Source of the DNA: Nitrospirota bacterium
GTDB taxonomy: Bacteria; Nitrospirota; Thermodesulfovibrionia; UBA6902
Length of the DNA stretch: 36,724 nt
Assembly (NCBI GenBank): GCA_016222905.1
Contig: JACRPZ010000067.1
Coordinates: 1-36,724 of the forward strand
Reading direction: 5' to 3'
Each line of letters opens with the position of its first letter. The first letter of the stretch is position 1. Positions 1-36,724 of this stretch are shown here, one piece after another. A model generated the notes under the pieces. It ran no database searches. It saw only the letters and a program-made list of their open reading frames with translations, and was not told the DNA's origin. Made by a program: the position numbers and the translations under genes.

Positions 1-19
1 CAATTCCGATATACTTCAT
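1..19 (-). CDS. 5' end of a gene cut by the window edge
   Basis: Only the first six codons are inside the window (Met-Lys-Tyr-Ile-Gly-Ile), reading leftward from an ATG at 19-17. A strong Shine-Dalgarno GAGGAGG lies at 33-27, seven bases before the ATG, which supports a real start. The product cannot be identified from six residues. CrcB/Fluc fluoride channels can begin this way and a fluoride-regulated antiporter lies just upstream on the same strand, but that is speculation. The start codon sits directly after one arm of an 11-bp inverted repeat that can hide the ribosome binding site. Confidence 0.5.
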
Positions 20-21
20 AT

Positions 22-116
22 GTGCACCTCCTCTTAAATTTTAGGGGATATTAACACTATCACCCTGTTTTAAACATTAGGGGTTAGCTTTTTGCTATCG
101 CCCTCAGGAGGTGCAC
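22..116 (-). promoter_or_regulatory. structured leader that can sequester the Shine-Dalgarno
   Basis: On the minus strand GTGCACCTCCT (116-106) is perfectly complementary to AGGAGGTGCAC (32-22), and the second arm contains the Shine-Dalgarno of the gene starting at 19. The 73 bases between hold two similar hairpin modules. On the plus strand these are 41-65 and 77-103, each starting TTAGGGG and ending CCC; the second has a TAGC/GCTA stem with a five-T loop. The predicted fold is a three-way junction closed by an 11-bp stem that would block translation. I do not recognise it as a known riboswitch class; it lacks the fluoride motif seen at 1466-1522. A cis-acting RNA regulator is inferred. Confidence 0.5.
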
Positions 117-130
117 TCTTTTTCATGTTA

Positions 131-193
131 TCATTCCCGCGAAAGCGGGAATCCAGAAAAAAGAACTGGATTCCGGGTCAAGCCCGGAATGAC
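131..193. repeat. interspersed palindromic repeat, copy 1
   Basis: The element contains the hairpin TTCCCGCGAAAGCGGGAA, an ATCCAG/CTGGAT pairing, and the hairpin ATTCCGGG-TCAAG-CCCGGAAT. Together these give a cloverleaf-like palindrome beginning and ending with TCATTCC/GGAATGA. A diverged second copy lies at 13353-13434. Such intergenic repeats are common in several Gram-negative phyla. There is no T-run, so it is not a classical terminator, although it lies downstream of the antiporter gene. Confidence 0.8.
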
Positions 194-234
194 GGAAAAA
201 GTTAACCCTGCCAAACGTCTTCAGGCTTCACAGT

Positions 235-1416
235 TCACCCCTTTTCCAGAAACTTCTCTCCGGTAATGCCCATAGCGATTGCGCCGATCGGGGCGGTAAA
301 GAGTATTGACAGGACGGCAATGGCAAGGATTATTTCGCCTGATTTAACTCCAATAGAAAGCGGAACAGCGCCTATTGCCGCCTGAACGGTCGCCTTTGGA
401 ATGTATGAAACCATGCAGAAGAGTCTCTCCTTGAAGATCAGGTCTGTCTTTATTAGCGATATATATGTTCCAATTCCCCTCGCTGTCAGGCCTAAAAATA
501 TAATAGCCGCTCCTGCCATGCCGGCATTCATTGCCACATGGATATTCACCTGAGTCCCGACCAGCACAAAAAGGAGTATCTCTGCAAAGACCCATATCTT
601 GCCGAGCTTTACGGATATCTTATGTGCAATGGGTTCTGATCTTTCAAGTATTATAAAACCGATGGCTATGACACCGGACAGCGCGGAGATGGAAAGATGC
701 GGTTTAAGAAATTTTTCAAGCCAAGTAAGAAGTATCGCAGTTCCGATAACTATCATGCCTTTCTTTGTTGCCCTCGGCTGATATCTTTCGAATATTTTGT
801 ACAATGCAAATCCTATTACGAGTCCAAAAGCAATGCCCATGCATATGGAAACAGGAATCTCCAATAATTTCATAAAAATGTTTGCGCTCTTCCCCTCATA
901 CATGCCGATCAGGGCTGAAAAGATGACTATGACGAAGACATTATCCAAAGAAGATGATGCAAGTAATAATGTTGGTATTCCCTTTTTGATCCCTCTGCGG
1001 TCTTCAATGAATTTGATCATCGATGGAACCACTACAGCGGGCGAAACCGCTGCAACGACTGAACCTAAGATAGCGGATTCAAGAAGGCTTACATTAAGAA
1101 AGAATGGCGCGATAAAGGTTATCAGGATCCCCTCTAAAAGAGCCGGCATGAAGCCCATCAATACCGCCCTCTTTCCTATCCTGTTAAGTGTCTCTCTGTT
1201 TGTGGCAAACCCCGCCCGCAGGAGAATGACTATCAGGGCTATCACCCTGAAATCAGAGGAGACTTTTATTAATACAGGGTCAATTACATTCAACACATAC
1301 GGGCCAGCAATTATTCCTGCAAAGAGCATCCCGATAATCCCCGGCAACTTTATCTGCCTGAAGATATAGTCGGAAAGGAGTCCAAGCAGAATAATAAGAG
1401 CCAGACTTATCGCCAT
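235..1416 (-). CDS. cation/proton antiporter (CPA family), fluoride-regulated
   Basis: This 393-residue, highly hydrophobic protein has about 11-12 predicted membrane segments and matches the Na_H_Exchanger fold. Visible family signatures are LLRAGF near residue 65, the broken-helix stretch AAVSPAVVVP near 122-131, a conserved Asp in SSLDN (Asp158), and PKATVQAAIG near the C-terminus, typical of NhaP/CPA1-like exchangers. It should exchange Na+ or K+ for protons across the inner membrane. GGGAGGTGG lies just upstream of the ATG. The leader carries a fluoride riboswitch with an intrinsic terminator, so the gene is probably switched on by fluoride; antiporters are known members of fluoride regulons. 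Ion specificity cannot be read from sequence. Confidence 0.9.
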   Translation of the reverse strand: MAISLALIILLGLLSDYIFRQIKLPGIIGMLFAGIIAGPYVLNVIDPVLIKVSSDFRVIALIVILLRAGFATNRETLNRIGKRAVLMGFMPALLEGILITFIAPFFLNVSLLESAILGSVVAAVSPAVVVPSMIKFIEDRRGIKKGIPTLLLASSSLDNVFVIVIFSALIGMYEGKSANIFMKLLEIPVSICMGIAFGLVIGFALYKIFERYQPRATKKGMIVIGTAILLTWLEKFLKPHLSISALSGVIAIGFIILERSEPIAHKISVKLGKIWVFAEILLFVLVGTQVNIHVAMNAGMAGAAIIFLGLTARGIGTYISLIKTDLIFKERLFCMVSYIPKATVQAAIGAVPLSIGVKSGEIILAIAVLSILFTAPIGAIAMGITGEKFLEKG

Positions 1417-1436
1417 GCTGCCACCTCCCTGAAATT

Positions 1437-1473
1437 AAAAAAACTCCTGCCCTCTTGTCTTGAGAGTAGGAGT
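1437..1473 (-). terminator. riboswitch-controlled intrinsic terminator
   Basis: On the minus strand ACTCCTACTCTC can pair with AGAGGGCAGGAGT around a short AAGACA loop (one mismatch and one G-U), followed directly by seven T residues at 1443-1437. The 5' arm reuses the 3' end of the fluoride aptamer (CTCCTAC), so ligand binding and terminator formation should be mutually exclusive. This is the classic ON-switch layout for fluoride RNAs. Confidence 0.85.
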
Positions 1474-1522
1474 CATCAGTCCCAAAGTATTGGAACGCTT
1501 AACGGCGAACCCCATCGCCGTT
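1466..1522 (-). promoter_or_regulatory. fluoride riboswitch aptamer (crcB motif)
   Basis: Reading the minus strand, the aptamer begins with AACGGCGATGGGGTTCGCCG, continues through TTAAGCG and a variable TCCAA/TTGGGA stem, and ends with CTGATGACTCCTAC. These are the hallmark conserved blocks of the crcB/fluoride RNA: GGCGATGG, GTTCGCC and CTGATGACTCCTAC. It lies about 50 bases before the antiporter start, with an overlapping terminator between. Antitermination by fluoride is inferred from the known class mechanism. Confidence 0.92.
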
Positions 1523-1637
1523 ATTAAGATAACAAAATCAGCAGGCTATAGCAAATCACTCAGGTTTAATTCATAATTTGTTATCCTATAAGTAGAGCCG
1601 ATATTACAAGCCTAAATGAAAGCGAAGTGAGGAAAGA

Positions 1638-1967
1638 ATGATTGAAAAAAGGGGCCCTCAAAGGGCACATATTGTTCTGCAGGCTGATATAGTATCGGGC
1701 AGTAACACTTACGGGGCGGTTATAAAGAATTTTTCTGAAACCGGTTTGTATGTTGAAACCATCCCCACAAGGGAGATAACAGACTTTCTGCCTGAGACGA
1801 TAATTGAATTGAAATTTAAGTCTTCTCAAGGAGAGACGATAGATCTTAAGTGTGAGGTGGTGTGGATATATTCTAAAAAATTACATCATGGCTTGAAGCA
1901 GAATAATCTTGGCATGGAAATTACAGTGCCGAGCATGAAATATAAAAGATTCCTGGAGAAGTCGTAA
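1638..1967 (+). CDS. PilZ-domain protein (c-di-GMP receptor)
   Basis: This 109-residue single-domain protein has both PilZ ligand motifs: RxxxR at Arg5-Arg9 near the N-terminus and NxSxxG at Asn31-Gly36 (NFSETG). It is the usual length for a stand-alone PilZ adaptor and should bind cyclic di-GMP in the cytoplasm. GAGGAAAG precedes the ATG. The next gene on the same strand, about 80 bases downstream, also ends in a PilZ domain, so the two probably serve the same c-di-GMP output, for example motility, adhesion or exopolysaccharide. The target cannot be told from sequence. Confidence 0.88.
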   Translation: MIEKRGPQRAHIVLQADIVSGSNTYGAVIKNFSETGLYVETIPTREITDFLPETIIELKFKSSQGETIDLKCEVVWIYSKKLHHGLKQNNLGMEITVPSMKYKRFLEKS

Positions 1968-2050
1968 GGGAAGACCGCTCTGAAACCCCAAGTTGTTCCT
2001 ACAGCCTCATTCCTTTTTAAAAACCTCTACTTATGTGATATTATGAAAAC

Positions 2051-2716
2051 ATGCATAAGCTTATTATATTAGAGACGTTAAAGCCGTTTATAGAAAAAGA
2101 GGGCAGCCTGCTCTCCAGAAAGAACATAAAAGTTTTAACTGCTTTATCGGGGGAAGAAATTCTTAAGATCCACAGGGCTGAGCATGTGAACCTCATAATC
2201 ACGGAACTCAAAATGCCTGACATAGATGGAGACAAGCTCTGCTCTCTAATTAGAAATGATGAGGTTTTGCGGAAGGTCTCATTGATAATCATATGCGACA
2301 ATGATAAATCCGATATTGATAGATGCGAGGCTTGCGGAGTAAATGCTTTTATTACAAAACCTGTCAATAGCGAAGATATCTTCAGCAATATACGAAAGTT
2401 CTTGTATGTGCTTGACAGGAAGGATCTGCGGGCTCTTTATCATGAGGATGTCAAGTGCAAGTCCGGGGATAATATCTTCTTTGCAAAAGCCGATAACCTC
2501 AGCAGTTCCGGCATTCTGATTCATTCGGATCAGGTTCTTGAAAAAGAGAGCAAAATAAGCTGTTCATTTTATATCGAAGGACACCCGGTGACTGTAAACG
2601 GAAAGATTGTAAGAGTTCAAAAGAAGCCCCCCGGCACATACTGTTACGGCGTGCAGTTTGTGAGAGTCGCCATACTTACTCAGGTCAGGATAGACAAGTT
2701 CATAGAAAACTTCTAA
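2051..2716 (+). CDS. degenerate receiver domain fused to PilZ domain
   Basis: Residues 1-118 resemble a response-regulator receiver. The phosphoacceptor position in the usual DLxMP block is Glu52 (TELKMP), while Lys103 of the KP motif is kept and the N-terminal acidic pair is reduced to Glu8. Asp-to-Glu at this site often mimics the phosphorylated state, so the domain is probably constitutive or serves for dimerisation. Residues 121-221 form a PilZ domain with RxxxR at Arg123-Arg127 and NxSxxG at Asn149-Gly154, so c-di-GMP binding looks intact. An in-frame TGA at 2036 leaves the ATG at 2051 as the likely start, although no good Shine-Dalgarno is visible. It probably works with the PilZ gene upstream. 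Confidence 0.85.
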   Translation: MHKLIILETLKPFIEKEGSLLSRKNIKVLTALSGEEILKIHRAEHVNLIITELKMPDIDGDKLCSLIRNDEVLRKVSLIIICDNDKSDIDRCEACGVNAFITKPVNSEDIFSNIRKFLYVLDRKDLRALYHEDVKCKSGDNIFFAKADNLSSSGILIHSDQVLEKESKISCSFYIEGHPVTVNGKIVRVQKKPPGTYCYGVQFVRVAILTQVRIDKFIENF

Positions 2717-2727
2717 GAGATTGCGTT

Positions 2728-3669
2728 TTAACCTACCATGAAAGGATTCTTCAGAAATTCATCTCTTTGAGCTGAACGGACAGTATTCTCTATCAGCATG
2801 GCTATTGTGACAGGGACTACCCCGCCTGGCACAGGGGTAATAAAGGAAGCCTTCTCTTTAACTGCTTCATAATCCACATCGCCGACGATCCTGCCGTCCT
2901 CAAGGACATTAATCCCTATATCAACCACCACAGCGCTCTCTTTCACCATATCGCCTTTTATCAGACTGCTGACGCCTGTTGCGGTACAGAGGATATCGGC
3001 CTGTTTTGTAAAATAGCCCATATCCGGCGTAGCCTTATGGCAGACCGTAACAGTCGCCTCCTTTGCAAGGAGCATAAGCGAAAGTGGTTTTCCAACCGCA
3101 AGGCTTTTGCCGATAACCACTGCATGTTTGCCCTTTATCTTTATATTGTGATGCTCAAGAAGCCTTATGACGCCGAACGGGGTACAGGGAAGATAGCTCG
3201 AAATAGCCGGTATCTGTCTGCCGTCATAGATTTGGTCATAATGGCCTTCCTTGAATATCTGAAATGTTGACTCATCCGCTGCAAGCCTTCCAACCGATAT
3301 CGAGCCGAGACCGTCTACATCTTTTTCAGGGAGTATCTCATTCACGACCCTTCGGGAATTGACCCTTTTCGGAAGAGGGAATAGCACCAGCAGGCCGTTA
3401 ATGCGAGCATCACTGTTTATTTCATGAACAACATTGAGTATCTCATTCGTAGAGACATCTCCTGAAAGATTATATTGATACGCGGTGATGCCGACTCTTT
3501 TGCACGCCTTTAAGGTTGCGAGATAATACTGTCTGGAGGCAGATATATCGCCCACCTCTAAAAGAGCAAGCCCGACATCAATACCGCTCTGCCTCAGCTT
3601 CTCAACATCAGCCTTGACCTTCTCTTTTATCTCTTCCGCGAGCCTGCGGCCATCCATTATCCGCGCCAT
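2728..3669 (-). CDS. folD: FolD-like methylene-THF dehydrogenase, catalytic residues altered
   Basis: This 313-residue homologue of FolD normally would oxidise 5,10-methylene-THF and hydrolyse methenyl-THF in the cytosol. The start at 3669 is preferred over an upstream ATG at 3696 because GGAGG lies eight bases before it. The family landmarks KDVDG, the Rossmann stretch VVIGKSLAVGKP and TPVPGG are present. Aligned by eye with E. coli FolD, Tyr50 is kept (Tyr48 here) but catalytic Lys54 is Thr52, and the conserved Gln of LVQLPLP is Leu (LVLFPLP). There is an insertion of roughly 20 residues after VGRL, and GVGP has become GVVP. The cyclohydrolase activity is therefore probably lost, and this may be a paralogue with a new substrate or only dehydrogenase activity. 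Confidence 0.85.
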   Translation of the reverse strand: MARIMDGRRLAEEIKEKVKADVEKLRQSGIDVGLALLEVGDISASRQYYLATLKACKRVGITAYQYNLSGDVSTNEILNVVHEINSDARINGLLVLFPLPKRVNSRRVVNEILPEKDVDGLGSISVGRLAADESTFQIFKEGHYDQIYDGRQIPAISSYLPCTPFGVIRLLEHHNIKIKGKHAVVIGKSLAVGKPLSLMLLAKEATVTVCHKATPDMGYFTKQADILCTATGVSSLIKGDMVKESAVVVDIGINVLEDGRIVGDVDYEAVKEKASFITPVPGGVVPVTIAMLIENTVRSAQRDEFLKNPFMVG

Positions 3670-3724
3670 GATTTCCGCCTCCGTATTTAAACGCATTTAG
3701 CATAAGTATTATATCGAGAGGTTA

Positions 3725-4370
3725 TTAAATGATCAGAATAAGCACGATCTCTATGATAATGAGAACAATTATGCCTATCTCCAGCAAATGTCCCCTGCGT
3801 GTTGAGATCTCGTCATAAAGCATTTTGTAGGTATTCGTCACAACCTGAAGTTTTTCCTTGATGCTGTCTTCCCATTCCCTGCTTCTGAACAAGACCATCG
3901 CAGTCCTGTAGATCCTTGCGTAATACACATCTTCCTGGGCCGATGACCGCATCGCCGAGGGTGCCGATAAGATTATCAATGTATTCCATGACCTTCTTAT
4001 CAATGGAGTCATCGGTGTCGAGGGCTTTTGTAACTGTTTCAAGTTCAGTAAATGCGGTCTCCTGCGGAATAGGGATATCGAATGCTATGGAGATAACGCC
4101 GAAGTCATAGGCCCTGGCGGTTACGTTTACCTTTGTGTCCTGTCCAAAGAGGGGCTTAGTAAATCCATGCAGTTCAAGAGACACTGGCGGGTTGGCAAAT
4201 TCGATCGCCTTTGTTGATGGGTATTTTGAGAGACGGAGCCTCCTGGCCCCTTCCCTCGTCTGTGATTCAACCAGTGAAAGATTGATCTCCGAGGCAACGT
4301 CAAAGAGCCTGTAGATGATTATCCTGCCTTTTTTGATGGAGAGGGTGTCCATAACAATATGATACCGCAA
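3725..4370 (-). pseudogene. RMD1/YagE (DUF155)-family gene with frameshift
   Basis: Two overlapping reading frames together make one product of about 215 residues. The 5' part starts at 4370 and contains the N-terminal domain up to IDNLIGTLGDAVIG. The 3' part continues in another frame as SAQEDVYYARIYRTA, with a coiled-coil-like stretch and a C-terminal hydrophobic anchor rich in Ile. This order, including the terminal LLEIGIIVLII membrane helix, matches RMD1/YagE-family proteins. The switch must occur around 3925-3960 and needs a net gain of one base (or loss of two). No obvious slippery run is visible, so a true mutation or a sequencing error is more likely than programmed frameshifting. 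The family function is unknown. Confidence 0.7.
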
Positions 4371-4410
4371 ATTTTGAGAAAGCGTAAATCTGCTTTAAAG
4401 AAAATTAATG

Positions 4411-5043
4411 CTATCTCAGTCCCGGCAATAGCACGGTCAGCCCGCCGGAAATAAACTCAACGGCAATAGCCGCCAGAAGCAGTCCCATGAGACGGGTCGC
4501 GATATTGATAGCTGTCTTGCTCATCACTTTCCTGAGAGGGCCTGCGATATTCAGCGCTACCCAGGTCAGTAAAGCCATCAGAACGCTGATGATGATGAGC
4601 AGCGTAAGATGAAGGACATGGGGCGAGGCGTCCGCGTAGATTATTATGGTCGATATAGCGCCCGGGCCAGCCAGAAGCGGCATAGCGATCGGGACCACTG
4701 CGATGCTGCCTTTCTCTTCGGCTTCCGCCTCTTCTTCTTGGGTCTGCTTTGTCTGCGCGTATCTTGCCTGCATCATCGAGATCGCCATAAGCAGAAGCAG
4801 AATGCCCCCTCCCACCTTGAAAGAGGCTATGCTTATGCCGAAAAAATCAAGCAGCGGTTTGCCGAGCAGCGCTGCCACGATCAGGACTATGACAACGGTT
4901 ACGCTTGCGGTGCGGATGATGCGCCTGCGCTCCCCTGAATCCATAGTGTTCGTCAGGCTGATAAAGATAGGGATGGCCCCGAGCGGGTTCACTATCGCGA
5001 GAAGCGTGGTGAATATCTTTATATAAGCTGTCAAATCAAGCAT
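4411..5043 (-). CDS. MarC-family integral membrane protein
   Basis: This 210-residue protein has six predicted membrane helices and the MarC signature near the N-terminus (AIVNPLGAIPIFISLT), plus PIAMPLLAGPGAIST at the start of the second half, giving the internal repeat typical of the family. An acidic cytoplasmic loop (QEEEAEAEEKGS) separates the halves. MarC proteins sit in the inner membrane; despite the name, a direct role in drug resistance is not supported and their substrate is unknown. The Shine-Dalgarno is weak. The gene is divergent from the dienelactone hydrolase gene, with about 210 bases between the starts. Confidence 0.9.
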   Translation of the reverse strand: MLDLTAYIKIFTTLLAIVNPLGAIPIFISLTNTMDSGERRRIIRTASVTVVIVLIVAALLGKPLLDFFGISIASFKVGGGILLLLMAISMMQARYAQTKQTQEEEAEAEEKGSIAVVPIAMPLLAGPGAISTIIIYADASPHVLHLTLLIIISVLMALLTWVALNIAGPLRKVMSKTAINIATRLMGLLLAAIAVEFISGGLTVLLPGLR

Positions 5044-5173
5044 AATCCAATCTCGTTACGCAAAAAACTTATTAATGTTAATACGTTATACCTGTTAAAG
5101 CAAGTACTTTTAAGGAACTTCGGGGAATGCGCTAAAAGGTGTTAACAGACGCCGGGATGGTTGTAAGTTCAAT

Positions 5174-5202
5174 TTGTCTGCCCGGGCAATTTGTGATACA
5201 CT
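5174..5202 (+). promoter_or_regulatory. possible sigma70 promoter for the hydrolase gene
   Basis: TTGTCT (5174-5179) and TACACT (5197-5202) are separated by 17 bases, each matching four of six consensus positions. The predicted transcript starts about 45 bases before the hydrolase ATG at 5256. A GCCCGGGC palindrome lies inside the spacer. This is a motif-only prediction. Confidence 0.4.
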
Positions 5203-5255
5203 TTTTTATAAGACAGCCTTTTATTCTGTTAAAACAATCCATTAAGGAGGCATGT

Positions 5256-6062
5256 ATGAAAAAGATACTGACATTACTAATTGCCGTGGCACTTGTATTG
5301 GCAATTGCGGGGTCCACTTCGGCGAAGCCGAACATTAAGGGGGAAGAAGTCTCTTACATCTCCGGCACCACCGTGATGAAAGGCTATCTTGCCTATGACA
5401 AGAACATTAAAGGCAAAAGACCCGGCATCCTCGTTGTCCATGAGTGGTGGGGGCATAATGAATACGCCAGGAAGCGTACCCGCATGCTTGCTGAGATGGG
5501 TTATGCCGCTCTTGCGGTCGATATGTATGGAGACGGCAAGCAGGCTAAGCACCCTGACGACGCAGGTAAATTCTCATCTGAGCTAATGAAAAATTTCGAC
5601 ACGGCAAAAGAGAGGTTCACAGCCGCCATGGACTTTCTTAAAAAGCAGGATATGGTCGCTCCCGAAGAGATTGCTGCCATCGGCTATTGCTTTGGGGGCG
5701 GGGTGGTGCTCAATATGGCGCGGCAGGGCGTTGATCTGAAAGGTGTCGCAAGCTTCCACGGCGGTTTCGCCGCAGTGAAGCCGGCCCAGCCGGGCGCGGT
5801 GAAAGCCAAAATCCTCGTGCTGCATGGAGAGGATGATAAGTTCGCCACCACGGAGCAGATCGATGCGTTTAAGAAGGAGATGAAAGATGCAGGGGCCGAT
5901 TTCCGGTTCATAGCTTATCCGGGCGCAATACACAGCTTTACCAATCCTGACGCCGATGCAATTGCGAAGAAATTTAATTTGCCGCTTGGATATAATGCAG
6001 AGGCAGACAAGAAATCTTGGGAGGAACTCGGGAAGTTTCTCGGTCAGATATTCAAAAAGTGA
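5256..6062 (+). CDS. exported dienelactone hydrolase-family protein
   Basis: The start at 5256 is chosen because TTAAGGAGG precedes it and the protein then opens with a textbook signal peptide (MKKILTLLIAVALVLAIAG, cleavage likely after STSA, residue 23). The mature alpha/beta hydrolase has the dienelactone hydrolase triad: the nucleophile Cys145 in GYCFGG, Asp193 or Asp194 in HGEDD, and His226 in GAIHSF, with HEWWG near the oxyanion site. The length (268) fits the family plus signal. It would act in the periplasm on an ester or lactone; the substrate is unknown. It stands alone between oppositely oriented genes. Confidence 0.9.
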   Translation: MKKILTLLIAVALVLAIAGSTSAKPNIKGEEVSYISGTTVMKGYLAYDKNIKGKRPGILVVHEWWGHNEYARKRTRMLAEMGYAALAVDMYGDGKQAKHPDDAGKFSSELMKNFDTAKERFTAAMDFLKKQDMVAPEEIAAIGYCFGGGVVLNMARQGVDLKGVASFHGGFAAVKPAQPGAVKAKILVLHGEDDKFATTEQIDAFKKEMKDAGADFRFIAYPGAIHSFTNPDADAIAKKFNLPLGYNAEADKKSWEELGKFLGQIFKK

Positions 6063-6115
6063 CGAATGAGGGTAAACGACACGGCGACTCTTCCCTAAAG
6101 CTTATTTGACGAGAT

Positions 6116-6424
6116 TTATGCGGCTGAGCGCTGAAGTTCACGTACCGTTTGAATGGATTCAATATCCTTCTTATAACGCTTCTGTGCCTCTTCAATGTCA
6201 TAAAGCGTCTGGAGGTTCATCCAGAATTCCGCAGGAACATTGAAAAATTTGCCCAGCTTCACTGCGGTTTCTGCTGTAATGCTTCTTTCGCCCTTTAATA
6301 TCTGTCCTATTCTTGTCTGCGAAAGGCCTGTCTCTTTAGCCAAACGATAGACAGATATCCCCATCGGCTCCAGAAATTCCTCTTTAAGCACTTCGCCCGG
6401 ATGTGTATTCTTTAATGTTCTCAT
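6116..6424 (-). CDS. higA: HigA-family antitoxin (XRE HTH)
   Basis: This 102-residue protein opens with HPGEVLKEEFLEPMGIS, the hallmark of HigA antitoxins, followed by a helix-turn-helix (YRLAKETGLSQTRIGQILKG) and the VPAEFWMNLQ segment. The ATG at 6424 is preferred over a TTG further upstream because AGGAG lies seven bases before it. It follows the toxin gene by 14 bases in the toxin-first order typical of higBA. It should neutralise HigB by direct binding and repress the shared promoter. Confidence 0.93.
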   Translation of the reverse strand: MRTLKNTHPGEVLKEEFLEPMGISVYRLAKETGLSQTRIGQILKGERSITAETAVKLGKFFNVPAEFWMNLQTLYDIEEAQKRYKKDIESIQTVRELQRSAA

Positions 6425-6438
6425 AGTGCCTCTCCTTT

Positions 6439-6726
6439 TCAATGATAATCCGTTATTTCAACATCAAGGGCGTTTCCATTTTTCCATTGAAAACAGATAC
6501 GCCATTGATCGTTTATCCTTATGCTCCACTGGCCTTCCCTGTTACCCTTTAACGCCTCAAGCCTGTTGTTAGGAGGAACTCTAAGCGTCTCCAGAGTCGT
6601 TGCTGCAGCAATCATTCTCAATTTTCGCCTCGCCGCATTATGAAGCTGGACAGGCAGCTTAATCTTCTTCGAGAACCGCCCCTTCCATACAAATTCGGTT
6701 TCTTCATCCCTGAATGATGCTATCAT
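6439..6726 (-). CDS. higB: HigB-type mRNA interferase toxin (RelE superfamily)
   Basis: This 95-residue protein has the compact RelE/HigB pattern: LPVQLHNAARRKLRMI near the middle, then RLEALKGNREGQWSIRINDQ and WRICFQW, ending in DVEITDYH. These residues form the central sheet and basic active surface of ribosome-dependent mRNA endonucleases of the HigB type. The gene is first in a two-gene operon with its antitoxin. Its predicted -10 box lies only eight bases from the ATG, so the mRNA is probably leaderless or nearly so, which may keep toxin translation low. Confidence 0.93.
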   Translation of the reverse strand: MIASFRDEETEFVWKGRFSKKIKLPVQLHNAARRKLRMIAAATTLETLRVPPNNRLEALKGNREGQWSIRINDQWRICFQWKNGNALDVEITDYH

Positions 6727-6734
6727 CTAACAAT

Positions 6735-6763
6735 AGTATCGCAAAAAGAAAGCACGAAGTCAA
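6735..6763 (-). promoter_or_regulatory. predicted higBA promoter
   Basis: On the minus strand TTGACT (6763-6758), a 17-base spacer and GATACT (6740-6735) precede the higB ATG by only eight bases. The expected start site falls at or next to the start codon. Each box matches at least four of six consensus bases. Confidence 0.5.
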
Positions 6764-6832
6764 GGAGAGAATTGGGAATTTAGAAAGATAGCAAGCTTGC
6801 AAAGTGGCAAGTCTGGAATCCTGAAAGTAGTC

Positions 6833-6859
6833 CCTGAGTCAGATTATAACTGAATCAGG
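6833..6859. other. hairpin between higBA and the peptidase gene
   Basis: CCTGAGTCAG and CTGAATCAGG form a 10-bp stem with one mismatch around a seven-base AT-rich loop. It lies in the 219-bp gap 6727-6945, downstream of the ImmA/IrrE gene and upstream of higB. No T-run follows on either strand, so terminator function is uncertain. The rest of the gap holds only the higBA promoter. Confidence 0.4.
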
Positions 6860-6945
6860 ATATGAGCATAAGGCCGGACGTAAAAAGGGGAATATTATAT
6901 TTCAATACCCCAAACATTTGAAATTTAGATCCGGATTTTTAGTTT

Positions 6946-7482
6946 TTATAAATAGCCGAGGTTGACCAACCTGTAACTCATGGCTTCTTCGCTGACCTTG
7001 AAATATTTTGCAAGCTCAGATACATATACGATTCCAGATTCCACACATTTCTTAATTAGTTCTGCAGGCATAAGAAGCTCAGCAGCAAAAAAATTAGCTT
7101 CAGTTTCCTGAAGTGATTGAATTTTATCAGCTCTAAAATGGAGCGTGTCTGGTTTTTCGGTAATATCAAAATGCAAGACATCATCAGAATGCAAAATGTG
7201 ATGACCTATCTCATGTGCCACGGTAAATCTTTGTCTCGTCTCTGTATGGGTATTATTTACACCTAAGAATAATTTATCACCCTTTTTGTAAAAAACGCCT
7301 GAAATATCATTAGAAAAAGGATGAGGCTGCATTATGATGTTTCGACATTTTGTGATTTTCTGCAAATCAATAGCCACATGTTTCTTGCGACTAACATCTA
7401 TTGTACTAATGTCAATATTGCATTCTCTGAATAGTCGTTGGACTTTCCTTTTAATTACCGGGAAAGGAATGCGCTCACTCAT
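6946..7482 (-). CDS. ImmA/IrrE-family zinc metallopeptidase
   Basis: This 178-residue protein carries the gluzincin motif HEIGHH (His90-Glu91-His94) and the downstream block ETEANFFAAELLMP, where Glu128 is the expected third zinc ligand. Both are diagnostic of ImmA/IrrE (DUF955). Such peptidases cleave a partner repressor in response to DNA damage or phage signals. The gene overlaps the HTH gene by four bases (ATGA), so the two are co-translated and the HTH protein is the likely substrate. They lie divergent to the ubiquitin-like operon, an arrangement like the CapH/CapP pairs that control some CBASS loci. Control of the neighbouring operon is inferred. Confidence 0.92.
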   Translation of the reverse strand: MSERIPFPVIKRKVQRLFRECNIDISTIDVSRKKHVAIDLQKITKCRNIIMQPHPFSNDISGVFYKKGDKLFLGVNNTHTETRQRFTVAHEIGHHILHSDDVLHFDITEKPDTLHFRADKIQSLQETEANFFAAELLMPAELIKKCVESGIVYVSELAKYFKVSEEAMSYRLVNLGYL

Positions 7483-7841
7483 TTATGGCCTCCTTTTTTT
7501 TCTTCTATAGTTTCTATAAAACTCACAATCTCTTGCTTTTGGTGATTTTTTAGTTGCTTTTGCTGTTCCTTATCCACTTTTTCCACTAAATTTTCTGTTG
7601 AAGCTGAGGCCTTGACTTCATCAATTGTCGGGAGAAAATCCCTTAGGTCTTTTCCAAGGTGGTCTGAAATAAGGTATAAGTCAGAAATATATATCGAGGT
7701 AGTGCCACTTTCATAGTTGGCCAATGAAGCTCGTGACACTTTGATAGCTTCGGCAAGGTTTGTCTGAGATAAACCGGCAGCCTCTCTTCTTTCTTTTATT
7801 CTTTTACCAATTAAGGTATAAACGAGATCTGCATTAATCAT
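7479..7841 (-). CDS. XRE-family HTH repressor, partner of the metallopeptidase
   Basis: This 120-residue protein has a Cro/CI-type helix-turn-helix at about residues 12-65 (AAGLSQTNLAEAIKVSRASL, then NYESG) and a charged, Gln/Lys-rich C-terminal tail that could be the peptidase-sensitive or oligomerisation part. It is first in a two-gene unit with the ImmA/IrrE peptidase. Its promoter places the -10 box seven bases from the ATG with no ribosome binding site, predicting a leaderless mRNA as for lambda cI from PRM. Two dyads between it and the ubiquitin-like operon are candidate operators. It probably represses both directions. Confidence 0.9.
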   Translation of the reverse strand: MINADLVYTLIGKRIKERREAAGLSQTNLAEAIKVSRASLANYESGTTSIYISDLYLISDHLGKDLRDFLPTIDEVKASASTENLVEKVDKEQQKQLKNHQKQEIVSFIETIEEKKGGHK

Positions 7842-7848
7842 CGATTAA

Positions 7849-7877
7849 ATAATACAGTTTTATTAACTTAGAGTCAA
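7849..7877 (-). promoter_or_regulatory. repressor promoter, predicted leaderless
   Basis: On the minus strand TTGACT (7877-7872), 17 bases, TATTAT (7854-7849), then seven bases to the ATG at 7841. Both boxes match five of six consensus bases, which makes this one of the better promoters in the window, and transcription should start at the ATG itself. Confidence 0.65.
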
Positions 7878-7878
7878 C

Positions 7879-7895
7879 AGTTACTTTCGCTAACT
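7879..7895. promoter_or_regulatory. candidate operator (AGTTA-N7-TAACT)
   Basis: A perfect 5-bp inverted repeat with a seven-base centre lies directly upstream of the repressor -35 box. Its 17-bp size suits a dimeric HTH protein. Binding is inferred only from position and symmetry. Confidence 0.35.
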
Positions 7896-7988
7896 TTATT
7901 ATAACTATTTTTATCCTGTCACAGCAATATTAATGTTTATTACTTCGTAAATTATTGAAAAAATACAAGACAATTGTAGTATAATAAT

Positions 7989-8008
7989 ATACATTAAATG
8001 TAATGTAT
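7989..8008. promoter_or_regulatory. candidate operator dyad upstream of the ubiquitin-like operon
   Basis: ATACATTA-AATG-TAATGTAT is a perfect 8-bp inverted repeat, with imperfect AT-rich extension on both sides. It ends seven bases before the TTGACA box of the operon promoter. The position suits repression or activation by the divergent HTH protein. Confidence 0.4.
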
Positions 8009-8015
8009 TATTATA

Positions 8016-8044
8016 TTGACATTTGCATTAAAGTCAGTTAGACT
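8016..8044 (+). promoter_or_regulatory. promoter of the ubiquitin-like operon
   Basis: A perfect TTGACA (8016-8021), a 17-base spacer and TAGACT (8039-8044) predict a start near 8051, about 25 bases before the first gene's GTG, with GAGGAGGA (8061-8067) in the leader. The strong -35 together with an adjacent dyad suggests a tightly repressed but potent promoter. Confidence 0.65.
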
Positions 8045-8075
8045 AAGCTAATTATAAAAGAGGAGGATTACAAAC

Positions 8076-8258
8076 GTGGCGAAAAACAGACCTTATGGTG
8101 ACGGGCAGAGGCAGGGGGCGGTAAGAGACCGTTCTCAAGTATATAACCCTAAAACAGACAACTGGACGAAGCGCAACAACGATGACGGTCGCTTTATGGA
8201 TCAGAAGTCTGACAAGGACCCCTTTAAGGGTGTTCGAAAAGAAAAAGGAGGTAATTAG
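8076..8258 (+). CDS. small basic protein, first gene of ubiquitin-like operon
   Basis: This 60-residue protein starts at GTG, with GAGGAGGA eight bases upstream. It is hydrophilic and probably disordered, with phrases such as NRPYGDGQRQGAVRDRSQ, YNPKT and GRFMDQKSDKDPFKGVRKEK. I recall similar short hypothetical proteins in many bacteria but know of no function. It ends four bases before the ubiquitin-like gene and its last codons supply that gene's AAAGGAGG ribosome binding site, so the two are coupled. The terminal Gly-Gly-Asn is encoded by this Shine-Dalgarno and should not be taken as a ubiquitin-like tail. It could be a substrate, an adaptor or a regulator of the system. Confidence 0.75.
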   Translation: MAKNRPYGDGQRQGAVRDRSQVYNPKTDNWTKRNNDDGRFMDQKSDKDPFKGVRKEKGGN

Positions 8259-8261
8259 GAA

Positions 8262-8552
8262 ATGGAAAAAGACAAGGAGCACAAGGAAGACCACAAGAAT
8301 GAAGCACCCGGACAAAATAAAGAATTTACAATCATTGTGAATGGTCGGGAAAAGGTAGTAACAGGCAAGGAAATATCCTTCAGTCAAGTTGTTGAATTAT
8401 CTTTTGGTACAACCTCAAAGCCAAACACCATTTATACGGTAACCTATAAGAGGGGGGAAGGCAATAAACCCGAAGGCACTATGGTAGATGGTGACATAGT
8501 TAAAATTAAGAATGGGATGATATTCAATGTCACAGCAACCGATAAATCATAG
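8262..8552 (+). CDS. ubiquitin-like protein (Multi_ubiq domain)
   Basis: The protein has 96 residues: a charged, His/Lys/Glu-rich leader of about 20 residues, then one beta-grasp domain with the Multi_ubiq pattern (FTIIVNGREKVVTGKEISF, YTVTYKRGEG, PEGTMVDGDIVKIKNGMIFNV). It carries a single copy, unlike family members with tandem repeats. The C-terminus is TATDKS with no Gly-Gly, so activation would need processing or a different tail chemistry. It overlaps the E1-like gene by 26 bases, strong evidence for a dedicated pair. It is expected to be adenylated by the next gene product and attached to targets, by analogy with bacterial ubiquitin-like systems; the target is unknown. Confidence 0.88.
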   Translation: MEKDKEHKEDHKNEAPGQNKEFTIIVNGREKVVTGKEISFSQVVELSFGTTSKPNTIYTVTYKRGEGNKPEGTMVDGDIVKIKNGMIFNVTATDKS

Positions 8553-9708
8553 TCCTGATTTGAAAAGACTACAAGATGAGGGCTTTGAAGTTGAAATTAG
8601 AGCTGGTTATCTTTTGATAAACGGTGTCCCCTATTTGAACTCCAATAAAGAGATTAAAGCCGGAACACTGGTGTCAGAATTGACTTTGACTGGAAATAAG
8701 ACAACAAAGCCCAATACTCATGTTGTTTTTTTTAAAGGCGATTATCCTTGTCATCGGAATGGGTCTTCAATAGAGCAAATTAGACATAACAGCAATCAGC
8801 AACCACTCACTGATGATCTGGTGATTAATCATTCCTTCTCAAATAAGCCGAGTAATGGATATTCGGATTATTATGAGAAGATGACAAGATATATCGATAT
8901 TATTTCTGCACCTGCCCAATCAGTTGACAGTTCTGTTACAGCAAAAACCTTCAAGGTTATTGAATCCGAGGATGAAGAATCTGTATTCAATTACATTGAT
9001 ACTTCTTCAAGTAGGGCTGGAATTACTATCATAGCCGACAAGTTGAAAATCGGTAAGGTTGGAATAGTCGGTTTGGGCGGTACCGGCTCTTATGTTTTAG
9101 ACCTGGTTGCGAAAACCCCGGTTCAGGAAATTCATCTTTTTGATGGAGACAAGTTTTTCCAACATAACGCGTTTAGATCTCCAGGTGCGCCGTCACTGAA
9201 TGAATTGAAGAAGGCACAATCGAAGGTTGCCTACTTCAGTGAATTATATTCGAAAATGCGTAAGAAGATTATCCCTCATGAATTTTATATAAATTCTTCA
9301 AAGATCGATGTGTTGCGGGTAGTTGATTTTGCCTTCATATGCCTCGACAAAGGAAATGTGAAAGAAATAATTATCGATAAACTGGAAAAATTAGGAATAT
9401 CTTTCATAGATGTAGGAATGGGTGTAGAAATTGTAGATGAAGCGCTGATCGGAATATTGAGGGTTACAACGAGTACCGAGAATAAAAGAGAGCATGTGAA
9501 AGGCAAGAACAGAATCTCTTTTTCAGATGGAGACGGCAATGATGACTATTCTCGGAATATTCAGATAGCTGACCTTAATGCACTCAACGCCGCATTAGCT
9601 GTAATTAAATGGAAAAAATTATTTGGTTTTTATCAGGATTGTGAAAAAGAACACCACAGTACGTATACGCTAAACGTAAACATGTTAACGGGCGACGATC
9701 AGTTATGA
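8527..9708 (+). CDS. ThiF/E1-like enzyme with DUF6791-like N-terminal domain
   Basis: This 393-residue protein has two parts. Residues 1-150 match, from memory, the DUF6791 family (EGFEVEIRAGYLLINGVPY, GTLVSELTL, a conserved-looking YPCH with Cys75, LVINHSFSNKP). Residues 165-393 are a ThiF/MoeB Rossmann adenylation domain with GLGGTG at 182-187, Asp206 and Asp208 of FDGD, and the NAFR block at 214-217. It should adenylate the C-terminus of the ubiquitin-like protein with ATP. The canonical crossover-loop cysteine is not evident: the only cysteines are 75, 272 and 372. Cys75 in the N-terminal domain may be the E2-like transfer site. It overlaps both neighbouring genes. Confidence 0.9.
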   Translation: MSQQPINHSPDLKRLQDEGFEVEIRAGYLLINGVPYLNSNKEIKAGTLVSELTLTGNKTTKPNTHVVFFKGDYPCHRNGSSIEQIRHNSNQQPLTDDLVINHSFSNKPSNGYSDYYEKMTRYIDIISAPAQSVDSSVTAKTFKVIESEDEESVFNYIDTSSSRAGITIIADKLKIGKVGIVGLGGTGSYVLDLVAKTPVQEIHLFDGDKFFQHNAFRSPGAPSLNELKKAQSKVAYFSELYSKMRKKIIPHEFYINSSKIDVLRVVDFAFICLDKGNVKEIIIDKLEKLGISFIDVGMGVEIVDEALIGILRVTTSTENKREHVKGKNRISFSDGDGNDDYSRNIQIADLNALNAALAVIKWKKLFGFYQDCEKEHHSTYTLNVNMLTGDDQL

Positions 9709-10160
9709 AACGAGAAACGGTTCTCAAGCATGAATTTGTAGAATATATTCCGAACCACCTAAAAGAGGGGACGATCTATATTTCAGTCACGTTCGGAACA
9801 GTTGTTCATAAATGTTGTTGCGGGTGTGGAAATGAAGTTATTACTCCACTTTCACCGACAGATTGGAAAGTGACATTTGATGGTGAATCAATTTCACTTT
9901 ATCCTTCGATTGGAAACTGGAATTTCGACTGTAAATCTCATTACTGGATAAAAAATAGTAGGGTTGAATGGGACAAGAAACGGTCAGGAAAAGAAATTAA
10001 TTCTGGGAGACATCAAGACTATTTATATAAAAGTAAATATTACGGTAAAAACAGCCTGTCACCTGATAAAGACATAACGGCAAACGACAGAGCGTCAAAA
10101 AGTGATAAATTAGAAGCTAAAAATAACTTTTGGTCGAGGCTGCGCAGTTGGTGGTGTTAA
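9705..10160 (+). CDS. DUF6527-like Cys-rich protein of the ubiquitin-like operon
   Basis: This 151-residue protein overlaps the E1-like gene by four bases (ATGA). Its core, residues 10-90, contains HKCCCGCGNE (His35, Cys37-39, Cys41) and SIGNWNFDCKSHYWI (Cys76, Ser78, His79), which I recall as the DUF6527 signature; the Cys/His set suggests a metal site or a Cys/Ser-His catalytic centre. The C-terminal 60 residues are Lys/Ser-rich and probably flexible, ending in a Trp/Arg patch. It is a recurrent third partner in Multi_ubiq-ThiF operons. A role as processing peptidase, transfer factor or deconjugase is inference. Confidence 0.8.
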   Translation: MKRETVLKHEFVEYIPNHLKEGTIYISVTFGTVVHKCCCGCGNEVITPLSPTDWKVTFDGESISLYPSIGNWNFDCKSHYWIKNSRVEWDKKRSGKEINSGRHQDYLYKSKYYGKNSLSPDKDITANDRASKSDKLEAKNNFWSRLRSWWC

Positions 10161-10213
10161 ATTCACTGCAACGCAATATGTAGGGACACAGTTAATGTCC
10201 GGCGATCATATTT

Positions 10214-11035
10214 TCAAAAAAGTCCTATCTGATGCACATGCGGTATCGGAAATACACCGATTATGACCCATGGGTTGGTAGCCCAGCCGTGGAACTGCTG
10301 TGTTGTGCCGAGAAAGAAATGCAAGTCCTTACTCGTGAAATCGGATAAGTACTTATCTTTAACTTTCGCCAATGCCTCGGCTTCGTTTTTGCCGCTCTGT
10401 TTCAGGCAGTTCCAATAAAGTTGCCCTGTTTCCCAGTCTAAAATCTGCATTTCACTGGTCTTGCCATCGGCATCTTCGAAGCGGTAAGAAAAACTGTAGG
10501 GAAGTTTAGTTATTAAGCTGAATGTCTGTCGCCATGAATCCTCTTCGAAGAGTACTCCTTGCTTGGCGCGGTTCCGCATCTCGTCTACTTTGGACTGGTC
10601 CCATTCTCGGTCTTCTGTCTCCCAAATGAAATCCAGAATTCGTGTCGGCTTAAAGACCGCAAGTGACAGAGTGTTTGATTTGGCGCCGTCAATCAAGGGT
10701 TGAAGCCGCGTATATACAGGAGGAGTCTGTAGTATTAGCTTTCTACGCTCTCGCCAGTTATCTTTCGTATCAACATGGCCAACAGGAAACAATTGATTTA
10801 CATCTGCAGGACGGAAAGTCTCCGGTCGCGGATCGCTGGGATTTCTTACTAAATTACATTCAAGCCAATCAAATTTCCGATACTGCTCAGTTTCGCCCAA
10901 CCTGCGGAATGGTACGGGATATAAGCGTATCCATGAACCGTCTTCTCGCACACCGGCTGTGCATACCGTTTCCCCGTATTTCCGTGAAAGAGTTGGATAG
11001 GTTTTGACAGTGACGATGAACCGTTCTTTGTGCAT
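10214..11035 (-). CDS. conserved uncharacterised protein, partner of DUF488 gene
   Basis: This 273-residue protein has no signal or membrane segment. It begins ERFIVTVKTYPTLSRKYGE, then TVCTAGVREDGSWIRLYPVP and WLECNLVR, and has an aromatic C-terminus (HFFLGTTQQFHGWATNPWVI). I do not recognise a named fold; the pattern of an N-terminal beta-rich module with W-x-R-L-Y-P-V-P suggests an OB- or ASCH-like nucleic-acid or nucleotide binding surface, which is only a guess. It starts three bases after the stop of the DUF488 gene, so the two form an operon. Base composition is more GC-rich than the neighbouring ubiquitin-like locus, hinting at separate acquisition. Confidence 0.75.
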   Translation of the reverse strand: MHKERFIVTVKTYPTLSRKYGETVCTAGVREDGSWIRLYPVPFRRLGETEQYRKFDWLECNLVRNPSDPRPETFRPADVNQLFPVGHVDTKDNWRERRKLILQTPPVYTRLQPLIDGAKSNTLSLAVFKPTRILDFIWETEDREWDQSKVDEMRNRAKQGVLFEEDSWRQTFSLITKLPYSFSYRFEDADGKTSEMQILDWETGQLYWNCLKQSGKNEAEALAKVKDKYLSDFTSKDLHFFLGTTQQFHGWATNPWVIIGVFPIPHVHQIGLF

Positions 11036-11038
11036 TTA

Positions 11039-11932
11039 TCACAAATGCCTGGAAGAGTATTTATTTCCGAACTGTTGTTCAAGAGCATCAGCAACGCAGG
11101 TCCTATGGCACTGCTCCGGCAGGCGTTCATAACAGGTAAGCGCCACCCTATCGCCCTTTTCGACCCAGCTATTTATTTTAATCAAAGAGTTTATTTGCCT
11201 TGGCAGACTCTCTCGCGTGTACGTAGCAAACAATGCTTCGTAATCTGCCTGTGTCTTAAGTTCCCGTCTGTATTCGGACGCAATGCCCAATTCAGGAAGG
11301 TGTTCATATCTGATGCCAACACCCTCGCAACCTTTTGACAAGGTATTTTTTGAAAATCCATATTTCCGGCTTAACGGATTCCTGCGCACATCGCATAGAA
11401 GCGTAACCCCGTCTTGCACAAGTGTGTTCAGGTAACTTTCCAATGACCTGCCCTCATACCCTATAGTGCAAAGGCCGGACTCGCTGATTTTCGGACGCGC
11501 TGCATCAATAGCCTCCCTCGCCGTAACCTCACCGGCAAGCACTCGATCGATGATTTCACTGCGAATTGCGTAGTAAGGATAACGCTTGTATGTTTCAGCA
11601 ACAAGGTCATCTCCCCGCAGACCGGAATATCGCCTTGAGAATTCTTCCATAATCAACCTTTTTGAGTTTGTAGCCGTTGTCGATCTTCCTTCCGGTGTCA
11701 ATTGCCATTCCCGATCCTCATCAACAAGCAGCCCCTTGTTAATTAATTTTCGCTTGTCGGCATAGGACGTAAAGGAAAACGCACCATATTTATAAGGAAT
11801 GAATTCATACGCCGGAGACTCCTCAGTTTCATTGCAGTATAGGAGCAGCAACTTCTGGAAATCCATACTCCCAATCTTACCACCGAGCGAATTCACCAGT
11901 GCGAGCAGTAATTTTTGGCGGTCAAAAAGCAT
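11039..11932 (-). CDS. DUF488 protein with SocA-like N-terminal region
   Basis: This 297-residue protein has two parts. Residues 1-75 (DRQKLLLALVNSLGGKIGSMD, FQKLLLLYCNETEE, YEFIPYKYGAFSF) resemble the DUF4065/SocA-like domain found in antitoxins. Residues 150-290 form the DUF488 domain: LCTIGYEGRSLE, LLCDVRRNPLSRKYGFSK, and VALTCYERLPEQCHR with a Cys/His set. DUF488 proteins are uncharacterised but recur in mobile and defence-rich DNA. It is transcribed first, followed by the 10214-11035 gene. The fusion of a SocA-like region to DUF488 suggests substrate recognition plus a catalytic or binding domain. Function unknown. Confidence 0.8.
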   Translation of the reverse strand: MLFDRQKLLLALVNSLGGKIGSMDFQKLLLLYCNETEESPAYEFIPYKYGAFSFTSYADKRKLINKGLLVDEDREWQLTPEGRSTTATNSKRLIMEEFSRRYSGLRGDDLVAETYKRYPYYAIRSEIIDRVLAGEVTAREAIDAARPKISESGLCTIGYEGRSLESYLNTLVQDGVTLLCDVRRNPLSRKYGFSKNTLSKGCEGVGIRYEHLPELGIASEYRRELKTQADYEALFATYTRESLPRQINSLIKINSWVEKGDRVALTCYERLPEQCHRTCVADALEQQFGNKYSSRHL

Positions 11933-12197
11933 AAATTATAATATCTTTTTTCCACTCATACTGCAATCTTTGCGTTAATCAGCCGTGGAAGCAGAAGGTC
12001 ACTATCGACTTTGGAGCTATCGCATTTTGCGATACCATAACATCGATCTCCTCATGAAATCTGCGGAAAATCGGTTACACTGACCATATGGCTTATCTGA
12101 AGAAAAACATTTTCTTCACAGTCCGGTAAAACAACGGTCATCAATAAAGAGATTGCATGTCTGCCATAAATCTACTGAATGCCTCAGGATAGTTATC

Positions 12198-12206
12198 TGA
12201 TATAAT
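12198..12206 (+). promoter_or_regulatory. extended -10 promoter element
   Basis: TGATATAAT is a perfect extended -10 (TG-N-TATAAT). No good -35 is visible, which extended -10 promoters tolerate. Transcription would start near 12213 and give a leader of about 100 bases before the small reading frame at 12312. Confidence 0.4.
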
Positions 12207-12311
12207 GGTGTTAAGCATAAACACCGGCGGCCGAAAATAGGTAGCCGACACCACGACCCAAATCGCTATTCTACTTAATGATACTTCGCTTATCATAAGG
12301 GGGCTTCAAAC

Positions 12312-12449
12312 TTGAAGATAAGCAGTAAGAACGTTCTTGAAAACCTGTCCAAATGCAGCCTGTTGTCAAAGCATATGCTGGAATGTGAAAGGCAAGACAT
12401 GGAAATCCCCGCTGTACTTTATCTTTACGTCAGGGAAGTTTATAATTAA
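12312..12449 (+). CDS. possible 45-residue small protein
   Basis: A TTG-started frame follows AAGGGGG with eight bases between. It encodes MKISSKNVLENLSKCSLLSK, then about 25 more residues ending LYVREVYN, with two cysteines (Cys15 and Cys24). No homologue is recognised. An upstream in-frame stop at 12279 and an extended -10 promoter at 12198 are consistent with a real gene, but a frame this short can arise by chance. Confidence 0.3.
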   Translation: MKISSKNVLENLSKCSLLSKHMLECERQDMEIPAVLYLYVREVYN

Positions 12450-12487
12450 TCCATTGCGTCTGTCTTTTCTTGCCGAGGTTTACAATT

Positions 12488-13339
12488 ATGAATTACATTA
12501 ATATCAAAAACGAGGCCGAACTTCGGTCATACATGAAGAAGTTTGAAGAAAAAGGGCTTCATATTATCGCCCTGGATATAGAAGCGGAGTCTAATTTACA
12601 CGCTTACGGAGAAAAATTATGCTTAACGCAAATCTTCGATGGAGTGAACAGTGTAATCATTGATCCGTTAAAAATTAACAATGCTACTCTTAAGCTTCTC
12701 TTTGAGAATACGAGCATTCTAAAAGTAATGTACGATGCAGGAAGCGACTTATCGTTACTTAAAAACACTGCTGATATAGAGATAAAATCCATACTGGATT
12801 TAAGACCGGCGGCCGAGCTTCTTAATTATGAAAAGAAAGACCTTCATTCAGTAATTGCATTTGAACTTGGAATTTTTCTGGAAAAGAAAAGGAAATATCA
12901 GCAGCATAATTGGATAAACAGGCCTGTATCTGAACAGGCAATTGATTATGCCCTTAATGATGTAGTGCATCTGCTTGCATTGAAAGATATCGTTTTGGCA
13001 AAACTGTTCGCAAAGAAATTGCTGGAGCCCTTCCTCCTGAAAAACTTGCAGATCCAGAACAAAAATTACACAAGGAACCCGGAAGATAAATACAAAAAGA
13101 TAAACGGATATAGCAGACTTCGAAATGATGAAAAGAGTGTTTTCCGAAGAGTTTTTGATATTAGAGATAAGTATGCAGAACTATATAACATGACGCCTCA
13201 TAATGTTATTCACAAGGCTGATTTAATCAAAATCGTGAAAGATGCAAAATATATTGATGAAATACGATTTTCAAAAAGGATCAGTAGGGATTTAAAGCAA
13301 GGCATATTGCATGAGCTAAGGGTAGCAATGAAAGGGTGA
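12488..13339 (+). CDS. RNase D-like DEDDy 3'-5' exonuclease with HRDC domain
   Basis: The 283-residue protein starts at the ATG at 12488, with GAGG nine bases upstream; a TTG at 12470 is less likely. The exonuclease domain has DIE (Asp30, Glu32), MYDAGSD in the middle, and YALND near residue 157, completing the DEDDy set that binds two metal ions. An HRDC domain follows at about 205-250 (RLRNDEKSVFRRVFDIRDKY). In E. coli RNase D trims tRNA and other structured RNA 3' ends. The protein is shorter than E. coli RNase D (375) and lacks the second HRDC. A small AAGGGT/ACCCTT hairpin overlaps the stop codon. Confidence 0.9.
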   Translation: MNYINIKNEAELRSYMKKFEEKGLHIIALDIEAESNLHAYGEKLCLTQIFDGVNSVIIDPLKINNATLKLLFENTSILKVMYDAGSDLSLLKNTADIEIKSILDLRPAAELLNYEKKDLHSVIAFELGIFLEKKRKYQQHNWINRPVSEQAIDYALNDVVHLLALKDIVLAKLFAKKLLEPFLLKNLQIQNKNYTRNPEDKYKKINGYSRLRNDEKSVFRRVFDIRDKYAELYNMTPHNVIHKADLIKIVKDAKYIDEIRFSKRISRDLKQGILHELRVAMKG

Positions 13340-13352
13340 AAATACCCTTAAC

Positions 13353-13434
13353 CGTCACTCCCGCAGTCTGTTGAGCGGGAATCCAGAGATTTCTTTTAAA
13401 GGAACTGGATTCCGGCTTACGACCTGCCGGAATG
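13353..13434. repeat. interspersed palindromic repeat, copy 2
   Basis: It begins CGTCACTCCCGC and ends GCCGGAATGA, with GCGGGAATCCAG and CTGGATTCCGGC inside, the same plan as the element at 131-193 but with longer spacers and altered loops. It lies just downstream of the RNase D-like gene. Both copies being intergenic suggests a family of non-autonomous elements. Confidence 0.75.
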
Positions 13435-13607
13435 ATAATTTTAACTACTATTTTCGGATCAATGACGAACAAACAGAGTTTTTAGACAAGCTCCACATCC
13501 CATATTTAGATAAAAGAATGCAACAGAAATACGCTGTGCCCCTGGTTATTTGACCTGACCCTATCGTTGCCCCTATGTGAGCAACTAAGAAAAATGGAGG
13601 CGTTTTT

Positions 13608-15200
13608 TTGGATTTAATAATAGACAATTTGCGTATAACCGTTGAAAAAGACGGGATGGATGAATATGTAAAGGCCGCTTCACTAAAGCTGAAGATTAAT
13701 GAAGATAATATCAAATTCGTTAAGATGCTTAGCAAATCACTTGACGCCCGCAGCAAAAACCAGTTCTATTACGAAATTTCAATAGTTGTATGCGCTCCTG
13801 ACAGTTTCGATAACAAGGAAAACTTCCCTGTATACGCTGAAACAATAAAGGCAGAGAGAAAATCCGTAAATATAAAGGAGAAGCCTGTAATAATAGGTTT
13901 TGGCCCTGCAGGTATGTTCGCTGCTCTTGAGCTTATTGATTATGGGATTAAACCTTTAATATTTGAAAGAGGTAAAAAGATAGAAGAACGCTCCATTGAT
14001 GTTCAAAGATTTATTAAAGAAAGGGCGCTGGACCCTGAATCGAATATCCAGTTTGGTGAAGGCGGCGCCGGTTCATACTCTGACGGGAAGCTGTTTTCCA
14101 GGATAAAGAATTCTCAATATACAAACAAGGTCCTGGATACTTTTATAAAATTTGGCGCGCCTGAAGAAATAGGATACGTCAGCAGGCCCCATTTGGGGAC
14201 GGACGTGTTATGCGGAATAGTAAAAAATATGAGGAACTTTATCCTCGAAAGAGGCGGTGAGATATATTATGGCTCGAAAATGACGGATATCCTTATATCA
14301 GACGGCAAGGTCTCAGGAGTAGTAATAAACGGGGAGAGGGAATATAGCACTTCAATCGTCTATCTTGCATTGGGACATTCCGCGCGTGATACATTTGAAA
14401 TGATTCACAAAAAAGGTGTTTTTATCGAGCAGAAGCCGATTGCTGTTGGTGTGAGAATAGAGCATCCTGCTGAAATTATTAATCTTATTAGATATGGAGA
14501 AAAATATAAGGACTATCCCGGCATTGGGGCTGCTAATTACTCTTTTACTTACACCAATAAAAAAATAAAGAGGGGTGTCTACACATTCTGCATGTGCCCC
14601 GGAGGTGAGGTTATAAACGCCTCATCTGAGAATGGAATGCTTGTTGTAAACGGTATGAGCTACTCAAGCAGGTCCTCAGCATTCTCAAATTCAGCGCTTG
14701 TTGTGACCTGTCATAAGGATGATTATAGATCAGACGATCCCCTGGCCGGGATTGAGTTTCAAAAAGAAATAGAGCGAAAGACTTTTAATGCAGGGGGGGG
14801 GAGATGGGAAGTCCCTGCTCAGAATTTGATAGACTTTTTATGCGGGAGGATATCTGAAAGCTTAAATAGAAATTCATACAAGATGGGGGCCGTAGCTGCT
14901 GATATGAATGACATTTTTCCAAAATTTGTATGCGAGTCGCTTTTAACCGCATTTAATAAATGGAAAGCAGATTACCCATTGTTTGTTTCAGATCACGGGA
15001 TATTGTTAGGAGCGGAAACAAGAACTTCGTGCCCTGTAAGAATTAAACGCAATGAGAAATATGAATCAGTAAATATAAAAAACCTCTATCCGATAGGCGA
15101 AGGTTCAGGCTATGCAGGCGGTATAACGAGTTCGGCTGCTGATGCCATAAGGGCCGTGGAGTGCAGCCTGACAAATGATCTTCACTTGAGGTGTTCATGA
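13608..15200 (+). CDS. FAD-dependent oxidoreductase (COG2509-like)
   Basis: This 530-residue protein starts at TTG with ATGGAGG eight bases upstream. It has an N-terminal alpha/beta domain of about 95 residues, then a dinucleotide-binding motif (VIIGFGPAGMFAALEL) for FAD, a glycine-rich FGEGGAGSYSDGKLFSRI block, CMCPGGEVINASSE in the middle, and the C-terminal flavin-binding YPIGEGSGYAGGITSSAADA. This order fits the uncharacterised flavoproteins of COG2509, present in many anaerobes. It is predicted to be cytosolic with unknown substrate. The stop codon overlaps the start of the next gene (ATGA), so the two are co-translated although their base composition differs. Confidence 0.88.
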   Translation: MDLIIDNLRITVEKDGMDEYVKAASLKLKINEDNIKFVKMLSKSLDARSKNQFYYEISIVVCAPDSFDNKENFPVYAETIKAERKSVNIKEKPVIIGFGPAGMFAALELIDYGIKPLIFERGKKIEERSIDVQRFIKERALDPESNIQFGEGGAGSYSDGKLFSRIKNSQYTNKVLDTFIKFGAPEEIGYVSRPHLGTDVLCGIVKNMRNFILERGGEIYYGSKMTDILISDGKVSGVVINGEREYSTSIVYLALGHSARDTFEMIHKKGVFIEQKPIAVGVRIEHPAEIINLIRYGEKYKDYPGIGAANYSFTYTNKKIKRGVYTFCMCPGGEVINASSENGMLVVNGMSYSSRSSAFSNSALVVTCHKDDYRSDDPLAGIEFQKEIERKTFNAGGGRWEVPAQNLIDFLCGRISESLNRNSYKMGAVAADMNDIFPKFVCESLLTAFNKWKADYPLFVSDHGILLGAETRTSCPVRIKRNEKYESVNIKNLYPIGEGSGYAGGITSSAADAIRAVECSLTNDLHLRCS

Positions 15201-15874
15201 TCCCATGGGAGTTGCTCGGCTCTGCACAGGTGCCCGGAAGCGGCGAAGAGCTTAGCTTATACAGGCGCGGCGATGAGTTCTCGCTCAAGGTGAAAGGCCG
15301 GGAGCTCATGAACAGTCGTACCCATGGCTCGGAGGATGCCCTGGCAGAGTTAGCGTGCGCAAAAGTCGCTGATCGGCCCTGTCCCCGTCTTCTGATCGGG
15401 GGGCTGGGTATGGGTTACACCACTGCCGCGGCACTACGGCAACTCGGAACCGGGGCTCAGGTGGTGGTTGCTGAACTGGTGCCGGCAGTAGTTGAGTGGA
15501 ACCGTGGCCCGCTTTCAGGCCTGGCCGGTAATCCACTTATGGATGCCCGTGTCACTGTTCGTGAGGCCGACGTTGCCCGGATTCTCAAGGCGGAGCAACG
15601 GGCCTATGACGCCATTTTGTTAGACGTGGATAATGGCCCTGAGGGCCTTATCATGAAGGTCAACGACTGGCTTTATTCCCCTGATGGGTTGAATGCAACG
15701 TATACAGCGCTGACGCGAACAGGCGTATTGGCCATCTGGTCAGCCGGCCCGGATCATGCCTTCACCAAACGTCTGAAACGTGCCGGCTTTGAAGTGACCG
15801 AGGTCAGTGTGCCGGCACGAGGTTCCGGACGAGGGGGCAGGCACACAATCTGGCTCGCCATCCGCAGCCATTAG
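15197..15874 (+). CDS. spermidine-synthase-like protein (class I methyltransferase fold)
   Basis: This 225-residue protein starts at the ATG overlapping the previous stop; a GTG six bases earlier is possible. It shows ELMNSRTHGSEDALAELA, the glycine-rich cofactor loop LLIGGLGMGYTTAAAL, acidic VVAELVPAVVEW, and AILLDVDNGPEGL in place of the catalytic Asp region. This is the fold of spermidine synthases, and such shorter proteins are often annotated so, but the polyamine-specific residues cannot be confirmed. The gene is clearly richer in G and C than the flavoprotein gene upstream, suggesting transfer. No polyamine genes are nearby. A methyltransferase or aminopropyltransferase role is open. 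Confidence 0.75.
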   Translation: MIPWELLGSAQVPGSGEELSLYRRGDEFSLKVKGRELMNSRTHGSEDALAELACAKVADRPCPRLLIGGLGMGYTTAAALRQLGTGAQVVVAELVPAVVEWNRGPLSGLAGNPLMDARVTVREADVARILKAEQRAYDAILLDVDNGPEGLIMKVNDWLYSPDGLNATYTALTRTGVLAIWSAGPDHAFTKRLKRAGFEVTEVSVPARGSGRGGRHTIWLAIRSH

Positions 15875-15926
15875 GGACTAAGTTGAGACAGGTCTTTTGT
15901 TGCGTGTCATTCCCCCCCATTATCCC

Positions 15927-15956
15927 TTGAAATCAAAACGTCTTCTGTTTTACAAT
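15927..15956 (+). promoter_or_regulatory. promoter of the 6S RNA gene
   Basis: TTGAAA (15927-15932), an 18-base spacer and TACAAT (15951-15956) give a good sigma70 promoter. The predicted start, about seven bases on, falls at 15963-15964, exactly where the closing stem of the 6S-like RNA begins. Confidence 0.65.
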
Positions 15957-15963
15957 AAAATCA

Positions 15964-16160
15964 AGGCATAACTCCTGCCTTGTCCGTGATAGGAGGGGGA
16001 AAACTTGTTCCGACAATTAGAATATTATGGGAGCCGGAGTATGGCAAGTGTGAGCGGCCCGAATCTTCGGGAGAGCAAGCCTGATCTTGCCATTGAGGCG
16101 CCCACCTGTGCAAACAGGGAGACAAGTTTTTCTTCTACACGGCAAGGTGGGTATATTTAT
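15964..16160 (+). ncRNA. ssrS: 6S RNA (candidate)
   Basis: The transcript can fold into the 6S plan. The closing stem pairs CCTTG-T-CCGTG (15978-15988) with CACGGCAAGG (16138-16147). The next stem pairs AAAACTTGT (16000-16008) with ACAAGTTTT (16122-16130). A central bubble carries the 3'-side hairpin CCTGT-GCAA-ACAGG (16105-16118). Then come the stems TGGGAGCC/GGCGCCCA, ATGGCAAG/CTTGCCAT (16041-16048 with 16086-16093) and the terminal CCCGAA-TC-TTCGGG (16058-16071). The length of about 190 bases is right. 6S RNA mimics an open promoter and holds the housekeeping RNA polymerase in stationary phase. A TTG-started frame across it has no protein-like features. The ends are approximate. Confidence 0.72.
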
Positions 16161-16458
16161 CTCGCGGCTGCGGGACTCTGTTTAATGTTTTTTGTCTTGA
16201 CAGTTAAGGTTCTTCGGGAATGGATAATCATAAAGATAACAACAAAATTTCACAACTTAGCAAAAAGCACTTTATCTTTTATCATCTTACATGAAAATTC
16301 CAATGTAAGAGATTATTCAGGCTGGGTTTATTGCGCAGTCTCAGGCGTGTCATATAAACCGGCCTTGCCACCCGTATAAAGACCTTTCTGTCATAATCCA
16401 TTTAAGTCACGCAGCCCGCAACAAGTGAGGAGGCCGGGGGAATACCCCGCAGGCGTAA
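16161..16458 (+). other. rarA leader region with hairpin between ribosome binding site and start
   Basis: No gene is seen in this stretch. Near its end, GAGGAGG (16427-16433) lies 25 bases from the rarA ATG, too far for normal initiation. The hairpin CGGGG-GAATA-CCCCG (16435-16449) sits between them and, if folded, shortens the effective spacing to about ten bases. Alternatively AGG at 16451-16453 serves as a weak site. Confidence 0.4.
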
Positions 16459-17724
16459 ATGGAATTACTAAATACAGACAGAAAGGCTCCCCTTGCATGG
16501 AGGATGCAGCCTCATACCTTAGATGAATTTGTCGGTCAGTCACATATACTCGGAATCGGGAAACCATTAAGAGAGGCTATCGAAAGAGACTCGATTGTGT
16601 CTCTTATACTCTACGGTTCGCCGGGCACAGGCAAAACCGCCATTGCCCGCATAATTGCGGGAAGAACGCAGGCGCTTTTTATATCCATAAATGCGGTCAC
16701 TTCAGGAATCGGGGATATAAAGGAAGCCTTAAAAAAAGCCGGCAAGACAGATCGGACGATCCTCTTTGTTGACGAGATACACAGGTTTAATAAACTGCAG
16801 CAGGATGCGTTGCTGCCTGATGTTGAAAACGGCAATGTAACACTTATAGGCGCATCCACACAAAACCCTTTCTTTTCCATAATCCCGGCGTTGTCTTCGA
16901 GGTCGCTCTTATTTCAGTTCCTTCCCTTAAGCAAATCCGATATTAAAACTCTGCTTGAAAGGGCTTTAAAAGATAAGGAGAAAGGGGTTGGAGGGTTAGA
17001 TATACAGATAGAACCTGACGCCATGGATTTTATTGCAACAGCCTCTGAGGGCGATGCAAGAAAGGCGTTCAATATACTTGAACTCGGAGCTTTCATAATT
17101 AAAAGCTCAAACCGCGCAGCTTACGATATTGAGCTGGCAAAAGAGGTTTTACAGAAAAAATCAATATATTACAGCGAAGATGAACATTATGACACCATCT
17201 CTGCATTCATAAAAAGCATGCGCGGCAGTGATCCTGATGCGACCCTCTACTGGCTGGCAAAAATGATAGAGGCCGAAGAAGACCCGATGTTTATAGCGCG
17301 GCGGATCGTCATCTGCGCCTCTGAAGATGTCGGGAATGCAGACCCAAGGGCGCTGTATATGGCGGTTGCGGCAATGCATGCAGTTGAATTGATCGGGATG
17401 CCCGAAGGGCGTATACCTTTGGCACAGGCTGCAATCTATATAGCAATGGCTCCAAAGAGCAACGCATCATATACCGGAATAGAGAATGCCCTTTCAGATG
17501 TCAGGCAGGAGCGGCTTGAGCCGGTGCCTGCGCACCTGAAGGGCACAGGCTATAGCGGGGCAGCGCGTCTTGGGGCAGGCATTGGTTACAAGTACCCTCA
17601 TAATTACGACGGACATTTTGTTGAACAGAAGTACGTTAATAAGAACAAAATCTTCTTCTTTCCATCCGGAGAAGGTTTTGAAAAATCATTCAAGGATAAA
17701 TTAAATCAAAGGAGGAACAAATAA
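16459..17724 (+). CDS. rarA: replication-associated recombination protein A (AAA+ ATPase)
   Basis: This 421-residue protein is the usual length for RarA/MgsA. It opens with [20 protein letters not shown], followed by Walker A GSPGTGKT at about 53-60, Walker [11 protein letters not shown] near 101-110, sensor and arginine-finger regions ([18 protein letters not shown]), and the C-terminal MgsA-type tetramerisation part ([16 protein letters not shown]). RarA acts at stalled replication forks and single-strand gaps in the cytosol. Its stop overlaps the start of the RNase Y gene by one base, so the two are translationally coupled and cotranscribed. Confidence 0.95.
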
Positions 17725-19289
17725 TGAACAACTACCTGTATCTCTCTCTTCTCCTGATCGCCGGATCTGTATTAGGTTTCGTCCTGTCAGCCGTATACTT
17801 TAAACTCAGCGCAAGCAAGAAGATAAGGGAATTGGAAAACAAGTCAGTAAAACTTATGGAAGACGCAAAAAAAGAGGCGGAAAATATCAAGAAAGAGACC
17901 CTTCTTGAGGCCAAGGATATCAGTCTGCGTTCAAAGACAGAGGCTGACAGAGAGATGAAAGAGAGGCGTTATGAGCTTAGCCAGCTTGAGAAGAGATTGC
18001 GCCACAGAGAAGAGATGTTTGACAAGAAGTTAGGGCAGCTTGATAAGAAAGAAGATCTTTTTAACAAAAAAGAGAAGGATCTCAGCAGACGGGAAAAGAG
18101 TCTGAATGATAAAGATCTGCAAATTGAGAACTTAATCATGGAACAGACCGCTTCGCTCGCGCGGATCTCAGGGCTGAGCGCTGAAGACGCCAAAGCAGAG
18201 CTTCTGAAAAATGTTGAAAGCGAGGCAAGGTTTGAGGCTGCAAAAGTGGCAAAACGCATTGAAGATGAAATTATGGAGGCTTCCGACAAAAAATGCAAGC
18301 ACATCTTAAGCACAGCCATTCAGCGTTATGCAAGCGATTACGTCAGTGAAAACACCATCTCTTCAGTAAGCCTGCCAAGCGATGAGATGAAGGGCAGGAT
18401 AATCGGAAGAGAGGGCAGAAACATCAGGGCGCTTGAAGCTGCAACAGGAGTTGAGTTTGTTATAGACGACACCCCTGAGACTGTTCTTATCTCATGTTTT
18501 GACGCGGTACGAAGAGAGATAGCAAGGATCTCACTTGAACGCCTTATCAGCGACGGAAGGATACACCCTGCAAGGATTGAAGAAATAGCTGCAAAAGTCA
18601 AGAAAGAGATTAACGCCACAATAAAGGAAGAAGGGGAGAAAGCGGTCTTTGACCTTGGGCTTCACGGAATACATCCGGAAATCATAAAGCTTATAGGAAG
18701 GCTCAAATACAGGACATCTTACGGACAGAATGTCCTTCAGCATTCAAAAGAAGTAGCGCATTTGGCAGGCCTTATGGCCGCAGAACTCGGCGTGGATATA
18801 AAACTTGCGATAAGAGCCGGAATTCTTCATGACATAGGTAAAGCCATTGATCATGAGGTTGAAGGTTCTCATCAGGCGATAGGCGCAGATATGGCCAGAA
18901 AGCACGGAGAAAACAGCAAGGTCGTTAATGCCATTGCCGTCCACCATGGAGAGGGAGATCCGATTACAATAGAAGCTCCTCTTGTGGCTGCTGCCGATGC
19001 CCTCTCTGCGGCGAGGCCTGGGGCGAGAAAGGAATCTCTTGACGGTTATCTAAAGAGGCTTGATCAATTGGAGCAGATCGCAAACTCATTTAATGGGGTG
19101 CATAAATCTTATGCGATACAGGCAGGCAGAGAGGTAAGGATCATCGTAAAACCGGAAGATGTTAATGACGACTTATGCGCCAAGATGTCCAGAGACATGG
19201 CAAAGAAGATCGAAGAAGAACTAACTTATCCGGGACAGATCAGAGTCACTGTTGTAAGAGAGTCAAGGCATGTGGAGTATGCAAAATAA
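17724..19289 (+). CDS. rny: ribonuclease Y
   Basis: The 521 residues show the full RNase Y plan: an N-terminal membrane helix (residues 3-25), a long charged coiled coil (about 30-200, rich in Lys/Glu with repeated KEK and RRE), a KH domain with [15 protein letters not shown] from residue 224, and an HD domain with HDIGKA near 369. It is an endoribonuclease that starts mRNA decay at the inner membrane. GGAGG lies eight bases before the ATG, inside the rarA end. The next gene is ymdB, a neighbour conserved in many genomes. Confidence 0.96.
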
Positions 19290-19309
19290 ACTTACGGATT
19301 AGAGGCAAG

Positions 19310-19380
19310 AGGTCATAGGTAAGAGGATAAAACATGATTCTATGCTTTACCCATAACCTATTATCTATTATCTTTTTTTT
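19310..19380 (+). terminator. terminator-like hairpin with T8 between rny and ymdB
   Basis: AGGTCATAGGTAA (19310-19322) pairs with TTACCCATAACCT (19347-19359), with 11 of 13 matches and a 24-base loop, followed by a T-rich tract ending in eight T residues at 19373-19380. The long loop and the distance of the T-run make it a weak terminator. The internal short direct repeats (AAGAGG, ATAGGTAA) look like a decayed repeat element. Confidence 0.4.
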
Positions 19381-20163
19381 ATGAAAGTCTTATTCATTGG
19401 AGATATCGTGGGAGAGCCGGGCCGGAAGGCTTTAAGAAATGGACTGCCCCCACTTATTGATAAGCTGAAGATTGATTTTGTTATTGCCAATGCTGAAAAT
19501 GCAGCAGGCGGTTTTGGTATAACAAGACCAATCTGTGAAGAGATATTCTCTGTCGGCGTTAACATTCTGACTTCCGGCAATCATATATGGGACAAGAAAG
19601 AAGCGATACAGTACATTATGGAAGAGAAAAGGCTGTTACGGCCCGCAAACTATCCTGATGAGGCGCCAGGATACGGAAGCATCATAGCTGAAACCCCTGC
19701 CGGGGAGAAGATTGCTGTTCTTAATCTTGCAGGCAGGGTTTTTATGAACCAGTTGGATTGCCCTTTCAAGTCCGCTAAAGCAATTCTTCCCAAGATTAAA
19801 GAAGAGACCCGGGTTGTCATAGTTGATTTTCATGCTGAGGCAACTTCTGAAAAAGCTGCTATCGGATGGTTTCTTGACGGAGAGGTGAGCGCAGTGATAG
19901 GCACACACACGCACGTTCAGACCGCTGATGAAAAGATTCTCCCTGAAGGCACCGCATTTATAACAGACGTTGGAATGACCGGACCAATAAATTCAGTCAT
20001 CGGGGTAAAAAAGGAAATGATAATAAGCAAATTTCTTACGCAGGTGCCGGTTCGTTTTGAGACGGCAAAGGGGTCATCAATGCTTTCATGCGTGGTATTG
20101 GAGATAGATTCAGAAACAGGAAGGGCCGCCTCAATAGAGCGGCTACAACTGAAGTTTAACTGA
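19381..20163 (+). CDS. ymdB: YmdB-family metallophosphoesterase
   Basis: This 260-residue protein matches the YmdB family throughout: FIGDIVGEPGRKAL (Asp8), ANAENAAGGFGIT, SGNHIWDKKE, DFHAEATSEKAA, GTHTHVQTADE and ITDVGMTGP, together supplying the Asp, Glu, Asn and His ligands of a dinuclear metal site. B. subtilis YmdB is a cyclic-nucleotide phosphodiesterase that affects biofilm and sporulation decisions; the substrate here is not proven. The ATG follows eight T residues with no Shine-Dalgarno, so expression may depend on a leaderless mRNA or on an S1-type U-rich site. Confidence 0.93.
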   Translation: MKVLFIGDIVGEPGRKALRNGLPPLIDKLKIDFVIANAENAAGGFGITRPICEEIFSVGVNILTSGNHIWDKKEAIQYIMEEKRLLRPANYPDEAPGYGSIIAETPAGEKIAVLNLAGRVFMNQLDCPFKSAKAILPKIKEETRVVIVDFHAEATSEKAAIGWFLDGEVSAVIGTHTHVQTADEKILPEGTAFITDVGMTGPINSVIGVKKEMIISKFLTQVPVRFETAKGSSMLSCVVLEIDSETGRAASIERLQLKFN

Positions 20164-20164
20164 G

Positions 20165-20193
20165 AAAAAAAGCCCCGATTATGCATCGGGGCT
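20165..20193 (-). terminator. intrinsic terminator of the HU gene
   Basis: AGCCCCGAT-TATGC-ATCGGGGCT is a perfect 9-bp stem (20171-20193). Read on the minus strand it is followed by seven T residues (20171-20165), so it terminates the HU transcript. On the plus strand it may also slow ymdB transcription, but no T-run follows there. Confidence 0.9.
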
Positions 20194-20210
20194 CCATGAA
20201 TTTGATTATA

Positions 20211-20483
20211 TTATTTCACCGCGTCTTTAAGCGCCTTGCCTGCGGAAAACTTCGGGGTCTTTGCGGCGCGAATTTTTATCTCTTCGCCGGTTCTCGGATT
20301 ACGGCCCTTCCTTGCATTCCGCTTCCTGACTGAAAAAGTGCCAAATCCGACCAGTGTCACTTTATCCCCTTTTTTCAGAGCCTTTGTAACCGCTCCAATA
20401 AGAGAATCAATTGTCTTTGCTGCCATTGCTTTTGATATTTTCGCTTCTTTTGCCACTGAATCCACGAGTTGAGCCTTTGTCAT
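20211..20483 (-). CDS. hup: HU-family DNA-binding protein
   Basis: The 90 residues match HU along the full length: [20 protein letters not shown], a dimer core ending [11 protein letters not shown], and the DNA-intercalating arm with [12 protein letters not shown], then [17 protein letters not shown] precedes the ATG. The gene has its own strong promoter and a clean terminator, as expected for an abundant nucleoid protein. Confidence 0.97.
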
Positions 20484-20537
20484 AACGCATTCTCCTTATG
20501 ATTTTATATTTTATTGATAGCAAAAAATCTAATAGAA

Positions 20538-20566
20538 AAGATACCAGCGGGCATAAACTTTGTCAA
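20538..20566 (-). promoter_or_regulatory. HU gene promoter
   Basis: On the minus strand a perfect TTGACA (20566-20561), a 17-base spacer and TATCTT (20543-20538) lie about 55 bases before the HU start codon. Confidence 0.7.
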
Positions 20567-20620
20567 TACTTTCAGATCAATGTTATTTTTACGGCAAATA
20601 GTTTTCCGATGACCTTTGTT

Positions 20621-21445
20621 TTATTTTTCAAGTAATTTTATATACTCCAGTGCTTCTTTGCCGATGGCGGTATTTTCGGCTCTCTCTGCTATTAGCTTGA
20701 AATGTTCTATAGCCTTATTCTGTTCACCTGCCCTGACATATACATTTGCAAGCTCCCATCGCGCATCCAGATAATCCGGCTCTATAGTTAATGCCTTTGT
20801 AAATTTTTTCATAGCGGCTTCATCATCTCCCTGCTTCAAATAGAGAAGCCCTTGAATATAAATCGCAACGGGGGAATTGGGATTTCTGACAAGGGCCTTT
20901 TTTACCGCTTCCTCAGCGCCTTGATAATCGCCCTTTCTGTAATATACGAGCCCGATATTTGAGTACGGCTTCTCGGGAGTCGTATAAAAAGGGTTATTTA
21001 ATGCCATGTTGAAATAATTAACCGCCTCATCCGGCTTTTCAGTCTCCATATATGCCACGCCAAGGCTGTTCATTGCTTCTGAATAGTCGGGGGCTATTGA
21101 TATCGCCTGTTTATAATAAGAAATTGCTTCATCATACTTTCCGAACCTTGTGCTGATAAACCCAAGGGCGTGAAGAGATTCTTTATGCTTGCGGTTCAGC
21201 TTTAGTGCCTTCTGAAACTCGATAGATGCCTCGGTCAGTTCCCCTTTTGAAATATATGAGACCCCAAGCTTAAAGCGCGCCTCGGCTGTTATTGTATCTT
21301 CTTTATTTGACGTTGTAGCGCATGCAGATAACAGCAGAATAAGGAAAAGAGGGCACAGAACGCAGAGAAGCGAAAAGAGATTTAAGCGAACATATTTTGC
21401 AATCCCGTATTCTAAGTGCAGTTTTTTAGAAAATATTGCCGACAC
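20621..21445 (-). CDS. TPR lipoprotein (NlpI/PilF-like)
   Basis: This 274-residue protein starts at GTG just after AAGGAGG. The signal segment (residues 20-41) ends with the lipobox LSAC, giving lipidated Cys42. The rest consists of about six tetratricopeptide repeats (for example ALHALGFISTRFGKYDEAIS and AMNSLGVAYMETEKPDEAVN). This is the architecture of PilF/PilW, the lipoprotein that helps assemble type IV pilus secretins, and of NlpI, a scaffold for murein enzymes. No pilus genes are near, so the role is left open. The n-region before the signal is unusually long, so the true start could lie further in. Confidence 0.85.
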   Translation of the reverse strand: MSAIFSKKLHLEYGIAKYVRLNLFSLLCVLCPLFLILLLSACATTSNKEDTITAEARFKLGVSYISKGELTEASIEFQKALKLNRKHKESLHALGFISTRFGKYDEAISYYKQAISIAPDYSEAMNSLGVAYMETEKPDEAVNYFNMALNNPFYTTPEKPYSNIGLVYYRKGDYQGAEEAVKKALVRNPNSPVAIYIQGLLYLKQGDDEAAMKKFTKALTIEPDYLDARWELANVYVRAGEQNKAIEHFKLIAERAENTAIGKEALEYIKLLEK

Positions 21446-21554
21446 ATATCCTCCTTACAGGTTAAACCTTAGCAAAAACTATTAAAGAATTCAAGAAGGC
21501 GCTTCAATCGCAAGCCCTCTATTCCAAATCCATATCTGATTTGCACAGCAAAAA

Positions 21555-22220
21555 CTACCTGTGAACTTTTACTCCAACTCTGTCACAGAACATTTTGATG
21601 GTGCATTGACTGCATAAAGGAGAAACCGGCCTGCAGATGCCCTGCCCGAAAGCAACAAGGAGCCCGTTTATCTTAATCCAGTATTTCGCGGGAAGTTTTT
21701 CTCTAAGCGCATATTCAGTCTTTTCCGGAGTCTTTGTCTTAACATAGCCCCATCTGTTTGTTATCCTGTGCACATGCGTATCAACACATATTCCTGGTTT
21801 TTTAAAGCCAAGGGTAAGAACAAGATTGGCGGTCTTTCTTCCCACACCCTTAAGCTTAAGCAGTTCATCCAGTTCATCAGGCACCTTTGAACTGTACTTC
21901 TCAAGAAGAGCCTTGCTTATCTCCTTAATCCTATTTGCTTTCACCCTGTAAAAACCTACAGGATAAATAGCTTCCTCAATAACTTTTACCGGAAGTCCTG
22001 ACAACGTCTCAACATCAGGGGCTAACTCAAAAAGCCTCTCTGACGCACTGCCTGTAGTCCTGTCCTGTGTCCTCAGGCTCAGGATGCATGAAATCAGGAT
22101 CTTAAACGGGTCTCGTTCCCAATGGTTCTGGTATGCTATCTGCTCAAGCCACGGCATCTCCAGACTCTTGACCTGTTTCTTCAGTAAAGGCCATGCGTTA
22201 TCTATGTTGTTCTTGTTCAA
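21555..22220 (-). CDS. nth: endonuclease III (DNA glycosylase/AP lyase)
   Basis: This 221-residue protein has the helix-hairpin-helix [13 protein letters not shown] with catalytic Lys129, the catalytic Asp147 in CVDTHVHRI, and the [4Fe-4S] loop C-x6-C-x2-C-x5-C near the C-terminus ([11 protein letters not shown] then FC). It removes oxidised pyrimidines and cleaves abasic sites in base-excision repair. The length is usual. It is flanked by the TPR lipoprotein and DUF72 genes on the same strand but with gaps of about 100 bases, so operon membership is uncertain. Confidence 0.96.
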
Positions 22221-22316
22221 TTTTGTTTCCGTCTAATGGAAGCTGCCGAAGAAATATTAATCTCTCTTCTTTGCAGATAAATATAAGACATTACCAGGCT
22301 GGAGGACCTTCAGACA

Positions 22317-23243
22317 TCAACGTTTCTTTTTTTTAGATTTTAAAGATTTTTTTGCGGGCTTTTTAACCGTGGGTCTCTTGGCAGCAGCCTTCTTCTTCTT
22401 TTTAGTCTTTACCTTTATTGTCGGTTTTTTCTTTACAGCTTTCTTCTTTGGGGGTTTTCTCTTTTTTGACGCAGCCTCTTTCTCTTCCGGTGCCTGTTTC
22501 AGGGCCTTTGGAAGAGACTTCTCAAGCATAGCTTTCAACTCCATTGCATTCTTGGGCGCATAGCCAAAGGCGTCATTGTTGAAAAATATATATACATCCT
22601 TCCCCTGCTTCATATACTCCTTTATTCTCTTTGCATCTTTTTGTAACTGCTCGGTAGTGTAATTTGACGCATATTTCCCTTCTTCGCCCAGTCTGTGTAA
22701 ATATACGAAATTAGCGGTAACCGGCACTTCATCGGCATAGTCAGGCCAGTCGGACATGCAGACAGCTATATTAGCGGCTGAAAGGATCTTGAGCACTTTT
22801 TTATTGAGCCAGTTTTTGTTCTTGAATTCAAAGACATGCCGGACAGGATACTGTTTCAGAGCTTCAATAAAGTCTTCAAGGCTCCTGAGGTTCACCTTTA
22901 AATTAGGGGGAAGCTGCCAAAGGACAACTTCAAGCTTCTTGCTGAGAGGGGTGGTAATGTTAAAAAATGTTGAGAGAGGCATCTCAACATCTTTCAGTTT
23001 TTTTATGTGAGTTACAAAACGGCTTCCTTTAAGCACAAACGAAAAATCAGAGGGGGTTTCTCTATGCCATTTGTCAAATGCCTCTTTTTTCAGGAGCCGG
23101 TAAAAAGTAACATTCAGTTCAACCGAATTGATCTTTGATGCATAAAAAGCCAGCCATTCTTTGTGCGGGAGGTCTTCAGGGTAAAGAACACCCCTCCATG
23201 AATCATACAAAAACCCGCTGCAACCTATTCTGTACTTAGGCAT
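22317..23243 (-). CDS. DUF72 (YecE-like) protein with lysine-rich tail
   Basis: Residues 1-245 are a DUF72 TIM-barrel-like domain: IGCSGFLYDSWRGVLYPEDL, INSVELNVTFYRL, FVLKGSRFVTHIKKL, VLWQLPPNL, VFEFKNKNWL, and NFVYLHRLGE with YIFFNNDAFGYAP. The family function is unknown. From about residue 251 to 308 the protein has a tail with roughly 27 lysines in 58 residues plus Pro, Ala and Thr, like histone H1 or bacterial nucleoid tails. The tail is unusual for DUF72 and suggests binding to DNA, RNA or an acidic surface. It is encoded in the same frame to the stop, with no sign of frameshift. Confidence 0.88.
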   Translation of the reverse strand: MPKYRIGCSGFLYDSWRGVLYPEDLPHKEWLAFYASKINSVELNVTFYRLLKKEAFDKWHRETPSDFSFVLKGSRFVTHIKKLKDVEMPLSTFFNITTPLSKKLEVVLWQLPPNLKVNLRSLEDFIEALKQYPVRHVFEFKNKNWLNKKVLKILSAANIAVCMSDWPDYADEVPVTANFVYLHRLGEEGKYASNYTTEQLQKDAKRIKEYMKQGKDVYIFFNNDAFGYAPKNAMELKAMLEKSLPKALKQAPEEKEAASKKRKPPKKKAVKKKPTIKVKTKKKKKAAAKRPTVKKPAKKSLKSKKKKR

Positions 23244-23400
23244 ACAATATAAGTATACATCTAAAAAAGAAAAATTTAAACAGAAATTTTTACAGATATT
23301 TTCTCTTCACTTTTTGCGCGTAGTAGTGTATTATTAAATTAGAGTGATTGTCGGCCAAATAATGACCCTGCTGTTACTTGCAGGGCATTGAGGTTGAGTA

Positions 23401-24327
23401 TTGAACGTATATAGAAAAAATAATATCAGCCCAAAAGAATTCAAAACTCAAATCAGGATATTAAAATCTTCTAGCTTTGTATTTATTATCTCATTAGCCG
23501 CCTTATTTCTTAGTTGTGGAATTTCAAGCGCATCTGAAATATCTGCAAAGGCTGCGGTTCTTGTAGACAGTTTAAGCGGAGAAGTTTTTTATGCCAAGAA
23601 TCCCGATCTCAGGCTGCCACCAGCCAGCACAACAAAACTTATTACCGCAATGGTTGCTCTTGATAAATTAGACCCTGAGGCTGTGGTAACCATAAGCAGA
23701 AGAGCAGCTAACACACCTTCCGTAAAGCCGCATCTTACTGCAGGACAGAAGATCAGCGTAAAAGACCTCTTATACCTTGCGCTTATGAGGTCAATCAACG
23801 GCGCTGCGGTCGCCCTTGCAGAGACTGTGGCCGGCTCGGAGAAGGCGTTTGTTAATTTGATGAATAAGAAAGTACAGAGTGTTGGCGCAAAAAATACCAA
23901 ATTCATAAACTCCTCAGGGCTTCCGGGACGAAAACAGCATACTACGGCGCGTGACCTTGCGGAACTTATGAAAGAATCACTCAATTATCCCCTTATCTCG
24001 GAGATTATCAATACAAGGATTAAGATGCTTGATGTGGATGACAAACAAGTTCTCCTCAAGAATACCAATTATCTCCTCTGGTCAGATGATAATCAGATCG
24101 GCGGCAAGACCGGATATACAAGGGCTGCAAAACATTGTGTTGTTAGCGCCTCCAAAAAAGGTGAAAGGACCCTTATAGTTGCGCTTTTAGGAGAACCGGT
24201 AAGGGATGACCTATGGGAAGACGCAAAGACACTCCTTGATAAGGGTTACGAGATGATAGATAACGCTGACAGCATCATTAAAACCAACCATACTGAGCTC
24301 AAGCGTTACTCGCCGAATAAAAGCTGA
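23401..24327 (+). CDS. D-alanyl-D-alanine carboxypeptidase (S11 family)
   Basis: This 308-residue protein starts at TTG after a GAGG-containing stretch. A hydrophobic segment at about 24-44 is a signal peptide or anchor (FVFIISLAALFLSCGISSAS). The penicillin-binding motifs are complete: SxxK at Ser76-Lys79 (ASTTKL), SxN at Ser131-Asn133 (RSIN) and KTG in GGKTGYT. It removes the terminal D-Ala of peptidoglycan stem peptides in the periplasm. It is shorter than PBP5/DacA because the C-terminal beta domain and amphipathic anchor are missing, as in many DacF-like proteins. Confidence 0.92.
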   Translation: MNVYRKNNISPKEFKTQIRILKSSSFVFIISLAALFLSCGISSASEISAKAAVLVDSLSGEVFYAKNPDLRLPPASTTKLITAMVALDKLDPEAVVTISRRAANTPSVKPHLTAGQKISVKDLLYLALMRSINGAAVALAETVAGSEKAFVNLMNKKVQSVGAKNTKFINSSGLPGRKQHTTARDLAELMKESLNYPLISEIINTRIKMLDVDDKQVLLKNTNYLLWSDDNQIGGKTGYTRAAKHCVVSASKKGERTLIVALLGEPVRDDLWEDAKTLLDKGYEMIDNADSIIKTNHTELKRYSPNKS

Positions 24328-24421
24328 GATATAAAGCGCTTAAATGGAAAGCGAGTGTATTCCCCGTGGTATCAGCTACGGGTCTAACGAGCGAATGTAA
24401 TAATAAAAGTCATTGCATTAT

Positions 24422-24448
24422 CTTCCCTGTGGTTTTGCCACAGGGAAG
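24422..24448. other. perfect 11-bp hairpin upstream of apbE
   Basis: CTTCCCTGTGG-TTTTG-CCACAGGGAAG is a perfect inverted repeat ending 21 bases before the apbE start, with no T-run after it. A weaker hairpin (CCCGTGG/CTACGGG) lies about 50 bases upstream. They may be transcript-stabilising or attenuating structures in the dacA-apbE gap. Confidence 0.5.
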
Positions 24449-24469
24449 GTCAATTCTCAGACACCTCGG

Positions 24470-25555
24470 ATGATTTACAGAAAACCAATTAATCGTGTTT
24501 TATCTCTTTTAATCATCTTTGCGTGCTTCGTCTTGTGTACTCTCTTTATATCCTCCTGTGAAGATCAGGATAAGGTTTATAAAGAGAGCCGATCGGTCAT
24601 GGACACCTTTACAACCATAACCGTCATAAGTCCTTCAAAAGATAAGGCGGAAAAGGCTATTGATGCAGGGTTCGCTGAGATAGAGAAGCTCGACAAATTT
24701 CTGAATAATTTCGAGCCGGAAAGCGAGGTCAGCACGGTCAGTAAATTCGCCGAGATAAAACCTGTTCATGTCAGCCGGGAAACATTGGACTTAATGCAGA
24801 AGACAAAAAGTATATCTAAGATAACAAACGGTGCCTTCGATCCGACTATTGCGTCTGTCTATAAACTCTGGAAGTTCTCAGGCCGTCCGGCAAATCCGTC
24901 AATGCCGTCCAGGGAAGCGATTGAGAACGCGCTGAAGCTTGTTGATTACGAGAAGATAAAAATAGATAGCGATGCCTCAGAAATATATTTAGAAGAAAAA
25001 GGCATGGAAATAGACCTCGGAGGAATCGCAAAAGGCTATGCCGCTGATAAGGCTATTGAGGCGATAAAGCTAAAAGGAATAAAGTCTGCTCTTGTGGCGA
25101 TCGCCGGAGACATTAGAGGGTATGGTTTGAACATAAGCGGTAACCCGTGGAAAGTGGGAATTCAGAACCCGCGGTCTGATAATCCCGATTCCGAAAAGCC
25201 GTGGGAAGATATATTTGCAACCATGAATCTAAAAGACAGCGCCGTATCAACTGCCGGTGATTACCAGAGATTTTTTATGAAGGACGGGAAACGTTATCAT
25301 CATATCATTGATCCTGCCACAGGCTATCCATCAGAATCCGGCCTCATAAGCGTCTCCGTTATAGCCCCTGAAGGATATATCGCTGACGGCATTGACACCG
25401 CCATATTAATTCTCAGCGCTGAGAAGGGGATGAAGCTTCTTGAATCAAAAGGTCTCGACGGGATATTGGTGGATTCTAAAAAAAGTGTCTTCATCACGAA
25501 GAATTTAAAGGGCAAGATAGAGATATTAAATAAAGGGTATCAGTTAGCAGAATAA
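24470..25555 (+). CDS. apbE: FAD:protein FMN transferase (ApbE lipoprotein)
   Basis: The start at 24470 places a short basic n-region (MIYRKPINR) before the signal helix and the lipobox ISSC (Cys30); an upstream TTG would add 19 implausible residues. The 361-residue mature-type protein carries ApbE landmarks: MDTFTTITV, NGAFDPTIASVYKLW, LGGIAKGYAADKA, AGDIRGYG, STAGDYQRFF, HHIIDPATGYP and ADGIDTA, including the acidic Mg2+ and FAD ligands. It attaches FMN covalently to Thr or Ser of exported flavoproteins such as Rnf or Nqr subunits, none of which are in the window. Confidence 0.93.
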   Translation: MIYRKPINRVLSLLIIFACFVLCTLFISSCEDQDKVYKESRSVMDTFTTITVISPSKDKAEKAIDAGFAEIEKLDKFLNNFEPESEVSTVSKFAEIKPVHVSRETLDLMQKTKSISKITNGAFDPTIASVYKLWKFSGRPANPSMPSREAIENALKLVDYEKIKIDSDASEIYLEEKGMEIDLGGIAKGYAADKAIEAIKLKGIKSALVAIAGDIRGYGLNISGNPWKVGIQNPRSDNPDSEKPWEDIFATMNLKDSAVSTAGDYQRFFMKDGKRYHHIIDPATGYPSESGLISVSVIAPEGYIADGIDTAILILSAEKGMKLLESKGLDGILVDSKKSVFITKNLKGKIEILNKGYQLAE

Positions 25556-25660
25556 AATCAGCCCCGTCCAAGTTAGACTTACCATTAATCTATCCTCAAT
25601 AATTGCTTCAAACTCCCCAGATTAAAATCATTATTTTATATAAATAACGCAACTATTTAC

Positions 25661-25689
25661 TTGACAATTACAAATAATGAAATTATAAT
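25661..25689 (+). promoter_or_regulatory. perfect consensus sigma70 promoter
   Basis: TTGACA (25661-25666), exactly 17 bases, TATAAT (25684-25689): every consensus base is present in an AT-rich context. It points at the 72-residue gene at 25721 and should be very strong unless repressed. Confidence 0.8.
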
Positions 25690-25720
25690 TGAATCATAAT
25701 CTTATTAAACAGGGGAGTTT

Positions 25721-25939
25721 ATGAAACAGGAAAGCAGGCATGAACGATTTAAGCGAATAGCATCCAAGCGGACAAATGATATTCTTGAGAAGATAAGAAT
25801 CCTCGGCAACTGCTCCAATAAAAGCTCTTATGAGTACACTGAAGAGGAGATAAATAAGATTTTTTCAGAGCTTGATAAGCAGTTGAAACTGACAAAGGGG
25901 AAGTTTTTAGCGGGGAAGAGGGAGAGGTTTAGGTTGTGA
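25721..25939 (+). CDS. small conserved-looking hypothetical protein
   Basis: The 72 residues are rich in Lys, Arg and Glu, with predicted helices (HERFKRIASKRTNDILEKIR and TEEEINKIFSELDKQLKLTK), no membrane segment, and a basic C-terminus (KRERFRL). GGGGAG precedes the ATG. I recall similar short proteins in restriction-modification and mobile loci but know no function. The perfect promoter 30 bases upstream and the restriction-modification genes 120 bases downstream suggest a regulator or accessory factor; this is inference. No HTH is evident. Confidence 0.65.
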   Translation: MKQESRHERFKRIASKRTNDILEKIRILGNCSNKSSYEYTEEEINKIFSELDKQLKLTKGKFLAGKRERFRL

Positions 25940-26062
25940 AGAAGAGATCGCAAATTGCGACCTCAAGTTCAGCGCATGAGGGCGCAGGTATCTTCCTATC
26001 TTATTAACAAGTGATATAATAAAACAACTCCACGTTTAACCGAAATTTCATAAATTATTTAA

Positions 26063-26950
26063 ATGAAAAGACTCGAATATCAAATCAAATATGGCGATTG
26101 CCTGAACATCCTGCGGGAATATCCAAATAACTTTTTTGACCTGATTATTACTTCTCCGCCGTATGCTGACAGCCGAAAAAATACTTACGGAGGAATCAGT
26201 CCTAATAAATATGTAGAATGGTTTTTGCCTAGAAGTGAAGAGTTGTTGCGTGTCCTTAAACCTACAGGTACATTTATCTTAAATATCAAGGAACGTGTGG
26301 CAAGCGGTGAAAGACATACTTATGTTATAGAGTTAATACTTGAGATGCGGAAACAAGGGTGGTTATGGACCGAAGAATTTATATGGCACAAAAGAAATTG
26401 CTATCCGGGGAAATGGCCCAATAGATTCAGGGATGCATGGGAAAGGTGTTTGCAATTCAATAAGTCAAAAAAGTTTCACATGTATCAGGAAAATGTTAAG
26501 GTCCCAATGGGAGAGTGGGCAAAAACAAGATTGAAGGCTCTCGGCAAAAATGACGTAATACGATTCAATTCCCAAGTCGGTAGCGGATTCGGTAAAAATA
26601 TTGCAAACTGGATCGGCAGAGAATTGGCTTATCCAACCAATGTCCTTCATCTTGCCACTGAAACAAGCAATAAGAATCATAGTGCTACTTTCCCCCGTGC
26701 TCTGCCGGATTGGTTCATTAAACTTTTCACAAAAGAGGGTGACTGGATATTGGACCCCTTTGCAGGCTCTGGGACGACAGGCGAAGTGGCACACCAATTA
26801 GGGAGAAATTCGGTCGGGATTGAGATACAAATGGATTATATAAAATTAGCCGAAGAAAAGTTCAAAGAAGCAGAAATGCTTTTACTTGAGCAAAAGGAGA
26901 AATATGGCAAAAGTAACAAAAGAAAACATAATAAGATTCATAGAGCCTAA
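26063..26950 (+). CDS. type II DNA methyltransferase (N4-cytosine/N6-adenine)
   Basis: This 295-residue protein has motif IV TSPPY (Ser31-Pro-Pro-Tyr34) near the N-terminus and motif I DPFAGSGTTGEVA (from Asp231) near the C-terminus, the beta-class order, with a target-recognition region between containing WKRN-like aromatics and NWIGRELAYPTNVLHLATE. It transfers a methyl group from SAM to an exocyclic amino group in a specific DNA site. It overlaps the endonuclease gene by 47 bases, a typical type II pair. SPPY enzymes can modify either A or C, so the base is not resolved. The start lacks a clear Shine-Dalgarno. Confidence 0.93.
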   Translation: MKRLEYQIKYGDCLNILREYPNNFFDLIITSPPYADSRKNTYGGISPNKYVEWFLPRSEELLRVLKPTGTFILNIKERVASGERHTYVIELILEMRKQGWLWTEEFIWHKRNCYPGKWPNRFRDAWERCLQFNKSKKFHMYQENVKVPMGEWAKTRLKALGKNDVIRFNSQVGSGFGKNIANWIGRELAYPTNVLHLATETSNKNHSATFPRALPDWFIKLFTKEGDWILDPFAGSGTTGEVAHQLGRNSVGIEIQMDYIKLAEEKFKEAEMLLLEQKEKYGKSNKRKHNKIHRA

Positions 26951-27650
26951 TATTCAAACTTTCCATAAGAAAAGATTAGACAATCTGTTAGCGCTTAGGC
27001 TTAAAAAAATTCTAACGAGAAAAAATCCATATTTATTCAAGGCAAAAGCACTTAACACTGCGCACGACCTTGTGAAGACAATCTTAGACGCCCATCTCTC
27101 ATCTCAAGAGGAAGGAATCTTCGGTGGGTTTCTTGAAGAATTCGCCATTTTTATCTGCCGTAGCGTATACGACGGTAAAAAATCTTCTGCTGTGGGAATT
27201 GATCTTGAATTTAATAGGGATCAGACTTATTACATTGTCTCAATAAAATCAGGGCCGAATTGGGGTAACAGCAGACAAGTTTCAAAGATGAAAGATGATT
27301 TTAGAAAAGCAAAAATAATATTGGGTACGAATACATCCGGTACAAAGGCAGTGGCCGTCAATGGTTGTTGCTATGGAAAAAATAATAAGCCTGATAAAGG
27401 TGATTATTTAAAATACTGCGGACAACAATTCTGGGAATTTATTTCAGGCGATGAAAATCTCTATACTGAAATTATCGAACCGTTAGGACGTAAAGCAAAA
27501 GAAAAAAATGAGCAGTTTTCGGAAGAATACGCTAAAGTCATAAATAAATTTACTCTTGAATTTGCTAAGGAATACTGTGCCGCTGATGGCTCAATCTTAT
27601 GGGATAAGCTTGTCAGATTTAATTCCGGCAAAAGAATCAAGAAGAAATGA
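26904..27650 (+). CDS. type II restriction endonuclease (PmeII-like family)
   Basis: The start at 26904 has AAAAGGAG seven bases before it, inside the methyltransferase gene. The 248 residues contain NPYLFKAKALNTAHDLVKTI, LSSQEEGIFGGFLEEFAIFI, and the nuclease core GIDLEF (Asp100) with SIKSGPNWGNSRQ (Lys115), a PD-(D/E)xK variant with Ser113 in place of the acidic residue. I recall this combination from PmeII-family endonucleases, so that name is given with caution. It would cut unmethylated foreign DNA at the site protected by the partner enzyme. Its stop overlaps the Fic gene start. Confidence 0.82.
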   Translation: MAKVTKENIIRFIEPNIQTFHKKRLDNLLALRLKKILTRKNPYLFKAKALNTAHDLVKTILDAHLSSQEEGIFGGFLEEFAIFICRSVYDGKKSSAVGIDLEFNRDQTYYIVSIKSGPNWGNSRQVSKMKDDFRKAKIILGTNTSGTKAVAVNGCCYGKNNKPDKGDYLKYCGQQFWEFISGDENLYTEIIEPLGRKAKEKNEQFSEEYAKVINKFTLEFAKEYCAADGSILWDKLVRFNSGKRIKKK

Positions 27651-28384
27651 CCACCGATCTACTTAACCAAATCGCCTCCCTCAAATCCTCTCTCGACAGC
27701 CATCGTCCATTTTCCGATCATGTCGTCAAACAACTTAAGGATTACTATCGCATAGGCCTGACCTACACTTCCAATGCAATTGAAGGCAACACCCTCACGG
27801 AATCGGAGACAAAGGTTGTCATTGAGGACGGTTTAACCATTGGCGGAAAGTCGTTAAGAGAACATTATGAAGCCATCGGACATGCAAAGGCGTATGACCA
27901 TATTTATACTTTATTGGACAGAGCAATAACAGAAGAAGATGTTTTGCTCCTGCATAAGCTCTTCTTCGAGCAGATAGACTCTGAAAATGCGGGCAGATAC
28001 AGACAGCGGAACGTCATTATAACCGGAACGGATTATCTTCCGCCTAATTATTACGAAGTCCCTGAATTAATGAAAAAATACATTCAAAACCTGAACAGAG
28101 TTGATAGTTATAAACATCCTCTTGAATTGGCAAGTGATCTTCATGCTGAATTTGAGGCGATTCATCCCTTTATAGACGGCAATGGAAGGATAGGAAGGCT
28201 TATCCTGACCATGAAAAACGGCTATTGTCCTGTTATCATTCCTCCGATCAGAAGGGCGGAATATATAACCGCAATGCGGAAAAGCAACAAGGGAGATTTG
28301 ATCACTCTGCGTATATTTATCCTGAGCGTTATTTATGAAGAGATGAAGTCATTAAAGAAGGTCGTGGAAAGTCTTGTTAGATAA
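27647..28384 (+). CDS. Fic-family protein (AMPylator) with N-terminal inhibitory motif
   Basis: This 245-residue protein has the full catalytic loop HPFIDGNGRIGR (His173-Arg184), which transfers AMP or another nucleotide moiety to a hydroxyl side chain. An inhibitory helix motif S-x3-E-G lies near the N-terminus (Ser42-Glu46-Gly47 in SNAIEGNTL), making it a class II, self-inhibited Fic. The start overlaps the endonuclease stop (ATGA), so it is the third gene of the restriction-modification operon. It lacks the C-terminal winged helix of longer Fic proteins. The target is unknown; co-translation with an endonuclease suggests a back-up toxin or a control on the restriction system. Confidence 0.93.
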   Translation: MTTDLLNQIASLKSSLDSHRPFSDHVVKQLKDYYRIGLTYTSNAIEGNTLTESETKVVIEDGLTIGGKSLREHYEAIGHAKAYDHIYTLLDRAITEEDVLLLHKLFFEQIDSENAGRYRQRNVIITGTDYLPPNYYEVPELMKKYIQNLNRVDSYKHPLELASDLHAEFEAIHPFIDGNGRIGRLILTMKNGYCPVIIPPIRRAEYITAMRKSNKGDLITLRIFILSVIYEEMKSLKKVVESLVR

Positions 28385-28426
28385 AATCTACGCCCTCGAC
28401 AGCTAAAAGAACAAGACCTTAGAGTA

Positions 28427-28435
28427 TGCTATAAT
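28427..28435 (+). promoter_or_regulatory. extended -10 promoter for the DUF433/DUF5615 pair
   Basis: TGCTATAAT is a perfect extended -10 element, 22 bases before the DUF433 ATG, with AAAGGGG as ribosome binding site. No clear -35 is seen. Confidence 0.6.
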
Positions 28436-28457
28436 TTATCAAAGGGGACAAAATAAT

Positions 28458-28700
28458 ATGGGAAACTACCGTAAAAGAATTGAAATAAACCCCAAAATCT
28501 TACTGGGGAAGCCTGTTTTTAAAGGCACTCGAATACCGCTTTATGTTGTCTTTGACTTGCTTGCGGAAGGCACTCCTGTTAAAAAGATAATCAAATTCTA
28601 TCCTGATTTGACTGAAGAGGATATTCAGGCTGCAATACAGTTTGCTTCTGATACCGCTAAACATATTGCGGAGATAAAACTTGAAACTGCTCATAGATGA
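28458..28700 (+). CDS. DUF433 antitoxin-like protein
   Basis: The 80 residues match DUF433: INPKILLGKPVFKGTRIPLY, VVFDLLAEGTPVKKIIKFYP, then DLTEEDIQAAIQFASD. This is a winged-helix-like fold that forms modules with PIN-like toxins. It overlaps the next gene by 20 bases, consistent with paired translation. It is expected to bind and neutralise the DUF5615 protein and perhaps repress the shared promoter. Confidence 0.9.
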   Translation: MGNYRKRIEINPKILLGKPVFKGTRIPLYVVFDLLAEGTPVKKIIKFYPDLTEEDIQAAIQFASDTAKHIAEIKLETAHR

Positions 28701-29028
28701 AAATATATCCCCTGAAATAACCTCCCGCCTAAGAACGCTCAAACATGATGTAAAAAGCATTCGTGAATGCTGTAAAGGTTATGAAGATGAAAAAATAGTT
28801 GAGGTAGCCCTGTCAGAAGAAAGAATCATCATTACCTACGATCTGGATTTTGGCGAACTTTATCGTAATTTTGGCGTGAGTTCCGTAATATTACGGCTGA
28901 GAAGCAAAAATCCATCTGTCGTTTTAAAATTCATCGTCAGCTTTCTCAACACCTTAAAAGAGCAAAAAATAGATATGCATAATAAACTTGCTATAGTCAC
29001 AGAAGGCAAGGTGCGCTTAATCGGGTAA
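28681..29028 (+). CDS. DUF5615 PIN-like protein (putative toxin)
   Basis: The 115 residues start at TTG, giving MKLLIDENISPEITSRLRTL, the family's hallmark N-terminus with acidic Asp6 and Glu7, followed by GYEDEKIVEVALSEERIIITYDLDFGEL with further acidic residues, as in Mut7-C/PIN-type nucleases. It is predicted to be a metal-dependent RNase toxin, restrained by the overlapping DUF433 protein. The TTG start and overlap probably keep it below antitoxin level. Confidence 0.88.
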   Translation: MKLLIDENISPEITSRLRTLKHDVKSIRECCKGYEDEKIVEVALSEERIIITYDLDFGELYRNFGVSSVILRLRSKNPSVVLKFIVSFLNTLKEQKIDMHNKLAIVTEGKVRLIG

Positions 29029-29143
29029 TGTTACACGGCTGTTTCCACTGTTAATCAAGAAGTTTTCCGAGTTGTACCATTTATGCTGTAAGGAGCAATA
29101 TTTAGAATTGAAGAATTTAATCGGATGGGCATAGAATACAGCT

Positions 29144-31798
29144 ATGCAAAAAGGAACCCTCTTCATAGCCCCGCCAGGAGCAAGAAAAAGACGAGATAAC
29201 ATCTTCAAGGAAATCGTCTCCCTCTGCCCTCCTGATGATTTTTCCTCTGTCCTTTATATCTGCCCGAACAGTTTTATCATCACAGAGGCTGAAAGGGATT
29301 TTCATAGTTATCTGAAGAGACCCGCATATGTCCCGTTTCAAACCGCTACATTAAAGCAATTTGCAGAACGCATTTTCCATGAGAAGTCCGGCGGAAGTAT
29401 CATCTCAGAGCGGATAAGGCCGCTAATGATAGGCGAGATCATCTCTGAAAAGAATGCGGGCTACACGCGCCTCTTGTCCGACCTATATAGGAAGCTGAAG
29501 CACTATATGCCGGGGAAAGAGCTTCCTGAGATAAGAGACAGGACGGTCTCGCTGATATTTGAGGAGAAGGCGGCGAAGAGAGCGGCGGATGCGATAGAGA
29601 GCCTTATCATGTACGAAGACTGGATCAAGAAGAGGGGGCTATCTGACTCTGAAGAAGTCCTTAAGATGAGTATCACAATTATAAAGGAATCAAAGAGTAT
29701 ACCCATCGTTGTGATTGACGGCTTCTTTGACCCGACCTCGCTTGAGCTTGAGGTGATCATGGCGCTTATCGAAAAAACTGAGAATGCTTTTTTGCTTGCT
29801 GACAGCAGCAGCGGCATATGCAACTCTTTGTCAGGTCGTAAAGATCTCTCCGTCATAAAACTTGACTCAAAGATCCTTAGGGAAAACTCTCCGTACTCTT
29901 CTTATCCCTCGGTCGAGGAAGAGGTTGAATCAATAGCCAAGTCTTCAAAAGCCATGCTTATTGAAGGAGCCGATCCGTGGGATATAGTCGTTACATTCCC
30001 TGACATCAGGAAATACGTTCCAATAGTGAAGAGGGTCTTTGCAAAGCACGGCGTTCCGTTGAGCGTAGAAGAACATGACCTTTCGTGTACAAGCCCTGTC
30101 ATAGCTCTTGAGAGCCTGCTGAGTTGCATTGAGGAGGATTATCCTTCCTATGACTTTCTCGCACTCCTCACCTCGTCTTCTTTTGCTGAGATACATCCGC
30201 TTATAAAGGAGTGGTCTGTCGCATATTCATACAGCGCGGGCATCATCAGGGGGAAGGGGTCATGGCTCTCAATAGAGGAGACGCTCCTTAACTCTGTGAC
30301 AGAGAAGGTTACGGAAGAAGAGGGCGCAAGGATAAGGCATATTCAGAATGGGATAAGAGAGATTATCGGCCTTATTGAAAATGTAAAGAGGAAGAAGACG
30401 CTGCCCGGATTTCTTGACGCTCTTGAAGATGTTCTCAGAAAACTCGGCTTCTCAGACGAGCCCGCTCATACAGAGATCACGGATATGATAGAGGAGCGGC
30501 TTGATGAACTCAGACAGTTTCATAAGATCTGCGGAGAGACTCCGAACTTTGAAAGCCGGCCTGTCGCTCTTCTCAGAAATCTATTAAAGGACATGAAGGC
30601 GTTCTCGAAACGAGACGGCGGGGTCCGCCTCATACCATTTGAACTTGCCGCGGGAGTTGAGTCTGAAGCGCTATTTTTCGGCGGGGCGGTGGAGGGAGAT
30701 TTGCCTTCAAGGCCTGTCATAGACCCGATATTACCTGAGAAGGTGAAGAAGGAACTCGGGCTCCCGCATCTTGAATATTACATCAGCAGGCAGAAGCGTT
30801 ATTTCAATTTGATTCTTCATTCCTGCAGGATAGAGCCTTACATCTCCTGCCCCTCGGCAGAAGGAGATAATCTGCTTCTGGCATCGCCATTTCTTGACTG
30901 GGATTCGGAGAGGCCTTCTTCAGCACCGAATATTTTTTCTGAAGAAGAGATACACGTAATGGAGGGAATGCGAGGAGATCATAATGTCAGATCAGAAGTA
31001 TCTTCGGGAAAGAATCCGGATATCGGCTCTTATTTCAAAGGATATATAAGCGTGACTGATATTGATTCATACAGAAGATGCCCCCGCAGGTTTTATATTG
31101 AGAAGGTATTGAATATGACCGCTGAGGTACCGCCGAAGTTTGAGGTTGAGGCAAGAATGTGGGGCAGCCTCGCGCATAAGACAATGGAGCATCTCTTTAA
31201 AGATGGCGACATTGATATTGAGAATATGGATAAGAGGCTTTTTGAGGGGCTTGCGCTTGCGATCAAAAAATTCCCGGTGGGAGATTTCTGGTCAAAGGTT
31301 GCGCATGATATCTTCAAAAGGCTTCTCCCTGAATTAAAGGAACGGGAAGAAGATATAAGAGCTAACGGATTCATGCCTTTTCAGTTTGAAAAGAAGGTGG
31401 CTGCCGAAATTGGCGGTCTGAGGCTTAAAGGAAAGATAGACAGGATTGATATAAAGAAGGGCCAGGGGTCAGAGGTAATGGGTCAGGTAAGGATAATTGA
31501 TTACAAGACCGGCAGGCCGGACAATGAAAGTCTCCAGCTGCCGCTATATGCGGCAATATGGAAAAAGGAGAGCAAAGGACAAGTTGAAAGAGCTGGTGCA
31601 TATTCCTTAAGGGACGGCAGTATCACTTGGTATCCTTCAAAGGGCGAGATGACAGAATACACCGAAGGCGCTCTCATAAAGGCAGAGGAGATAGTCGGCA
31701 AGATCAGGAGAGGACTATTCCCTCCTGAGCCGCATAATGAACAGGAGTGCAGATTCTGTTATCACAGCCCATTGTGCGAAGAGAAGGATAAATCATGA
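29144..31798 (+). CDS. addB: AddB-like helicase-nuclease subunit
   Basis: The 884-residue protein has an inactive-looking N-terminal helicase-like domain (FIAPPGARKRRDNI in the Walker A position lacks GKT) and a C-terminal RecB-type nuclease: TDIDSYRRCPRRFYIEKV, GKIDRID and IDYKTGRP (Asp786, Lys788). Cys646 with Cys869, Cys872 and Cys878 forms the split [4Fe-4S] clasp seen in AddB. It is shorter than the B. subtilis protein (about 1166) but has the key parts. With AddA it would process double-strand DNA ends for recombination and destroy linear phage DNA. The stop overlaps the addA start by four bases. No strong Shine-Dalgarno is visible. Confidence 0.88.
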   Translation: MQKGTLFIAPPGARKRRDNIFKEIVSLCPPDDFSSVLYICPNSFIITEAERDFHSYLKRPAYVPFQTATLKQFAERIFHEKSGGSIISERIRPLMIGEIISEKNAGYTRLLSDLYRKLKHYMPGKELPEIRDRTVSLIFEEKAAKRAADAIESLIMYEDWIKKRGLSDSEEVLKMSITIIKESKSIPIVVIDGFFDPTSLELEVIMALIEKTENAFLLADSSSGICNSLSGRKDLSVIKLDSKILRENSPYSSYPSVEEEVESIAKSSKAMLIEGADPWDIVVTFPDIRKYVPIVKRVFAKHGVPLSVEEHDLSCTSPVIALESLLSCIEEDYPSYDFLALLTSSSFAEIHPLIKEWSVAYSYSAGIIRGKGSWLSIEETLLNSVTEKVTEEEGARIRHIQNGIREIIGLIENVKRKKTLPGFLDALEDVLRKLGFSDEPAHTEITDMIEERLDELRQFHKICGETPNFESRPVALLRNLLKDMKAFSKRDGGVRLIPFELAAGVESEALFFGGAVEGDLPSRPVIDPILPEKVKKELGLPHLEYYISRQKRYFNLILHSCRIEPYISCPSAEGDNLLLASPFLDWDSERPSSAPNIFSEEEIHVMEGMRGDHNVRSEVSSGKNPDIGSYFKGYISVTDIDSYRRCPRRFYIEKVLNMTAEVPPKFEVEARMWGSLAHKTMEHLFKDGDIDIENMDKRLFEGLALAIKKFPVGDFWSKVAHDIFKRLLPELKEREEDIRANGFMPFQFEKKVAAEIGGLRLKGKIDRIDIKKGQGSEVMGQVRIIDYKTGRPDNESLQLPLYAAIWKKESKGQVERAGAYSLRDGSITWYPSKGEMTEYTEGALIKAEEIVGKIRRGLFPPEPHNEQECRFCYHSPLCEEKDKS

Positions 31799-34700
31799 AT
31801 TATCTCAACACTGATAAAAGCGTCATCATCTCATCACCGGCAGGTTCGGGCAAGACCGAGAAGCTCGCAAGGAGATATATCGCGCTCTTAAAGAGCGGAA
31901 TAAGTGTTGAACGGATACTCGCCGTCACATTCACCGAAAAGGCCGCGGCTGAGATGAAGCAGAGGATCCTCACGATACTGAAAGCGGAAGACAACCGCCT
32001 CTTTGATTCCCTGCTTGAGAAGATGCCGCTCATGCGCGTCTCAACAATACACTCTTTCTGCGGCACGCTCCTGAGACGTTTCTCCTTTGAGGCGGGCATA
32101 GACGCAAATTACAGGGTTGAGAATGCGATTGACTCAAGAATAATGTGGGAAGAGATAATATACGAACTCCTGATGGAGGCAGGATCAGGAGACGGCAATC
32201 GCGCCCTCTTTCTTCAGACAATAGGTGAGAAAGGCTTCAGGGGACTCGCAAATCTCAGTGATACGGTCAATTACCTTTATGAGAAGAGGCCCTTCTCTCT
32301 TGATGCGGTCGTGCCGGTATATGATTCAACCCATATCCCGCAATTGCTCAGTGAACTCCTATCATGGAAGGGGGCGGAAGAGGCCATTGATGGGTACCGC
32401 GATTTCTTTAATGAGAGAGAGACTGAAAAGAGAGCGGGCTTTGAAGATCACTTTCTGACAAAGAATAAAGAGCCGCGCAAAAAAGCTCCGAAAGGGCTGA
32501 ACGGAATAGCTGATTACAGGGACTGGGCCTTGAAGATGCACGCCTTCTGGAAGGATAGGAAGTTTCAGGAATACAGCAACAGGGCGCAAAGAATAATGGA
32601 GATATTCGGCGGCTGCCTTAAGAGGCATGAGTTTCTCAAGAACTCAAAATCACTCCTCGACTTCAGCGACCTTGAGTACATCGCCTATCGCATGCTTACT
32701 TACGAGCCTGAGTGGGCGAACATCCTTTACGCTTTTGACGAGAAGACGGACCACATACTCGTGGATGAATTTCAGGATACGAATAATTTCCAGTGGGCTG
32801 TGATAGACAGGCTGACAGAAGAGTGGCGTTCAGGACTGGGCGCAAAGAGGGATGAGGGGATAAAGCCGACGGTATTCCTCGTAGGCGACAGGAAGCAGTC
32901 CATATATTACTTCAGGGGCGCCAATGTCGAGATATTCCGCAGGGCAAAAGAGAAGCTTTCAGAATGGCTTGGAGATGAGTTTTATTATGAAGAGGTGAAG
33001 GAGAATTACCGGAGCGCACCTGCTATCATCAAATTCACAAATGCCCTCTTTTCAAAGATAATGTCCGCTGATAATGCCTCGCCCGCATGGATGACAGAAT
33101 ACGGCGAATTCGAACCCCATAGAAAGAACCTGACAGGAAATGGAAGCGTTGAGATAATAATGCTTGAAGATGAGGATGAGGGCATATCGCATCAGAGAGA
33201 GAGGGAAGCGAGTGTCATGGCAAAGAAGATAAAGGGGCTTGTAGGGAATGTCCATATCACTGAGAGAAAGACCGGCGTTCAGAGGGAGTGCATGTATGCT
33301 GACATCGCCATACTCCTGAGAAAGAGAACACATTTAAAAAAATATGAAGAGGCATTAATCAGACACGGTGTCCCATTTATCGCGGTCAAGGGGATTGGCT
33401 TTTATCAGGAGACGGAAGTTGCGATGCTTCGGTCGTTAGTCTATTTCCTCTCAAATCCAAAGGATGATTACAGCCTTTATGTGCTGCTCAAAAGCCCATT
33501 ATTTCTGCTTAACGAAGATGTTGTGCTGAAGGCCTCAAGGGAAGAAGGAGATAGCCTCTTTGATAAGATGAAGAATATCTTAAAGAAGAACCCCCCCTTT
33601 GCTAAAGGGGGGGGAACAACTCCTGACTCTTTTTGTAGAGAGGGATCTCCCCCTTTGAAAAAGGGGGATGAAGGGGGATTTTCTGAATTAATTAACAAAG
33701 CCTTTGCCATTCTCCAAAACTGGCTCATACAATCAGCGCATACGCCGCTTGCTGAACTGATAGAACGTGCCCTTGTTGAGACAGGCGCGTGGCGTTATTT
33801 TCATGAGCCGCAGCAGAGAGCAAATATAAAGAAGTTCATCCGGATCATGGAAGAGACGGAGGCAGGCGGCAGGCCGCTTATAAAGATCAGGGCATTCCTT
33901 GAAAGGACGATAGACAAGGAAGACGAGCCGAAGGCGAATGTGAATACAGAAGGGATGAATGCCGTAAAAATTCTTACGATACATACGGCGAAAGGCCTGG
34001 AGTTCCCTGTTGTCTTTCTCCCGGCAATAGAAGATCCCTTCACTTTAAAGAGTAAAGAGAGCCTTGTGTATGAAAGAGATGGAAAGTTCTTCTTTAAGGC
34101 GATTACAGAATCCTCAATAAGAAAGGATGACGAGGACTTCCTCCTCCATCTGAGGAAGGAAGAGGAGGAGCAGAAGAGGCTCTTCTACGTTGCCGTCACG
34201 AGGGCTGAGGAGGCGCTCTTTCTTGTCACAACATGGAAAGAGAGGGGAAAGAGCTTTCTCAGCTATTTAAAAGAGGGGATAGGGCTTGAGAAGAGAGATG
34301 ACGGCTACAGTGTTAATGAGCATATTCCGGGCCTCTCAATTGTTGACGGAGCCGGAATAACAGCCCCGCCGGTTGCAGCTTCTGCCGAAAAAAAGAAAAG
34401 GCTTCCTCATGCGGAGTTCATACCAACGCCTTTGAGAGCAGAAAAAGAATGGAAGACCGTTACAGGCGGTGTTATGACAAAAGGGCAGGGCAGAAAGACG
34501 GCAGTCCCCGGCGAGATACTGCATGAAATATTTGAGAAGATATCTAAAGGCGATATAGCGGATGACGGGATAGCGGCAACAGCGGCAAAGATTTTCATAT
34601 CCAGAGGAATGAATGAACTCGAGTCTAAAGAGGGAATTGCCGAGATAAAAAAGACTGTCGCGCTTCTTAAAGAGAAAGGTATATGGCAGAGCATCATTCA

Positions 34701-34977
34701 GCCTGTGAAAGATTCATTTACCGAACTGCCGTTTGTTCTTGAATCAGGAAACTCTGTTTACAGGGGAAGGATAGACAGGGTAATAAAAGAGGGCGATGTT
34801 TACAATATTTATGACTATAAGACATTCCCGGTTGCGGATGAAGAGATAGACGATTTGGTTAAAGAGCACTCATTCCAGCTTGATATTTATAAAAAAGCGG
34901 TGAAGAAGATATTCAATACAGACGCAGTGAAGTCATTCATCGTCTTTACGCACATCGGAGAGGTGCGGGAGGTATGA
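31795..34977 (+). CDS. addA: AddA-like UvrD-family helicase-nuclease
   Basis: The 1060-residue protein has Walker A AGSGKT (residues 16-21), motif II VDEFQDT (323-329), VGDRKQSIYYFRGA, the late helicase motif TIHTAKGLEFPVVFLPA, VAVTRAEEALFL, and a C-terminal RecB-type nuclease GRIDRV with DYK (Asp1007, Lys1009). It is the ATP-driven motor and second nuclease of AddAB. It carries an odd in-frame insertion of about 32 residues (599-630, KNPPFAKGGG then SPPLKKGDEGGF) encoded by a double palindrome; it lies between helicase motifs and the frame stays open, so the enzyme may still work. It is directly coupled to addB. Confidence 0.93.
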   Translation: MNYLNTDKSVIISSPAGSGKTEKLARRYIALLKSGISVERILAVTFTEKAAAEMKQRILTILKAEDNRLFDSLLEKMPLMRVSTIHSFCGTLLRRFSFEAGIDANYRVENAIDSRIMWEEIIYELLMEAGSGDGNRALFLQTIGEKGFRGLANLSDTVNYLYEKRPFSLDAVVPVYDSTHIPQLLSELLSWKGAEEAIDGYRDFFNERETEKRAGFEDHFLTKNKEPRKKAPKGLNGIADYRDWALKMHAFWKDRKFQEYSNRAQRIMEIFGGCLKRHEFLKNSKSLLDFSDLEYIAYRMLTYEPEWANILYAFDEKTDHILVDEFQDTNNFQWAVIDRLTEEWRSGLGAKRDEGIKPTVFLVGDRKQSIYYFRGANVEIFRRAKEKLSEWLGDEFYYEEVKENYRSAPAIIKFTNALFSKIMSADNASPAWMTEYGEFEPHRKNLTGNGSVEIIMLEDEDEGISHQREREASVMAKKIKGLVGNVHITERKTGVQRECMYADIAILLRKRTHLKKYEEALIRHGVPFIAVKGIGFYQETEVAMLRSLVYFLSNPKDDYSLYVLLKSPLFLLNEDVVLKASREEGDSLFDKMKNILKKNPPFAKGGGTTPDSFCREGSPPLKKGDEGGFSELINKAFAILQNWLIQSAHTPLAELIERALVETGAWRYFHEPQQRANIKKFIRIMEETEAGGRPLIKIRAFLERTIDKEDEPKANVNTEGMNAVKILTIHTAKGLEFPVVFLPAIEDPFTLKSKESLVYERDGKFFFKAITESSIRKDDEDFLLHLRKEEEEQKRLFYVAVTRAEEALFLVTTWKERGKSFLSYLKEGIGLEKRDDGYSVNEHIPGLSIVDGAGITAPPVAASAEKKKRLPHAEFIPTPLRAEKEWKTVTGGVMTKGQGRKTAVPGEILHEIFEKISKGDIADDGIAATAAKIFISRGMNELESKEGIAEIKKTVALLKEKGIWQSIIQPVKDSFTELPFVLESGNSVYRGRIDRVIKEGDVYNIYDYKTFPVADEEIDDLVKEHSFQLDIYKKAVKKIFNTDAVKSFIVFTHIGEVREV
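33589..33684 (+). repeat. palindromic repeat inserted in-frame in addA
   Basis: Two hairpins sit inside the coding sequence: CCCCCCCTTT-GCT-AAAGGGGGGG (33591-33613) and TCCCCCTTT-GAA-AAAGGGGGA (33648-33668), followed by GAAGGGGGATTT. This is the layout of common intergenic CCCCCTTT/AAAGGGGG repeats. The inserted length keeps the frame and adds Pro/Gly/Lys-rich residues. It resembles, in principle, the protein-coding palindromic elements of Rickettsia. Confidence 0.8.
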
Positions 34978-35066
34978 TGCCCTTCAGTTATTCTCCTTGC
35001 CCATATAATTGTTTTAAAGGTAAAATTGAACATTCTGAATTATTGAGAAACTTTAGGAATAAATGA
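34977..35066 (+). CDS. possible 29-residue peptide coupled to addA
   Basis: An ATG overlaps the last base of the addA stop (TGATG) and GGGAGG lies just upstream. The frame encodes MPFSYSPCPYNCFKGKIEHS and nine more residues. It may be a truncated remnant or chance. The rest of 35067-35212 holds only a perfect TGCCGACGTCGGCA palindrome (35103-35116) and no gene I can support. Confidence 0.25.
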   Translation: MPFSYSPCPYNCFKGKIEHSELLRNFRNK

Positions 35067-35212
35067 ACGGAGAGTCAATAGTGATGCAGTTGAAAACCAT
35101 TTTGCCGACGTCGGCACAATGGTCGAAGTTGGCTGCCTAATATAAAGGCATGTATGGGGACTTCGCTATGATGCGACAAAGAAGTAAAAAAAGTGATGGA
35201 GAGAAAAGCTAA

Positions 35213-36103
35213 GTGAATAATCCTTTAAGAAATAGGTTTGAACTACAGATAAAAGCTCTAAAAGGATTCGACTTTCAGGATTTTATTATAGAACTCTTCC
35301 TATTAAAATATGGAGAAAAGGGGTTTACGGTTCTGCGAAAACAAAAGGATAAAGGCTGCGATGGTATTATAAATGACGAAAAGAGGGTAATTGCCTGCTA
35401 TGGACCCGGAACCAATAATCAAAATAAATTCAACAAAAAAGCGGACGATGATTTTAAAGACTTTCAGGAAAACTGGCATATCACTTACCCCAATTGGATG
35501 TTTGTTGTAAATCAGGAGATAAGCCCCGCTTACGAGAGTAAAATAAAAAGCTTAAAAAGCGATGCTCTCCTTCTTGGCCTTAAACAAATTTTGTTTATTG
35601 TGGAGGGCTTAAAAAACTACCAGAGAAGAAAGTTGGCGGAGTATTTAAAGATAGAGACTGAATTCATATCATCGGACTATCTTGCAGAGATACTTGAAGA
35701 CCTCTTGAAAGGTAGCGAAACAGCATTGGACAATATCAAATATGACACGAAAGGAAGGATTAATACAGAAGAAAAGATAGCAATAAATTATGATAAATCA
35801 GATATAGAAGAAGCGATTAGCGAGTACGGGCTTCTAATGGAAAGTGGTTCATTGAAAGTGGTTAATGATCTATTATTTGGGTATGAAGATGAAGAAATTG
35901 ACAGGATGAAACATCGTATTCTGTATGATTATGTCAATTTGACAAGTGGTAACTTCAAAACAAGATTAAAGCAGCTCACGGAGCATTATTTGGTAAAATA
36001 CTCGTCTGAAAAGGACGATGATTATCTACATTATATTCGGGCAATTTTGATTCATTTATTTGAACAATGTCTATTAGGTAATAAAACAAGGCAAGAGAAA
36101 TGA
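35213..36103 (+). CDS. ABC-3C-type system component with nuclease-like N-terminus
   Basis: The 296-residue protein starts at GTG. Residues 10-70 resemble the restriction-like domain that leads such proteins: LQIKALKGFDFQDFIIELFL, then KQKDKGCDGIINDEKRVIACYGP. The usual (D/E)xK seems degenerate (IACYG), so cleavage is doubtful. The C-terminal half (SDIEEAISEYGLL onward, ending in a helical ILIHLFEQCLLG) would be the partner-binding domain of an ABC three-component conflict system. It overlaps the next gene by four bases, and the third gene encodes an ABC-type ATPase, which supports the assignment. The family call is from gene order and partial recall. Confidence 0.65.
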   Translation: MNNPLRNRFELQIKALKGFDFQDFIIELFLLKYGEKGFTVLRKQKDKGCDGIINDEKRVIACYGPGTNNQNKFNKKADDDFKDFQENWHITYPNWMFVVNQEISPAYESKIKSLKSDALLLGLKQILFIVEGLKNYQRRKLAEYLKIETEFISSDYLAEILEDLLKGSETALDNIKYDTKGRINTEEKIAINYDKSDIEEAISEYGLLMESGSLKVVNDLLFGYEDEEIDRMKHRILYDYVNLTSGNFKTRLKQLTEHYLVKYSSEKDDDYLHYIRAILIHLFEQCLLGNKTRQEK

Positions 36104-36357
36104 TTCTTCCGCACCCTGAAAGTGATTTGTCGATAAACATAATGGTATTGGGCGCTGACGTGCTAAAATTGCTAAGGGGCCGTGATTTTATCTTAGTTGA
36201 AGACCTGATGCTTTCTTTTTTGCAGGGTAATAAAAAGAGAACACCGGATATGTTTTTAAATACACTTGCTTTTCTTTTTGCCTGCGGTTTAATTGAAAGA
36301 AAAAAATACAAGGTCAAACTCACTACCTGTCAAAGCGAACAAAGGGAGCTTTTCTGA
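36100..36357 (+). CDS. ABC-3C middle component-like protein
   Basis: The 85 residues have the pattern I remember for ABC-3C middle components: ILPHPESDLSINIMVLGADV, LKLLRG, a central helix, then FLNTLAFLFACGLIERKKYKVKL, a winged-helix-like end. The gene sits between the nuclease-like protein and the ATPase, overlapping the former by four bases and ending one base before the ATPase start. It is the expected bridging subunit. Confidence 0.65.
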   Translation: MILPHPESDLSINIMVLGADVLKLLRGRDFILVEDLMLSFLQGNKKRTPDMFLNTLAFLFACGLIERKKYKVKLTTCQSEQRELF

Positions 36358-36358
36358 T

Positions 36359-36628
36359 ATGTTAGTCCAACTTTACTCAGAAACAGATTTGCTTTTAAAG
36401 GCTTTCAGATTTGAGCCTGGCATTAATATCATATTAGGAAAATATTCCGGCGATAGAGAAAATAAGGGAATAAATGGAATTGGAAAATCATCACTAGTTA
36501 GGCTAATTGATTATGCGATGCTTTCTAACTCTGCGGAGAAAAGATTTTCTCAGCCAAAGTATGATTTTCTTAGAATTGAAAATCACAATTTGAGACTGCT
36601 GAAAAAGACTGGCATTAAGTTTGCATAA
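36359..36628 (+). pseudogene. ABC ATPase of the three-component system, truncated
   Basis: The start at 36359 follows GGGAG. The 89 residues give the N-terminal ABC core: FRFEPGINIILGKYSGD and Walker A GINGIGKSSLVRLIDY, then SQPKYDFLRIENHNLRL, after which family-like sequence stops and the frame ends at TAA. Real members are several hundred residues and need Walker B and signature motifs, all missing. A probable transposase start follows 30 bases later, so an insertion sequence has most likely split this gene near 36595-36610. The distal half may lie beyond the window. Confidence 0.75.
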
Positions 36629-36657
36629 ATAAAGCAAACATAAAGTCAGGAGGGACG

Positions 36658-36724
36658 ATGATAAAGAAGGATTACGGGCAGGTCAGTTTCTACAGCTATA
36701 TATACGACGCGGTAATACCGAAAG
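36658..36724 (+). mobile_element. 5' end of a probable IS transposase gene
   Basis: GGAGGGA precedes an ATG at 36658 that opens MIKKDYGQVSFYSYIYDAVI then PK at the window edge. This resembles the N-terminus of IS1182/IS5-like DDE transposases (short aromatic stretch, then IP before an expected DH-LR motif). It follows the abrupt end of the ABC ATPase frame. The left inverted repeat cannot be fixed without the right end. Confidence 0.5.

Follow-up and report, generated by a model that had tools for sequence, protein, structure and literature searches.

Among bacterial systems of the ubiquitin type, the recently defined Bub family is said to have been described with oxyester intermediates and a Ser-His protease. 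The reference for this family is the Citrobacter set BubA, BubB and BubCD (PDB 9ea4, 9ea5, 9ea8, 9eae and 9eav), that is, a ubiquitin-like protein (Ubl), an E2, and an E1 joined to a JAB peptidase domain. Operons of this general kind had been sketched already in 2006 by Iyer, Burroughs and Aravind, whose type 6e combined a polyUbl, an RWD/E2-like protein, a JAB-E1 or X-E1, and a metal-binding protein Y. Their tabulation already had a JAB-less version, footnoted as carrying a 'domain X' in place of JAB, and in those parts of the paper that are drawn on here domain X is characterized as beta-strand rich and poorly conserved, with no statement of a likeness to E2 (PMC1779556). The operon described below is, in our judgement, rather likely to be a compact, JAB-less relative of the Bub/type 6e conjugation operons, placed under a DNA-damage switch of the CapH/CapP type. 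The operon type is real, widespread and little studied, and adjoins the Bub family, which upholds a preliminary description of the same DNA that had seen a little-characterized relative of phage-defence conjugation systems. A demonstration of phage defence by this operon type was not found in the literature consulted.

The window, meaning the whole stretch of 36,724 nucleotides that was analysed, carries the genes S38, Ubl, E1 and DUF6527 in that order (Table 1). The preliminary description had put forward four tightly overlapping genes, and all four reading frames were recovered at the same coordinates. The overlaps (26 nt for Ubl/E1, 4 nt for E1/DUF6527) hold for the last three, but S38 and Ubl stand 3 nt apart, with the ribosome-binding site of Ubl lying within the 3' end of S38. 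The conserved unit consists of these last three genes, while S38 is part of the transcription unit here and lies outside the conserved system. The GC content is 34-40% at 7000-9500 against about 48% at 4500-6000, and this A/T-rich block is consistent with an acquired island. The source bacterium is probably a member of the Nitrospirota.

Table 1. Features of the operon and its upstream control region in the window.
Feature	Position	Strand	Remarks
CapP-like M78/ImmA zinc peptidase	6946-7482	-	178 aa, HEIGHH motif
CapH-like HTH repressor	7479-7841	-	120 aa, divergent from operon
A/T-rich inverted repeats (I2, I4, I12)	7981-8011	unstranded	between the divergent genes; possible operator
Best sigma-70-like candidate promoter, TTGACA-17-TAGACT	8016-8044	+	consensus scan 10/12
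S38	8076-8258	+	60 aa, GTG start, good Shine-Dalgarno
Ubl	8262-8552	+	96 aa
E1 (DUF6791 + ThiF)	8527-9708	+	393 aa
DUF6791 domain	8554-9003	+	proposed diverged E2
C75 codon	8749-8751	+	invariant in alignment
S105 codon	8839-8841	+	invariant in alignment
Y341 codon	9547-9549	+	invariant Tyr, E1 crossover loop
DUF6527	9705-10160	+	151 aa

Relatives were sought by scanning species genomes with an alignment of the E1, which gave at least 539, and the best 80 of these were taken as loci. The nearest of them was L063, in a MAG labelled 'Nitrospira japonica' (DYJL01000001.1). Operons of this type were also present in 114 plasmid records, and a scan of viral contigs with the E1 did not find relatives. 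Ubl and DUF6527 each accompanied the E1 in 79 of the best 80 of at least 539 loci, the single locus without a Ubl being a contig that starts inside the E1 gene, and the Ubl/E1 overlap was exactly 26 nt in all 79 testable loci among them, across many phyla. Ubl-E1-DUF6527 is a widespread, portable unit; the preliminary description had made co-occurrence the test of its view that the Ubl, an adenylating E1 with a DUF6791 N-terminus and DUF6527 belong together, and that view is borne out. A defence context is suggested by a PADLOC dCTPase that lies within the operon in L118 and L130, with a similar reading frame in L132. In a second operon type, the Ubl is often fused to Prok-E2_E or else has it as the next gene, and a JAB-E1 and, in most cases, DUF6527 complete the set. 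This type was found within the window's phylum as well as on plasmids, among them Synechocystis pSYSX and one from Citrobacter koseri. In PDB comparisons, a JAB-E1 of this second type matched Citrobacter BubCD (E=7e-81), and an E2 matched BubB (E=4e-20).

The first gene matched the PADLOC family PDC-S38 over 57 of 57 positions (E=2.7e-32); this was its sole match in the defence and general libraries, and one PHROG of unknown function matched as well. It had been presented as the small basic first gene of the system, but it occurs in just 5 of the best 80 of at least 539 loci and is mostly found elsewhere, beside DNA-damage regulators. A sample of 296 genomes from the phylum contained S38 in 19 and DUF6791 in 6. 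A regulator of the DNA-damage type (M78, WYL, LexA-like or CapK/CapS-like) was located at most 1 kb upstream of S38 in 20 of 30 loci examined, a fraction that is indicative only, since the S38 set was partly selected for Ubl neighbours. Downstream of S38 were a CD-NTase with ThiF (Cap2-like) and Mov34/JAB (Cap3-like) genes in L164, a SAVED/CD-NTase operon in L160, restriction-modification genes in L047 and L048, and a JAB-type Ubl operon in L042. The S38 of L042 is 85% identical to that of the window and its next gene starts with nearly the same residues (MEKDKGHKEDH versus MEKDKEHKEDH), which suggests an exchange of one Ubl cassette for another behind a shared control region. S38 is a modular accessory, which precedes CBASS, Bub and restriction-modification genes, and not a core component; in view of its rarity at the operon and its presence beside unrelated systems, both a core role and that of a substitute E2 are rejected. 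Against the PDB, S38 gave short kelch-repeat similarity, no stretch of which passed alone, and this was judged to be chance; its DNA had no match in E. coli genomes. S38 marks several kinds of DNA-damage-controlled immune operon, and may point to an accessory step that they share.

The best pointer to the conditions under which the operon is expressed is a gene pair at 6946-7841, which was absent from the preliminary description. The outer gene is CapP-like (Pfam Peptidase_M78, E=9.7e-25; PADLOC capP, E=1.7e-29, covering only 135 of 242 positions) and overlaps by 4 nt a CapH-like gene (HTH_3, E=3.1e-13; PADLOC capH, E=1.2e-9). The arrangement that typifies CapH+CapP, a divergent HTH repressor with an M78 peptidase beside an immune-type operon, is present here. 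According to a published description, CapH+CapP switches adjoining immune operons in response to ssDNA (PMC13373217). Expression of the operon is probably controlled by the divergent pair. The -35/-10 pair of the candidate promoter adjoins the A/T-rich inverted repeats.

An upstream regulator of M78 or WYL type was present in 52 of the 68 loci with enough flank among the best 80 of at least 539 (49 M78, 3 WYL), which agrees with DUF955 neighbours at 70% of Multi_ubiq loci (PMC4963859) and with CapW or CapH+CapP in 219 of 544 Bub operons (PMC13373217). The former figure refers to COG2856/DUF955 pairs that were read as toxin-antitoxin modules, and the HTH and M78 genes could in principle be such a pair, stabilising the Ubl genes as cargo as has been proposed for Synechocystis pSYSX; the many plasmid-borne copies would suit this explanation. 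We nonetheless regard it as very improbable, since the same slot is held elsewhere by WYL repressors (L002, L071, L085, L093) or a CapK/CapS-like pair (L122), which are regulators and not toxins, and the switch function described for CapH+CapP also speaks against it.

The E1 is composed of DUF6791 (Pfam, E=6.8e-63) and ThiF (E=1.8e-10), and falls in the NCBIfam family PRK06153, an uncharacterised group (615 bits). Its adenylation motif is intact, with G182, G184, G185, G187, D206, N214, R217, K233 and D274 invariant in the alignment. An AlphaFold2 model, built on an alignment of 67 sequences from which two plasmid-record rows were left out (pLDDT 89.6), contains the adenylation fold that the preliminary description had predicted, and its best Foldseek match was BubCD (E=1.2e-13). 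Citrobacter BubCD was likewise the first match of the sequence profile, and profile-profile comparison by hhalign gave a probability of 99%, the sequence likeness to BubCD being confined to the adenylation domain. PDB entry 9eav bears the title of a BubCD Y370F mutant in a Ubl-E2 complex. By numbering, with the JAB Asp D104 setting the offset, Y370 is the Tyr of an R-G-Y motif, and this Tyr was invariant in 16 of 16 JAB-E1s. The loop that carries Y341 in the window E1 precedes the same helix and is about five residues shorter; as hhalign pairs Y341 with a Tyr near Y370, and not with Y370 itself, Y341 is a candidate counterpart whose exact pairing within the loop is uncertain.

The Ubl has one Multi_ubiq domain (Pfam PF14452, E=2.7e-18), is similar to the solved relative 9cd2 (E=4e-14), and ends in FNVTATDKS-COOH. 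A bare C-terminal Ser was found in all 79 testable loci among the best 80 of at least 539, where Ubl lengths varied from about 80 to more than 300 aa, with one to several domains. Its codon in these 79 loci was TCG (40), TCA (25), TCT (13) or TCC (1), and such changes alter residue 8 of the overlapping E1 (R, H, L or P) while leaving the Ubl Ser unchanged. Because all four TCN codons are used while E1 residue 8 varies, it is apparently the serine itself that is under selection. The JAB-type Ubls of L143 and L145 extend past a Gly (e.g. TTEGGSHEA in L145), and that the window type has no such extension accords with the lack of a JAB peptidase in the operon, a claim of the preliminary description that stands: the sole Prok-JAB match in the genome lies on another contig.

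A terminus of Ser, and not Gly-Gly, would also suit a system that does not conjugate, in which either the Ubl serves to carry sulfur or some other small group, or modification of its C-terminus by the E1 governs the assembly of Ubl filaments. The structural relatives ThiF and MccB perform chemistry of this sort, and a 2025 study by Gong et al. reportedly, going by its title, finds that Ubls of related bacterial operons oligomerise. This explanation appears decidedly improbable to us, given that cofactor-pathway genes were not seen to recur beside the operon, that the nearest E1 was crystallised with its Ubl and E2 (9eae, 9eav), and that related Ubls are found in operons with E2s.

The main new idea, and a testable one, is that the E1 probably carries a diverged E2 domain at its N-terminus, namely DUF6791. 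In the AlphaFold2 model the domain runs as a helix, four strands, a loop with the invariant C75, two strands and a long helix, which is the order expected of a UBC/RWD domain. An earlier hhalign comparison with six E2s had given a partial alignment (P=0.0045), and was repeated with 16 Prok-E2_E sequences and controls. Residues 1-134 then aligned with template positions 1-128, full-length and colinear, with a score of 21.8, which exceeded all 100 column shuffles (mean 12.3, sd 2.2, maximum 19.6), the reversed control (11.7) and two ThiF segments (10.7 and 10.8); the probability was 6% and the pairwise P 0.006, for families that are shallow (Neff about 3 and 4). The alignment pairs F-S105-x-K with the E2 motif W-S-R-H, and C75 is absent from known E2s. 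No Prok-E2_E was detected among the 2948 reading frames of the best 80 of at least 539 loci, and those E2-bearing loci whose E1 was read had a JAB-E1 in place of a DUF6791-E1. Nor was Prok-E2_E found in the genome, which is 100% complete, by a search that was positive in seven relatives; Prok-E2_A, Prok-E2_B and UQ_con were not found there either, but these searches were positive in no control genome and carry little weight. Predicted topology, profile alignment and the fact that DUF6791 and a separate E2 exclude one another together argue for DUF6791 as an E2. The earlier statement that the system has no separate E2 therefore holds for a separate gene, in the genome and the best 80 loci, but the function is probably present as a domain of the E1.

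DUF6527 (Pfam PF20137, E=1.1e-25) has residues that are invariant in both operon types (P16, Y25, C41, W54, P67, S68, C76 and H79). It probably binds zinc through Cys and His, and S68 and H79 could possibly form a catalytic pair. The model of its core (pLDDT 87) had no match among PDB folds at E<=0.001 (best 0.13), and its sequence profile had none in the PDB. Viral models gave one match (E=4e-13, 50% identity over 86 columns), apparently a virus-borne DUF6527 that provides no clue to function. If DUF6791 were not an E2, the E1 would have to transfer the Ubl directly and alone, or through DUF6527 as an E2- or E3-like acceptor. The absence of an E2 from the loci and of Prok-E2_E from the genome would agree with this, as would the modest statistics of the DUF6791/E2 match, the presence of MccB, a single-enzyme relative, among the next-best structural matches of the E1, and the near-obligate partnership with a DUF6527 that has invariant Cys, Ser and His. 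Even so, we consider it unlikely: DUF6527 is also found in operons with a genuine E2 and JAB, and is thus not a simple E2 replacement, and the topology and colinear alignment of DUF6791 favour an E2. Since it accompanies both operon types, DUF6527 more probably acts on conjugates than substitutes for an E2.

With DUF6791 taken as an E2, the following scheme may be proposed. Damage or phage infection would give rise to ssDNA, upon which the M78 peptidase would cut the HTH repressor and the operon would be transcribed. The Ubl would require no processing because its conserved C-terminal serine is already free, and its C-terminus would be adenylated by the ThiF domain. It would then be handed on, probably via Y341 in the crossover loop, to the fused DUF6791, in which S105 and C75 are the candidate acceptors, and thence to a target. 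DUF6527, being common to JAB-containing operons, would most likely edit, remove or direct the conjugates. That DUF6791-ThiF is specifically a single-chain E2-E1, passing an unprocessed Ser-ended Ubl by way of Tyr/Ser or a lone Cys and not by the usual E1/E2 cysteines, is a tentative proposal to which we would give slightly less than an even chance. In the best 80 of at least 539 loci, DUF6791-ThiF operons are without a recognisable deubiquitinase, in many bacterial phyla. Were DUF6791 an E2, the system would be biochemically complete with two proteins and, together with DUF6527, would rank with the most compact of the complete machines for ubiquitin-type conjugation; it would offer a simple model for the fusion and separation of E1, E2 and Ubl modules in evolution, and would likely represent a stress- or phage-induced pathway of protein tagging. 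Common as the operon type is, its central domains still go by 'DUF' names, and the invariant serine tail, C75, S105 and Y341 are directly testable residues.

Bil and Cap2, which the preliminary description had named as relatives, are indeed kin in phage defence, but by E1 profile and fold the nearest system is Bub. Bil has in common a Ubl and an E1 in a phage-defence context; its E2 and JAB are separate genes, and PADLOC models of Bil components matched no gene here. Cap2 of type II CBASS also has an N-terminal E2-like domain followed by an E1 adenylation domain in one chain (PMC12355090), the order proposed here, but the substrate in the window is a beta-grasp Ubl instead of a CD-NTase, a Cap3/JAB partner is lacking, the similarity of the E1 is restricted to the ThiF core (PADLOC E1-E2, 5e-7), and a CD-NTase model found no match among the neighbouring genes scanned. 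As far as the type 6e entries drawn on here extend, the X-E1 variant agrees in gene content (a Ubl, an E1 without JAB and a Cys/His protein): domain X for JAB, the exception of a solo Ubl, and the metal-binding protein Y all fit, and we infer that domain X is DUF6791. The RWD/E2-like member of type 6e has no gene of its own here and may be represented by DUF6791. In comparison with Bub, the window operon has neither a separate BubB E2 nor a BubD JAB, but DUF6791 on the E1 instead; its Ubl ends bare in ...TDKS, as against tails such as ...TTEGGSHEA (L145), and the reading frames of its Ubl and E1 share 26 nt. Lacking two Bub features, a separate E2 and a JAB, it was not filed as Bub, but it shares with that family a Multi_ubiq Ubl (BubA), the nearest E1 adenylation domain (BubC), DUF6527 downstream, and a regulator of the CapW or CapH+CapP type.

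The small basic gene PDC-S38, a PADLOC candidate family that opens the ubiquitin-like (Ubl) operon of the window, is a modular element and is not tied to one operon type. The operons found downstream of it were of the CBASS, restriction-modification and Ubl types, and it was adjoined by DNA-damage-type regulators of four kinds (M78, WYL, LexA-like and CapK/S-like). Of the 30 S38 loci examined, 20 had such a regulator no more than 1 kb upstream, an indicative fraction only, as this set was partly selected for Ubl neighbours.

Comparison of the window with another S38 locus, L042 (L042:4814-5640 versus window 8076-8300), revealed S38 genes that were 85% identical, followed by genes with nearly identical first residues. 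The Ubl cassette behind S38 in L042 differed from that of the window, consisting of a Ubl-E2 fusion and a JAB-E1, and cassettes appear to have been exchanged behind a common control region.

In L044 (1754-3400), a DNA methyltransferase-like protein continues in frame from S38, and this ORF adjoins a gene resembling an MvaI/BcnI restriction enzyme, with CapK/S-like neighbours. In one Bub-type operon, the position of the small first gene is occupied by DUF2188 (PADLOC PDC-S16) and not by S38 (L145:5488-5712); on Clavibacter pCM2 (L008), DUF2188 sits directly beside S38.

Coordinates of S38, other window features and the deaminase genes
Feature	Location	Strand	Remarks
PDC-S38	window 8076-8258; also L042, L045-L048, L122, L160, L161, L163, L164	plus (window)	small basic gene, modular
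PDC-M19A/M19B pair	window 10214-11932	minus	DUF488 protein and partner
HigBA-like toxin-antitoxin pair	window 6116-6726	minus	putative, from sequence appearance
DNA methyltransferase, then likely restriction endonuclease	window 26063-27650		predicted from sequence only
~650-aa deaminase protein	L118:2443-4407		PADLOC dCTPase, E about 1e-121
~650-aa deaminase protein	L130:7172-9232		PADLOC dCTPase, E about 1e-121
~650-aa deaminase-like protein	L132:7186-9144		resembles L118/L130 proteins by eye

Immediately downstream of the window's Ubl operon, the PDC-M19A/M19B pair represents a further candidate defence system. In L118 and L130, the deaminase gene was inserted between the E1 and DUF6527 genes, and in L132 the similar gene took this place.

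Homologues of S38 were also present in 16 phage records (KY389063, MK448814 and 14 more), with Staphylococcus, Streptococcus and Microcystis as hosts; that of phi575 lies within the early region, a few kb away from a cI-like repressor.
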